DNA of 64,000 nt, from assembly GCF_039542385.1 (NCBI RefSeq), contig NZ_BAABIA010000002.1:372001-436000 (forward strand). The letters are read 5' to 3'. The position numbers and the translations under genes are program-made. The notes under the pieces are model-generated. The model did no database searches and was not told the origin of the DNA. It worked only from the letters and a program-made list of their open reading frames with translations. Of the stretch, positions 1 through 64,000 are shown piece by piece. Position 1 is the first letter of the stretch, and each line of letters begins with the position of its first letter. Source of the stretch: Prosthecobacter algae. Its GTDB lineage: Bacteria > Verrucomicrobiota > Verrucomicrobiia > Verrucomicrobiales > Verrucomicrobiaceae.

Positions 1-3000
1 GTAATAAGGCCGCTGAGGCCGATGACATCGGCCCCCACTTCCACAGCCTTTTCCAGAATTTTTGCACAGGGCACCATCACGCCCATGTCCGTCACTTCAA
101 AACCGTTACAGGCAAGAACGATGCCGACGATGTTTTTGCCGATGTCATGCACATCCCCCTTCACCGTCGCGAGGACGATCTTGCCGCCGCCCTGCTGGGC
201 CGCTTCAGCCGGGATGAAATCTTCGGCAGTTAGGGCTTCTTGGGAGTTACCTGATACTCCGCCTGCGGCTCCATGAGCACGGCCTGCCCCGCCCGGCGAA
301 GATTCTCCAGGCTGTCCTGTTCGATCTGCTTGAACAGAGTCGCCGTTTCCGGACTCAGTTTGGGAGAGAAATTGCGCCAGGAGCCGGTCAGTGTAGGCGG
401 GCTGGAGTTTGTTTTCATAGAATTCTTGTTTGAGAGTTTGTTCGCCTAAAATCAGCAGTTCTTCAACGGATTTATAAAACCGCTCCGCCAGCCATTCCAG
501 AGGCTTGACCTCGGGATGACCATGCTGGCTGTTATCCAAAAGGGTGATGGTGAAATCCGGCAAATGCCCAAATTTCTCAACCAGGGCCAAAGTCGTGCGG
601 GCGGCATTGAAGTGACCGCCGGCAGCTCTTTTGAGAGGAACGACTCTGCCCAGCCCTTCAATGGAGCGGTGTACCATGTTGCGGATCGCCTGTGGCCAGG
701 GAGCAAACACAAAACGAACGTCTACGGCGCATTTTGCCGCGAGAGCCTGGGCAAAATGCTCTTCACTACGGCCATAGTTCTGCAACGTGCCGTCCATTAC
801 CGCAATCACACCTTCCCGCAGAGGCAGACCGACCGTGGCGGTCGTTTTTCCGCTGCCTTGGCCTCCGGCATTGAAGACAATGGCATCCCCTGGTTTGGCG
901 GATTGAAGACACTTGTCAAACATCCAGTCCACAAACGCCCCCGCTGGCTCCAGCGTCGCCACGCTCCAGCGTTGGCGGCTTTCGCGGGAGGCGGCGTAGT
1001 CGGCGCTCATCTCCTGCACGCTATTGCGGTCGAGGATGATGCCAAAACGGCGTTTGTATTCTTTCTCCGAAACCCCCAGATCTGCCGCCAGTTCAGCCGC
1101 GAATTTCACCTCCATGCGGCGTTCTTCCAGGGTCAGACCTGGGTATGGCAGATAGCTAAAACCTTCGCTCACCTGCACTTCACCACCGGTTTTCAAGGCC
1201 TCGGCAGTCTTACCGGCGATCTCCACCAGCAGCTCGCGCTCACGCGCCTTGCGAGCTTTTTCGATCTCCATGAAGGGCTGCAAATAGGCCACGCTCTGCT
1301 TCATCACACGGGCGCTTTTCACCACCTGCGGTAGGAACATCTTGCCCGCGCCAAAGAGGTCGCCAACGACGCTCATGCCATCCATCAACGGACCTTCGAT
1401 CACGGACAAAGGCTTGCCGAGGAGAGTCAGCGCCTCGGCGGTGTCTTCATTGATGAAATCGGTGATGCCACGCAGCAGGGCGTGCTCCAGACGCTTGGCC
1501 ACGGGGGCTTCACGCCAGGACATATCCACTTCCGTCTTCTTCGCGGCACCGGCTTGGCCTTTGAACTGCTCGGCATAGTCCACCAGGATCTCCGTGGCAT
1601 CTGGGCGGCGGTTGAGGATGACGTCCTCCACCTTCACCAGCATGTCCTGCGGGATCTCTTCATAAACTTCCAGCATGCCTGCATTGACGATGCCCATGTC
1701 CATCCCCGCCTTGATGGCATAGTAGAGGAAGACGCTGTGCATGGCCTCACGCACCTTGTTGTTGCCACGGAAGCTGAAGCTGATGTTGCTGACGCCGCCG
1801 CTCACCTTCGCATACGGCAGGTTCTCCTTGATCCAGCGAGTGGCGTTGATGAAGTCCAGCGCGTAGTTGTTGTGCTCCTCCAGGCCCGTGGCCACGGTGA
1901 GGATGTTTGGATCGAAAATGATGTCTTCAGGTGGGAATTCCACCTCATCAACCAGAATGCGGTAGGCACGCTCGCAAATGCGGATCTTGTCCTCATAGGT
2001 CGCCGCCTGGCCCTGCTCATCAAAGGCCATGACCACGGTGGCCGCGCCGTATTGTTTGATCTTGCGGGCGTATTCCTTGAACTTCTCCTCGCCTTCCTTG
2101 AGCGAGATGGAGTTCACGATGCCCTTGCCTTGCAGACACTTCAGACCCGCCTCAATGATCTCCCACTTCGAGGAGTCCACCATGATGGGCACCTTGTTCA
2201 CCTCCGGCTCCGTCTGCAGGAGGACGAGGAACTTGGTCATCATCGGCACGCCGTCGATCAGGCCTTCGTCCATGCACACGTCGATGACGTTGGCCCCGCT
2301 CTCCACCTGTTGGCGGGCGATGGTGACGGCCTCCTCCAGCTTACCTTCCTTGATCAGCTTCGCGAACTTGGGCGATCCCGCCACGTTCGTGCGCTCGCCG
2401 ATCATGAGGTAAGGAGGACGCACGTCCTTGTCACCCGAATCAAACACAAACGGCTGCGAGCCGCTGAGGCGCATGGTGTGCCTATCCGCAGGCACCTGGC
2501 GCGGCGGCAGATTCTCCACGGCCTTGGCGATGGCGGCGATGTGCTCGGGCGTGTTACCGCAACAGCCGCCCATGATGTTCACGAAACCGCTGCTACCAAA
2601 GTCCTTCGCATACGCGGCCATGTCCGGCGGCAGCAGGTCAAAGCCTGTGGGTGCCAGTGGGTTGGGCATCCCCGCATTTGGATAGGCGGAAACGAAGCAG
2701 TCGGCCTTGGCGGACAGTTCCTCCAGGAAGGGACGCATCTTGTCCGGGCCTAACGAACAGTTCAGACCGATGGACAGAGGTTTGACATGGCGCATCGCGT
2801 TCAGGTAGGCCTCGGTCACCTGGCCAGAGATCATCGTCTCTCCCCCAGGACCGACCGCCGCACTGATCTGCACTGGCAACTCAAGCCCGTCCTCCTCGAA
2901 CACTTCACGGATGGCCACCAGCGCGGTCTTGGCATTGAGCGAGTCGAAAATCGTCTCCACCATCAGGGTGTCCACCCCACCGGCGATCAGGGCGCGGATC

Positions 3001-3569
3001 TGGTGTTTGTACGCCTGCTTCACCTGGTCAAAGGTCACGTAGCGGAAGCTCAGGTCCGTCAGGTCCGGGAACTGAGAGAGGGACACGGTGAGCGGCCCGA
3101 TGGCCCCGGCGACGTAGCGCTTGCGGCCTGACTTTTCACCGATCAAGTCAGCCCACTTCCGGCACTGCTGCGCGGAGTTAAAATTGATCTCCCAGGCGAT
3201 GTCGTTGAGGAACTGGTCCTCCAGCATCTCTTGGAAAAACTCAGGATCCTTGCGGCGGCCATGCGGCACCTCGCGGAAGAACTCGGCCTGGGCGATGCTG
3301 GTGCCTGAAAAGGTGTTTGTCTCGATGATGTCCGCTCCGGCTTCCAGGAAGCGACGGTGGATGTCCTCGATGATGTCTGGGCGGGTGATGGAAAGGATGT
3401 CGCCGTTGTTCAGCAGGTCCTTGTCATTGGTCAGAAAGCGGTCCCCACGGGCATCGGCTTCCTTGAGGCCATAGCCGCGAATCGTCGTCCCCATGGCTCC
3501 ATCAATGACCAGGATGCGCTGGCGCATGGCGGCTTCGAGTTCAGAGCGGACGTTGGGGCGGGCGGGCAT
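1..3569 (-). CDS. metH: Cobalamin-dependent methionine synthase, partial, with an inserted domain
   Basis: Transfers a methyl group from 5-methyltetrahydrofolate to homocysteine via cobalamin. The ATG is at 3569-3567 and the frame is open to the left edge, so the 3' end (rest of the B12 domain and the AdoMet activation domain) lies outside. In order: homocysteine domain with zinc-ligand motifs GLNCSLG (about 2750-2770) and GGCCG (about 2560-2575); pterin domain; cap helices with [14 protein letters not shown] (about 1280-1330); then, after a 326-codon insertion (separate entry), the Rossmann domain with DVHDIGKNI, whose cobalt-ligand His is at 147-149. In ordinary MetH the cap and Rossmann domains are joined by a short linker. 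The 5' gap to pstB is 76 bp and holds an inverted repeat. MetH identity is certain from the motifs; activity with the insertion is unknown. Confidence 0.96.
223..230. repeat. Direct repeat TCGGCAGT, distal copy
   Basis: Eight bases identical to 1201-1208. In the metH reading direction it is ACTGCCGA, encoding the start of T-A-E directly before the conserved B12-domain linker. Candidate target-site duplication or microhomology at the edge of the insertion. Confidence 0.6.
230..418 (-). pseudogene. Alternate-frame tail of the inserted kinase, or an overlapping 62-aa gene
   Basis: Downstream of about 370 the reading frame shifted by +1 relative to metH looks like real protein ([20 protein letters not shown] and so on) and ends at TAA 232-230. 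The metH frame over the same stretch reads as a Gly/Ser/Gln/Ala-rich linker. Hand-counted third-position G/C is 33 of 42 codons in the alternate frame and 16 of 44 in the metH frame. Two readings are possible. The kinase gene may once have ended at 230 and a one-base change near 361-375 then put it in frame with the rest of metH. Or a separate 62-aa gene may start at ATG 418, although no Shine-Dalgarno is seen. The first is favoured because the frames join smoothly at that point. Confidence 0.45.
231..1208 (-). mobile_element. In-frame zeta-toxin-like kinase module inserted in metH
   Basis: A 978-bp (326-codon) segment, read in the metH frame, lies between the cap and B12-binding domains. It encodes an N-terminal region rich in charged residues, then a P-loop GGQGSGKTT (nt about 840-866), then [15 protein letters not shown], a [13 protein letters not shown] stretch, and [12 protein letters not shown]. 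This order resembles zeta/PezT-type toxin kinases, especially the zeta-like domains found in large plasmid or phage proteins (family knowledge, not searched). The segment is bounded by direct repeats TCGGCAGT at 223-230 and 1201-1208. No transposase and no convincing terminal inverted repeats are seen, and base composition by eye is similar to metH. The exact borders are inferred from the repeat; the module itself might start slightly earlier, near 1255. Confidence 0.7.
1201..1208. repeat. Direct repeat TCGGCAGT, proximal copy
   Basis: Second copy of the 8-bp repeat, 978 bp from the first and in the same codon phase, also encoding T-A-E. Removing the sequence between the copies would give a metH linker of ordinary length. 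Confidence 0.6.
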
Positions 3570-3592
3570 GGGTGAAAATAGCCGCTGGCGGC

Positions 3593-3619
3593 GATGCGTC
3601 AATAACACATCAACGCATC
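3593..3619. promoter_or_regulatory. Inverted repeat upstream of metH
   Basis: Arms GATGCGT (3593-3599) and ACGCATC (3613-3619) with a 13-nt spacer lie 24-50 bp upstream of the metH start, in the 76-bp gap after pstB. There is no T-tract, so an operator or a leader hairpin is more likely than a terminator. Confidence 0.35.
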
Positions 3620-3645
3620 ATGATTTGAGGATGTGAAAAATAGCC

Positions 3646-4437
3646 TCACCCAAACCGACCCCGCACATAATCATCCGTCAGCTTCTGCTTGGGATTTTCA
3701 AACAGGGCCATGGTTTCATCGTATTCCACCAGCTTGCCCAGGTAAAACAGAGCGGTGAAGTCCGCGGTTCGCATCGCCTGCTGCATGTTGTGAGTGACGA
3801 TGACCAGCGTGTAGGTCTCCTTGAGCTGATGAAACAGGTCCTCCACCCGAGCGGTGGCGATGGGATCCAGCGCGGAACAAGGCTCATCCATCAGCAGGAT
3901 CTGCGGTTTCACCGCAATGGCGCGGGCGATGCATAGGCGCTGCTGCTGGCCGCCGGAGAGGCCATAGGCGCTTTGTTCCAGGCGATCTTTCACCTCATCC
4001 CACAGGGCCGCGCCGCGCAGGCTCTCCTCCACCACGTGGTCCAGGTAGTCTTTGCGTTTCTCACCATGCAGGCGCAAGCCGTAGGCGATGTTTTCGTAAA
4101 TGCTGCGCGGAAAGGGGTTCGATTTCTGGAAGACCATGCCCACTTGGCGGCGGAGCTGCACCACATCCAGCGCGGTGCTGTGAATGTCCGTGCCCTCCAC
4201 GCTGATGCTTCCTTTGCGCACGCCAGCACCATCCACACGGTCGTTCATGCGGTTGAAACAGCGCAGCAGGGTGGACTTGCCGCAGCCCGAGGGGCCGATG
4301 AAAGCCGTGGCCTGATGCCGGGGAATATCCATCGTCACATCAAACAGCGTCTGCTTGCTGCCATAATAGAAGTCCACATCCCGGACCTGGATGGAGGTAG
4401 GCAGGTGTGAGACGGGATTCTTTGCGGGGGCAGCCAT
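3646..4437 (-). CDS. pstB: Phosphate ABC transporter ATPase PstB
   Basis: Couples ATP hydrolysis to phosphate import through PstC/PstA. From ATG 4437 it is 263 aa, close to the family norm. Visible motifs: Walker [10 protein letters not shown] (residues about 48-56), Q-loop FQKSNPFP, signature LSGGQQQR, Walker B ILLMDEP, and a switch His in THNMQQ. The frame runs further 5' to 4590, but that extension has no family similarity and crosses the Pho-box-like region, so the MAAPAKNP start is chosen. It diverges from pstS. pstC, pstA and phoU are not adjacent: metH follows on the left and recN lies beyond pstS on the right, so the permease must be encoded elsewhere. Identity is secure. Confidence 0.96.
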
Positions 4438-4486
4438 GGAGCGGGCAAGATGATGAACCGGGCCGTCAACTTGGCAACTGCCCTTC

Positions 4487-4546
4487 TTGTCACATTGCTG
4501 ATACATGCCGCCCAGGCACGTGACAAAACTGTCACACGTCTTTACG
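4487..4546 (+). promoter_or_regulatory. Pho-box-like direct repeats between pstB and pstS
   Basis: Two pairs of 7-mers resemble the PhoB half-site CTGTCAT at its 11-bp period: TTGTCAC (4487-4493) with CTGATAC (4498-4504), and CTGTCAC (4529-4535) with CTTTACG (4540-4546). The palindromic GTGACA-N4-TGTCAC overlaps the second pair, so a site on the opposite strand could serve pstB. Phosphate-starvation control is inferred from site shape and neighbouring genes. Confidence 0.45.
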
Positions 4547-4607
4547 CGCCATGTGACAAAGCTTCCGCCATGAGTCCAGCCACGCTCCAATCCAACCTAC
4601 GCAAAGC

Positions 4608-5570
4608 ATGATGACTCGCACTTCCTTCCTCATCGCCCTCAGCCTCGGCAGCCTGGCCTCCTTCGCCCGCAGCGCTGAGGTGGATGCCGCCATCCCTGAA
4701 TACAAGCAGGTGAGCGGAGTCTCCGGCAACCTCATTTCCATCGGCTCCGATACTCTGAACAACCTGATGACTCTCTGGGCGGAAGGCTTCAAGGCGAAGT
4801 ACCCGAACGTGAACATCCAGATCGAAGGCAAAGGCTCCGCCACCGCCCCTCCGGCCCTCATCAGCGGCACCAGCCAGCTAGGCCCGATGAGCCGTGAGAT
4901 GAAGCAGGAAGAGCTGGACGCCTTTGAGAAAAAATTCGGCTACAAACCGACCGAGATCAAAGTGGCGGTGGATGCCCTGGCTGTCTTTGCCCACAAGGAC
5001 AATACCCTGAAAGGCCTCACCCTGGCCCAGATCGACGCCATCTTTTCCTCCACCCGCAAGCTGGGTGCTCCTGCGGACCTCACCGACTGGGGTCAACTGG
5101 GTGTGGACTCCTGGAAGGGCCGCGCCATCTCCCTCTTTGGCCGTAACAGCGCCTCCGGCACCTACGGCTTCTTCAAGGAGCACGCTCTCGGCAAAGGCGA
5201 CTTCAAGAGCAGCGTGAAAGAGCAGCCCGGTTCTTCCGCTGTGGTGCAGGGCATCAGCACGGACGAGTTTGCCCTCGGCTACTCCGGCATCGGTTACATC
5301 AGCTCCGGCGTGCGCGCCCTGCCCATTGGCGAAAGCGCTGACAAACTGGCCGAGCCTTCCTATGAAAACTGCCTCAGCGGCGAATACCCCCTCGCCCGTT
5401 TCCTGCTGATCTACATCAACAAAAAGCCCGGCCAGCCCCTCGACGCGCTGACCACCGAGTTTGTGAAGTTCATCCAGAGCAAGGACGGCCAGCAGGTGGT
5501 GGTGAAGGACGGCTACTACCCCATCCCGCTCGAAGTCATCGAAGAAACTCAATCCACCCTGGCGAAGTAA
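4608..5570 (+). CDS. pstS: Phosphate-binding periplasmic protein PstS
   Basis: Captures phosphate outside the inner membrane and delivers it to the Pst permease. It is 320 aa, with a Sec signal peptide (about residues 1-23, ending ARSA). The mature part follows the PstS/SphX pattern: ISIGSDTLNNL near the start, GKGSATAPPAL with GTSQLGPMSR in the phosphate-binding region, and FGRNSASGTYGFF in the second lobe. It begins 170 bp from the divergent pstB and ends before a strong hairpin terminator, so it is probably transcribed alone. There is no lipobox, so it should be a soluble periplasmic protein. Confidence 0.93.
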   Translation: MMTRTSFLIALSLGSLASFARSAEVDAAIPEYKQVSGVSGNLISIGSDTLNNLMTLWAEGFKAKYPNVNIQIEGKGSATAPPALISGTSQLGPMSREMKQEELDAFEKKFGYKPTEIKVAVDALAVFAHKDNTLKGLTLAQIDAIFSSTRKLGAPADLTDWGQLGVDSWKGRAISLFGRNSASGTYGFFKEHALGKGDFKSSVKEQPGSSAVVQGISTDEFALGYSGIGYISSGVRALPIGESADKLAEPSYENCLSGEYPLARFLLIYINKKPGQPLDALTTEFVKFIQSKDGQQVVVKDGYYPIPLEVIEETQSTLAK

Positions 5571-5598
5571 GTTTCATCGTTCATCTTGGTTCCTGTGC

Positions 5599-5629
5599 AT
5601 GCGTCAGAGATTCGTCTCTGACGCATTTT
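5599..5629 (+). terminator. Hairpin terminator after pstS
   Basis: A perfect 12-bp stem (5599-5610 with 5615-5626) is closed by a TTCG tetraloop and followed by a short T run. It sits 29 bp after the pstS stop and upstream of recN. Confidence 0.85.
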
Positions 5630-5707
5630 CATGTTCAAATGAATTGTACTTGCGGTTGAAATGCCGCAGAGATCTACGCATAATCGCTCCGCCAAACCTT
5701 TCCCACC

Positions 5708-7369
5708 ATGCTCTCTTTCATCAAGATCCGTCACCTGGCCCTCGTCGAGGATGTCACCTGGGATTTACGAGCAGGTTTGATCGGAGTGACCGGTGAAACC
5801 GGAGCGGGCAAGTCCATCATCGTCGGTGCCCTGAAACTCATTCTGGGCGAACGGGCCGACCGGAGCCTCATCCGCAATGGCCAGGACACCTGCACCGTGG
5901 AGGCCAGCTTTCATCTGAAGGATACCCGCGCCGTGGATGCCGTGCTGGAGGAGGCCGGACTGGAGCCCTGCCAGGATGGCGAACTGCTGATCAAGCGTAG
6001 CATCAGCACCAGCGGCGCGAACAAGCAGCTCGTCAATTGTTCCCCCGTGACCATCCAGGTGCTGAAAGCCCTGGGCGAGCACCTCGTGGACCTGCATGGG
6101 CCGCACGACCACCAGTCACTGAACTCCCAAGACCGCCAGCTTGAGATGGTGGACAAATACACCGGCAGCGAAGACACCCTGCACAAATACCAAGCCGTCT
6201 GGCAGCAGTGGCGTGCCGCCCAGAGCGAGCTGGAAGACCTGGCCAACAGCGAACGCAGCAGCAGCCAACAGGTGGACATGCTGCGCTTTCAGGCCCAGGA
6301 AATCGCCGCCGCCGCGCTGAAGCCGGGCGAGGAAGAGGAGATCGAAGCCCGCCACCGCATCGCCGCCAATGGAGCCCGCTTAGCCGAAGTCTGCGCCGCC
6401 ATCACCGCCCGTCTGGGCGAGGGTGAAGGCGGCATCCTGGATGCCCTGCGCGAAATCAGCCGCCACATCCATGAGCTGGAAAAGATTGATCCCGGCACCA
6501 CCGCCATGTTTGAGGGATTCAAGTCCGCCCAGATCGAGCTCACTGAGCTAGAAAGCAGTGTGCAGGAATACGCCGACGACCTGGAAACCGACCCCGCCGA
6601 GCTGGCGCAGTTGGACCAGCGCATCCACACCATCCAGACCCTGAAACGCAAGTACGGCCCCACCGTCGCCGCCATCCTTGAATTCCAGCAGGAGGCCGAG
6701 CAGCGACTGGCAAAGATCGAGAACCGAGGCGAGGAACTGGAGCGCCTGGAAAAACTCGTCAAGGATCGCCGGGCCGAGGTGGAAAAACTCGGCAAACAGC
6801 TTTCCAAAAAACGTGCTGATGCCGCGCCCAAGCTGGCCAAAGAAGTGGCCACCCATTTGGCCGATCTCGGCTTCAAACGCAGCGTCTTCGAGACCCAACT
6901 TTCACCCCTGGCCGAACCCGCCCGCCAGGGCCTGGAGGAGGTGGACTTCCAGTTTGCCCCCAACCCGGGCGAACCGCTGAAACCCCTGCGCCTCACCGCC
7001 AGCAGCGGGGAAATGTCCCGCGTGCTTCTGGCCGTGAAAAGCGCCCTGGCCAAGCAGGATGCCGTGCCACTTCTCGTGTTCGACGAAATCGACGCCAACG
7101 TGGGTGGCAACATCGCCGAGGCCGTGGGCCACAAGATGGCCTCCCTGGGCAGCACGCATCAGGTCATCGCCATCACCCACTTCCCCCAGGTGGCCTCCCT
7201 GGCCGCCAGCCACTTCGTCGTCACCAAAGAAATCGAAGGCGACCGCACCAAATCCCACATCCGCGAAGTCGCTGATGGGGAACGCATCGAAGAACTCGCC
7301 CGCATGCTCGGCGGTAAGCTGGAATCCGCGCGTGAACACGCGCGGAATCTGCTGGCTTGGCGGGCTTGA
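5708..7369 (+). CDS. recN: DNA repair protein RecN
   Basis: SMC-like ATPase that acts in double-strand-break repair. It is 553 aa, the usual length. The N-terminus has Walker A GVTGETGAGKS (residues about 27-37). The middle, about 150-380, is rich in charged residues with heptad-like spacing, as expected for the coiled coil. The C-terminus carries the signature region ASSGEMSRVLLAVKSAL, Walker B LLVFDEIDANVGG and ITHFPQVA. It is followed by tsaC after 82 bp on the same strand. The upstream terminator of pstS suggests that a promoter for the recN group lies in 5630-5707, though none was identified with confidence. Confidence 0.96.
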   Translation: MLSFIKIRHLALVEDVTWDLRAGLIGVTGETGAGKSIIVGALKLILGERADRSLIRNGQDTCTVEASFHLKDTRAVDAVLEEAGLEPCQDGELLIKRSISTSGANKQLVNCSPVTIQVLKALGEHLVDLHGPHDHQSLNSQDRQLEMVDKYTGSEDTLHKYQAVWQQWRAAQSELEDLANSERSSSQQVDMLRFQAQEIAAAALKPGEEEEIEARHRIAANGARLAEVCAAITARLGEGEGGILDALREISRHIHELEKIDPGTTAMFEGFKSAQIELTELESSVQEYADDLETDPAELAQLDQRIHTIQTLKRKYGPTVAAILEFQQEAEQRLAKIENRGEELERLEKLVKDRRAEVEKLGKQLSKKRADAAPKLAKEVATHLADLGFKRSVFETQLSPLAEPARQGLEEVDFQFAPNPGEPLKPLRLTASSGEMSRVLLAVKSALAKQDAVPLLVFDEIDANVGGNIAEAVGHKMASLGSTHQVIAITHFPQVASLAASHFVVTKEIEGDRTKSHIREVADGERIEELARMLGGKLESAREHARNLLAWRA

Positions 7370-7451
7370 GAGAAAGCTACTGAAGACGTGCCATCGCGCT
7401 CCTCCCCCTCCCCTCTTGCAATCGCCGGATCTTGGCGGAACGTGCGGGTTC

Positions 7452-8486
7452 ATGTCCACCCCGATCCTGCCGACCGACCAGCCGCCCCTTTTGCATCATG
7501 CCGTGGAGGAGGCTGTGCGCCTGCTCCAGGCCGGGGACGTGGTGGCACTGCCCACAGAGACCGTCTATGGCCTCGCCGCCGATGCCCTGAATCCCCAGGC
7601 CGTGGCGAAAATCTTTGAGGTCAAGGAGCGTCCCACCTTCGACCCCCTCATCGTTCACCTGGCCGACATCAAGATGCTGGACCTGGTGGCGGACATTCCG
7701 GAAGAAGTGAAAAAAACCGTCGCCCGCCTCATTGAGCGTTACTGGCCCGGCCCTCTCACCCTGCTGCTGCCGAAGAAAGCCTGCGTGCCGGATCTCGTCA
7801 CCGCTGGCCTACCCACCGTGGCTGTCCGCATCAGCAGCCACCCCATTTTTAAACGGGTGGCCAGCGCGCTGAACAAGCCCATCGCCGCGCCCAGCGCGAA
7901 CCGTTTTGGAGCCATCAGCCCCACCTCCGCCAGCGCGGTGCTGGCCGAACTGGGTGGTCGCATCCCCCTCATCGTGGATGGTGGTGCCTGCCTGCATGGC
8001 CTGGAGTCCACCATCATCAAGGTGACGCCCGCCACCCCAAAAAATCTGATCACCATCGTGCGTCCCGGCCCGGTGACGCCCGAAGATCTGAAGCTCTACG
8101 GCCGCCTTGAGCGCATGACGCGCACCGTGGTGGATGGTGCCAGCGAGGCCCCCGGCCAGCTCGCCTCCCACTACGCCCCACGCACCCCTTTGCGCCTGCT
8201 CAGCAAACCCTCCGACTTCACCCCCGAAGAGGGCAAACGCTACGCCCTCATGAGCTACCGTGGCGAAGAGAAGGACGGCTACCTCGACCTCGCTGATTTT
8301 GAGCAGGTCATGGTCCTCAGTCCTGGCAATGGCAAGCTGCCGGAGGCGGCAGTGCGCTTCTTCTACGTCCTGCGCGAGCTGGACAAACTGGGCGTGGATG
8401 AAATCATCGCCGAACCGATGCTGGAACACGGCATGGGCGTGGCCATGATGGACAAACTGCGCCGTGCCTCCGTGCGCCCGGCCTGA
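7452..8486 (+). CDS. tsaC: L-threonylcarbamoyladenylate synthase (Sua5/YwlC/TsaC family)
   Basis: Makes threonylcarbamoyl-AMP from threonine, bicarbonate and ATP, the first step of tRNA t6A synthesis. From ATG 7452 it is 344 aa, which is the two-domain Sua5 form. The YrdC domain carries LPTETVYGLAADA, KERPTFDPLIVH and PSANRFGAISPTSA; the C-terminal extension includes ASHYAPRTPLRLL, typical of the Sua5 domain. The frame is open further upstream into recN, but that part is not homologous, and MSTPILP precedes the first conserved helix. tsaD starts 16 bp after its stop, so the two t6A genes are probably translated from one message. Confidence 0.94.
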   Translation: MSTPILPTDQPPLLHHAVEEAVRLLQAGDVVALPTETVYGLAADALNPQAVAKIFEVKERPTFDPLIVHLADIKMLDLVADIPEEVKKTVARLIERYWPGPLTLLLPKKACVPDLVTAGLPTVAVRISSHPIFKRVASALNKPIAAPSANRFGAISPTSASAVLAELGGRIPLIVDGGACLHGLESTIIKVTPATPKNLITIVRPGPVTPEDLKLYGRLERMTRTVVDGASEAPGQLASHYAPRTPLRLLSKPSDFTPEEGKRYALMSYRGEEKDGYLDLADFEQVMVLSPGNGKLPEAAVRFFYVLRELDKLGVDEIIAEPMLEHGMGVAMMDKLRRASVRPA

Positions 8487-8502
8487 TTTTCCCTCCCACC
8501 GC

Positions 8503-9504
8503 ATGGCCATCCTCGCCCTCGAGTCCTCCTGCGACGAGACCGCCGCCGCCATCTGCACGCCAGAGGGCCGCCTGCTCGCCTCCCGCATCGCCTCCCAGGC
8601 AGACATCCACCGCCTCTATGGTGGGGTGGTGCCGGAGGTGGCCTCGCGCAATCACATCCTCCACGTCCGCCCCCTCGTCGCCGAGGTTCTGGCGGAGGCA
8701 GGAATGCAGCTCGGCGACATCGCTGCCTTTGCCGCCACCAGCGGGCCCGGTCTGGTCAGCTCCCTGCTCATCGGCACCAGCATGGCCAAGGCCCTGGCCG
8801 TGGCGGAGAAAAAGCCCTTCCTCGCCGTGAACCACATGGAGGGCCACCTGCTGTCCCCCTTCATGGGCGAAAACGGCCCCGTGCGCCCTTCCATCGCCCT
8901 CATCGTCAGCGGCGGCCACACCATGCTCGTGCAGGTGCGCCGCGTGGGCGATTATCGTTTGTTAGGCCGCACACGCGATGATGCGGCGGGCGAGGCCTTT
9001 GACAAGGTGGCCAAAATGATCGGCTTGCCCTATCCCGGCGGGCCGGAGATTGACAAACAAGCTCGCGAGGGCAATCCCCGCGCCTACGCCTTCCCCCGCA
9101 GCTTCATGGATGGCCAGAGCCTGGAGTTCAGCTTCAGCGGCCTGAAGACCGCCGTGCTGTACGAGCTGCCCAAGCTCGACCTCGAAAACCCCACCGTCCT
9201 CGCTGACGTGTGCGCCAGCGTGCAGGAGGCCATCACCGAAGTGCTGGTGGAAAAGCTCGTCCTCGCGGCCCGCCAGACGGGCGAAACCCTCGTCACCGTC
9301 AGCGGCGGCGTCAGTTGCAATCGCGGCCTGCGGGAAAAACTCACCGCCCGCTGCGCCAAAGAGGGCCTCACCCTTCTGCTCGCCCGCCCAGACCTCTGCA
9401 CGGACAATGCCGGGATGATCGCCTTCGCCGCCGCCCAACGCTTTTCGTTAGGCCACACCTCGCCACTGGAAGCGGATGTGGACCCGAATTTGGCTTTGGT
9501 GTAG
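8503..9504 (+). CDS. tsaD: tRNA t6A threonylcarbamoyltransferase TsaD
   Basis: Transfers the threonylcarbamoyl group to A37 of ANN-decoding tRNAs, acting with TsaB and TsaE (not in the window). It is 333 aa from ATG 8503. ASKHA-fold landmarks: LALESSCDET at the start, the metal-binding HMEGH, SGGHTML, FDKVAKMIGLPYPGGPEID, FSFSGLKTAV, and DNAGMIAFAA near the end. The frame opens further upstream at 8464, but MAILALESS is the standard N-terminus. It ends facing glmM across a 352-bp gap with repeated hairpins. Confidence 0.97.
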   Translation: MAILALESSCDETAAAICTPEGRLLASRIASQADIHRLYGGVVPEVASRNHILHVRPLVAEVLAEAGMQLGDIAAFAATSGPGLVSSLLIGTSMAKALAVAEKKPFLAVNHMEGHLLSPFMGENGPVRPSIALIVSGGHTMLVQVRRVGDYRLLGRTRDDAAGEAFDKVAKMIGLPYPGGPEIDKQAREGNPRAYAFPRSFMDGQSLEFSFSGLKTAVLYELPKLDLENPTVLADVCASVQEAITEVLVEKLVLAARQTGETLVTVSGGVSCNRGLREKLTARCAKEGLTLLLARPDLCTDNAGMIAFAAAQRFSLGHTSPLEADVDPNLALV

Positions 9505-9856
9505 TCCCCTGTCGATCATCTTCAAGGGCCGTTTTCTCCAGGACAGCCAAGCAGCCCCTCTCCCTGGCCTTTTGCTTCGCGGCTTCGCACCCCAGGGAGA
9601 GGGGGGCGTTTGGACTTCATGATCTAGAAGCAAGCGGGCTTTGTTTCTGCCAAGAGAGCCGGGCGGATTCTCGTCCGCTCCAGAAATACAAGGCGACCAC
9701 AAAACCCTCCTCCCCCTGTGGGAGAGGCCAGGGTGAGGGGTTCCAGCCTTGGAAGCTCTAAACCCTGCCAAGTCCAAACCCGCCCCCCAAATCACCCACG
9801 ATACTCCTTCACGGCAACCAATCCGCGAAACGAAAGATCTCGCCGGGCTTCCGAGA
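9505..9856. other. Convergent intergenic region with two related GC-rich hairpin repeats
   Basis: No credible gene. Two related elements are visible. At 9555-9604, arms CCCCTCTCCCTGG and CCAGGGAGAGGGG (13 bp, perfect) enclose a 24-nt loop. At 9705-9740 there is a shorter imperfect copy containing GGGAGAGG and AGGGTGAGGGG. This wording resembles the dispersed CCCTCTCCC...GGGAGAGGG intergenic repeats known from other bacteria. The first could also end transcription of tsaD. Confidence 0.6.
9555..9604. repeat. 13-bp perfect inverted repeat
   Basis: Arms at 9555-9567 and 9592-9604. It lies 50 bp after tsaD, has no T-tract, and shares the CTCCC/GGGAG core with the element at 9705-9740. Confidence 0.65.
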
Positions 9857-11221
9857 TCACCCGATCTGCGCCAGGATCGCCGAGGCGATCTTGTCGGCCT
9901 GGGCTTCGAGGTACTCCACGTCGCGGCCTTCAATGAGCAGGCGGATGAGGGACTCCGTACCGGAGTAGCGCAGCAGCACACGACCGTAGTCGCCCAGCTT
10001 CTTCTCCGTTTCCTTGATGATCTTCTGGGCATCGGCCAGCTCTGTGATCGGCGGCTTGCTGCGCACGCGCAGGTTGCGGGCGGCCTGGGGGAATTTTTTG
10101 AGGCACTTGCGCAGGTGGCTCAGCGGCTCGCCTGTTTCCTTCATGATTTTCAGCACCTGCAGGCCGGCGATGAGGCCGTCGCCCGTGGTGGCCCAGTCGC
10201 CAAAGATGATGTGGCCGCTCTGCTCGCCACCCAGGTTCAGACCGCGGGAGTGCATTTCCTCCAGCACGTAGCGGTCGCCCACATTGGTGCGGATCACGCG
10301 GCCACCCAGGCGGGAGACGAGGTCGTCCAGGCCGTAGTTGCTCATGATGGTCACGGCCAGCGTGTTCTGCTTCAGCGTGCCTTTGCGCAGCATGGACTCG
10401 GCAGCGATGGCCATCAGTTCATCCCCATCCAGGGCGATGGCTTCCTCGTCACACAGGGCGATGCGGTCCGCATCCCCATCATGGGCGATGCCGGCCTGCG
10501 CCTGGGACTGGCGCACCAGACGCTCCAGCTCCTCGCTGTGCGTGCAGCCACACTCCTCATTGATGTTAAAGCCGTCCGGCTCACTGTGAAAGACCTGCAC
10601 GTCCGCACCCAGTTGCTCCAGCGCCAGCGCACTGGTGTAGGAGGCAGCGCCGTGGGCATTGTCCAGCGCCACCCGCATGCCGTCCAGCCGCAGGCCGCCC
10701 ATGCTGGCCACCGCGTGGGCCACGTAGCGCTCCACACTGTCTGCCATCCGGCTTACTCGGCCGATGCCACGCCCTTCTGGACGGGTGGCCTCTTCGGTAT
10801 TGCCGAGGACGATCTTCTCGATGGCGATTTCCGTCTTGTCGCTCAGCTTGCGGCCGTTGCCGTGGACGAACTTGATGCCGTTGTCTTCAAAAGGATTGTG
10901 CGAGGCGCTGACCACCACGCCAAAGTTAGCCCCGGTCTGCGCGGCCAGCATGGCCACGGCAGGGGTGGGCACCATGCCTGCGAGGACGACATCCACCCCG
11001 GCGGAGTTCAGACCTGCGATGAGGGCAGACTCCAGCATCTCCCCGGAAGCGCGCGTATCCCGCCCGATGATGCAGCGGGGCCGGTCGCCCCCTTCAGTCC
11101 GGCTTCCCAGCACAGCCGCCGCCGCCTGCCCCAGGCGAAGGACAAACTCAGGGGTCATGGGATGGCGATTGGCCACGGCGCGGACGCCGTCGGTGCCGAA
11201 GAATTGACGCTTTTCAGACAT
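9857..11221 (-). CDS. glmM: Phosphoglucosamine mutase GlmM
   Basis: Interconverts glucosamine-6-phosphate and glucosamine-1-phosphate for UDP-GlcNAc and peptidoglycan synthesis. It is 454 aa, standard length. All four active-site loops are present: phosphoserine loop VSASHNPFEDNG (catalytic Ser about 107), metal loop DGDADR, sugar loop GEQSGHI, and phosphate loop RYSGTES near the C-terminus. It is the last gene of the cdaA, CdaR-like stub, glmM operon, 58 bp after the stub. In Firmicutes GlmM binds and inhibits CdaA, so the gene order suggests the same partnership here (inference). Confidence 0.97.
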   Translation of the reverse strand: MSEKRQFFGTDGVRAVANRHPMTPEFVLRLGQAAAAVLGSRTEGGDRPRCIIGRDTRASGEMLESALIAGLNSAGVDVVLAGMVPTPAVAMLAAQTGANFGVVVSASHNPFEDNGIKFVHGNGRKLSDKTEIAIEKIVLGNTEEATRPEGRGIGRVSRMADSVERYVAHAVASMGGLRLDGMRVALDNAHGAASYTSALALEQLGADVQVFHSEPDGFNINEECGCTHSEELERLVRQSQAQAGIAHDGDADRIALCDEEAIALDGDELMAIAAESMLRKGTLKQNTLAVTIMSNYGLDDLVSRLGGRVIRTNVGDRYVLEEMHSRGLNLGGEQSGHIIFGDWATTGDGLIAGLQVLKIMKETGEPLSHLRKCLKKFPQAARNLRVRSKPPITELADAQKIIKETEKKLGDYGRVLLRYSGTESLIRLLIEGRDVEYLEAQADKIASAILAQIG

Positions 11222-11279
11222 AGAGCGCGCGGTTTACCTCAGGACTGCCCCAGTGTCAAAGCCCGCCGCACAAAGTCGC

Positions 11280-11435
11280 TCACACGGCACGCAGGGGCGG
11301 CAGGGGCGGATAGTCGCGCGGCCCCACGCTGATCTGGCTCTTGATCATGAACCAAAACAGAAAGGCCAGCAGCAGCGCCACGAATTTTTCGCGCCAGTTG
11401 CGGGTGAAAAAGTTTTTAAACTGGTCCCAGGTCAC
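11280..11435 (-). CDS. 51-aa membrane stub resembling the CdaR/YbbR N-terminus
   Basis: Starts at GTG 11435. The choice rests on a strong AGGAGG (complement of 11445-11450) nine bases upstream, although the frame is open to 11477. The product is WDQFKNFFTRNWREKF, then a hydrophobic segment (about residues 18-32, ALLLAFLFWFMI), then a short proline-rich tail. That Asn-Trp-Arg-x-Lys plus one membrane span is how CdaR/YbbR proteins begin, and the position between cdaA and glmM is exactly the cdaR position. The extracellular YbbR domains are absent. It overlaps the end of cdaA by 20 nt, so it is translationally coupled. It may be a minimal CdaA regulator or a degenerate remnant; no frameshift debris was recognised in the 58-bp gap to glmM. 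Confidence 0.7.
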   Translation of the reverse strand: MTWDQFKNFFTRNWREKFVALLLAFLFWFMIKSQISVGPRDYPPLPPLRAV

Positions 11436-12219
11436 GGGTCGGTTCCTCCTGCACGGGTTCGGGGGCGGCAGCGCCAAAGGTCAGCAGCTCATTCAGACGG
11501 TCGCGTAGTTCCTCTGGCTCAAGGTCGTGCTCCAGCTTGCCCCGGTAGGCCAGGGACAGGGCTCCGCTTTCCTCACTCACGATGAGGGCGATGGCGTCGG
11601 TCTCTTCGGTCACGCCCATGGCGGCGCGGTGGCGCAGGCCGATGGCGCGGTCCCGCACCTCCCTCTGGCTGACGGGGAAAACGCAGCCCGCTGAGGCAAT
11701 GCGGCCCTGGTCGATGATGGCCCCGCCATCGTGCAGGGCCGTCTTCGGATGAAAGATGGTGGTGATGAGTTCCGGTGAAAGGCGTGCATCCACGCTCACC
11801 CCCGTCTCCGCCAGCAGGCGCAGGTCAATGCCGCGCTTGATGGCAAAGAGCGCCCCACAGCGGCGGGCGGAAAGCTGCTGCATCGCCTCCAGCAGCACGT
11901 CCAGCGATTCTGGATCCGGCCGGTTCAGCGAAAACATGCGGTGGCTGCCCAGCTCCGCCAGCACGCGCCGCAGCTCCGGCTGGAACAGCACCACCAGGGC
12001 GATGGCCAGGAAAACCGAAATGCGCTGCAGCAGCCAGGTGATCACCTCCAGCTTCAAAAGCTGCGAAACCAGCGCCAGCCCCAGAAGTAGCATGAGCAGC
12101 CCCGTGAGGATGCGTGCCCCGCGCGTGGCGCGGAAGAACAGGTAGGCCTGATAGACCAGCACGGCGAGGATGAGAATCTCCACGCCATCGCGCCAATGCT
12201 GTTTTAGGATTTCCCACAT
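11416..12219 (-). CDS. cdaA: Diadenylate cyclase CdaA (c-di-AMP synthase)
   Basis: Condenses two ATP to c-di-AMP at the membrane. It is 267 aa. Three hydrophobic segments fill residues about 13-80, followed by the DAC domain with the catalytic LHDGGAII (DGG about 164-166) and GLRHRAAMG (RHR about 196-198), both intact. The C-terminal 40 residues are acidic and variable. It heads a three-gene minus-strand operon with the CdaR-like stub and glmM. The only other tie to the window is indirect: c-di-AMP controls osmolyte and potassium balance in other phyla. Confidence 0.95.
   Translation of the reverse strand: MWEILKQHWRDGVEILILAVLVYQAYLFFRATRGARILTGLLMLLLGLALVSQLLKLEVITWLLQRISVFLAIALVVLFQPELRRVLAELGSHRMFSLNRPDPESLDVLLEAMQQLSARRCGALFAIKRGIDLRLLAETGVSVDARLSPELITTIFHPKTALHDGGAIIDQGRIASAGCVFPVSQREVRDRAIGLRHRAAMGVTEETDAIALIVSEESGALSLAYRGKLEHDLEPEELRDRLNELLTFGAAAPEPVQEEPTRDLGPV
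11445..11450 (-). promoter_or_regulatory. Shine-Dalgarno that fixes the GTG start of the CdaR-like stub
   Basis: AGGAGG on the minus strand inside the 3' end of cdaA, nine bases before GTG 11435. Confidence 0.75.
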
Positions 12220-12370
12220 GGTGGCTGTTCTTGCTCAAAGCCTAACGAAAGGCTGTATGCAAGGATTTCATGATGTTCCGGCGCATTTGCCCCGCCTTTT
12301 CTCACTTCCTGAGGCCCAGGCTCCAGAATGCTCATGACAAAGCCCCACCCTTTCTGATACAAAGCCGCTC

Positions 12371-13129
12371 ATGTGCTGCTTTTCTGGCCCCGTCCATGAA
12401 GTCAAAAACACCCGCATTTTTGCCAGGGTCGGTCAGCGGGGACATCAGGCCATCGTTTATCAAATGGGTATCCAGGCGGACCAGGAAGTCGCCATGGTCC
12501 TGCCTATTCCCGTGAAGGCTGGGGAAGGGGAGAAAGCCGTCACATTTCATGACCTGCAGGGTTATCCAGCGCTCTTCGACGATCTTCACAAAGCCTTTCC
12601 GGTGCCTGCAAGCACGTACAGCGATACGTTTGGGGCCGCTCCCGCGCCTGCGCCCGGAAGGGGCAACCTAAAGGTCGTCTCCGTCGGGGCTTTCGATGCC
12701 AGCTATGTGCCCGGCATCGCCGACTTCACCCGTCTGGATGAGCGCTTCCGCCTGCCCGCCGATGTCTGGCCCCAGCTCCCTGGCTATCCCGAGTTTGGCT
12801 TTGCTGTGTTCAAGCTGAAGCCCGGCCATTCCAAGATCCAGCCCATGGCCTTCACCTTTCCCACAGCGCGGCCCGCAGAAATCTTCTTTCCCACCCTGCA
12901 CATCCACGACGGCAAGATTCACGAGAAAGAGCGCTTCGACCACACGCTATATTGCAAGAGCACCCGGCACGATCTCTCCAAATGGGAGGAGTCGCCCAAG
13001 CTCGCCGTCAGCTTTGCCAAATGCGGCCTCACCCATGGCATGCTGCGGCCCGAACAGCATGTCTATCGCCGCAGTCTGCATGGGCTGCTGGTGAATGGCG
13101 ACATCGTCGTCAAAGCGAAGCAGGGCTGA
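12371..13129 (+). CDS. Conserved protein of unknown function (MCCFSGPV-type)
   Basis: 252 aa, beginning with a distinctive Met-Cys-Cys-Phe-Ser-Gly-Pro and FARVGQRGHQAIVYQM. No signal peptide or membrane span is seen. Cys-Cys at the very N-terminus, further Cys at CKSTRHD and KCGLTHGM, and several His (HIHDGKIHEK) could bind metal, but this is only a residue count. The mid-region YVPGIADFTRLDERFRLP and FTFPTARPAEIFFPTLHIHDG looks like a compact beta-rich fold. I recall similar unnamed proteins from proteobacteria and planctomycetes but cannot give a function. It stands alone between the divergent cdaA operon and the envelope cluster at 13306. Confidence 0.75.
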   Translation: MCCFSGPVHEVKNTRIFARVGQRGHQAIVYQMGIQADQEVAMVLPIPVKAGEGEKAVTFHDLQGYPALFDDLHKAFPVPASTYSDTFGAAPAPAPGRGNLKVVSVGAFDASYVPGIADFTRLDERFRLPADVWPQLPGYPEFGFAVFKLKPGHSKIQPMAFTFPTARPAEIFFPTLHIHDGKIHEKERFDHTLYCKSTRHDLSKWEESPKLAVSFAKCGLTHGMLRPEQHVYRRSLHGLLVNGDIVVKAKQG

Positions 13130-13277
13130 CTTCCACGCAATTGTTTCCTGGCGATTTGCAAGACCCGCCGATCACCCGCTGCAAAGTAGCCTTTCGCCCA
13201 CCCTACTCTTTCCATGGCGCATCGTTTCCACGGCCCCTCAGATTAAAGTGTTGCCGTTGAAATTATAAAATTTTACA

Positions 13278-13299
13278 AACATCCGCCTAACAGGATGTT
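13278..13299 (+). promoter_or_regulatory. Hairpin immediately upstream of the 13306 gene
   Basis: Arms AACATCC (13278-13284) and GGATGTT (13293-13299) with loop GCCTAACA, ending 6 nt before the ATG. The 3' arm lies where a Shine-Dalgarno should be, so folding could affect translation. Confidence 0.45.
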
Positions 13300-13305
13300 G
13301 CGAGC

Positions 13306-14892
13306 ATGAACGCCGAACAAATTTCAAAAGCGGCGGAACGCCCTGCCAGCCTCCCTGTGCAGGGTCGCAAGGTCGTCCTACTTGCCATTCTTTTGGTTAG
13401 TCTTCTCAGCCTCCCGTTCGGGGCCGTTTCTCAAGAGCGGGAGTATTTCCCCATCACGCCCAATCCCAGGGTCCCGCCCACGGTCAATCCCAACCCGTCG
13501 CGGCCCTTTGATGTCCGTCCCTCCGACGTCCGCCGCCCGCCTTCCTCCCTCAATCCCGACAAGCCGAAGACCGTCGATAAAAACAAGATCAAGTCCCTCT
13601 TCGACAAAGCCAAGGATCAGCCGGAGCCGAAAAAGAAATCTTCCGGCGGCGGCGTCAGCACCCAGAGCGCCACCGGCACCTCCAAGGAGCCCAAGGCCAA
13701 ACCGCGCCCCGACCGCCTGCCTGAGCCGGAGCCGCCAAAGCCCGCCGCCAGCCGCGGACGCGATCCTGAGAAAAAGGTGTTCCCGCTGGAAAGCCCCGCC
13801 GAAAGTCTGCCGCTGAATCCAGAGACGGTCACTTCTCCGCCTAACAAGGTCAATGACCTGCCCCCTCCCAGTACCGCGGTCCTGCCCACCATCAAGGCCG
13901 AGGACATGCGCATCGGGCCACAGATTGACCCCCGGCCTTTGGACCTCGGAGTCTTCCAGCAGGTGCCGGAGCGGCCCAGTGTGGAGCTTCCCAAAGGTGG
14001 GGCCGAACTCCCCGGCACCGGCCTGCCAGGGAAGGATGGCATCGGTGGACTCAAAGGTGGCTTTCAGGGCGGGCTTCAACGCCCCGACCTCAACCACGAC
14101 ACGGGCGAAGAACGCTACCAAGGGGAATCCCCTTTTGCCAACAATCCTGCCACCGATCCCTCCGGCGCGCTGGGAGAAGCGGGCGGCTGGCTGGGTACCG
14201 CTGGTCAGGCCTACGGTGGCAAAGGAGGCAAGACCATGGAGCAGGTGGGCGGTCTCATGCAGTCTGAAAGCCTGGGCCAGGCCGCAGGCAAAGGGGCCGA
14301 CATTCTGCTGCCTGGCAGCGGCTCCTTTGTGGAGGCTGCTGCCAATGGTGACACCACGGGCATGGTGAATGCGGGTGCCACCGCTGCGGGCAATCTCGCT
14401 TCAGATCTCGCCATCGGCCTCATCCTCGGTTTTGTCGGCGGCGGCATCCTGGGCATGGCCATTGGTTATGCCCTCTCCGCCACCGGGGCTGGTCGGGCCA
14501 TCGCAGACGGAGTTACGGCAGGCGTGAAATGGATTGCAGAAAAAGTCGGCCTCGGGGGTGGTGAAAAGCCTCCCGAACCTGAACCCGCTCCCGCTCCAGA
14601 GCCCGAAATCTACGACGAAAATCACTCCAAAGGCGGCGGCAAAAAAGGCCCCTCCGTCATCAATGAAAACCAGATCCGCCCTCTCCAGGATCAGCTCAAC
14701 GAAGACCTTCTTGGGGAAAACCGCGACGCCGAAGAATTTGTGGATACCTCTGATGCCCCACCTCCCAGCAAAGTCGCCGTCGGTGCTGGTTGCGACCCTG
14801 AAGAACTGGCCAACAAAGGCGGCGGCACCATCAATTTCAAAGATCCTTTTACCGTCAAAGATATGGAAAAACCCGGCTACGATAAATACTAA
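13306..14892 (+). CDS. Proline-rich, glycine-zipper envelope protein of unknown function
   Basis: 528 aa. A hydrophobic segment at about residues 25-42 acts as signal peptide or anchor. Residues about 45-270 are proline-, lysine- and aspartate-rich and probably disordered (NPRVPPTVNPNP and similar). Next come glycine-rich stretches and a strongly hydrophobic glycine-zipper segment at about 350-410 (LAIGLILGFVGGGILGMAIG). The tail is acidic. Pore-forming bacteriocins and some anchors share such a zipper, but no family is recognised. It begins 6 nt after a hairpin, and the next gene follows after 37 bp, so the two probably form an operon of exported proteins. Confidence 0.75.
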   Translation: MNAEQISKAAERPASLPVQGRKVVLLAILLVSLLSLPFGAVSQEREYFPITPNPRVPPTVNPNPSRPFDVRPSDVRRPPSSLNPDKPKTVDKNKIKSLFDKAKDQPEPKKKSSGGGVSTQSATGTSKEPKAKPRPDRLPEPEPPKPAASRGRDPEKKVFPLESPAESLPLNPETVTSPPNKVNDLPPPSTAVLPTIKAEDMRIGPQIDPRPLDLGVFQQVPERPSVELPKGGAELPGTGLPGKDGIGGLKGGFQGGLQRPDLNHDTGEERYQGESPFANNPATDPSGALGEAGGWLGTAGQAYGGKGGKTMEQVGGLMQSESLGQAAGKGADILLPGSGSFVEAAANGDTTGMVNAGATAAGNLASDLAIGLILGFVGGGILGMAIGYALSATGAGRAIADGVTAGVKWIAEKVGLGGGEKPPEPEPAPAPEPEIYDENHSKGGGKKGPSVINENQIRPLQDQLNEDLLGENRDAEEFVDTSDAPPPSKVAVGAGCDPEELANKGGGTINFKDPFTVKDMEKPGYDKY

Positions 14893-14929
14893 AGACCCGG
14901 CCCACAGCACACTCCCCTTTCATCTCCCT

Positions 14930-16306
14930 ATGCATTGCTCCCGTCTCCTTCATCTCGGCTCCTTCGCCCTCCTGCTGGCGCTCGCCTCCCCGCTGCAGGC
15001 CGAACTCAGCCCCGCTCATCAGCGCTTGGCTGCCACCATGAACGCCGGAGATCCCGACCAGACCATCCTGGCGGCGGATGCGCTTTTGAGCCAACAACCC
15101 CAAGACGTCACCGCCCTGCGGGCCAAGGCCATCGCCCTCATGGAAAAGGAGCAGTTGCCGGAAGCCATTGCCCTGCTCCGTCAAGCCTTGAAAATCGACC
15201 CCGACAGCGTCGCCTGCCGTTATTACCTGGCCGAAGCGCTGGGCACGAATGGCGATGTCGCTGAATCGGTTCGGCTACTGGATGAGGTGAAACTGCGTGC
15301 GCCTGACTCTGAATATGCTCGCCGGGCGGATGTGGTGCTGCCTGAGCTGCGCCCCATGCTGGCGGAAATCTCCCCCTTTTATGACACCTCCCTCGGCTCC
15401 AACATGATCGAGTCCCCAGCCGGGGCCGAGAGGCGCTTTAAGGCTCAACTGCGTCTGGCTATGGAATACGATGACAACGTAGCAGCGCGTGCTTCCAATT
15501 CCCCCCTCACCGGCCCCGAGGCCTCAGGCCGCGTGCTGCTCGGCTGGGCGCTCGACTACACACCGCTGCATCAGGCGCTGGATTCCGGCCCCTTCAGCCT
15601 CGGTCTCACCCTGGACGGCTACCAGAGCTGGCACGAACGCCAGGCCCTGAACGATTTTGATGTGAATCAAAATATCGTCGGTGCCTACCTGGATCGCCAG
15701 GGCAAGCTGGACACCCTGCCCTACCGGGCCCGCCTTTCCGGCAACTGGGAATACACCGAGGTGGGCAACGAATTTTTCAACCACGCCGTCGGTTTCAAGA
15801 CCCTTTTTGACCTTCAGTGGAAGCCCTGGGCCATGACCTCCCTCCACTACGGTCTCGACGACAAGGACTTCAATGACGACACAGCCACCCCCGGCACCTT
15901 TTCCCGCGATGGCACCTACCAGACCGCCGGAGTGGACCAATACTTCTACCTCTGTGAAAACCGCCTCATTTTGGGTCTGGGCTACGCCTACCGCTGGGCC
16001 GACACTCGCGGCACCCAGTTTGAAACCAGTGCCCACAGCGTGAACACCTCCGTACAAGTCTCCCTGCCCTGGAAGCTCACCTGGCGCGGGGCCCTCAGCT
16101 ACTCCAGCGAGGACTTCACCCAGTACACACCGGATCCTCAACGACTGGATAATGCCTGGATGGTCTCCACCTCGCTCTCCCGCCCCATCTTCAACGAGAA
16201 CCTGAGCGTCGAGCTCAGCTACCACTACTTCATTGCCGACTCCTCCGTCGCCTTCGCCGAATACCAGCGCCACATCGTCGGCCTGGGCCTCAGATACCGT
16301 TATTGA
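14930..16306 (+). CDS. TPR protein with C-terminal outer-membrane beta-barrel
   Basis: 458 aa from ATG 14930, chosen because it gives a clean Sec signal (HLGSFALLLALASPLQA). The frame is open back to 14534, but that part only shadows the previous gene. Residues about 25-150 carry TPR-like helices (PEAIALLRQALKIDPDSVACRYYLAEAL). The rest is alternating aromatic and polar beta strands (TSLHYGLDDKDF, LILGLGYAYRWADTRG) ending in GLRYRY, a terminal aromatic typical of barrels inserted by BamA. This TPR-plus-barrel layout resembles surface lipoprotein or polysaccharide export modifiers; the substrate is unknown. Neighbours suggest it assembles or displays the 13306 product. Confidence 0.75.
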   Translation: MHCSRLLHLGSFALLLALASPLQAELSPAHQRLAATMNAGDPDQTILAADALLSQQPQDVTALRAKAIALMEKEQLPEAIALLRQALKIDPDSVACRYYLAEALGTNGDVAESVRLLDEVKLRAPDSEYARRADVVLPELRPMLAEISPFYDTSLGSNMIESPAGAERRFKAQLRLAMEYDDNVAARASNSPLTGPEASGRVLLGWALDYTPLHQALDSGPFSLGLTLDGYQSWHERQALNDFDVNQNIVGAYLDRQGKLDTLPYRARLSGNWEYTEVGNEFFNHAVGFKTLFDLQWKPWAMTSLHYGLDDKDFNDDTATPGTFSRDGTYQTAGVDQYFYLCENRLILGLGYAYRWADTRGTQFETSAHSVNTSVQVSLPWKLTWRGALSYSSEDFTQYTPDPQRLDNAWMVSTSLSRPIFNENLSVELSYHYFIADSSVAFAEYQRHIVGLGLRYRY

Positions 16307-16330
16307 TCTCAACCTCTGGCAATCTACCCC

Positions 16331-16597
16331 ATGAAAAAGTTTCTCTCCATTCTGGCCATCGCTTTCGTTTCGCTCAGCGCGATCTCGCTGCAAGCAGGCA
16401 CCGTGAAAGCCGAAGAAGAATTTGACCGCACAGCCGGCCTCTTCAAACGCACTTGGAAACCGGCACCGCCGCAGGCCACGCCGCGCTTCCCACGCCCCAC
16501 ACCTCCGCAGGTCCTCCCAGGTTTGCCACCGTGGTCTCAGCAGCCGCAGGGATCACAGACCCCTGCGCCGATTGTCATCATCACCCGGCCCGTCTAG
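16331..16597 (+). CDS. Small secreted proline-rich protein
   Basis: 88 aa. A clear signal peptide (MKKFLSILAIAFVSLSAISLQA) precedes a mature peptide of about 65 residues rich in Pro, Thr and Arg, ending in a hydrophobic PIVIITRPV. No family is recognised. It lies 24 bp after the barrel gene and before a hairpin, so it is the last gene of the 13306-16597 operon. Confidence 0.65.
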   Translation: MKKFLSILAIAFVSLSAISLQAGTVKAEEEFDRTAGLFKRTWKPAPPQATPRFPRPTPPQVLPGLPPWSQQPQGSQTPAPIVIITRPV

Positions 16598-16654
16598 CCC
16601 TCCCGGCAGCTTGGCTACCATCTTTTGGGGAAGCCTCCCCCGCAGCTAAGGTCA

Positions 16655-16683
16655 GTGGGTGCTAGGGCATACCCCGCACCCAC
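16655..16683 (+). terminator. Hairpin closing the 13306-16597 operon
   Basis: Arms GTGGGTGC (16655-16662) and GCACCCAC (16676-16683), with a further GGG/CCC pairing inside. T-rich DNA follows about 15 nt later. It could also be a protein site, since it lies 170-200 bp upstream of the sigma-54 promoter where enhancers occur, but its half-site order is opposite to the NtrC consensus. Confidence 0.5.
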
Positions 16684-16855
16684 GGCCTCACAAAGATTTT
16701 TCGTTTTTGCTTCTTCAGCCTCAGTAAAAGTGCTTTTCCGGGGCTAAAACTGCGGCTCACCTTCGAAAATCCAAGCTGGGGCGACTCCCTATTTATGCAA
16801 AGCGGCTTCCTCTAGCCCCGATATCCTCAGCTCCCTGAACGCCAGATTATCTCCT

Positions 16856-16871
16856 TGGCACTCTAGTTGCT
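16856..16871 (+). promoter_or_regulatory. Sigma-54 (RpoN) promoter of gltB
   Basis: TGGCAC (16856-16861), 5-nt spacer, TTGCT (16867-16871) matches the -24/-12 consensus TGGCAC-N5-TTGCW exactly, with GG at 16857-16858 and GC at 16869-16870 separated by ten bases. Transcription would begin near 16881-16883, giving a leader of about 70 nt before ATG 16952. It implies nitrogen-regulated expression through an enhancer-binding protein not encoded in this window. Confidence 0.88.
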
Positions 16872-16951
16872 TGCCAATTGGCTTCGACGGTTACAAACTA
16901 CCCGCCCCTCCGACCAGATGGCTGTCGTCTGGCAGAGGGGTTTTCTGCCCC

Positions 16952-19900
16952 ATGAAATACCCATTCTACGACCAGGATATCCCCAACGAAGGCTCGCTCC
17001 ACTTGATGGACATGGAACGCGATGCCTGCGGCGTCGGCTTTGTTGCGAACATCCATGGTAAACGTAGTCGTGACATTTTGGACAAGGCGATCTGCGGCGT
17101 CTGCAGCGTGCAGCACCGTGGCGCGGTGGATGCCGACCGGGTAACCGGTGACGGCGCAGGCGTGCTGACCCAGATCCCCCACAAGGTGCTGATGCCCGAA
17201 GTGGAAAAGATGGGCCACAAGCTAGAACATCCGATGGACCTCGCCGTGGGCGTCTTTTTCCTGCCCCATGACCAGACGGAGCGCCTGAAAATCCAGCTCG
17301 TGGCTGAAGGCATCCTGCGCAACCGCGACATCAAGGTCCTGGGCTGGCGTGACGTGCCGGTGAACCCGAATGAGCTGGGCGAAAAAGCCCGCCGCACCAT
17401 GCCCTTCATCCAGCACCTGTTCATGGAGCGGCCTGAAGCCATGGATGACAACTCCTTTGAGCGCCAGCTCTACCTCGTGCGCCGGGAACTGCGCATCAAG
17501 GCCAAGGAAGCCAAGCTTTCCGAGTTCTACATCGCCTCGATGTCCCACCGCACCATCGTTTACAAGGCGCTGCTGCTGCCGTCCTCCCTGGAGAAATTCT
17601 ACACGGATCTCCAGAGCGATGACTACGACACCTCGATGGCCCTGTTCCATCAGCGTTTCTCCACGAATACCTTCCCGACCTGGGCCCTCAGCCATCCCTT
17701 CCGGATGCTGGCGCACAACGGCGAAATCAACACCGTGCGCGGCAACCGCAACTGGCTTTCCAGCCGCGCCAGCGACTTCGAAAACGAAGTCTGGGACAGC
17801 GAAGAATGGCTGTTGAAGGACCTCGTGGATGCCAACAGCTCGGACTCCGCCAGCCTGGATCAGGCCCTGGAACTGCTCGTGCTCAGCGGTCGCTCCCTCA
17901 CCCATGCCATGGGCATGCTGGTGCCGAGCGCCTATGGCATCGACCCGACGACCTCCAGCGAGCTGAAGGCCTTCTACGAATACCACGAGTGCTTCAGCGA
18001 GCCTTGGGATGGCCCTGCCGCCATGGTTTTGACCGATGGCCTCAGCGTCGTCGCCAGCCTGGACCGCAATGGTCTGCGCCCGAGCCGCTGGAAACTGACG
18101 GAAGATGGCGTTTTCGCCCTCGGTTCTGAAGTCGGCATCATCCACATTGACGACGCCAAGGTCATCAAAAAAGGCCGTCTTGCTCCTGGCGAAATGCTGG
18201 AAGTGGACATCCTGAAGGGCAAGGTCCGTTTCAATGACGAGATCAAGTCCGCCCTCGCCCAGCAGCAGCCTTACGGCGAGTGGCTGAACAACCGGAAAAA
18301 CCTCACGGTCCAGACGCCACAGACGCCGAAGGAAGTGCTGGACATCCTGCCGCTCTCCCAGCGCCAGGCCGCCTACGGCTGGACCAAGGAGGAGATCGAC
18401 TTCTCCCTCGTGCCCATGCTGCAGAAGGGTGAAGAAGGCATCTACTCCATGGGGGACGATGCTTCTCTCTCCATCCTCAGCACGCGCCCGCGCCTGCTGA
18501 CCACCTACTTCAAACAGCTCTTCGCCCAGGTCACCAATCCACCGATTGACCCGATCCGCGAACGCGCTGTGATGAGCCTGGACGTCGTCCTCGGCTGGCA
18601 GCGCAACTGGCTGGGTGAAACTCCGGAACACGCCAGTGTCGTTCACCTCACCTCCCCGTTCCTCTTTGAGAGCGAGCTGGCCGACATCAAGGCCCTGCCT
18701 GACTTCCCGCACCGCGTGCTAGATGCCACCTGGCCGATCTCTGAAGGCGCTGCGGGCATGAAGAAGGCCCTGGACCGCCTTTGCTATGAAGCCGAAGCCG
18801 CCGTCAATGATGAAGTCCGCATCCTCATCCTCAGCGATCGGGGTCTGGATGAAAACCGCGCGGCCATCCCGGCCCTGCTGGCCACCGGTGCTGTCCACCA
18901 TCACCTGAACCGCAAGCAGGTGCGCATGCGCCTCAGCCTCGTCATCGAGACTGGCGAAGCCCGCGACACCCACCAGATGGCCTGTCTGTTCGGCTTCGGC
19001 GCCAGTGCCGTGTGCCCTTACCTCACCTTTGACACCATCCAGGAAGTCCTGGAAAATGACAAAACCGCCCGTAAGCCCGCCCTCGAAGGCGTGGACTACG
19101 CGAAGGCGCTATACAACTTCCGCAAAGGCCTGGAAAAAGGCGTGCTGAAGATCATGAGCAAAATGGGCATCTCGGTGCTCAGCAGCTACACCGGCGCTCA
19201 GATCTTTGAAGCCGTCGGCATCGGCAGTGAGGTGATGAAATTCGCCTTCACCGGCACCCCAAGCCAGATCGAAGGCATCGGCTTCAACGAGATCGCTGAA
19301 GAAGCGCTCGCCCGCCACGCCCTCGGCTTTGGCCAGCCCGTCCCCTCCCCTGAGGCGGCTGCCAGCAATGTGGACCTGGGTGACCCCGGCTACTACCGCC
19401 CCCGCCAGAAGGGAGAGACGCACGCCATCACCGGCCCGGTCATCAAGAACTTCCACACCTTTGTCAAAACCGGTTCTGCCGAAGACTACAGCAGCTATGT
19501 GGCTGCCCAGCTTCAGAATACACCGGTGGCCCTGAAGGACCTCCTGGAATTCGTGCCTAGCTCCGACGGTCCTATCCCGATTGACGAGGTGGAATCCATC
19601 GAAGACATCCGAGTCCGTTTCACCACGGCCGCCATGTCCCTGGGCGCCATCAGCCCTGAGGCTCACGAAGCCCTCGCCATCGCCATGAACCGCATCGGCG
19701 GCAAGTCCGACTCCGGTGAAGGCGGTGAAGATCCAAAACGCTTCAAGCCTTACGAAAACGGTGACTGGGCGAACTCCAAGATCAAGCAGGTGGCCTCCGG
19801 TCGCTTTGGTGTGACTGCCGAGTATCTGGCCAACGCCTGGGAACTCGAGATCAAGATGGCCCAGGGTGCCAAGCCCGGTGAAGGCGGCCAGCTCCCCGCC

Positions 19901-21535
19901 ATGAAGGTGAATCGCATGATCGCCCGCCTGCGCAATACCACGCCTGGCGTCATGCTCATCAGCCCGCCGCCGCATCATGACATCTACTCGATCGAAGATC
20001 TGGCCCAGCTCATCCATGACTTGAAGGAAGCCAACCCCCGTGCCCGCGTCTGCGTGAAGCTCGTCGCCGAATCCGGCGTCGGCACCGTGGCTGCCGGTGT
20101 GGCCAAGGCCAATGCCGACATCATTCTGGTCTCCGGCCACGATGGCGGCACGGGTGCCAGCCCGCTCAGCTCAATCAAGCACGCTGGTCTCCCTTGGGAA
20201 CTCGGCCTCGCCGAAGCCCAGCAGGTGCTCATGCTCAATGGTCTGCGTGAGCGCGTGACCCTGCGTACCGATGGCGGTCTCCGCAACGGTCGCGACATCG
20301 CCATCGCCGCCATGCTCGGCGCAGAAGAGTTCAACTTCGGCACCATCGCCCTCATCGCCCTCGGCTGTGTGTATGTGCGCCAGTGCCACCTGAACAACTG
20401 CCCTGTGGGCGTTGCCACCACGGATCCGAAGTTCCGCGCCAAGTTCAAAGGCAAGCCCGAACACGTGGTGAACTTCTTCAACGGCGTCGCCCAGGAAGTC
20501 CGCGAGATCATGGCCCAGCTTGGCGTGGCCCGCATGAACGACCTCATCGGCCGTCCCGAGTTCCTGCGTCAGCGCGAAGTCCCCGGTCACAAGAAGGCCA
20601 ACATGATCGACCTTAGCCGCGTCCTCAAAGACGTGGGCAAGGACCTCCATCAGGACGTCCCGCGCACCTGCCAGATGAACCAGAATGACGGCCTCGACCA
20701 GCACCCGCTGGACGACCGGATCATCCAGGACGCGCAGTTCGCCATCAGCGACAAGCGCAAGGTCAAACCCGTCCGCTACAAGATCAAAAACACTTTCCGC
20801 AACATCGGCACCAAGCTGAGCGGTGAGATCGCCTTTCACCACGGCAACCATGGTCTGCCAGCAGGCAGCGTGGACGTGACCTGCGAAGGCAGCGCAGGCC
20901 AGAGCTTTGGCACCTTCCTTTGTGGTGGAGTCAAACTTACCCTCATCGGTGAAGCGAATGACTATGTCGGCAAAGGCCTTTGCGGTGGTGAAATCATCAT
21001 CCGCCCGAGCCCGCTGCTCAACCCAGTCTGCAACACTTGGGAAAACAGCATCATGGGTAACACCGTCATGTACGGTGCCACCAGTGGCCATCTCTATGCA
21101 GCGGGCCGCGCTGGCGAACGCTTCTGCGTCCGTAACTCCGGGGCCACGGCTGTCGTCGAAGGCATCGGTGACCACGGTTGTGAATACATGACTGGCGGTG
21201 TCGTCGCGGTCCTCGGGACCTTTGGCAAAAACTTCGGTGCTGGCATGAGCGGCGGTGTCGCCTACCTGTTGGATGACACCAACGCCTTCGGCCAGCTCCA
21301 CAACTCGGAGATGATCAAAGGCGACGCAGTCACCGATCCGGAAGACATCAACCAGTTGAAGAAGCTGGTGAGCGACCACTTCGAGAAGACCGAAAGCCTG
21401 CGCGCCAAGGACATCCTCGACAACTGGGCCACCTACCTGCCTCAGTTCGTTAAGGTGACCAGCAAGGCCGAACCCGTCCAGGTCCCGGCTGAAGAGGAAC
21501 TGCCCGTCATCGAAGGCACCCCAGCCAACGCGTAA
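16952..21535 (+). CDS. gltB: Glutamate synthase large subunit
   Basis: Makes two glutamates from glutamine and 2-oxoglutarate. It is 1527 aa from ATG 16952. The frame is open to a TTG at 16871, but that codon overlaps the -12 promoter element and would not be transcribed. A short propeptide ends before the class II glutaminase nucleophile (Cys about 26 in DACGVGF). Then follow the amidotransferase domain, the FMN/synthase barrel (GGKSDSGEGGEDPKRF, GHDGGTGASPLSS), the 3Fe-4S ligands C-x5-C-x4-C in CVYVRQCHLNNCPVG, and the C-terminal GXGXG beta-helix domain. The small subunit gltD is not downstream: the next gene is on the other strand, so the reductant partner is encoded elsewhere or differs. 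Confidence 0.97.
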   Translation: MKYPFYDQDIPNEGSLHLMDMERDACGVGFVANIHGKRSRDILDKAICGVCSVQHRGAVDADRVTGDGAGVLTQIPHKVLMPEVEKMGHKLEHPMDLAVGVFFLPHDQTERLKIQLVAEGILRNRDIKVLGWRDVPVNPNELGEKARRTMPFIQHLFMERPEAMDDNSFERQLYLVRRELRIKAKEAKLSEFYIASMSHRTIVYKALLLPSSLEKFYTDLQSDDYDTSMALFHQRFSTNTFPTWALSHPFRMLAHNGEINTVRGNRNWLSSRASDFENEVWDSEEWLLKDLVDANSSDSASLDQALELLVLSGRSLTHAMGMLVPSAYGIDPTTSSELKAFYEYHECFSEPWDGPAAMVLTDGLSVVASLDRNGLRPSRWKLTEDGVFALGSEVGIIHIDDAKVIKKGRLAPGEMLEVDILKGKVRFNDEIKSALAQQQPYGEWLNNRKNLTVQTPQTPKEVLDILPLSQRQAAYGWTKEEIDFSLVPMLQKGEEGIYSMGDDASLSILSTRPRLLTTYFKQLFAQVTNPPIDPIRERAVMSLDVVLGWQRNWLGETPEHASVVHLTSPFLFESELADIKALPDFPHRVLDATWPISEGAAGMKKALDRLCYEAEAAVNDEVRILILSDRGLDENRAAIPALLATGAVHHHLNRKQVRMRLSLVIETGEARDTHQMACLFGFGASAVCPYLTFDTIQEVLENDKTARKPALEGVDYAKALYNFRKGLEKGVLKIMSKMGISVLSSYTGAQIFEAVGIGSEVMKFAFTGTPSQIEGIGFNEIAEEALARHALGFGQPVPSPEAAASNVDLGDPGYYRPRQKGETHAITGPVIKNFHTFVKTGSAEDYSSYVAAQLQNTPVALKDLLEFVPSSDGPIPIDEVESIEDIRVRFTTAAMSLGAISPEAHEALAIAMNRIGGKSDSGEGGEDPKRFKPYENGDWANSKIKQVASGRFGVTAEYLANAWELEIKMAQGAKPGEGGQLPAMKVNRMIARLRNTTPGVMLISPPPHHDIYSIEDLAQLIHDLKEANPRARVCVKLVAESGVGTVAAGVAKANADIILVSGHDGGTGASPLSSIKHAGLPWELGLAEAQQVLMLNGLRERVTLRTDGGLRNGRDIAIAAMLGAEEFNFGTIALIALGCVYVRQCHLNNCPVGVATTDPKFRAKFKGKPEHVVNFFNGVAQEVREIMAQLGVARMNDLIGRPEFLRQREVPGHKKANMIDLSRVLKDVGKDLHQDVPRTCQMNQNDGLDQHPLDDRIIQDAQFAISDKRKVKPVRYKIKNTFRNIGTKLSGEIAFHHGNHGLPAGSVDVTCEGSAGQSFGTFLCGGVKLTLIGEANDYVGKGLCGGEIIIRPSPLLNPVCNTWENSIMGNTVMYGATSGHLYAAGRAGERFCVRNSGATAVVEGIGDHGCEYMTGGVVAVLGTFGKNFGAGMSGGVAYLLDDTNAFGQLHNSEMIKGDAVTDPEDINQLKKLVSDHFEKTESLRAKDILDNWATYLPQFVKVTSKAEPVQVPAEEELPVIEGTPANA

Positions 21536-21553
21536 GCGTTTAGCCCTCCATTC

Positions 21554-21590
21554 ACCCGCCCTTCTGCATCGTCAGGAGGGCGGGTTTTTT
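21554..21590 (+). terminator. Rho-independent terminator after gltB
   Basis: A 9-bp stem ACCCGCCCT (21554-21562) with AGGGCGGGT (21577-21585) is followed by a run of T to 21590, 18 bp after the stop codon. Confidence 0.93.
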
Positions 21591-21616
21591 GTGGCCCCAC
21601 CCTCCGTCCGCTCCGC

Positions 21617-22480
21617 TCAATGCGTCAGCGCGTAGAACACAATGTTGATGCCCAGCGGATAAGCATACTTCTCGGAGAACTCACGGAAGTACCAGGGATC
21701 CGTCCCCTCCTCTTCCCAGCCATCGCCCAGATCCGTGTTGTGGCAGATCATCATGACGATGCGCTTTTTGTCATCAAAGATCGCGCGGTAGTGCGGCGTC
21801 TGCGCATCAAAACGCTCGGCTGTGATGCCTTGAGAACGTCCCGCCATCGCATGGCCCACACTGGGGATCTGGGGTTTCACCTTCAGCGGGAACACCATGT
21901 GAAACACCTCGTGCTCCAGCGGCAGCTCCTGCGGTTCTCGGTCCGGGAAGATCTGCTTCAAAGCGACGTAAAAGGTGTCCCACTCCTCCTCTCCCCAGAA
22001 GTCATCCACCATGATGAAGCCACCATTCAGCATGTAGTCCCGCATCACTTTGGCATCACCTTCGGTTAGGCTGATGTTCCCAGGCTCAATCATGTAGATG
22101 AACGGGTAGTTGCGCATCTGCTCCGCATCAATGTCCACCACCGCTCCTTTGGGGCTCACCTGTAGGGAAGTGAGCTGCTGCAGCCGGTAGCTGAAGTTCA
22201 GGTCCGCATCCGGGTAGTCCGTCGTCCATTTGCCACCACCACGCCTGCGGCCCCAGCTCTCGGAATTGTACCGCAGCCGGGCAAAGGTGAACACGTCGTT
22301 CGGTAACTCTTTGCTCACCGGCCAGGTGGGAAAGTCCAGGAACTGCCCGCCGCGCCCGGCTTCACGCGGATCTTCCGGCACGGAGCCATCTTTGATACCA
22401 AAGTTGGTTGGCGAAGGTGCATCTTCCGCCAGGCAAAACCCCAGCGCAGCGAGAGCAAAAAGGGCAGGCAGGAGTTTCAT
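21617..22480 (-). CDS. Secreted DUF4159 protein
   Basis: 287 aa with a signal peptide (MKLLPALFALAALGFCLA). The body carries VFTFARLRYNSES near the start, WTTDYPDADLNFSYRLQQLT, a YPFIYMIEPGNI strand, GGFIMVDDFWGEEEWDTF, and DKKRIVMMICHNTDLGDGWE, the pattern of DUF4159. Members are often found in planctomycetes and verrucomicrobia beside MoxR/DUF58 clusters, but no such genes are here. The MVDDFWG and CHNTD stretches are the best candidates for a functional site. Eighty-eight bp downstream of the esterase gene on the same strand, so possibly co-transcribed. Confidence 0.82.
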   Translation of the reverse strand: MKLLPALFALAALGFCLAEDAPSPTNFGIKDGSVPEDPREAGRGGQFLDFPTWPVSKELPNDVFTFARLRYNSESWGRRRGGGKWTTDYPDADLNFSYRLQQLTSLQVSPKGAVVDIDAEQMRNYPFIYMIEPGNISLTEGDAKVMRDYMLNGGFIMVDDFWGEEEWDTFYVALKQIFPDREPQELPLEHEVFHMVFPLKVKPQIPSVGHAMAGRSQGITAERFDAQTPHYRAIFDDKKRIVMMICHNTDLGDGWEEEGTDPWYFREFSEKYAYPLGINIVFYALTH

Positions 22481-22568
22481 CGCGTTTTTTATCTCACGTC
22501 GCCCCGCAGGGCACCAGCTTAGAACAGCAGAGAAGCGCCCAATCTTCAGCCCATTTTCCCTGAACCGC

Positions 22569-23648
22569 TCACGGTTTGCCCAGCACCTTCTCGATCACCC
22601 CATAAGATTCGTATCTCTCGGTATCGGGAAAGTCATGGTCACAGTCCGGGTGACGGATGGTCACACGCCCCTCGGCCCCATGCAGCTTATAGACGGCCTC
22701 TGCCGCAGTGGCGATGCGGTCCACGCTGTCCCACTTGAAGTTAGAATCCTTCAGCGGCGCATTCACATAAAAGGCACGCGGGGCTAGGCAGGCGATGAGT
22801 TCATAATAATCAAACGGCACATCTTGGGGCCGCCCTAGGTAGTCTCCCATCTTTAAAATGTAGCGCTCCTGCACCCAGCCCTTGATGTTGCCATCCTTGT
22901 AATCCAGCACGGAATCAAACCCGCAACTGGACACGATAGCCTTCAGCCGAGGCTCCAGCACGGCGGTGAAGATGCTGTTATGCCCGCCCAGGGAATGGCC
23001 AATGGTGGCGAAACCTGCTTCCTTTTTCACAAACGGCAGCGTCTCCAGCAGATCCAGCCCGCGAATGTTATCCCACACAGCCTTCATGGTGCCGCTGGTG
23101 AATCCCAGAGCCTTCAAATCCGGCTGATACAAAGCCAGCAGCGGATAGCTGGGGGCCAAAGTCACGTAACCCCGCTCTGCCAGTTCAGCCGCATACTGCC
23201 GGTGAGGTTTGCCCCCAAGACCGACGACCACCTTGTGCCCGATGACGTTTTCCGTGGGGTGCAGGCAGAGCACGGCGGGCGCAGGTTTTCCGCCCAGCGC
23301 GGCTTTGGGAATGCACAGATAGGCAGGTACCCGTCCCCCTGGAGAGGAGGCATAGCTGATCAGCCGCCGCACATAGCTGCCGCAGTCCACTTCCTCTTCT
23401 ATCTGCAGATCCAGCGGGCAGCGCATCGCCTCTCCAGGCAGGGGACCTGTCATGCTCAAAAAAGCTGCCACGGCGGCTTTCCGGCGCACTTCCCACTCGG
23501 CCACCGTCGTAGCTGTCTTCAGCTTTCCCGCCTCATCCCGATACTCGAGCAAATTTGTGCGGCTCAGCCCCCGGATGGGCGCGATCTCTGCCGCCCCCAG
23601 GCCTGAGACGCCAAACGCCAGCACGAGCAGGAGACGGAGGTTCTTCAT
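22569..23648 (-). CDS. Secreted alpha/beta hydrolase (acetyl-xylan-esterase/dienelactone-hydrolase-like)
   Basis: 359 aa, signal peptide MKNLRLLLVLAFGVSGLGA. The alpha/beta-hydrolase core is visible: oxyanion strand PAPAVLCLHPTE, nucleophile elbow GHSLGGHNS, a late acid region (FYVNAPLKDSNFKWDSVD), and catalytic His in HPDCDHDFPD near the end. Similar PVC hydrolases are grouped with cephalosporin-C deacetylase/acetyl xylan esterases, so a carbohydrate ester is a reasonable but unproven substrate. It diverges from the DCC protein gene at 23786. Confidence 0.8.
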   Translation of the reverse strand: MKNLRLLLVLAFGVSGLGAAEIAPIRGLSRTNLLEYRDEAGKLKTATTVAEWEVRRKAAVAAFLSMTGPLPGEAMRCPLDLQIEEEVDCGSYVRRLISYASSPGGRVPAYLCIPKAALGGKPAPAVLCLHPTENVIGHKVVVGLGGKPHRQYAAELAERGYVTLAPSYPLLALYQPDLKALGFTSGTMKAVWDNIRGLDLLETLPFVKKEAGFATIGHSLGGHNSIFTAVLEPRLKAIVSSCGFDSVLDYKDGNIKGWVQERYILKMGDYLGRPQDVPFDYYELIACLAPRAFYVNAPLKDSNFKWDSVDRIATAAEAVYKLHGAEGRVTIRHPDCDHDFPDTERYESYGVIEKVLGKP

Positions 23649-23785
23649 GAGTCACACTTACGCTGCCGGAATGCCTAAGCTTCGGCCGAATTTGTCTCGG
23701 TCCACATGCATGGCTCACGCAGCATCGCTTGAGATCCCTCCATTCGTAGGTATCTTGTCACCACTTCGCCAGCCCTCGTCCCCCC

Positions 23786-24202
23786 ATGACAGCCACCCCA
23801 TCGGATCACCCCTACCTTTTGCTCTTCGATGGCGTGTGCAATCTCTGCGATGGAGCCGTGCAGTTCGTCCTGAAGCATGACACCCAGGGGCGCATCCATT
23901 TCGGCTCCATTCAGTCCGAAACCGGCAGCCAGCTCTACCGCCAGCACGGGCTGGACCCTGAAAAGCCCCACACGATGCTCTTCATCAGCCCCCAGGGCGT
24001 GTTTCATCAAAGCGACGCCGCCCTGGAGATCGCCGGCCATCTCGGTTTCCCCTGGAGCCTCGCCAAAATCTTCAAGGTCATCCCCCGTGCCATTCGTGAT
24101 ACCGCCTACCGCTTTGTCGCAGATCACCGGTACCAGTGGTTTGGCAAGCATGATCAATGTGCCCTGCCCCGCCCGGAATGGCGTGGCCGCTTTCTGCGTT
24201 GA
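23786..24202 (+). CDS. DCC-type thiol-disulfide oxidoreductase family protein (DUF393)
   Basis: 138 aa. The hallmark Asp-x-x-Cys-x-x-Cys is at the N-terminus (LLFDGVCNLCDGAVQFVLKHD), followed by FGSIQSETG and a helical C-terminal half with IPRAIRDTAYRFVADHRYQWFG. It is a predicted thioredoxin-like fold in the cytoplasm; the physiological substrate is unknown. It stands alone, followed by a structured 165-bp gap. Confidence 0.88.
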   Translation: MTATPSDHPYLLLFDGVCNLCDGAVQFVLKHDTQGRIHFGSIQSETGSQLYRQHGLDPEKPHTMLFISPQGVFHQSDAALEIAGHLGFPWSLAKIFKVIPRAIRDTAYRFVADHRYQWFGKHDQCALPRPEWRGRFLR

Positions 24203-24280
24203 TTCGATCCAAGTGACAAAAAGCCCGCAGGGTCTACTGCGCCTAGTATCATGGGTACCAGGATCGTGTCGTTACCCCGT

Positions 24281-24366
24281 TGGGTGATGGATTGAAACTT
24301 TCCTGCCGTGCAGTGACACCTCACCGCCAGGATCGCGTAACTTAATGGGTAAGAATCCATCACCCA
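24281..24366 (+). promoter_or_regulatory. 13-bp inverted repeat reaching the start of the OmpA-family gene
   Basis: Arms TGGGTGATGGATT (24281-24293) and AATCCATCACCCA (24354-24366) are perfectly complementary. The 3' arm ends one base before ATG 24368, and no Shine-Dalgarno is visible. In the RNA the initiation region would be paired. A shorter alternative pairing, TTACCC (24272-24277) with GGGTAA (24347-24352), would exclude or knot with part of it. Candidate translational switch, attenuator or dimer-binding operator. Confidence 0.5.
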
Positions 24367-24367
24367 C

Positions 24368-25363
24368 ATGAAATTCCCCCTTATCGCTCTCCTGGCGCTC
24401 GCGGCCCCCATGCTTTCACTCCAGGCCGCACCCCCTGCCGCCGATGTGGAGGGCGCAAAGGACGACCCCACCATCAAACGTTATCACGGCACCTTCATCT
24501 CCCGCTACTCGGACAAGGACTTTGACCGTTACCTTTTACCTCTGGGCAAGGCCTTAAAGTCCGGCAGAATTAAAGAAGGTAAATATGAAAAGTCTCTGAT
24601 GCTGGAAGGCCGCGTGACCCGGCGTGCCTACCACAGCACAGAGGCGGACCGCTCCACCTTGGAACTTTTCCGCAACTACCAGCAGGAGCTGACCGCAGCC
24701 GGGTTTGAGACGCTTTACCTGCTGGAAGATGGCACTCAGACACGAGGCGGCATCACTTTCATTGACGATGATTTCACTTCCTCGCTGCAAAGCCTGTCCG
24801 CCGAGACCCTCTACCTCTCCGCCAAAAAAACCACCGCCGAGGGCACGGAAATCTATGCCTCTCTCTGGGCTGGCAAGACCGCCTCCATCCGGCCTCACTG
24901 GGCACCCCGAGGTGCCCCCTTCGCCCTGCTGGATCTCATCACCGTCGGCAGCATGGATACCCGCATGGTCGTGGTGAAATCCGACGAAATGCAGCGCCGC
25001 ATGGACACGGATGGCAGCATCTCGCTCTACGGCATCTACTTCGATTTTAACAAGGACAGCCTCAAGCCCGAATCCGCCCCCACGCTGGAACAGATCGCGG
25101 CTTTGCTGAAAGCGCAGCCCGCGCTGCGGCTCTACGTCGTCGGCCACACAGATGCCATCGGCAGCCTGCCCTCGAATATGGATCTTTCCGACCGCCGGGC
25201 CAAGGCCGTGGTCAATGCCCTGGTGAATCAGCACGGCATCGCCAGCGACCGCCTCGCCCCTGCCGGCGTCGCCTTCCTGGCCCCCGTCGCCACCAACACC
25301 ACCGAACCCGGCCGCGCCAAAAACCGCCGCGTTGTGCTGATGCCCCAGGAAGCCAAGGAGTAG
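24368..25363 (+). CDS. OmpA-family peptidoglycan-binding protein
   Basis: 331 aa. Signal peptide MKFPLIALLALAAPMLSLQA. The middle (about 30-210) is an uncharacterised domain that reads alpha/beta (YHGTFISRYSDKDFDRYLLPLG, RRAYHSTEADRSTLELFRNYQQ). The C-terminus (about 218-331) is a clear OmpA domain: IYFDFNKDSLKPES, VVGHTDAIGSLPSNMDLSDRRA, and NRRVVLM, with the peptidoglycan-contacting Asp and Arg retained. It probably anchors the cell wall to the outer membrane or periplasmic partners. The start lies right after the 13-bp inverted repeat. Confidence 0.88.
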   Translation: MKFPLIALLALAAPMLSLQAAPPAADVEGAKDDPTIKRYHGTFISRYSDKDFDRYLLPLGKALKSGRIKEGKYEKSLMLEGRVTRRAYHSTEADRSTLELFRNYQQELTAAGFETLYLLEDGTQTRGGITFIDDDFTSSLQSLSAETLYLSAKKTTAEGTEIYASLWAGKTASIRPHWAPRGAPFALLDLITVGSMDTRMVVVKSDEMQRRMDTDGSISLYGIYFDFNKDSLKPESAPTLEQIAALLKAQPALRLYVVGHTDAIGSLPSNMDLSDRRAKAVVNALVNQHGIASDRLAPAGVAFLAPVATNTTEPGRAKNRRVVLMPQEAKE

Positions 25364-25393
25364 TAAGGTCGAACCCACCTCGGAGACCTCGTC

Positions 25394-25463
25394 AAAAGGC
25401 AGGTGTGGCAGCCAATCATCTCATGATTGGTTAGGCATTGAATGCCTTTCACCGCTGCCTTTT
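25394..25463. other. Three-way-junction-like nested inverted repeats between convergent genes
   Basis: Three perfect stems nest in 70 nt: outer AAAAGGCAG/CTGCCTTTT (25394-25402 with 25455-25463), inner CCAATCAT/ATGATTGG (25412-25419 with 25423-25430), and AGGCAT/ATGCCT (25433-25438 with 25442-25447). The outer stem carries A-run and T-run ends, so it could act as a bidirectional terminator for the genes ending at 25363 and 25477. The branched form is unusual for that role. Confidence 0.6.
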
Positions 25464-25476
25464 CATATCGCCCGCT

Positions 25477-26079
25477 CTAAGGCTGGGAGATACCTACGCC
25501 GATGCCCATGTTGTCGGGGCCGGGGTTTTTGACGACGTCGTCCTGGGTGAAGAGGTTTTTGTCGGGGCCGGCGGAGCGGATCTCCATCTGATAGCTGCTG
25601 TTCGGGTGAAACCAGTAGGGCGTGCCCCAGCGGTCCACAAGCTGGCCTTTGACGATGAGGGGGCTGGCTGGTGGAAAGAGGATGCCGTTGCGAGCATTGC
25701 GACCGGTGAGCACGGCGGTGATGTCTTCGTTCAGGCCGATGGGATTCCCTTGCTGAAACACTCGGCGGTAGAGGTCGAGGAACTCATCCACCAACTCAAG
25801 ATCCCGGGCGGGGGAGTGAACCTTGGCGGAAAGATCATCCGCCATCTTCTGGATCTCGGGATCAATGCTCATCGGGTCCGGCGGAGCGGAAACCCTGGGG
25901 GCGATGACGGGTGGCAACGGGTCTGCCGGCGGGCGGATGGGCTTGGTCTTTTTGGCCACGACAGGTGGCGCGGGCTCCTCGGGAGCCAACGCCAACCATG
26001 TGGAAACAAAGACCGCCACCACGGCCCCGGCGGCTACCGCCACCCAAAGATGGAAACGAGCTGGTCTGGCACCTGACAT
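25477..26079 (-). CDS. Membrane-anchored protein with pseudopilin-like C-terminus
   Basis: 200 aa. One N-terminal membrane span (about residues 10-33), then a Pro-rich linker, then a helical part (DLELVDEFLDLYRRVFQQGNP). The C-terminus reads LIVKGQLVDRWGTPYWFHPN, then SYQMEIRSAGPDKNLFTQDDVV, much like the GspG-type pseudopilin tail (D-x-W-G-x-P-Y and a Ca-site-like GPDxxxxTxDD). The usual pilin prepilin peptidase site is not seen. It lies 19 bp after the DUF1501 gene and is the third gene of that operon, so it probably serves the same exported machinery. Confidence 0.7.
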   Translation of the reverse strand: MSGARPARFHLWVAVAAGAVVAVFVSTWLALAPEEPAPPVVAKKTKPIRPPADPLPPVIAPRVSAPPDPMSIDPEIQKMADDLSAKVHSPARDLELVDEFLDLYRRVFQQGNPIGLNEDITAVLTGRNARNGILFPPASPLIVKGQLVDRWGTPYWFHPNSSYQMEIRSAGPDKNLFTQDDVVKNPGPDNMGIGVGISQP

Positions 26080-26098
26080 GACTGAAGTGTGACCGAAA

Positions 26099-27805
26099 TC
26101 AGATCGTCAGGTCAACAAAATCCAGATTGGTTCCGGCTCCAAAACGAGAAAGGTTCGGGAAAACGGCATCAATCTGGGCCGGAGGCACACCTACCCATTC
26201 GGCGATCTTGGCGGCATACTGATCCACCGAGGTGCTGGGGATCCAGCGGCCACGGGAGCCGGTGCAGTCAATGCCGCCATCCACTTCAAGCAGAGGGAAA
26301 GTACCGTAGATTTTTTTGCCTTTCACTGCGCCGCCCATGACCATCATGTGGCCGCCCCAGCCGTGGTCGGAACCGCCAGTGGAATCTGTTTTGTTAGGCG
26401 TGAAGGTGCGGGTGAAGTCGGAGGCGGTGAAGCCCATGACCGCATTCCATAGGGCGACACCACCACGGGGATGGCCGATGATGGAATCATAGAAGCCCTT
26501 GATGGACCGGCTGAGCACGTTCAGCAGGGCAAACTGGCCCACACCCGTATTGACGGTGTTGTTGCCATTGATGGCGATCTGCGAAGCGTGGGTGTCGTAA
26601 CCGCCCTGCTGGATGAAGAAGGTCTGGCGATTGTTGGCGGGCTTGCCATCCTGGAGGAGGGCGTAGTTGCCGATGATGAGACGCGCCACCATCTTGAGCT
26701 GGTTGGCAAAGTCGGTGTTGGCAGCAGTGGCGTTGCCCCCAAAAGCGGCGGTGAAGTAGGTGTCCAAGACCGGGCCACCCGTGCCGTTGGTATAGGCCAG
26801 GGTATCTGCCACGACCCCTTCGGTCACACGGGCTGTTTTGGCCGTGTTTTGGTAGGAGGCGTCAAACAGGTTGGCATGGTTCATGGCCATGAGTTTTTCC
26901 AGGGCCTTCAGCCGCCAGCCCTGGCCGGTGGTCTTGTAGTTCGTGCTCGTCAGCGGGTCATAACCATTGGCTCCGGCGAGGAAGGGTTTCAGCGTGACGT
27001 TGGTGAGAGCATCGGCATACCCCACATTGCCTGGGCCATAACCATCGAAGTCGAGCGCACCGGCGGTGCTCATGACGAAGGGCTGCTCGCTGGTGCCTAC
27101 CTGGAAGCTGTTGACCCCAGCGATGGAAACACCCATGGCGAGACCTGCGGAGTTGGTGTTGCTGGCGGCATCCAGCAGATCGGCAATGCGACCGCCCCAA
27201 CCGCTGGTGAAGGGCTGGTCGGCGATGGATGACTGCCATTGCAACACCTGATCCGAGTGGGAGAAGAGCTGCGGTGGTTTCGTGGGCGCGAGCGCCGCGA
27301 AATTGGCACGGGTGACGCCGGGCTGGGTGAGAGTGCCGACGTTGGTGACAAAGGCGAGGTCCTGAGAATCGAAGAGGGACTTCAATCCTTCGCAGGCCGG
27401 ATGGATGGCGAGGTCATTGTTCGTGTAGCCAGCGCCCGGATCAAAGGTGCCGGGGTTGTCCGGCGTGATGGCGGTGAGGGCCAACTCCGCCGTGGGCACG
27501 GCTAGGCCACCGCTGCCGCCTGCATAAGTGGGGATGCCGCGGTAGAACTCATAGTGGGAACGGGCCGCGCTGGGCCCCCGAGGAATGAGCAGGTTGTTCG
27601 AGTCGTTACCACCGCCCTGGAAGATGCAGACCAGGGCCTTGAAATCATTGGGGCCACCCGCAGCGGCGGCGGATCCCACCAATTGAAGCTGGGAGAGGGT
27701 GTTCACCATGCTGGTGATCCCCAGCGTGGCGCAGGAGCTCTGCACCAGGAAATCGCGGCGGTTGGGCTTGCTGCGGTCAAGGGTCTTGCGAAGAGAAAGA
27801 TTCAT
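26099..27805 (-). CDS. DUF1501 family exported protein
   Basis: 568 aa. A twin-arginine-type signal (NRRDFLVQSSCATLGITSM) starts the protein, indicating folded export through Tat. The body shows the DUF1501 pattern: ALVCIFQGGGNDSNNLLIP, an internal PPQLFSHSDQVLQWQS, FFIQQGGYDTHASQ, FTASDFTRTFTPNK, and GSDHGWGGHMMVMGGAVKG near the end. DUF1501 proteins belong to the alkaline phosphatase/sulfatase-like superfamily and pair with DUF1800 genes in planctomycetes and verrucomicrobia; the reaction is not known. The DUF1800 gene ends 41 bp upstream on the same strand, so the pair is intact. Confidence 0.92.
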   Translation of the reverse strand: MNLSLRKTLDRSKPNRRDFLVQSSCATLGITSMVNTLSQLQLVGSAAAAGGPNDFKALVCIFQGGGNDSNNLLIPRGPSAARSHYEFYRGIPTYAGGSGGLAVPTAELALTAITPDNPGTFDPGAGYTNNDLAIHPACEGLKSLFDSQDLAFVTNVGTLTQPGVTRANFAALAPTKPPQLFSHSDQVLQWQSSIADQPFTSGWGGRIADLLDAASNTNSAGLAMGVSIAGVNSFQVGTSEQPFVMSTAGALDFDGYGPGNVGYADALTNVTLKPFLAGANGYDPLTSTNYKTTGQGWRLKALEKLMAMNHANLFDASYQNTAKTARVTEGVVADTLAYTNGTGGPVLDTYFTAAFGGNATAANTDFANQLKMVARLIIGNYALLQDGKPANNRQTFFIQQGGYDTHASQIAINGNNTVNTGVGQFALLNVLSRSIKGFYDSIIGHPRGGVALWNAVMGFTASDFTRTFTPNKTDSTGGSDHGWGGHMMVMGGAVKGKKIYGTFPLLEVDGGIDCTGSRGRWIPSTSVDQYAAKIAEWVGVPPAQIDAVFPNLSRFGAGTNLDFVDLTI

Positions 27806-27846
27806 AAGGGTGTGGATCTAAAGTTGCGATGACGTTCGTGAACCGA

Positions 27847-37332
<9,486 letters not shown>

Positions 37333-37389
37333 AACAGCGCCGGATTTTCAAAATTCACGGCAAATAATGAATACCTTTATTATCCCCCT

Positions 37390-37433
37390 CTTGGGTGACG
37401 TGCATAACTAGGGATATTCCTTTATCACCCAAG
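37390..37433. promoter_or_regulatory. Inverted repeat upstream of the giant DUF1800 gene
   Basis: Arms CTTGGGTGA (37390-37398) and TCACCCAAG (37425-37433), 26-nt spacer, 58 bp upstream of the giant gene start. It lies in the A/T-richer 262-bp divergent gap 37333-37595, where no other gene or clear promoter was seen. Candidate operator serving either direction. Confidence 0.4.
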
Positions 37434-37595
37434 CTACTAAGGAGTCTACAGTGGAATCCGGGATTTCAGGACCATGGGAGATGTTTTTTGGGCCATCCAC
37501 CCGCTCTTTTCCTCTCTCTTTCCCTCTTTAAATCGGCCAAAATCCAAACCGCAGTTGTCCACAGGCACGTATCGTGGCAACATTCCTGACCACCT

Positions 37596-37934
37596 ATGCC
37601 CCTCGCAGCTTACCATCTTCTTCATATTCTGGGTCTTATCCTCGTGTACATCGGCTTTGGCGCCCTGCTGTCCAATGACAGCGCCAAGTCCGCCATGAAG
37701 TGGCACGGCACCGGATTACTCATCAGCCTTGTGTCCGGCTTTGGCATGCTGGCCAAAATGCAACTCTTCAGCGCCCTGCCTACCTGGGTCTATGTGAAGC
37801 TGGGCCTCTGGCTGGTCCTTGGTTTCCTCCCCGTCCTGGCCAAGCGTCGCGTGGTGAAGCCCTCCGTCATCATCGTCATCGCCGCCTTGATCGGCGTGTT
37901 CATGGGCTACCTGGGCTACACCAAGTCGCTCTAA
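37596..37934 (+). CDS. SirB-like small integral membrane protein
   Basis: 112 aa with four predicted membrane spans (about residues 7-25, 38-56, 65-80 and 90-108) and short loops, one of them KRRVVKP. Hydrophobic pattern and length match the SirB family of membrane proteins, whose biochemical role is unclear. A strong hairpin follows, so it is probably monocistronic. Confidence 0.65.
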   Translation: MPLAAYHLLHILGLILVYIGFGALLSNDSAKSAMKWHGTGLLISLVSGFGMLAKMQLFSALPTWVYVKLGLWLVLGFLPVLAKRRVVKPSVIIVIAALIGVFMGYLGYTKSL

Positions 37935-37962
37935 GGTTTCGCCTTCCCAGCCGCTTTTTAAG

Positions 37963-38002
37963 AACGCACGAAGTGGTCACCGCTTCGTGCGTTTAGTTTT
38001 TC
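37963..38002 (+). terminator. Terminator after the SirB-like gene
   Basis: An 11-bp stem AACGCACGAAG (37963-37973) with CTTCGTGCGTT (37983-37993), extendable with one wobble pair, is followed by TTTTTT at 37997-38002. It lies 28 bp after the stop and 18 bp before the prolyl oligopeptidase start. Confidence 0.85.
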
Positions 38003-38020
38003 CAGTCCCGGCCCTTCGTC

Positions 38021-40123
38021 ATGAAAACGCCCCTCTTTTGCCTCATGTCCACCGCCCTCTTTGCCCAGCCTCTGCCCTACCCGGAAACCCGTCAGGACCC
38101 CGCCGTCTCCGATGACTACCACGGCACGAAGGTGGCAGATCCCTACCGCTGGCTGGAAGATGACAACAGCGAGGAAACCAAGGCCTGGGTCACGGCCCAA
38201 AATGCCGTCACCTTCCCCTACCTGCACCAGCTCCCGAAACGGGCCGAGCTACGCGCGCGCCTGGAAAAACTCTGGAACTACGAGCGCGTAGGCGTGCCCT
38301 TTGAAGAAGGCGGTCGCTGGTTTTTCAATCGCAACTCCGGCCTGCAAAACCAGAGCGTTTTCTACGTCACCGAAGACCTGGAAAAAGAACCACGCCTTTT
38401 GTTAGACCCGAACACCCTTTCCACCGATGGCACCACCTCCCTCACGGAGACAGCCCCCAGCCCGGATGGCAAATTCCTCGTCTATGGCCTGTCCAAAGCC
38501 GGCAGTGACTGGCAGGAATTCCGCGTCAAGGACATCGCCACCGGCAAGGACAGCGCGGACGTGCTGGAATGGATCAAATTCAGCGGCGCTTCCTGGGCCA
38601 AGGACAGCCGTGGTTTTTACTACAGCCGTTACCCGCAGCCCAAAGAAGGCGCGGCCCTGACCGAGGCGAACAAGAACCAAAAAGTCTATTTTCACAAACT
38701 CGGCACACCGCAGAGTGAAGACCGCCTAGTCTATGAACGCCCCGACCAGCCAGACTGGGGCCTGCACGCCTACGTCACCGATGACGGCCATTACCTCACC
38801 TTCAGCGTCACCGAAGGCACCGACCCGAAGAAGCGCATCTTTTACCAAGACCTCACCCAGCCCGAGGCCAAAGTGGTGGAGCTGCTGAATGACTTCGATG
38901 CCGCTTACAGCTTCGTGGACAACGTCGGCCCCGTCTTCTACTTCCATACGAATCTCGATGCGCCGCGCTACCGTGTCATCGCCATTGATGTCACGAAACC
39001 CGAGCGCCAAAACTGGCGCGAGATCCTGCCGCAGACCGAGGACAAACTCGACGGCATCTCCATCGTGGGCGGCCAGATCCTGGCGGAGTATCTCAAGGAT
39101 GCCCGTTCCGACATGCGCGCCTTTGATTTGGAAGGGAAACTCATCCGCTCCATCCAGCTCCCCGGCATCGGCACCATCGGTGGGTTTAACGGCCGCCGCA
39201 GCGATACCTTCACCCACTACGCCTTCACCAGCTTCACCACGCCCGGGGCCATCTACCGTTACGACATCGCCACCGGACAGAGCAGCCTTTATCGCCAGCC
39301 GAAGGTGGACTTCGACGGCAGCCAGTACGAGACGAAACAAATCTTTGCCACCAGCAAAGACGGCACCCGCGTGCCCATGTTCATCGTCCATAAAAAAGGC
39401 CTGAAGCTGGACGGCAACAACGCCACGCTCCTCTACGGCTACGGCGGGTTTAACATCAGCCTCACCCCCGGCTTTTCCATCGGTCGCACCGTCTGGTTAG
39501 AAATGGGCGGCGTCTATGCCATGGCCAACCTGCGCGGCGGCGGCGAATACGGTGCCGACTGGCACCGCGCCGGGACGAAGCTGACCAAACAGAACGTCTT
39601 CGATGACTTCATCGCCTGTGCTGAGCATCTCCAAAAAGAAGGTTATACCTCGCCGAAAAAACTCGCCATCATGGGCGGCAGCAATGGCGGCCTCCTCGTC
39701 GGTGCCTGCATGGCCCAGCGGCCCGAGCTCTTCGGTGCGGCCCTCCCCGCCGTGGGTGTCATGGACATGCTGCGCTTTCATCTCTTCACCATCGGCTGGG
39801 CCTGGAAGAGCGACTACGGCAGCAGCGAAAAGGCCGATGAATTCAAGGCCCTCTACGCCTACTCCCCGCTGCACAATCTGAAGCCCGGCACCCGCTACCC
39901 CGCCACCCTCGTCACCACCGCCGATCACGATGACCGAGTGGTGCCCGCACACAGCTTCAAATTCGCCGCCCGCCTCCAGGCCTGCCAAGCCAAAGATGGC
40001 CCGCCCGTGCTCATCCGCATCGAAACCAGCGCCGGTCACGGTGCCGGCACCGCCCTGAAAAAAGTCATCGAAGAAACCGCCGACGAATGGGCCTTCCTGC
40101 ATCAGGTGCTGGAGATGGAGTGA
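38021..40123 (+). CDS. Prolyl oligopeptidase family serine peptidase
   Basis: Cleaves short peptides after proline (S9A). It is 700 aa, typical for the family. The N-terminus has a short signal-like segment, then YPETRQDPAVSDDYHGTKVADPYRWLEDD, the standard POP opening. A seven-bladed propeller fills about 70-420. The hydrolase domain carries ANLRGGGEYG, the nucleophile elbow GGSNGGLLVGA (Ser about 553), the acid in TADHDDRVVPAHS (about 635-645) and His in SAGHGAG (about 671). All three triad residues are visible. It stands alone after a terminator. Confidence 0.95.
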   Translation: MKTPLFCLMSTALFAQPLPYPETRQDPAVSDDYHGTKVADPYRWLEDDNSEETKAWVTAQNAVTFPYLHQLPKRAELRARLEKLWNYERVGVPFEEGGRWFFNRNSGLQNQSVFYVTEDLEKEPRLLLDPNTLSTDGTTSLTETAPSPDGKFLVYGLSKAGSDWQEFRVKDIATGKDSADVLEWIKFSGASWAKDSRGFYYSRYPQPKEGAALTEANKNQKVYFHKLGTPQSEDRLVYERPDQPDWGLHAYVTDDGHYLTFSVTEGTDPKKRIFYQDLTQPEAKVVELLNDFDAAYSFVDNVGPVFYFHTNLDAPRYRVIAIDVTKPERQNWREILPQTEDKLDGISIVGGQILAEYLKDARSDMRAFDLEGKLIRSIQLPGIGTIGGFNGRRSDTFTHYAFTSFTTPGAIYRYDIATGQSSLYRQPKVDFDGSQYETKQIFATSKDGTRVPMFIVHKKGLKLDGNNATLLYGYGGFNISLTPGFSIGRTVWLEMGGVYAMANLRGGGEYGADWHRAGTKLTKQNVFDDFIACAEHLQKEGYTSPKKLAIMGGSNGGLLVGACMAQRPELFGAALPAVGVMDMLRFHLFTIGWAWKSDYGSSEKADEFKALYAYSPLHNLKPGTRYPATLVTTADHDDRVVPAHSFKFAARLQACQAKDGPPVLIRIETSAGHGAGTALKKVIEETADEWAFLHQVLEME

Positions 40124-40250
40124 GGCTAGATGGGTCGTCAAAAACCCAGTAGGTTGACCGCTCGGCCAGGGTTCCGAGCAGAAAGAGGCAAAGGCGAGGT
40201 GACGGACTTTTTCGTCGTCGCCTTTCCTTCGTCGCGATCTGTTTGGATAC

Positions 40251-41003
40251 TCAACCCATCCTCTCCTCACGCCGGAACTGCTCCAGCTCCTGGCGTAGCG
40301 GCTCCCAGTAAGCGCGATCCAGGGCCTTCTCTGCACTGACCTCGGCATCCAAGGCAGCGCGGAGGGCATCCATGTCCGGTGTGCGGGCCAGGGCGAGGAG
40401 CGGCCGTTGGGATTCCAGGGCGGCGGCCTGGGAGGGGTAGCGTTGGCAGAGTTCTTGAACCAGTTCGGGGGTTCTCGCCTCCGTCAGCCAGAAATGAATC
40501 CACTCTGGATCGGCATGTTCCCGGTTTTCACGATAGTGAATGGCAACCAGGAGTTCAATCATCGGCCAGTCTTTGCTGCGCTGGGTTTTCTTGGCCTTGA
40601 CGAGATCAGGCACGCTCAGAAGATGGTATTCAGCCCCTGCGTCGTCACCATAGGTAGTTCGTCGCGCCCAAAGGGTAGCAAAATCAGGAACTCCACGCAT
40701 CTGGGTCATCACATCCACCCTCAGCCCCTCAACTCCAGGGGCCTGACAACGGTAGTGGATGGCATGACCGCGCTTTAGAAAGGCAGGATCAAAACGCGGA
40801 ATCGCAATGCGCTCTGCCTTCAGTTCTGCCAGGGCTCTGTGCAGCCGCTCATAGTTTTCATCATCTGCACAGAGGGCAAAATCGATGTCCTTGCTAACTT
40901 GCGCCGCGCCGTAGAAGACGCAGGCCTGCCCTCCCATGAGCAGCGCCTGGACGCCATGCTTCTGGATCATCAAAAGGACTTGTCGGATCGGGGTCGGGAT
41001 CAA
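40251..41003 (-). CDS. Nucleotidyltransferase-like protein (AbiEii/MNT-type fold)
   Basis: 250 aa from TTG 41003, chosen because GGGAGG (complement of 41009-41014) lies five bases upstream. LLMGGQACVFYGAAQVSKDIDFAL (first part about residues 22-34) gives the GG...D-x-D nucleotidyltransferase core, with a third acid likely in GLRVDVMTQM. The C-terminal half is helical. Related folds occur in AbiEii and MNT toxins, antitoxins and defence proteins, but there is no specific match. The small gene upstream overlaps its start by 110 nt in another frame, so the pair is translationally linked. Confidence 0.72.
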   Translation of the reverse strand: MIPTPIRQVLLMIQKHGVQALLMGGQACVFYGAAQVSKDIDFALCADDENYERLHRALAELKAERIAIPRFDPAFLKRGHAIHYRCQAPGVEGLRVDVMTQMRGVPDFATLWARRTTYGDDAGAEYHLLSVPDLVKAKKTQRSKDWPMIELLVAIHYRENREHADPEWIHFWLTEARTPELVQELCQRYPSQAAALESQRPLLALARTPDMDALRAALDAEVSAEKALDRAYWEPLRQELEQFRREERMG

Positions 41004-41118
41004 GGCTGCCTCCCATGGCTAAATATTGGGCGAAGATGATCTCGCTGCGCCGGAAACGCTCCAGAGGGGTGAGATCCACCCACTCCTTCCATTCGTCCGG
41101 CAGTTGCTCATAAGTCAT
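40894..41118 (-). CDS. Small protein overlapping the nucleotidyltransferase gene
   Basis: 74 aa from ATG 41118: MTYEQLPDEWKEWVDLTPLE, then RFRRSEIIFAQYLAMGG, then a Asp/Pro-rich turn and a basic GRAGLRLLRRG tail. Its last 110 nt are shared out of frame with the nucleotidyltransferase. The tail composition (SLDPDPDPTSPFDDPEAWRP) looks like a selected sequence, and I recall similar short proteins placed ahead of nucleotidyltransferase genes, though this is unverified. Possible antitoxin or partner. The frame is open to 41304, but that part does not look coding. Confidence 0.55.
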   Translation of the reverse strand: MTYEQLPDEWKEWVDLTPLERFRRSEIIFAQYLAMGGSLDPDPDPTSPFDDPEAWRPGAAHGRAGLRLLRRGAS

Positions 41119-41263
41119 CTCGCTATTCAGCGTACCATAGCGGGTAGAGGTGGCAAGGGAGGACTTGGGCGGGCCTCCATGCGGCTTTGCAACTGGATTT
41201 TGGTATTCCCGAATGGCAAAAGTAGTTGTGGCGAAGCGTGCTGGCTGGATAAGGTGAGGAAAT

Positions 41264-41872
41264 ATGGCCTCGCTCAATAAAGTCATGCTCATCGGCAATC
41301 TCACCCGCGACCCGGAGGTGCGTTACACCCCCAAGGGAAGTGCGGTCTGTGACATGGCCATTGCCGTCAATCGGCGTTACCTCACGGAAAGTGGCGAACG
41401 CCAGGAAGAAGTGACTTATTTGGACATCGTCCTCTGGGGCAAGCAGGCCGAGCTGGCAGGCCAGTTCCTGGCGAAAGGCCGCTCCGTCTTCATCGAAGGC
41501 CGTCTGCAGATGGATACCTGGGAAGACAAGGCCACGGGCCAAAAGCGCAGCAAGATCAAGATCGTGGCCGAGAACATGCAGTTCCTCGACAGCAAAGGCG
41601 GTGCCCCCGGAGGGGGTGGCGGCGGCGGTGGTGGAAACTATGCAGGCGATGACGAGGGCTACAGCGCCCCGGCACCCCAGCAGCGTCGCCCCGCAGGTGG
41701 CGGTGGTGGTTACGGTGGCGGCGGCAACTCGGGAGGAGGAGGCGGTGGTGGTTACCAGCGCCCAGCCGCACAGCAGCAGCGCCCTCCACAACGCCAGGCC
41801 CCGGCCCAGCAGGACGACTTCGGCGAAGGTCCCATCACCGATGGGATGGAAGACGACGACATTCCGTTTTGA
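41264..41872 (+). CDS. ssb: Single-stranded DNA-binding protein
   Basis: 202 aa. OB-fold in residues 1-110 (MASLNKVMLIGNLTRDPEVRY opening, VTYLDIVLWGKQAELAGQFL, SVFIEGRLQMDTWED). A long Gly-rich, Gln/Pro-rich linker follows, and the acidic tip DDDIPF recruits repair and replication proteins. AAGGTGAGGA just ahead of ATG 41264 is a good ribosome site. Divergent from the nucleotidyltransferase pair. Confidence 0.97.
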   Translation: MASLNKVMLIGNLTRDPEVRYTPKGSAVCDMAIAVNRRYLTESGERQEEVTYLDIVLWGKQAELAGQFLAKGRSVFIEGRLQMDTWEDKATGQKRSKIKIVAENMQFLDSKGGAPGGGGGGGGGNYAGDDEGYSAPAPQQRRPAGGGGGYGGGGNSGGGGGGGYQRPAAQQQRPPQRQAPAQQDDFGEGPITDGMEDDDIPF

Positions 41873-42037
41873 GTCAGACCGGGGCCACACGCCTCGTTTT
41901 CACCTTCGAAACTCCCGCAGTGCGCCAACTTTGCGCATCAGAGGGCCATGTTTGGCCTGGGCTTAGGAATGGTCAACGCCATGCGTTGAGGCAGGTAAGG
42001 CGGCACATTCAACCCGTGCCGCATCCACCCTGCCGCC

Positions 42038-42268
42038 ATGAAATCCCTGCTGCCCATCCTGCTCCTCTCTCTCGTCAGCCTCACGGCCGTCTTTGCCAAA
42101 GGCGGTCCACCCATCAATGACCTTTGCCCCGTGGATGGCAAAGCCGCCCGTGTGATCTACCGGGTTTTTGAAGACAAGGGCACCATCATCTTCTGCTGCG
42201 CCTCCTGCCTGGACGACTACAAGAAGAATCCCAATCGCTACAAGGTCATCCCCAAGGTGGAGAAGTAG
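42038..42268 (+). CDS. Small secreted YHS-like protein
   Basis: 76 aa with signal peptide [20 protein letters not shown]. The mature part has [19 protein letters not shown], then [17 protein letters not shown], i.e. Cys-Pro-Val early and a CC-x-x-C late, as in YHS-type metal-binding domains. It probably binds copper or another metal in the periplasm (inference). Confidence 0.75.
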
Positions 42269-42324
42269 AGACATTGCTTGCATTTCGGCGTGGCTTCGGG
42301 CTTGAATCACGCCCTCACTCCGAA

Positions 42325-43635
42325 ATGCATCCTGAACCCGTCGCCCCCTCACGCACTCCCTGGTACCGGGTCCTGTACATCCAGGTGCTCATCGCTGTGG
42401 CGGTCGGTATTGCCATCGGCCACTTTTTCCCGGAGCACGGGAAGGCCCTGGAGCCCCTGAGCAAAGGTTTCATCAGCCTGATCAAGATGATGATCGCTCC
42501 GATCATCTTTTGCACCGTCGTCCACGGCATCGCCTCCATTGGCGATGTGAAAAAGCTGGGACGGGTGGGCGGTAAGACCTTGCTATATTTTGAGATCGTT
42601 TCCACGCTGGCCCTGGTCATCGGCCTCATCGTGGTGAACACGCTGCGGCCCGGAGACGGCTTCAATGCGGACCTGACCACCCTGGATGCCAAGGATGTGG
42701 AGACCGTGCAGGGGTATGCTGGACAGGCCAAGAACCTGAGCACCACGGCCTTTTTGCTGGGCATCATCCCGAAGACTTTTGTCAGTGCCTTTACTGAGGG
42801 GAACCTGCTGCAGGTGGTTTTTGTGGCCTTGCTGGCGGCCTTTGCCATCGCGGGCCTGGGTGAACGCGGTAAGCCCGTGCTGCATGTGGTGGATCAGGCC
42901 AGCGACCTGTTCTTCGGCATCATGCGCATCGTCATCAAAGTGGCACCTTTGGGGGCCCTGGGGGCGATGGCGCATACCATTGGCAGTTATGGCATCGGCT
43001 CATTGCAGCAGTTGCTGAAGCTGATGCTGGGTTTTTACCTCACCTCGGCGCTGTTTGTGGTGGTGGTGCTGGGGCTCATCGCACGGGTGGCTGGTTTTTC
43101 CATTTTCAGGTTTCTCATTTACATCAAAGAAGAACTCCTGGTGGTGCTGGGTACCAGTTCCTCTGAAACGGTGCTGCCCCAGATGATCCAGAAACTGCGT
43201 GGCCTGGGCTGTGCCCCCTCCACGGTGGGGCTGGTGATCCCCACCGGTTACAGTTTTAACCTGGACGGCACCAACATCTACATGGTGATGGGGGCGGTGT
43301 TCCTGGCCCAGGCGACGAATACACCGATGGATCTCAGCCAGCAGATCGCCCTGCTGGCTGTCGCGATGGTGACTTCCAAGGGAGCCAGCGGGGTGACCGG
43401 AGCGGGCTTCATCACACTGGCAGCCACACTGGCGGCTGTGCCGAGCGTACCCGTGGAAGCGATGGCACTGATTCTGGGTATCGATCGATTCATGAGCGAG
43501 TGCCGGTCCCTGACCAATCTGGTGGGCAATGGCGTGGCCACAGTGGTCATCAGCCGCTGGGAGGGCGAGGTGTCCGCCGAGGCGCTACAGGCGAATTTAC
43601 GGGAACCAATTCCCCCGCCGCCGCCGAATGCATAA
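42325..43635 (+). CDS. Dicarboxylate/amino-acid:cation symporter (DctA/GltP family)
   Basis: 436 aa from ATG 42325 (the frame is open to 42274). Imports C4-dicarboxylates or glutamate with protons or sodium. Family marks: [20 protein letters not shown], the [10 protein letters not shown] hairpin loop (TSSSE), [15 protein letters not shown] in TM7, [13 protein letters not shown], and [20 protein letters not shown] in TM8 with the substrate-binding Asp/Arg/Asn pattern. DctA and GltP cannot be separated by eye. The next gene starts 65 bp on. Confidence 0.93.
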
Positions 43636-43700
43636 GGAGGATGCGAGACTTCCCTGTTTCACTGCTTGCATCCCCCGGCACCCAGGTGCCACTTTGTCTC

Positions 43701-44747
43701 ATGGCCGCCCGTCACCTCAGGTACACGATTGCGCTCATCATGGCTCTTACAGCCATGCTATCGCCCCATTTCCTCATGGCAGAAAACCTACGCATCGGCA
43801 TCGTCGGCCTGGATTCTTCCCATAGCGAGCAGTTTACCCTGCGGCTGAATGACCCTGCCAATCCCAGCCACATCCCTGGCGCACGTGTGGTGGCGGCCTA
43901 TGCGGGAGGCAGCCCAGACCTGCCTGAAAGCGCCAACCGTGTGGCGGGCTTTACGGCGACCCTGAAGGACAAATATGGGGTGCAGATCCTGGGCAGCATC
44001 ACCGAGGTCTGTGCCGCCGTGGATGCGGTGATGATCCTGAGCGTGGATGGCCGCCCACACCTGGCCCAGGTGCGCGAGGTGCTGCTGTCTGGCAAACCTT
44101 TCTTCCTCGACAAACCGGTGGCTGCGAGCCTGAAGGACATCGTGGAAATCTACAAGGCAGCCGAAGCTGCCAAGGTGCCGTTTTTCAGTGCCTCGGCCAT
44201 GCGCTGGTACCCTGGCGTGATTGAGGTGGCCACGGCGGAAACCACCCCTGCCCTGGCGGCCATCTCTTATGGCCCGGCCCCCATTCTGCCCTTTCATCCG
44301 GACCTTTACTTCTATGGCATTCACCCGGCGGAGGCCCTGTTCACCGTCATGGGCAGCGGCTGCCTGGAAGTGCGCCGCACCGCCAGTGCTGCCAGTTCCG
44401 TGGTCACAGGCCGGTGGGAAGGAGATCGCCTGGGCACCCTGCATGCCATCCATGCCCTGCCCATGGGATCCCCCAACTACAAGCTGACCCGCTTTGGACA
44501 AAAAGGCGTTGTCGAACAAAAAAACCAGGGGGACTACACCCCACTCCTGCGCGAGATCATCAAGTTTTTCCAGTCCCGGCAGCCGCCTGTCACCCGGGCA
44601 CAGACCCTGGAAATCTATGCCTTTTTAGAAGCGGCTGAACAGAGCAAAAGCCAAAACGGCAAGCCGATCTCCCTGCGGGATGTCCTCCGCAAGGCCGGAG
44701 CTCCTGAAGAATGGCTGCCCGAGGCACCTCCAGCGCCCAAAAGCTAG
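43701..44747 (+). CDS. Secreted Gfo/Idh/MocA-type oxidoreductase
   Basis: 348 aa from ATG 43701. A hydrophobic leader (RHLRYTIALIMALTAMLSPHFLMA) precedes ENLRIGIVGLDSSHSEQF, the Rossmann start with Gly-x-x-x-Ser in place of the usual GxGxxG. DAVMILSVDGRPHLAQV, then GKPFFLDKPVAASLKDI (the EKP-like motif as DKP) mark the family. Verrucomicrobia and planctomycetes have many exported members that act on sugars and cyclitols; the substrate is unknown. The loss of the standard dinucleotide loop could mean weaker NAD binding or a tightly bound cofactor. Confidence 0.85.
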   Translation: MAARHLRYTIALIMALTAMLSPHFLMAENLRIGIVGLDSSHSEQFTLRLNDPANPSHIPGARVVAAYAGGSPDLPESANRVAGFTATLKDKYGVQILGSITEVCAAVDAVMILSVDGRPHLAQVREVLLSGKPFFLDKPVAASLKDIVEIYKAAEAAKVPFFSASAMRWYPGVIEVATAETTPALAAISYGPAPILPFHPDLYFYGIHPAEALFTVMGSGCLEVRRTASAASSVVTGRWEGDRLGTLHAIHALPMGSPNYKLTRFGQKGVVEQKNQGDYTPLLREIIKFFQSRQPPVTRAQTLEIYAFLEAAEQSKSQNGKPISLRDVLRKAGAPEEWLPEAPPAPKS

Positions 44748-45096
44748 ACAGTCAGCGGGTATACGCTGGTCCCAGGACGGATTCCAAGCGTTTCCTGGGG
44801 TCAGATCCATGCAAGGGTTCCCACGACGGATGCCCCATTTTAAGGCCAACAGGCCCCTCTCTACCGGAATGGGTAGGTGAAGCATCGTCCCCTGTTCTAG
44901 GGGGAAAGATCGTTTCGTGAATACCTGATTCTGTCTTGGGCTGCTTTTTCCATGGCAAAGGCAATTATTAGACAAATGCTCACATTTAGACAAAACTATT
45001 CGACAATAAATTGACAAATGATTGAACACAGCTCTTTTTGTCGATGTCTGGAATAACATCGTCCAGGAGGCGTCCAACCTTGAACCCCCCATTAAA
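44748..45096. other. 349-bp gap with A/T-rich upstream region of the ECF sigma gene
   Basis: No gene. CCCAGG...CCTGGG pairing near 44772-44802 is a weak hairpin after the oxidoreductase. The stretch 44965-45020 is A/T-rich and repeats GACAA four times (separate entry). The frame of the sigma gene is open from TTG 45022, but that part has no family character. Confidence 0.6.
44971..45017 (+). promoter_or_regulatory. Four GACAA repeats upstream of the ECF sigma gene
   Basis: GACAA at 44971, 44989, 45002 and 45013; the first two share TTAGACAAA, the last is TTGACAAATG, which is also a -35-like hexamer. Intervals of 18, 13 and 11 bp. Candidate binding array or promoter cluster. Confidence 0.4.
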
Positions 45097-45690
45097 ATGA
45101 CTGAAACCATCGACATCGAGCAGGAGCGTCAGATCCAGGAAGACATCCAGTTGATCCAGCGAATCGCAGAACGCGACTCGGCTGCCTTCCAGATGTTCTA
45201 CAAAAAGTATTCTGGCCTCATTTTTGCCGCCATTTCCAACGTCCTCAACGACCACCACGACACCGAAGACGTGATGCAGGAGGTGCTGGTGCAGCTATGG
45301 AACAAAGCCCATCTTTACGAACCCCGTAAGGGCAAGCCACTGACCTGGCTGACAACCATGGCCCGCAATCGTGCCATTGACCGCATCCGCTCCAAGCAGC
45401 GCCGCTCACGCCTCAACGACGACTTTGAATCGGAGAACAAGAAGCTCCAGTTTGAATTCGAGGAATCCGGCTTGGAAATCCTGGAGGAGAAGGAGCGTGA
45501 CTCCATCGTCCACCGTGCCGTATCAAAGCTGAACGACGACCAGCGGGAAGCCATTCATCTGGCCTACTTCAGCGGGCTGACGCAGGCCGAAGTTGCCGAG
45601 CGGCTCAACGAGCCTCTGGGCACTATCAAAGCCCGCATCCGCCGGGGTGTGAGCCGCCTGGAAGCTTTGGTGAAGCCTCGCATGGCCTGA
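45097..45690 (+). CDS. ECF-family RNA polymerase sigma factor
   Basis: 197 aa from ATG 45097. Region 2 holds DSAAFQMFYKKYSGLIFA, then DTEDVMQEVLVQLWNKA and WLTTMARNRAIDRIRSKQRR. Region 4 is the C-terminal VSKLNDDQREAIHLAYFSG, then LTQAEVAERLNEPLGTIKAR helix-turn-helix. A charged linker (about 115-145) joins them. It resembles the SigK/RpoE-type ECF group. No anti-sigma gene is adjacent: the next gene is the convergent cNMP-binding protein. The GACAA array upstream may be its own regulatory region. Confidence 0.93.
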   Translation: MTETIDIEQERQIQEDIQLIQRIAERDSAAFQMFYKKYSGLIFAAISNVLNDHHDTEDVMQEVLVQLWNKAHLYEPRKGKPLTWLTTMARNRAIDRIRSKQRRSRLNDDFESENKKLQFEFEESGLEILEEKERDSIVHRAVSKLNDDQREAIHLAYFSGLTQAEVAERLNEPLGTIKARIRRGVSRLEALVKPRMA

Positions 45691-45722
45691 TTCACATCGG
45701 GCTCATCCGTTTAAAACTCCGC

Positions 45723-45757
45723 ATGGCGCGCCTTTACCGGCGCGCCATTGCTTTTTT
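45723..45757. terminator. Terminator overlapping the stop codon of the cNMP-binding gene
   Basis: A perfect 10-bp stem ATGGCGCGCC (45723-45732) with GGCGCGCCAT (45739-45748), then TGC and six T. It ends the sigma gene on the plus strand; its right arm encodes the last codons (M-A-R-R) of the minus-strand gene. Confidence 0.85.
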
Positions 45758-46345
45758 AGGCGGGCTTTTTTTGGCCGCAGCCTTCTTGGCTTTCACCGCA
45801 GGGGCTTTGCTCACCACCACCGGAGTCGCGGGAGCAGATTCCGCCGCAGGCTCCCCCTTCAGGACGCGCAGTTCCTTTTCCAGCTCCGCCAAACGGCGGG
45901 AGGTAGCGTCCAATTTTTTCGCGACCAAACGGGCGACAAACTCAAAAAGGGCCGCATGAAAAGCGGGATCTTCTTCGCGGGGGTGGATGTCCTGAAGGAA
46001 CTTTTGATCCACCGCCAGGCATAGCGCCCGGCTTCCTGCAATGACGGAGGCTGCGCGCTTGTCCTGATTGACCAGGGCCAGCTCACCAAAAACGTCTCCC
46101 ACACGGGAGATGAGGGCCACTTTTTTACCGGCCACCTTGACCTCCAGCTCCCCGTTCAGGAGGATGTAGATGCGAGAATCAATGGATCCTTCGCGGATGA
46201 TGGTATCGCCCGCATCGCACTGGAGCAGGCTGGAAGAGTTGAGCACTTCATCCAACTGGTCCTCCGTGAAACTGTTGAGGAATGGCACCGAACTTAGCGG
46301 TGCTGGCAGTTGGCCTTCCTCGTGAATGTAAGCGTACTCTTTCAT
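45734..46345 (-). CDS. Cyclic-nucleotide-binding domain protein with histone-H1-like basic tail
   Basis: 203 aa. Residues about 17-125 form a cNMP-binding (CAP-like) domain: VPFLNSFTEDQLDEVLNSSS, GDTIIREGSIDSRIYILLNG, VGDVFGELALVNQDKRAASV. FGELALVNQDKRAA is the phosphate-binding cassette, with Arg retained. A helix follows (about 130-160). The tail VSKAPAVKAKKAAAKKSPPKKAMARR (first part about 179-190) is Lys/Ala/Pro-rich, like histone H1 and bacterial Hc1/AlgP proteins. There is no helix-turn-helix, so DNA contact, if any, would come from the tail. Confidence 0.85.
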   Translation of the reverse strand: MKEYAYIHEEGQLPAPLSSVPFLNSFTEDQLDEVLNSSSLLQCDAGDTIIREGSIDSRIYILLNGELEVKVAGKKVALISRVGDVFGELALVNQDKRAASVIAGSRALCLAVDQKFLQDIHPREEDPAFHAALFEFVARLVAKKLDATSRRLAELEKELRVLKGEPAAESAPATPVVVSKAPAVKAKKAAAKKSPPKKAMARR

Positions 46346-46439
46346 GGAATGCAGAACACTATTTCACGTCTCCGCGATGATGAACAGAGCAATCCCCGTG
46401 CAAACGCAACTTTTTTGTCCACGGGGGCAAAACCTACCC

Positions 46440-47063
46440 TCAGGTGCCGAAGCAGCGGTCTCCTGCATCACCCAGCCCCGGCACAATGTAACAGCGGTCG
46501 TTGAGCCCATCATCAACGGCGGCGGTGATCACTGGCACATCGGGATGCTGGGCGGCAAAGGCCTGCAATCCATGAGGGCAACTCACCACACAAATGAAGG
46601 TGATGGAGGTGGCCCCGGCCTCCTTGAGCTGGTTAACGGCGCTGCAGGCGCTGCCACCGGTGGCCAGCATGGGATCCAGCAGAAAGACATCGGCCTGCGC
46701 CAGCACTGAGGGCAGTTTTGAATAGTAGGGCATGGGCTGGGCGGTGGCCTCATCCCGTGCGATGCCGACGTGGGCCACTATGGCATCTGGCACCAGGGGC
46801 AAGATGGCCTCCTGTAGGCCGAGGCCAGCACGCAAAATGGGCACCAGGACAATGGGCCGCGCAAAGGCTGCGCCCTCCGTTTCAGCCAAGGGGGTCTGCA
46901 CCCGAATGGCCGATGTCTTCAGGTGACGGGTGGCCTCGATAAACAGGATCTCAGCCAGCCTTTGCAGATGCCAGCGAAACTGCCCGCAGGTCGTGTTCAC
47001 CCGACGAATTTCCGTGAGGTGTATCTGGGCGAGCGGGTGCGAGACAACGACGGGAGAGTCCAT
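46440..47063 (-). CDS. upp: Uracil phosphoribosyltransferase
   Basis: Makes UMP from uracil and PRPP. It is 207 aa, usual length. Family marks: TCGQFRWHLQRLAEILFIEA near the start, LVPILRAGLGLQEAI, the PRPP loop DPMLATGGSACSAV, and the uracil-contact C-terminus IVPGLGDAGDRCFGT. It diverges from the SNF2 helicase gene across 144 bp. Confidence 0.96.
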   Translation of the reverse strand: MDSPVVVSHPLAQIHLTEIRRVNTTCGQFRWHLQRLAEILFIEATRHLKTSAIRVQTPLAETEGAAFARPIVLVPILRAGLGLQEAILPLVPDAIVAHVGIARDEATAQPMPYYSKLPSVLAQADVFLLDPMLATGGSACSAVNQLKEAGATSITFICVVSCPHGLQAFAAQHPDVPVITAAVDDGLNDRCYIVPGLGDAGDRCFGT

Positions 47064-47207
47064 ACCGAAGGATGTGCCATCCGCCCGCCTCCGGCAATCG
47101 GCAGTTGCGACGGATCCGCCAGCGATCCTGAAACCAGCTTACACCGCGACGGAAAGCGGTGGCCAGACTCCATGGCCTCGCCATGCTCTTCATCCCCTTC
47201 GTTTCGT

Positions 47208-50200
47208 ATGTCTGCTGCTGCCATCAAGATCACCCCTGCCCAGCGTGTCTCAATCGAAACATCCCTGCAGGATTACGCCCCGCACATCGTGAGCCGGGGT
47301 GCTGCGCTGATGCGCGAACGTGCCGTGCGCAGCATGACCCCCATTCCTGGAGGGCTGGTAGCTCAGGTTCAGGGAAGCAGGATCTACCAGATCACCCTTT
47401 CCTGGACAGAAAAGGAAGCCGTGATCGGCTGCAGTTGCCCCATGGGGAAGCACTGCAAGCACGCTGTGGCCCTGCTGCTGGAACTGCGCAAAAACGCTGT
47501 CCCTGCGCCCCTACCCCAAAAGCCGAGCAACCTCGCCTCCACGAGCTCATCTGCCGCCCCCTCTTTGAGCACTCTCGCCGGCCAAGTCATTGCCAAGCTG
47601 GGTCGGCCCCTACCAACGGAGGCCCGCCAGACACTCCAGGCCGTGGAACCCTGGTGGATCAACAAGATCTCGAAAGTCGAACAGGCTTCGCTGCTCCAAA
47701 GCTGCGGCAGATCCGCCTGGGGTTATCAAAAAGTCACCCTTTGGCCCGCCGAGGTGCCGCCAGCCAATCTCTGGGAATTTCTAGCCTGCCTAGCCATCGC
47801 GCTGAAAAAACTCAATGCCCAACTTCCCGATCCCCTGCCCAGCCTTCTGGATCCAGGATTGCAAAAGGAGCTGGCGGCCAAGTGGCAGCGCCATCACGCC
47901 GTGCAGGAATGGAAAACCTTCATGGGCCAGTGGCAGGATCCAGACCTGGATGAAACCGAAGCGGGCCCAGAGCTGCGCCTCGTGCTGCACTATGCCGGGG
48001 CGACCATCCAGGCTCGCCAGCCGAATGAAGCGGAGTTTGGCAAGATCAGCCAAAAGGCCCTCAAGGATCTCAGCCGCAGCCCTCTGTATGGCGACCCGCC
48101 ACCGAAGATCAATGCGGGATCCAGCTTGGTCCTCAAAGCTTTTCAGGACAGTTACGGCAAGTTCGTCGGCAACGAGCTCGCCCCCCTGGCCGAAAGCCTG
48201 AACCGCTGCCTGACCCAGCTAATCAGCAACCCCGAACTGCTCCGTGAACACGTGGTCTCTGAGGATGGCGAGCCGCTGCAATGCGCGGAAAAACCTCTGA
48301 AGTGGAGCCTGAAAGCACCCACCGCCCCTGGAGGGGACTATCACCTGCATCTGTACACGGACGATGGCCAGCGCCCTGAGCCGCCCGTGGCCATCATTCC
48401 AGGAAACCCGGTACGCTACGTCACCAGCAGCCTCATCTACCCGCTCTCCTACTGGCCCTTCAAAAACGAACGTCAGACTTGGCCGACCGTCATCCCGGCT
48501 GCAGCACTAGAAAGCCGTGAAGGCGTAAATGCCCTGGCCAAGCTGGGAGTTGAAGTGCCAGCCCGCCTGACCGGAAAAGTGCAGACCGTCAAAGCCAGCG
48601 TGGAGGTGAGAGGAGAAGTGTACCGTTACTCGCACTCGCCTAGCGACTACTTCCGCCTCGAGGCGAGCGCCAAGTTTGAAGATGTCGAGGTGCCCAGCAC
48701 CTGGAATGGCAGCCGATGGATCCCCAAATACTGGGACTCCAAAAACATCCATCCCACCGAAGAGAAACTCGTTCAGATTGATAAATCCCGGTTGCCCGCC
48801 ACGGCAGCCTGGCTGCGCCAGATGCCGCTGCGCCAGTCCGCTGCTGCTCCGGAAAAGGTCGAGCAACGCATCAGTGGCAAAGACTGGCCGGATCTGTTTG
48901 CCGCCTGGATAGCCCGCCGACCCGAAGACATCACCGTCACCCTGGATGCCGAACTGGCCAGCCTGCGCGATGGCGGCATCTCCGGCCAGGTGCGGCTGGA
49001 GATCGAGGAATCCAAAAGCGGCATGGACTGGTTTGACCTCACCGTCGCCCTCGATGTCACGGACCACACCCTCAGCCAGGACGAGATCAACCTCCTCCTG
49101 CGTGCGAAGGGCAAATGGGTGAAACTGCCCGGCAAAGGCTGGCGCAAGCTGGAGTTCAATCTGACCGACCAGCAGGAGCAAGACCTGGCGGACCTGGGCC
49201 TTTCCGCCCAGCAGTTCACAGGTGAAAAGCAGCGCCTGCACGCCCTGCAACTGGACAGCCTAACCAAAAGCAGCAGCACACTCCTACCTGCTGACAGTGC
49301 CACCCAGGTGCGCCGCCGCCTGGAGGAAATCCACACTCGTGTCACGCCGGCCCAGCCTGCGGTCATCAGCGCCAACCTGCGCCCGTATCAGACGGAGGGG
49401 TTTCACTTCCTGGCCTATCTTTCCATGAACGGCTTTGGCGGAGTGTTGGCGGATGACATGGGCCTGGGCAAGACCCTGCAGGCGCTGACCTGGATAGCCT
49501 GGCTGCGCGCCGAACAAAAAGTGCAGGAACCCATCCTCGTCATCTGCCCCAAGTCGGTGCAGGACAACTGGCGTGCAGAGGCGGCCCGCTTCAGCCCGGA
49601 TCTGCGGGTCACCGTCTGGAACCGCGGCAACTCAGGCAAAGAAGGCCTGGATGGCCGTGCGGATCTCCTCGTCATCCACTACCCGCACCTGCGCCAGCAT
49701 GAGGACCTGCTGCGGGAGCAGAAATGGGGCGCGGTGATCCTGGATGAAGCGCAGGCCATCAAGAACCCCACCTCCCAAAGCGCCCGTGCCGCCTGTGCGC
49801 TGGAGGCCCGCCACCGCCTGGCCCTCACGGGAACTCCCATCGAGAACCGCCTGCTGGACCTGTGGTCCATCTTCGCCTTTGCCATGCCGGGCATCCTCGG
49901 CAGCCGGGCCAGCTTTGGCCGGATGTTTGATGCGAATGAGGACCCCCTGGCCCGTCGTCGACTCGCCGCGCGCACGAAGCCCTTCCTCCTGCGGCGAACG
50001 AAAAAGGAAGTCGCCACGGACCTGCCTGAACGGGTGGAAGAGGACCTCCTCACGGAGATGGAAGGCACCCAGGCCACACTGTACCAAGCCGAAATCAAAC
50101 GTGCTCGCGCCCAGCTCCTAAAGGTGGAGACCAGCCACCAGCTCGACAAGGTCCGCTTCAACATCCTCACCAGTCTGCTACGCCTACGCCAGATCTGCTG

Positions 50201-50786
50201 CCATCCACGTCTCGTCGGCCTGGACAAAGAGGCCACGCCCGCCAAAGGCAAAAAGAAAAAAGCCGCCGAAGATGAGAGCGAGAGCGCCAAGCTCAATGCC
50301 CTCATCGAGCAATTGGAACCCATCATGGAGGAAGGGCAGAAGGTGCTCGTCTTCTCCCAATTCGTGCAGATGCTGGAAATCATCCAGGACGAAACCGCTA
50401 AACAAAATTGGACCACATTCATCCTCACCGGCGACACCGAAGATCGCGGGGCCCTGGTAAGTGCCTTCCAGTCACATGAAGGGCCGGCCGTCTTCCTCAT
50501 CAGTCTCAAGGCCGGAGGTTCCGGGCTGAATCTCACGGCCGCCAGCTACGTGGTGCTGTATGACCCGTGGTGGAATCCAGCCGTCGAAGCCCAGGCCATC
50601 GACCGCACCCACCGCATCGGCCAAAAGCAGACGGTCTTTGCCTACCGCCTCATCATGAAAGACACCATCGAGGAGAAGATCCGCATGCTGCAAAAGCAGA
50701 AAGGGGCGCTCGCTCAGGACATTCTTGGAGAAGAGAGCTTTGCCCAGGGACTGACCCTGAATGATTTTCAATTCTTGTTAGGCTAA
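47208..50786 (+). CDS. SWIM zinc-finger SNF2-family helicase
   Basis: 1192 aa from ATG 47208; the frame is open to 46923, but that stretch is antisense to upp. A SWIM zinc finger CSCPMGKHCKH is at residues 75-85. The long middle region (about 100-720) is uncharacterised, with several WD/F-rich beta stretches. The motor has ADDMGLGKTLQ (about 750), VILDEAQAIKN (about 845), and a helicase C domain (ILTGDTEDRGALVSAFQS, GGSGLNLTAASYVVLYDPWW, RIGQKQTVFAYRL). ATP-driven remodelling of protein-DNA or RNA complexes is the family role; the specific target is unknown. Confidence 0.92.
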   Translation: MSAAAIKITPAQRVSIETSLQDYAPHIVSRGAALMRERAVRSMTPIPGGLVAQVQGSRIYQITLSWTEKEAVIGCSCPMGKHCKHAVALLLELRKNAVPAPLPQKPSNLASTSSSAAPSLSTLAGQVIAKLGRPLPTEARQTLQAVEPWWINKISKVEQASLLQSCGRSAWGYQKVTLWPAEVPPANLWEFLACLAIALKKLNAQLPDPLPSLLDPGLQKELAAKWQRHHAVQEWKTFMGQWQDPDLDETEAGPELRLVLHYAGATIQARQPNEAEFGKISQKALKDLSRSPLYGDPPPKINAGSSLVLKAFQDSYGKFVGNELAPLAESLNRCLTQLISNPELLREHVVSEDGEPLQCAEKPLKWSLKAPTAPGGDYHLHLYTDDGQRPEPPVAIIPGNPVRYVTSSLIYPLSYWPFKNERQTWPTVIPAAALESREGVNALAKLGVEVPARLTGKVQTVKASVEVRGEVYRYSHSPSDYFRLEASAKFEDVEVPSTWNGSRWIPKYWDSKNIHPTEEKLVQIDKSRLPATAAWLRQMPLRQSAAAPEKVEQRISGKDWPDLFAAWIARRPEDITVTLDAELASLRDGGISGQVRLEIEESKSGMDWFDLTVALDVTDHTLSQDEINLLLRAKGKWVKLPGKGWRKLEFNLTDQQEQDLADLGLSAQQFTGEKQRLHALQLDSLTKSSSTLLPADSATQVRRRLEEIHTRVTPAQPAVISANLRPYQTEGFHFLAYLSMNGFGGVLADDMGLGKTLQALTWIAWLRAEQKVQEPILVICPKSVQDNWRAEAARFSPDLRVTVWNRGNSGKEGLDGRADLLVIHYPHLRQHEDLLREQKWGAVILDEAQAIKNPTSQSARAACALEARHRLALTGTPIENRLLDLWSIFAFAMPGILGSRASFGRMFDANEDPLARRRLAARTKPFLLRRTKKEVATDLPERVEEDLLTEMEGTQATLYQAEIKRARAQLLKVETSHQLDKVRFNILTSLLRLRQICCHPRLVGLDKEATPAKGKKKKAAEDESESAKLNALIEQLEPIMEEGQKVLVFSQFVQMLEIIQDETAKQNWTTFILTGDTEDRGALVSAFQSHEGPAVFLISLKAGGSGLNLTAASYVVLYDPWWNPAVEAQAIDRTHRIGQKQTVFAYRLIMKDTIEEKIRMLQKQKGALAQDILGEESFAQGLTLNDFQFLLG

Positions 50787-50821
50787 GCAGTTACGACCGC
50801 CCCCTTCCAACTGCAAATCCT

Positions 50822-52519
50822 TCATCGACGATCTGGCCTGCCCACCATCTGTCGCATCGTTTCGGGGCTGACTTCTAGGTCGGTGATGCCACGCAATTCG
50901 GGGATCCAGATCTCCACCCGGACGTTCTTGATCCAGGTGTCCAGGGTGAGGCCGGTGAGGGCCAGGCGGTCCAGCGGTTTGTCGAGGTGAAATTCCCAGC
51001 TGTAGGTCGTGTCTTCGTGGAACTGGCCGCTGCGCAGGATGTTTTCATTGCCTGACTGCCGACTGATGAGGTTGTTTTCCCTCACTGAGCCATCTCGCAG
51101 CACCGCCCAGGCCCCGCCGACACCGCCGTCAGCAAAGCGGGGAATGTCATCCATCTGCAAAAGCGGAGCAGGAAGCAGGCGACTGTTCTGCAGGCGCACG
51201 GTCCAGGGTAAGATGTAGGCGCCGCGACCTTCTTTCAGAGGCTGGAACTCAAGGCGTCGGCCGCTTTTCAGCAGGAATGGGGGCGGAGCCTTGAGGAAAT
51301 CGGCCAGGGGCAGGTCCAGCAGTTGGCGCATTTCATAGACGGCCAAGCGCAATTGCCAGGGCTGCGAAGGCAGAGTGGGACCCAAAACCTTATTCAAAGG
51401 AGCTCGCATCGGCGGCGGCCCGGAGAAGTCGGAGGTGAAAGAGAGATCTGTATCGGGGTACTGGTCTAACAAGATCTTCGCCCGATCAAATTCACGCTGC
51501 TTGATGTTGTCATCCATCCAGTAGAAAGGCCCCTCGCCTTTGCGCCAGTGGAGGCGGGCCTGATTCATGTCCAACCCAGCCGGGGCAAAGTGGACCACCA
51601 TGGCCATGTGCCGGGGCGGCAGACCTGCCACGTGGAGAGTGGGCCAGAGGGGCTGCACGGGGCGGGCCTCATCAGCAATCGTTGGAGCGGGGCCAACGAC
51701 GAGCGTCAGCTCATTGGCTGTGTAGGCAGGCAGGGGCAGACGCAGCCAGCTCAGCCATTGCCAATAATGCGAACCTCCCATTGCCAGCATGATGCCCATA
51801 ACCAACAGGGCACCGGCCAGCCTGCGCTGCCGCCCGACAGCCTGCACGAGAAAGACTGCGAGGAAGATGAGGCTGGGCACCACGTAGGCCAAGGAATTCA
51901 GCAAGGCACTGGCCTGACCAAAAGGGGGAACCTCACGATTCACCTGCTGCCAGCCGAGAATTTCCCGCAGTTGACTGAAGGCGATGTCCAGACCGAAATA
52001 CAACACGACAAAGCCTAACAAAAGAAGTGTCAACTGCGCCACCGAGGTGGCCAGACTGGCCAAGGCGGCAAAGAGCAGCGCGGTCACCAGCATGCCCTGT
52101 GCGCTGCCCAGCAGCAGAGCCATCCACGTGCCGACTGAGTGATCAAACCCACGCCACTGCCACGCATCCGCCAGCAGCCAGGGCAGCAGGGCCGTGAGGG
52201 AGAGGAAAAGGCCTTTGCCCAGCACCAGCGCCCAGCGACTGAGGGGGCGTGTGAGCGTGCCTAGGTCTGAGCTCGCCAGAGGCTCCGCCAGGATGACGCG
52301 CATGAACAGAGCCGCAGGGACAAAGATGTTCATGAACTGCAGCCAGTAGGGCTCGCCACGGTAACCTGCATAGGCTTGCCAAAAAGGATCTACCAGATAC
52401 GCAAGACGCAGGACGATGAAGGCCAGCAGAGCCAGAGCCCACAGGCGGTGGTGCTGCCACTCCCTGTGGAGCTGATGCCGCACCTGGGCGGCAAAGGTGA
52501 GCGTGGTGGGAGGGGTCAT
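50822..52519 (-). CDS. ABC-2-type permease, distal subunit
   Basis: 565 aa. About six membrane spans lie in the first 270 residues (LWALALLAFIVLRLAYLV and others). Residues about 280-565 are a soluble, mostly beta domain probably on the outer face (LPAYTANELTLVVGPAP at its start). It overlaps the preceding permease gene by 4 nt (ATGA), so it is translated as one unit. It has the layout of ABC-2 exporters with a large extracytoplasmic domain; the substrate is unknown. Confidence 0.82.
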   Translation of the reverse strand: MTPPTTLTFAAQVRHQLHREWQHHRLWALALLAFIVLRLAYLVDPFWQAYAGYRGEPYWLQFMNIFVPAALFMRVILAEPLASSDLGTLTRPLSRWALVLGKGLFLSLTALLPWLLADAWQWRGFDHSVGTWMALLLGSAQGMLVTALLFAALASLATSVAQLTLLLLGFVVLYFGLDIAFSQLREILGWQQVNREVPPFGQASALLNSLAYVVPSLIFLAVFLVQAVGRQRRLAGALLVMGIMLAMGGSHYWQWLSWLRLPLPAYTANELTLVVGPAPTIADEARPVQPLWPTLHVAGLPPRHMAMVVHFAPAGLDMNQARLHWRKGEGPFYWMDDNIKQREFDRAKILLDQYPDTDLSFTSDFSGPPPMRAPLNKVLGPTLPSQPWQLRLAVYEMRQLLDLPLADFLKAPPPFLLKSGRRLEFQPLKEGRGAYILPWTVRLQNSRLLPAPLLQMDDIPRFADGGVGGAWAVLRDGSVRENNLISRQSGNENILRSGQFHEDTTYSWEFHLDKPLDRLALTGLTLDTWIKNVRVEIWIPELRGITDLEVSPETMRQMVGRPDRR

Positions 52520-55083
52520 GGTTTCTTTCTCCAGGTGCGCAGCGCAGGCTGATAGTCGAACTGAGCGGCTCGCAGACCGCGAAACGGCAGGCTGATCTCC
52601 TGGGTGCCGCCAGTGGGCAGCGCCAAGCCTATGCGCCCAGCCAGATCCTGTGCGAAAGGAAACAGGGACTGGTCATCATTCAGGGGATCGTCCTTATGCA
52701 TCACTGCTATCCACGGCAGTGCCATATCCAGCGCCGCTGCACTGCCTTGGGCAATGGCGATTTCCAACCGTGGGCGCATGTCACCACCCCAGCCCCGCAG
52801 CGGTCGCAGTTCCGCCTCCAGTATCTTCGCCACGACATCCAGCCGAGGGCGCAGCGCCGGCACGGCATACAGGGTTTCGAAGGTTTTGGAGTCGGGGAAG
52901 TAGCGGAGCTCCTCCACCTGCCGCAGTTGCACGGCAGGGTCTTGCCAGCTCAGCATCAGCGTGCGCAGGTGTTTCTCATGCCGGGGCACGGCCATGACGG
53001 CGGGCAGCATCTTTTCACGGGCGGCCTCGCTCCAGCCCTTGCTGGTCACCAGTGCCGCCATCCAGTCTGCCTCTAAAATGCGTGATACGATGCGGTCGCG
53101 ATGCGTGTCATTGCACAATTGGTTAGCCAGGCGAAAGATTGGGCTCCCGGGCCCCTCCACCGCGCTGGCGGGAAGGTCCAGCAGCACGTCCAAGTGCTGC
53201 TCGGCAAAGGGACGCAGCTTGGCTACCACCAGGTCAAACTGGGCGCGTTTATCCGCCTCCGTACGCAAGGCGTGATAGCTGCGCAGCACCGTCAATACGT
53301 AGTCACGCTGAGCCTCCGGAGTGGCTTCTGGGCCGGGTGCCGTCAGCGCTGCTAGGCGCAGATCCAGTTGCTTAACAGGATCTCCCAGCGTCCAACTGCC
53401 CGAGTGAAAATACCAGTCGCGTGCACCTGGCACCTGCTGCTGCAGATCCAGCGGCGGGGACTGCCAGGCCCATTCACTGCGCCCCAGATAGCGTCGTTTC
53501 ATCACCAACAGGCGCAGCTTACTCATATCTGCCATGGGCTGCCCATCCGCGTAACGCAGCACCCCCTCCTGAGACAAACGGGCCAGGCTGCGCTGCCAGC
53601 CCGTGTGGGTGGCGCGACGAGACAGGGCACGAAAGGAGTTGTCGATGGTGTGGCCACCCAGGCTCCACGCCAGCTTTTGGTCTGGGCTGTGCAGCACCAT
53701 CTGCAGCCCCACATCATTGCGGCTCTGATGGATGCGGCATTGCAGCGTCATCGTCCCTGGTTGAGAACCCGGCTTAGACAGCACCCAGCCGGCTGTGTCT
53801 GGCAGCAGTTCGGTGATCGTCAGCCCCGCCTCCTCATCCCCTGCATGTGCGCCCACCTCCAACGGCAGATCCGCCAGCGTGGTCCATTCATACCAGGAAG
53901 ATTCAAAGTGGCTCTGCAAAATCAGCGGGCCCGCAGGGCTGCCTGTGACGACATTTTCCACCCGGCCCAGCTCATGTTCCAGGGGGTCCCCGCCCGTTTT
54001 GAAAACGCTTTCCAGGCTGGGCATCAGGACCGTGCCCGCAGGCAGGACTTGAAGGATGGCACCAGGGTAAAATTGTGGCATTTGCCGGGGTGGCGGAGCA
54101 TCATCATCCTGCGTGACATGTGCAGGCACGGGCAGCCCACCCATCGTCGCCGTCACCTTTTTCAGACGTGATTGCATCTCCACCTGCGGAGGCAGATGCA
54201 GCAGGCGCATTTGCCCGTAAAAGACTGTCGCCAGCCGCCCCTGATACGTAGCCTTCAGCAGGGGGCGAAGCTTCTCACGCGGCACTTGGATCTCCATGGC
54301 CAGCTCCAGCTCAGCCACCCGCGCCCGATCCTGCGCCATCGGCTGCCTCACACCCAGTTCCCAGGACACCAGTCCGGCATACAGCAGAGGGGCCAGCGCT
54401 GCCATGATGCCCAGCCTCCGCCCCAGGGGCAGTCCTGCCCGCTGGTGCAGTCCGGCCAGCACCGCCCAGATGCCAAGACCAAACCACGCCACCGCTACCC
54501 AGGCCGCCTGCGAAAAAGTGCCCACATCACGCAACCATTCCTGATGCTTCCAGGCCTCCGTCACCGCCCAGTCACATAGCCACAGGCCCACCAGCGGCAA
54601 GAGCAGCCCCAGCAGCGCCTGCCACCAAGCCTTCCACAGGGCCGCGCCCGGCACTGCCCACAGCAGCCACGCACCCGTCACCGCGACACTCCAGCCAATG
54701 CCCGTGCAGATGGCCTGCAAAGACCGCCCTGAGAGTGCCAGATACGCCCCCTCCTGTAGCATCAATGGCAGCATGAAAAACACCCCCACCAGCAGTGCCC
54801 GCGCCAGAAAATAACTGCGCCGCGGCAATGGCCGCGTGGCAATGAACGCCGCCTCATTGGATGGCCGATCCTCCCCGCAGCCCACCAGCGACAGCATCAG
54901 CGCCGTGCCCAGCACCGTCACATGCAGCCACCAGTAGAGCGCCCGCCCATTTTCATAACCCTGCATCGGCATCAGCCACTCCATCTGCACTGCCAGGTCC
55001 AGCCCAAGCAGGCCTAACCAAAAGCACCACCGACCCTGGATGCAGCGCGCCTCCTTTTTTAAATGATGGATCGCCAGATTCAT
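52516..55083 (-). CDS. ABC-2-type permease with large soluble domains
   Basis: 855 aa. Six or so membrane spans in residues 15-240 with Trp-rich segments (LALSGRSLQAICTGIGWSVA and others). The remaining 600 residues are soluble: a beta-rich part, then helical blocks (about 560-740) with RMRA/DRIVSRILEADWMAALV-type text. No known motif. It overlaps the ATPase gene by 4 nt and the distal permease gene by 4 nt, so a heteromeric exporter of two permeases and one ATPase is likely. Confidence 0.8.
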   Translation of the reverse strand: MNLAIHHLKKEARCIQGRWCFWLGLLGLDLAVQMEWLMPMQGYENGRALYWWLHVTVLGTALMLSLVGCGEDRPSNEAAFIATRPLPRRSYFLARALLVGVFFMLPLMLQEGAYLALSGRSLQAICTGIGWSVAVTGAWLLWAVPGAALWKAWWQALLGLLLPLVGLWLCDWAVTEAWKHQEWLRDVGTFSQAAWVAVAWFGLGIWAVLAGLHQRAGLPLGRRLGIMAALAPLLYAGLVSWELGVRQPMAQDRARVAELELAMEIQVPREKLRPLLKATYQGRLATVFYGQMRLLHLPPQVEMQSRLKKVTATMGGLPVPAHVTQDDDAPPPRQMPQFYPGAILQVLPAGTVLMPSLESVFKTGGDPLEHELGRVENVVTGSPAGPLILQSHFESSWYEWTTLADLPLEVGAHAGDEEAGLTITELLPDTAGWVLSKPGSQPGTMTLQCRIHQSRNDVGLQMVLHSPDQKLAWSLGGHTIDNSFRALSRRATHTGWQRSLARLSQEGVLRYADGQPMADMSKLRLLVMKRRYLGRSEWAWQSPPLDLQQQVPGARDWYFHSGSWTLGDPVKQLDLRLAALTAPGPEATPEAQRDYVLTVLRSYHALRTEADKRAQFDLVVAKLRPFAEQHLDVLLDLPASAVEGPGSPIFRLANQLCNDTHRDRIVSRILEADWMAALVTSKGWSEAAREKMLPAVMAVPRHEKHLRTLMLSWQDPAVQLRQVEELRYFPDSKTFETLYAVPALRPRLDVVAKILEAELRPLRGWGGDMRPRLEIAIAQGSAAALDMALPWIAVMHKDDPLNDDQSLFPFAQDLAGRIGLALPTGGTQEISLPFRGLRAAQFDYQPALRTWRKKP

Positions 55084-55985
55084 GACTTGGCCTCCAGACG
55101 GTAGGCACGGGCCAACGAAACAAAGATCTCACGCAGGCTCATCGCCCGCACCTCCGGGTGCTGCACGCCGGGGAAGACCTGCCGCACCACCGCCCCCAGC
55201 GCCGCCTCTTCCTGAAACCCACCGGTGATGAACCGTAGCGTGCGGCCAGCCTGCTCCGCATGCATCCAGTCCGCTGGCAGTGTGGTGGGCACCTGCACCG
55301 CCTCCGGCAGCACCAGCTCCACCGCACGAAACCGTGCCTGCAGGGACTCCCGGCTCTCTGCCAGCGCCAGACTGCCACGATGGATGATAGCGATGCGATC
55401 CGCCAGCCGCTGCACTTCCTCAATGTCATGCGAGGAGACAAACACCGTCCATCCCTCCTGCTCGGTCAGTTCCAGCAGGCCACGGATGAACTCATCCCGC
55501 ACCAGCGGATCCAGCCCGCTGAAGGGCTCGTCAAGGACCACCAGCTTGGGCCGGTAGGCCAGACTGCTCAGCAGCGCCGCCTTCATCCGCATGCCACGCG
55601 AAAGATCCTTTAGCTTCGTCTGTAGCGGCAGGTCAAACTGACGCAAAAGCTGCCGCTCAAAGTCCCGATCCCACAGCGGGTACAGCGGTCGGCAATAGTC
55701 CAGAAACTGCCCCACCGTCATCCACAGCGGTAGTTCCATGTTTTCCGAAACGTAACCGATCTGCGCAAACTGTGCCGGGCCCAGCCGACGTGAGTCACAG
55801 CCCAACACCGCGATGTTTCCGCGATCAGGCCGATGCAGGTTCAGCAGGCACTTGATCGTCGTGCTTTTCCCAGCGCCATTCGGCCCTAAAAAGGCCGTCA
55901 CCTGTCCCTCTGGCACAGACAGTTTTAAACCGGCGACGGCTTCCGTCTTGCGGAAGCGTTTGTGGAGTTCGTGAATCTCAATCAT
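55080..55985 (-). CDS. ABC transporter ATP-binding protein
   Basis: 301 aa. Walker A GPNGAGKSTT (residues about 34-43), Q-loop region YVSENMELPLWMTVGQF, signature LSRGMRMKAALL, Walker B LVVLDEPFSGLDP, and switch VSSHDIEEVQ. The C-terminal 80 residues form a regulatory domain (VEVV/RFRAVELVLPEA). It powers the two permeases downstream. In YtrA-type operons this arrangement follows the GntR gene, as here, and starts inside its stop codon (4-nt overlap). Confidence 0.93.
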   Translation of the reverse strand: MIEIHELHKRFRKTEAVAGLKLSVPEGQVTAFLGPNGAGKSTTIKCLLNLHRPDRGNIAVLGCDSRRLGPAQFAQIGYVSENMELPLWMTVGQFLDYCRPLYPLWDRDFERQLLRQFDLPLQTKLKDLSRGMRMKAALLSSLAYRPKLVVLDEPFSGLDPLVRDEFIRGLLELTEQEGWTVFVSSHDIEEVQRLADRIAIIHRGSLALAESRESLQARFRAVELVLPEAVQVPTTLPADWMHAEQAGRTLRFITGGFQEEAALGAVVRQVFPGVQHPEVRAMSLREIFVSLARAYRLEAKS

Positions 55986-56365
55986 GGCTTCTGTTCGGTT
56001 GAAATGAGACTGCGCAGATGCTTGAGAACCTGCTCAGGGGAAAGATTCAGCTCCGCCGCTTCCTGCAGCAGCGCCCGGCATTGTGGTGTGATCTGCGCCA
56101 GCCGATCTGCCACCCCCGGTTGCTCAGGCACTGTCACCACCATGCCGATGCCGGGGCGCGAGGCCAGCCACCCAGCCGACTTCAACAGCAGCACCACCTT
56201 GTGCGCCGTTGTCGGGCTGATGCGCAGTTCCTGGCTCAGCGTCCGCACGCTGGGGAACTCGTCGCCCGCCCGCATCTGCCCCGTCAGCATCGCCTTCCGC
56301 ACCGCCAGAAGAATCTGGTCCGACACGGGAATGCCATCTTGGAGCTGGAGTGAAAAAGGAAGCAT
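55982..56365 (-). CDS. GntR-family (YtrA-type) transcriptional repressor
   Basis: 127 aa from ATG 56365. The frame opens at 56395, but that would start inside the palindromic operator, and MLPFSLQLQDG is the usual beginning. Winged helix: PVSDQILLAVRKAMLTGQM, then AGDEFPSVRTLSQELRISP and TTAHKVVLLLKSAG. The short C-terminal helical tail without a ligand domain fits the YtrA subfamily that controls ABC transporter operons. First gene of the four-gene exporter operon, so autoregulation through the upstream palindrome is likely. Confidence 0.9.
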   Translation of the reverse strand: MLPFSLQLQDGIPVSDQILLAVRKAMLTGQMRAGDEFPSVRTLSQELRISPTTAHKVVLLLKSAGWLASRPGIGMVVTVPEQPGVADRLAQITPQCRALLQEAAELNLSPEQVLKHLRSLISTEQKP

Positions 56366-56382
56366 AGCGGCTGCGTGTATTG

Positions 56383-56412
56383 AGTGTAACAGCACAACTG
56401 TTACACTGACAA
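56383..56412 (-). promoter_or_regulatory. Palindromic operator overlapping the ABC-operon promoter
   Basis: Perfect inverted repeat AGTGTAACAG (56383-56392), 5-nt spacer, CTGTTACACT (56398-56407). On the minus strand TTGTCA (56412-56407) and TACACT (56388-56383), 18 bp apart, form a -35/-10 pair enclosing the palindrome. A GntR dimer here would block RNA polymerase. Confidence 0.78.
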
Positions 56413-56519
56413 ATGTTTTTTTAATCCTTGATCAGATTTGCCTCTGACGCCCCCTGGAACCTTCGAAGTTATCTTCCTCCATCCTTCTCTGAGGCTTGCC
56501 ATAAGGCCCACCTCATCCT

Positions 56520-57203
56520 ATGAAAATCCATTCCATGCGTCACCTCCTTCTTCTCGCCATCAGCCTGATCCTTTGCCAGTGCAGCAGCATTGACCCTGCC
56601 AAAAAAGCCTCCGTCAAGCGCATCGTCGTCGCCTCCAATGTTGGACGTGAGGTCACACGGCACTCCATCGGGTTCACCGCCTTCGGAAATAAGGAAGCCA
56701 CAGCCATCCGGAGCCCTGAGCTGGATCGCAGTATCAACAAAGTCTTGCGCGAAGAACTCTCAGGCAAGTTCCAAGAAGTCATCTTCTCTCCGGAAGCGCC
56801 TCCGCACGTGCCTAGCAACCCCTTCGCGAAGCACCCCGATTATAAAACCTGGGGCCAGGCCCTGGCCGCCAAACACAAAGCTGACGCCGTATTTCTCATC
56901 ACCGGCCGCTACTACTATCCCTACGGAGCCCCTTCCTACATGACGGCGGAGGGGTTGGGCATCTGGCATCAGGGCAAGGTGGGACAGGTGCAGTGTTATC
57001 AACTCATCCATTTTTTGGATGCCCAGACCGGAAAAAGCCTGGCCCACTTCAGCCGCTACTTCAACGGCCGCACCCTGCCTAACCTTGAGTTTAAAGCCAA
57101 TTTCAGCGACTACTCCTCCACTGAACAAGCCCGCATCATCCAAGCCTGCACCGACGAATTCCGCACCGAACTCGCCGCTTATTTGAAGGGCATCGGGTAT
57201 TGA
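56520..57203 (+). CDS. Lipoprotein of unknown function
   Basis: 227 aa. The signal ends in a lipobox (ISLILCQC followed by SSID), predicting a lipid-anchored Cys. The mature part reads alpha/beta: KRIVVASNVGREVTRHSIGF, SIN/KVLREELSGKFQEV, DAVFLITGRYYYPYGAP, LIHFLDAQTGKSLAHFSRYF. No family recognised. It is followed, tail to tail, by uvrB. Confidence 0.75.
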   Translation: MKIHSMRHLLLLAISLILCQCSSIDPAKKASVKRIVVASNVGREVTRHSIGFTAFGNKEATAIRSPELDRSINKVLREELSGKFQEVIFSPEAPPHVPSNPFAKHPDYKTWGQALAAKHKADAVFLITGRYYYPYGAPSYMTAEGLGIWHQGKVGQVQCYQLIHFLDAQTGKSLAHFSRYFNGRTLPNLEFKANFSDYSSTEQARIIQACTDEFRTELAAYLKGIGY

Positions 57204-57222
57204 TGGATGGTGAAATGGCCGC

Positions 57223-57250
57223 ACATCATCCGTCATTCGCCAGATGATGT
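57223..57250. terminator. Inverted repeat between the lipoprotein gene and uvrB
   Basis: Arms ACATCATC (57223-57230) and GATGATGT (57243-57250) with a 12-nt loop in a 60-bp convergent gap. There is only a short T run, so efficiency is uncertain. Confidence 0.45.
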
Positions 57251-57263
57251 TTCCGCACCGCAC

Positions 57264-59468
57264 TCACTTGCCTTTCTTGCCTCCACGTTTCGGTTTGCCG
57301 TAAAGGACTTTTTTGGTCTTCGGCAGCACGCCGCCTTCATCGGGATTGAGTCCCGCCTGTTTCTTGAGTTCGCGGATCTGGTCGCGCAGAAGAGCGGCGC
57401 GTTCGAATTCCAGCTTGGTGGCGGCTTCGGCCATTTCACCTTCCAATTCGCGGATGACATCAATGACGGCGAAGTCACCACCAGCTTCACGCAGGACGTT
57501 GTCTTCCACCTCCTTGGCCTTGCCCAGCGTTTGCAGAGACTCTTGCACGCCCCGGCGGACGGTCTGCGGCGTGATGCCATACTTTTCGTTATGGTCCATC
57601 TGCACCTGACGGCGGTAACCGCTGATGCTGAGCAGGGAACGGATACTCTGGGTCTCGATGTCAGCAAACAAAACAACTTCCCCTGCGACGTGACGGGCCG
57701 CGCGGCCAGCAGTCTGGATGAGTGAAGTTTCACTGCGCAGGAAGCCTTCTTTGTCCGCATCGAGAATGCAGACGAGGCTGACCTCCGGCAGGTCCAGACC
57801 TTCGCGCAGAAGGTTGATGCCCACCAGCACATCGCAGTCGCCTTTGCGCAGAGAACGCAGGATCTCCACACGCTCGATCGCATCAATGTCACTGTGTAGG
57901 TAACGGACTCTGAAATCGAGATTGCGCAGGTAGTCGGTGAGGTCTTCGGCGGTTCGTTTGGTGAGAGTGGTCACCAGGACACGTTCGCCTCTTTCAATGC
58001 GCTGGCGACAGAGCTCCATGGTTTCATCAATCTGGCCCTTGAGCGGCTTGATGGTGATGATGGGGTCCAGCAGACCGGTAGGGCGGATGATCTGCTCCAC
58101 CACGAGCGCTTTGCCTTTGGTTTCGACATCGAACTTTTCCACGGGCTGGGAATTGCCACTGACACGGACGGCGAGACCGGGCAAAGCTGCGGGCGTGCCT
58201 TCTTCTTCGCCAATGCGGTCGCGCTTATGCGGGATGTAGGTGTCATTGCCAACGACGCTGTTTTCGATCTCGAAACGCGCAGGCGTGGCGCTGACATAGA
58301 CTAGCTGGCCTACCGCATCCATGAACTCGGGGAACTTCAGGGGGCGGTTGTCCAGCGCACTGGGCAGGCGGAAGCCGTGCTCGACCAGGACGGTCTTGCG
58401 GGAGCGATCCCCCTCATACATGCCGCCGATCTGGGGGATGGTGGCGTGGCTCTCATCCACCAAGCAAAGAAAGTCATCGGGGAAGAAATCCAGCAGGGTG
58501 CCCGGTGTGGCGCCAGGGACGCGGCCCGTGAGGTGGCGGCTGTAGTTTTCGATGCCCTGGCAGAAACCCATTTCCTGCATCATTTCGATGTCGTGCTCCG
58601 TGCGCATTTTTAGGCGCTGGGCCTCGAGGAGCTTGCCCTCCTTTTCAAACTTGGCCACACAGGCTTCCATCTCATCACGGATCTTCACGACGGCTTTTTT
58701 TAACTTGTCGTTAGGCGTAACGAACTGCTTGGCGGGGAAGATGGTGTAGTTCGGCATCTTCAGGGTGACGGTGCCCGTGAGGATGTCCACGGCGCTGATG
58801 CGATCCACCTCATCGCCAAAGAACTCTACGCGGATGGCTTCGCTATCCAGGTAAGCGGGCACGATTTCCACCACGTCTCCCCGGGCACGAAAGGTGCCGC
58901 GTTTGAGTTGGATGTCATTGCGCTCATAGAGCATGTCCACCAGCTTAGTGAGGAAGGTTTCCCTGCTCATCTGCTGGCCGACGTGGACAGGCACCATCAT
59001 GCCTTCGTAGTCTTCGGGCGAGCCCAAGCCGTAGATGCAGGAGACGCTGGCGATGACAACGACGTCCTTGCGCGTGATGAGCGCACCCATGGTGGAAAGG
59101 CGCAGGCGCTCGATCTCGTCATTGATGCTGCTGTCCTTCTCAATGTAGGTGTCCGTGCGCGGGATATAAGCCTCGGGCTGGTAGTAGTCGAAATAGCTGA
59201 CGAAGTACTCCACCGCGTTGTTCGGGAAGAAGTTCTTGAACTCGGAGTAGAGCTGCGCGGCGAGGGTCTTGTTGTGGGAAAACACCAGAGCTGGTTTGCC
59301 GATGTCGGCAATGATGTTGGCCATCGTATAGGTTTTGCCGGATCCGGTGACACCTAACAAAGTTTGATGACGATTGCCTGCACGGACGGATTTGACCAGC
59401 TTGGCAATGGCCTGGGCCTGATCGCCTTTCGGTTCGTATTCGCGATTGAGTTGGAAGGGGGAAGCCAC
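57264..59468 (-). CDS. uvrB: Excinuclease ABC subunit B
   Basis: DNA-damage verification helicase of nucleotide excision repair. It is 734 aa, somewhat longer than the usual 660-680. Walker [11 protein letters not shown] (residues about 39-48), beta-hairpin region [69 protein letters not shown], and the C-terminal UVR domain ([19 protein letters not shown]) for UvrC contact. Tail to tail with the lipoprotein gene. Confidence 0.97.
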
Positions 59469-59806
59469 GTGGAGGGAGGTTATCGAGACCTAGAGGATAC
59501 GCAACGACCAGCCCGCCTAGCCTGCGTCCCTCTCCCGAAACAGCGAGAAAAAATGCGATGCCTGATACATCCAGACCGGGGTGTTTCGTCCTTCCTCTTG
59601 AAGGCCATTCAGCCTCTCCTCTGCCTTGCCCTTCACACCGGGCAAGATCCAGCCTCCGACCTTTCTCAGTGCGGAAGCCAAGGCGGAACTGCTGGCGCTG
59701 CAAAGCAAACTCACCTCAAGTCAGAACACTTTCTGTGCTGCATGGGCAAGCGGCGCTAATGAGGCAAGGTCCCGCACGTTACCAGTAACGATACTTAGAC
59801 AAACTC
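59469..59806. other. 338-bp gap with no confident gene
   Basis: One plus-strand frame (about 59626-59844, TTG start) includes FLSAEAKAELLALQSKL, which looks protein-like, but it has no good start or ribosome site, overlaps the next gene and ends in a different style. It might be a remnant of a small gene. Otherwise nothing is recognised. Confidence 0.5.
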
Positions 59807-60412
59807 ATGAACGCCCCCCTCCCCTCCCGTCCCCTCTGGCTTGATCTCGTTCATGGAGCCTTCGGGTTTGCCTTGGTCAGTGTCGCCGCCTTTTCGGTCT
59901 GGGCTTTTGCCGCCCCGTTCTTTAAGGATTTCGGAGGAGAACTGGGCATGTATGCGGCCATCGCCGCTGTGTTTTTAGGACTTTCCGGACTCGTCCTGGG
60001 CCCGCTCGCAGGTGGCATGGGACGGTTTTACATGGCCTTTCTGCCCGCCTTCCTCCTTTACTCCGTCGTCTGGTGCGCTGCCTGGTTCGGTCTGAAAGGC
60101 CGCACGGGCGAGTGGGTGGGCATCGCCGCAGGCTCGCTCGCTTTCACCCTCGTCAGCATGGCCATCCTGGGCAGCACCAGGCGCTGGCTGATGGCCGCCC
60201 TCACTCTATTCGTCCTCCAGGCCGCCGGTTATTTTGCCGGGGACTGGGCCATGTACGATGTCTGGCTCAGCAAGGAAAACCTCGCGGGCCTCAAAAAAGT
60301 GGACAAGACCCAGGCCGCCCTGCTGGGCAAACTCTCCTGGGGCCTCTTCTACGGCCTCGGATTCGGGGCTGGAATCGGGGTCGTCTTTCGCCGGGCGCGG
60401 GTTGGGGCTTGA
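59807..60412 (+). CDS. Integral membrane protein of unknown function
   Basis: 201 aa with about five membrane spans (roughly residues 12-35, 45-67, 75-96, 104-122, 128-148) and a final hydrophobic segment near 178-195. The loop LSKENLAGLKKVDKTQAALL is polar. No family recognised. leuD follows 19 bp after its stop on the same strand, so the two are probably co-transcribed. Confidence 0.72.
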   Translation: MNAPLPSRPLWLDLVHGAFGFALVSVAAFSVWAFAAPFFKDFGGELGMYAAIAAVFLGLSGLVLGPLAGGMGRFYMAFLPAFLLYSVVWCAAWFGLKGRTGEWVGIAAGSLAFTLVSMAILGSTRRWLMAALTLFVLQAAGYFAGDWAMYDVWLSKENLAGLKKVDKTQAALLGKLSWGLFYGLGFGAGIGVVFRRARVGA

Positions 60413-60431
60413 GCCGCGCCACTTCCCTGCT

Positions 60432-61046
60432 ATGAGTGGCAGCTCCACCATGGCCCTTGCAAAGATCACCCAAGTTTCCGGCACTGCCGTCCACGTCCCA
60501 GGTTCCGACATTGATACGGACCGCATCATCCCTGCCCGCTTCATGAAGTGTGTCACGTTTGACGGCCTCGGTGAATTCGCCTTTTACGACGTGCGTTTCG
60601 ACAAAGACGGCAAGCCTACCGGTCATCCCCTGGACGACCCTCGCTTCAAGGGTGCCTCCATCCTGCTTTCCGGCACGAATTTCGGCTGCGGCAGCTCCCG
60701 CGAGCACGCCCCCCAGGCCCTCTACCGTTTTGGCTTCCGCGCCGTCATCGCCCAGAGCTTTGCCGAGATCTTTTTCGGCAACTGCACCACTCTCGGCATC
60801 CCTTGCGTGATCGCCTCAGCTGAAGACATCGCCAAACTGGCAGCTGCGGTTGAAGTCAATCCTGCCATCCAGGTGACTGTGGACGTGGAAAACAATCGCG
60901 TCGTCTTCGGTGACGACAGCTTCAGCGTGAAGATTGCCTCCACCGCCCATGAGGCCCTGACCAGCGGCAAGTGGGACCCCATCGCCGAGCTCCTCGAATC
61001 CAAAGAAGCCATCCACGGCCGCATGAGCGCCATGGGCTGGGTCTAA
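60432..61046 (+). CDS. leuD: 3-isopropylmalate dehydratase small subunit
   Basis: Part of the LeuCD aconitase-like enzyme that isomerises isopropylmalate in leucine synthesis. It is 204 aa from ATG 60432; a second ATG at 60450 (MALAKITQVSG) would also give a complete domain. Key text: GSDIDTDRIIPARFMK, GTNFGCGSSREHAPQAL (swivelling-domain substrate loop), AVIAQSFAEIFFGNC. leuC is not in the window. Confidence 0.95.
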   Translation: MSGSSTMALAKITQVSGTAVHVPGSDIDTDRIIPARFMKCVTFDGLGEFAFYDVRFDKDGKPTGHPLDDPRFKGASILLSGTNFGCGSSREHAPQALYRFGFRAVIAQSFAEIFFGNCTTLGIPCVIASAEDIAKLAAAVEVNPAIQVTVDVENNRVVFGDDSFSVKIASTAHEALTSGKWDPIAELLESKEAIHGRMSAMGWV

Positions 61047-61076
61047 GCTGGATCTCCTCCTTTCAAACCACCCATC

Positions 61077-61454
61077 ATGAGCACCGTTCCCGACCAGCTT
61101 CGTTATCGTGATTCCCATGAGTGGGTGGACCCCACCCAGGAAGTGTCCCCTGTCGGCATTACCGACCACGCCCAGGCCGAACTGACCGACGTGGTCTTTG
61201 TGGACCTGCCCAAGCTGGGTACCGTCACCGCAGGCCAGCAGGTCTGCGTGGTGGAATCCGTCAAAGCTGCCAGCGACATCTACTCTCCGGTGGCAGGCGA
61301 GATCGTCGAGGTCAATGAAGCCCTCAACGCCGAGCCAGGCCTCATCAATACCGATCCCTACGGCGCAGGCTGGATCTTCAAAATCAAGATGGCCAGCGCC
61401 AGTGAAGCCGCCCCTCTCATGGATGCAGCGGCTTACACAACCCACATTGGTTGA
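61077..61454 (+). CDS. gcvH: Glycine cleavage system H protein
   Basis: Lipoyl carrier of the glycine cleavage system. It is 125 aa, standard. RYRDSHEWVDP near the start, then VGITDHAQAELTDVVFVDLP, and the lipoylation site VVESVKAASDIYSPV (Lys about 63). The other gcv genes are not adjacent. It follows leuD by 30 bp, so it shares that transcript or has its own start. Confidence 0.97.
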   Translation: MSTVPDQLRYRDSHEWVDPTQEVSPVGITDHAQAELTDVVFVDLPKLGTVTAGQQVCVVESVKAASDIYSPVAGEIVEVNEALNAEPGLINTDPYGAGWIFKIKMASASEAAPLMDAAAYTTHIG

Positions 61455-61474
61455 GAAGTGATAAAGGGTGACTC

Positions 61475-62833
61475 CTAGTGGGGCAGCCCTTCCAAATCTG
61501 CGGGTAGTTTCGGGTCATCCTTGGCTTTTTCGGCGGCTAAGAGGGCCGCCAGTTCCGCCACCTTGGCCGGATTTTCAGCAGCCAGGTTTTGGGTTTCATA
61601 AGCATCTGCCGCGATATTGAATAACTCCGCCTTCCCTTTGGCCCGGGAGATCAGCTTCCATTCGCCCAGCCGCAGCGAGGCGTCGCCCGAGCGATGGGCG
61701 ATGAAGATGGAACGCGGCGGAGGCATGATGCGCGCCCCGCGCAGCGGCAGCCACTGGCTCACGCCATCCCATTTCAGATCCTCCTTCGGCTCATACCCGA
61801 CAAGGGTCGCGAGGGTGGGCATCCAATCCACCACGTGCATGGCCGTCGTAAACTTCTGCGGCATGAGCACGCCCGGCCAGTTGGCGAAAGCGCACACCCG
61901 AGTCCCCCCTTCATACAGTGTGTTCTTCTGCCCACGCAGCGGATCGTTTTCACTGTTCAGCGGGGAATGGCCCACCTCACCCACGTAGGCATTCTTGAGA
62001 GACTCAATCCCGCCATTGTCGCTGGTGAAAATGATCAGCGTGCTCTCCCGCTGCCCCGTCTTTTCTAAAGCCGCCACCATCTGGCCGATCTTCGCATCCA
62101 ACTGGGAAACCATGGCCGCCAGGCGTAGCCGACTGTCCTGCTTTTCTGGCTCGTCATGAAACTTCACGCCCTCATAGAGCCTCTTGTATTCTTCAGGGGC
62201 ATCCACCGGGGTATGCACGGCATGGAAGGGCACATAGATGAACCACGGCCCTTTCTTTTCCTCAATGCGCCGCACTGCCTCAGCCGCCACCAGTTCAGTC
62301 GCATTGCCTTCCTCATGGAAGAGCTTGCCATCGCGATGCCAGGTATCCTCATAGGGGCCCACGCGATACTTGTGCGTCCACGGATCCGCAGCCCCGGTCA
62401 GGGTGCCATAGCCGTGATCAAAGCCGAAGGCATTCGGACCCCATTCGACACGTGCTCCCAGATGCCACTTGCCCGTCTGGTAAGTGGCATAGCCCACAGA
62501 CTTCAGCATGGAGGCCATCGTCACCGTGCCCAGAGGCATGGCACGCAGATTGGTCGGAGCAAGTGAGTGTGGGCCAAAGCGCCCTGGATACCGCCCGCTC
62601 ATTAGGGCCGTGCGGGTGGGAGTGCAGACGGGCTGAACATAATGTTGATCAAGTTCCACCCCTTCCTTCACCAGCTTGTCCATGTGCGGTGTCTTGCCGA
62701 ATCCCCCATGCCACCCCACATCCGCCCAGCCCAGATCATCCGCGACAATCAATAATATGTTAGGCTTCGACGCTTGGCCATGAGCCAAAGTAGAGGCGAG
62801 AAACAGAACGAAAAAAAAGGCTGCGAAACGCAT
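61475..62833 (-). CDS. Secreted sulfatase (formylglycine-dependent)
   Basis: 452 aa. Signal peptide MRFAAFFFVLFLASTLAHG. Metal-binding ADDLGWADVGWHGG (Asp 32, 33). The Cys-type sulfatase signature is intact as CTPTRTALMSGR (Cys about 70, C-x-P-x-R), so it needs formylglycine-generating enzyme. GKWHLG and IFTSDNGG supply further active-site residues. It belongs to the large arylsulfatase group expanded in marine and soil PVC bacteria and probably desulfates a polysaccharide or aryl sulfate; the substrate is unknown. Convergent with gcvH across 20 bp. Confidence 0.95.
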   Translation of the reverse strand: MRFAAFFFVLFLASTLAHGQASKPNILLIVADDLGWADVGWHGGFGKTPHMDKLVKEGVELDQHYVQPVCTPTRTALMSGRYPGRFGPHSLAPTNLRAMPLGTVTMASMLKSVGYATYQTGKWHLGARVEWGPNAFGFDHGYGTLTGAADPWTHKYRVGPYEDTWHRDGKLFHEEGNATELVAAEAVRRIEEKKGPWFIYVPFHAVHTPVDAPEEYKRLYEGVKFHDEPEKQDSRLRLAAMVSQLDAKIGQMVAALEKTGQRESTLIIFTSDNGGIESLKNAYVGEVGHSPLNSENDPLRGQKNTLYEGGTRVCAFANWPGVLMPQKFTTAMHVVDWMPTLATLVGYEPKEDLKWDGVSQWLPLRGARIMPPPRSIFIAHRSGDASLRLGEWKLISRAKGKAELFNIAADAYETQNLAAENPAKVAELAALLAAEKAKDDPKLPADLEGLPH

Positions 62834-62965
62834 CCCCTAAAGACGAAGTCGCCCGCCCCATATTTCGCAGGAATTTCCATCCGCTATTCCCTAGACGACC
62901 ACGTTCCAAACCAGTCACGATATTGCAGTGGCCCTCGTCGGCTTCAGTCTCACTGTCTCTCCGCT

Positions 62966-63367
62966 ATGAATATCGCTCCCACCTCCACTCACAATAAAGC
63001 CCTCGGCTACATCCTCTGGATCTTCGGTTTCACCGGAGCCCATCGTTTTTACTTCGGCAAACCCGCCACCGGCATCCTCTGGTTTTGCACCGGGGGTCTC
63101 TTCCTCATCGGTTGGATTGTGGACCTCTTCCTCATCCCCGGCATGGACCGCAAGGCGGACGCTCGCTACACCCCAGGTCCTTACGAGTACTCCACCGCCT
63201 GGATACTGCTCACCTTCCTGGGCATCTTTGGCGTGCATCGCTTTTACCAGGGCAAGTGGATCTCCGGCCTGCTTTACCTCATCTCAGGCGGTGGCCTGCT
63301 GATCGGGGTGGTTTATGACTTCTGCACGCTCAACAGTCAGTTGGATGAACTGAACCGCAAAAGCTAA
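62966..63367 (+). CDS. Double TM2-domain membrane protein
   Basis: 133 aa from ATG 62966. Two TM2-type halves: FGFTGAHRFYFGKPATGILW, then FLGIFGVHRFYQGKWISGLLY, each with two spans and G-x-x-G-x-H-R-F-Y. They are separated by LFLIPGMDRKADARYTPGPY. Small TM2 proteins are widespread and have no agreed function. Confidence 0.85.
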   Translation: MNIAPTSTHNKALGYILWIFGFTGAHRFYFGKPATGILWFCTGGLFLIGWIVDLFLIPGMDRKADARYTPGPYEYSTAWILLTFLGIFGVHRFYQGKWISGLLYLISGGGLLIGVVYDFCTLNSQLDELNRKS

Positions 63368-63430
63368 CGAGCCACAGATTTTTCCAGCTCAGGAGAGAGA
63401 AACAGCACCGTGCATGCGTGAAGCCTCTGC

Positions 63431-64000
63431 ATGAAAATGTTTCTCTTTCTCTTTTGGGCCTCTCTCTCTTGCGTCATTGCGCGGGATGGCACCCTGGATC
63501 TCTATTGGATTGATTCCGAAGGCGGTGGCTCCACCCTCATCGTCACCCCGGAAGGCGAGTCCATCCTTGTGGATACAGGCAATCCCGGTGGGCGCGATCC
63601 CCAGCGCATTCAGCAGGTAGCCACCCAGGTGGCTGGCCTGAAGCGCATTGACCACGTCGTCATCACTCACTTCCATGCCGACCACTTTGGTGGCTTGGCT
63701 GAACTGGCCGAGCTCATGCCCATCGGCACTCTTTATGACAAAGGCGTGCCCGAAGGCAGCCCCGATGGCAAACCGCAAGACATGCGCTGGGCCCTCATGA
63801 AACGCCCTTACCTGAGCGCGAAGGTGGAAAAACGCGTGACTCTGGCCGCTGGTGGCGAACTGCCTTTGAAGCAAACCGCTGGCAGCCCCAAGCTCAGCCT
63901 GCGCTGCCTGGGCGCTAACCAAAAGTTCATCACCGCGCCCAGTGATGCTCCCCACAACCCACTCACAGGCAGCGTTCCCCCCAAAGCCGTGGATCCGAGT
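63431..64000 (+). CDS. Secreted metallo-beta-lactamase-fold hydrolase, partial
   Basis: At least 190 aa from ATG 63431; the frame runs off the right edge. Signal peptide MKMFLFLFWASLSCVIA. The MBL core is LDLYWIDSEGGGSTLIVT, then ILVDTGNPGGRDPQRI and the metal motif THFHADHFGGLAEL (H-x-H-x-D-H). It resembles ComEC/Rec2-type or other secreted MBL hydrolases; the substrate is unknown. Confidence 0.88.
   Translation, partial: MKMFLFLFWASLSCVIARDGTLDLYWIDSEGGGSTLIVTPEGESILVDTGNPGGRDPQRIQQVATQVAGLKRIDHVVITHFHADHFGGLAELAELMPIGTLYDKGVPEGSPDGKPQDMRWALMKRPYLSAKVEKRVTLAAGGELPLKQTAGSPKLSLRCLGANQKFITAPSDAPHNPLTGSVPPKAVDPS

Follow-up and report, generated by a model that had tools for sequence, protein, structure and literature searches.

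Background

In Firmicutes, CdaR and the diadenylate cyclase CdaA contact each other via their membrane domains, as seen in two-hybrid assays (PMC10243994), and YbbR has been found to contact the membrane region of CdaA (PMC6368335; PMC8573169). CdaR has been reported to be an activator or a repressor, depending on the condition (PMC8573169); in S. aureus, YbbR has no clear effect on the activity of DacA (PMC6368335), and in Porphyromonas gingivalis c-di-AMP rises 2.4- to 2.6-fold when cdaR is lost (PMC9259658). Furthermore, CdaA depends on active higher oligomers, which are blocked by GlmM; the mechanism by which CdaR controls CdaA has been described as unclear (PMC8573169). In the literature that we searched, which lay largely outside subscription journals, we found nothing on a CdaR that consists of the helix only, nor on YbbR domains in connection with Verrucomicrobia.

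Here, we analysed a stretch of 64,000 nucleotides from Prosthecobacter algae ("the window"), for which a preliminary description had proposed that a very small gene between cdaA and glmM encodes a minimal CdaR.

A short gene between cdaA and glmM

All features of the window described here lie on the minus strand. The gene cdaA (11416..12219), which encodes the membrane diadenylate cyclase (Pfam CdaA_N and DAC; NCBIfam equivalog TIGR00159), is followed by an open reading frame of 51 codons at 11280..11435 and then, after a gap of 58 nt, by the phosphoglucosamine mutase gene glmM (9857..11221; four Pfam PGM_PMM domains). A direct reading of the sequence gives a GTG start codon at 11433-11435, preceded by an AGGAGG ribosome-binding site (11445..11450) with a 9-nt spacer. 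The 5' end of the short frame overlaps the 3' end of cdaA by 20 nt (11416..11435, from the coordinates of the frames), and the same offset of -20 is found in most congeners. We call the encoded protein (VTWDQFKNFFTRNWREKFVALLLAFLFWFMIKSQISVGPRDYPPLPPLRAV) the stub. It has a single membrane helix and matches no Pfam or NCBIfam family (Pfam down to E 10), and the YbbR domain (PF07949) is absent from the entire genome, even at E 10. The reading frame with its start and ribosome-binding site, its place in the cdaR slot and its lack of YbbR domains, all of them given in the preliminary description, were confirmed from the sequence, Pfam and the genome search. Since the 58-nt gap before glmM is too short, no broken CdaR can be hidden there. 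The order cdaA, CdaR-related gene, glmM on one strand is present here and across Verrucomicrobiaceae.

The helix of the stub and the N-terminal helix of full-length CdaR are homologous. We built an HMM from 47 CdaR proteins whose genes follow cdaA in other Verrucomicrobiota classes, aligning their first 110 residues without anchoring on any stub. This HMM matches the stub of the window with 35 bits (E 7.2e-10), which bears out the earlier remark that the protein has a YbbR-like membrane N-terminus; among the window's 1590 six-frame segments there was no other match, the next having E 2.2. It also recovers every one of the 99 distinct stubs, each with at least 14 bits. When the stub profile was compared with CdaR N-termini by hhalign, with the CdaR side anchored on the helix pattern, the probability was 97.8 over 30 aligned positions, and region-shuffled decoys generally scored far lower. 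Searched against the 6.1-Mb genome, the stub profile finds this one place (E 1.3e-15; the runner-up has E 1.06).

The homologous part in the window comprises the motif N-W-x-x-K-x6-A-x3-W-x2-I and the membrane helix (residues 13-31; 11343..11399). In full, the motif of the stubs reads N-W-x-x-K-[LI]-x-[SAC]-L-x-L-A-x3-W-x2-[IV], and over the 99 distinct stubs the conservation of its columns is W 92, K 97, A 97 and W 98. A forced alignment in which stubs were placed on the N-terminus of CdaA had hinted at a similarity with CdaA's own first helix; this was not supported, the comparison reaching at most 4.8 bits.

Compared among seven close relatives, the core of 30 codons has a pS of 0.50 and a pN of 0.13, and the values for the tail are similar (pS 0.53, pN 0.13). 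Judged by these values, the amino acids of the stub are under purifying selection. The tail itself (11283..11342) is short, proline-rich and predicted to lie outside the cytoplasm, and its C-terminal PLPPLRAV is invariant in the close relatives compared. Tails differ among lineages and are conserved inside them, for example PLPPLRAV near Prosthecobacter and EIRRSHP in Akkermansia, so that a small role on the outer side is possible. EIRRSHP, a possible outer motif, ends the stubs of the Akkermansia lineage (L009-L017, L120, L127, L263, L264), including one that is fused to CdaA (L127). A different kind of tail, 75-90 residues long, rich in Gln and Glu and coiled-coil-like, is seen in three Akkermansiaceae stubs (L109, L110, L116; g138) and looks like an outer part newly grown on the same helix.

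Occurrence across the class

We searched 188 whole genomes of the class Verrucomicrobiae with the stub profile at a cut-off of E 0.01. A DAC was taken to be of the CdaA type at E 1e-31 or better, and this split between DAC types is our reading of a gap in the E-values. The helix was found in 111 of the 188 genomes, namely in 111 of the 142 with a CdaA-type cyclase and in none of the 46 without it (37 with another DAC type only and 9 without a DAC); the 111 profile matches include some longer forms besides the helix-only ones. Fisher's test gives p 2e-23 for the co-occurrence, a value that is not a true probability because the genomes are related. The 37 genomes that have only the weaker-scoring DAC type and no stub belong to the families f3, f5, f9, f10, f12, f13 and f57 of the class.

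Nearly all matches (108/111) directly follow the DAC on its own strand, the median distance from the end of the DAC to the motif being 97 nt, and the remaining three lie beside glmM. The stub follows CdaA in the genus, in the family, in Akkermansiaceae and in many further families of the class. Named carriers are Akkermansia muciniphila (L263, L264), Rubritalea marina (L260), Roseibacillus persicicus (L224), Verrucomicrobium sp. BvORR106 (L201), Terrimicrobiaceae (L216) and Candidatus Udaeobacter (L244), and the stub is kept even in genomes of 0.9 Mb (G036, G057). The gene after the stub varies: it can be glmM or, in Akkermansiaceae, a bioD-like gene, with no glmM following within the stretch analysed. 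The adjacency of cdaA and stub is kept in both cases. The only cases found in which the stub is parted from cdaA are three genomes of the family f88 (L272-L274; G405, G422, G442), where a helix-only stub lies by glmM and cdaA is on a different contig. In one genome (L099; G251, f54) a longer frame terminates in a CdaR-type helix some 300 nt behind cdaA, and the charged, Ala-rich N-terminal extension of this frame may be an artefact of the start site.

One subclade, mostly of the family f53 with some of f52, and a few others have CdaA and no stub detectable genome-wide. The stub is therefore not indispensable, and some of these lineages (mostly f53 and part of f52) appear to have lost it later.

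Probable loss of the YbbR domains

A survey of the phylum detected YbbR in 109 of 194 genomes, and none of those listed belongs to Verrucomicrobiae. CdaR proteins of other classes mostly have about 310-370 aa and multiple YbbR domains; in 22 genomes of these classes, every match to the CdaR helix beside CdaA lies in a frame of at least 321 aa, and no helix-only form was found. Several genomes of the class without a strong stub match have the same helix in the same slot with a longer outer part. For example, YbbR occurs in two stretches of L275 (E 3.8e-17) and in one of L277 (E 7.8e-8), and in L286 the match is below the cut-off. Fewer than 100 residues follow the conserved W in 194 of 206 loci of the class and more in 12, some genomes being counted twice.

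We computed a quick CdaA tree with 104 rows, in which many forks are weakly supported. Mapped on this tree, the helix-only and YbbR states need two changes. One clade of 59 rows (support 94) contains 46 of the 47 helix-only rows, three fusions and rows without a recognised CdaR, and the intermediates fall outside it. The simplest reading of the tree is one truncation plus one outlier (L267).

Furthermore, the stub is in some genomes part of CdaA itself. In L068, in L072 with its relative L201 (Verrucomicrobium sp. BvORR106), and in L127, the frame of CdaA continues over a linker and takes in both helix and tail. The CdaA tree places these fusions as three separate events, and well supported branches leave no alternative for two of them. 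As the DAC domain lies in the cytoplasm, a helix fused behind it should begin there as well, in line with the N-in orientation predicted for the free stub. A further single open frame, in another class (L184; G130, f15), joins CdaA to a full-length, CdaR-type protein with several YbbR-like stretches.

According to the preliminary description, a full-length cdaR in relatives together with pseudogene debris in this strain would speak against a minimal CdaR. Full-length genes were found only in other classes, the 58-nt gap holds no debris, and the gene shows purifying selection among near relatives as well as conservation throughout the class. Strong support for the description's central idea, a CdaR cut down to its membrane span, comes from the homology of the helix, the slot, the conservation in the class, the intermediates that form a series of domain loss, and the in-frame fusions to CdaA, next to the observed purifying selection and co-occurrence with CdaA.

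Possible role and alternative explanations

We consider it likely that the stub is a CdaR eroded to the membrane helix that contacts CdaA, and that it has been kept as a small constitutive subunit of CdaA. The extracytoplasmic YbbR domains would have been lost in the ancestor of a large clade of Verrucomicrobiae, leaving the N-terminal helix of CdaR, which selection would have maintained since. The stub is predicted to insert with its N-terminus in and its C-terminus out and probably binds the three-helix membrane region of CdaA, a contact for which the in-frame fusions speak indirectly. As a constitutive subunit, it would set the assembly of CdaA dimers and hence the rate of c-di-AMP synthesis, in a direction that our model does not predict, and the part of CdaR that senses the outside would no longer be involved. 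A helix that stands next to CdaA, and is at times fused to it, after the loss of the sensor fits such an assembly-setting membrane subunit. From the membrane contact in Firmicutes and from the pattern of conservation, we infer that the helix would be enough to regulate CdaA. In a covariation analysis of CdaA residues 9-92 against the helix, the top pairs lie in the first helix of CdaA (26/-1, 36/-3, 22/+10), and pairings permuted within close clades score similarly.

More tentatively, and with a chance that we put a little below even, the helix may be the functional core of CdaR in general. The YbbR sensor would then be an optional outer module that can be lost stepwise, with the helix staying or joining CdaA, and in most CdaA-type lineages of the class CdaA would be run with a helix-only partner.

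The main partner of the stub could also be GlmM or the cell-wall machinery, with the stub tethering GlmM to the membrane. Its place between cdaA and glmM in the window and the three f88 genomes in which it lies beside glmM, with cdaA on another contig, would suit this. However, in Akkermansiaceae the next gene is bioD-like and the adjacency to cdaA is retained, all fusions found join the helix to CdaA only, and the stub does not occur in any of the 46 class genomes that lack a CdaA-type cyclase; we regard GlmM as an improbable main partner. To the same small degree we would expect a split CdaR, in which the helix would cooperate with an extracytoplasmic sensor that comes from a separate gene and escapes recognition as YbbR. 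The lineage-conserved tails PLPPLRAV and EIRRSHP would make suitable docking sites for such a sensor, but the genome is without a YbbR match at E 10 and in neighbourhoods that were viewed unsystematically we saw no further gene that regularly accompanies the stub.

The overlap with cdaA and the strong ribosome-binding site could mean that the frame matters only as a leader for translational coupling to the downstream gene. This is very unlikely, given that its amino acids are conserved throughout the class despite differing downstream genes, that it is homologous to the CdaR helix, and that its fusion into CdaA in several genomes leaves no separate leader. The least probable explanation is a pseudogene remnant of a full-length cdaR, open by chance: full-length CdaR does exist in other classes of the phylum, yet the same helix-only gene extends over many families of the class, with pN far under pS, motif residues (W, K, A and W) that hardly vary, a 58-nt gap free of debris and retention in the 0.9-Mb genomes, and an independent truncation would be required in every genome.

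If the stub is indeed an eroded CdaR, a conserved natural CdaR without YbbR domains separates the function of membrane contact from the outer sensor, and it offers a natural test case for whether the CdaR helix, with nothing else of the protein, is able to influence the synthase and set c-di-AMP synthesis. It also represents an overlooked family of small proteins, unnamed in Pfam and NCBIfam, which includes that of the gut bacterium Akkermansia.

Comparison with known systems

The stub shares with CdaR/YbbR proteins (of Firmicutes and of other Verrucomicrobiota classes) the homologous N-terminal helix with the pattern [ND]-[WF]-x-x-K-x6-A-x3-[WYF], the position right after cdaA and the single membrane span. 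It differs in that it has no YbbR domain, a length of about 40-110 aa instead of about 310-370, and a short lineage-specific tail. Closer to it are the CdaR proteins of the class with one or two YbbR domains (L275-L281, L286, L288-L291), which have the same helix and the same slot after cdaA, with glmM next in nearly all of them. Unlike the stub, they keep a longer outer part; of three such proteins given to Pfam, L275 and L277 show a recognised YbbR.

The fusions can be compared with the streptococcal CdaA-CdaR fusions (PMC10243994). In both, the CdaR helix and CdaA are in one chain, whereas in L068, L072/L201 and L127 the fused part consists of the helix and a short tail only.

Whether the stub belongs to the CdaR/YbbR family depends on the definition. 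Where at least one YbbR domain (PF07949) is demanded, the stub, which has none, is not a member. On the other hand, it has a membrane helix homologous to the N-terminus of CdaR and its gene lies directly downstream of cdaA; as far as can be read from the sequences, its slot and the origin of its helix make it a CdaR of which the first helix alone is left.
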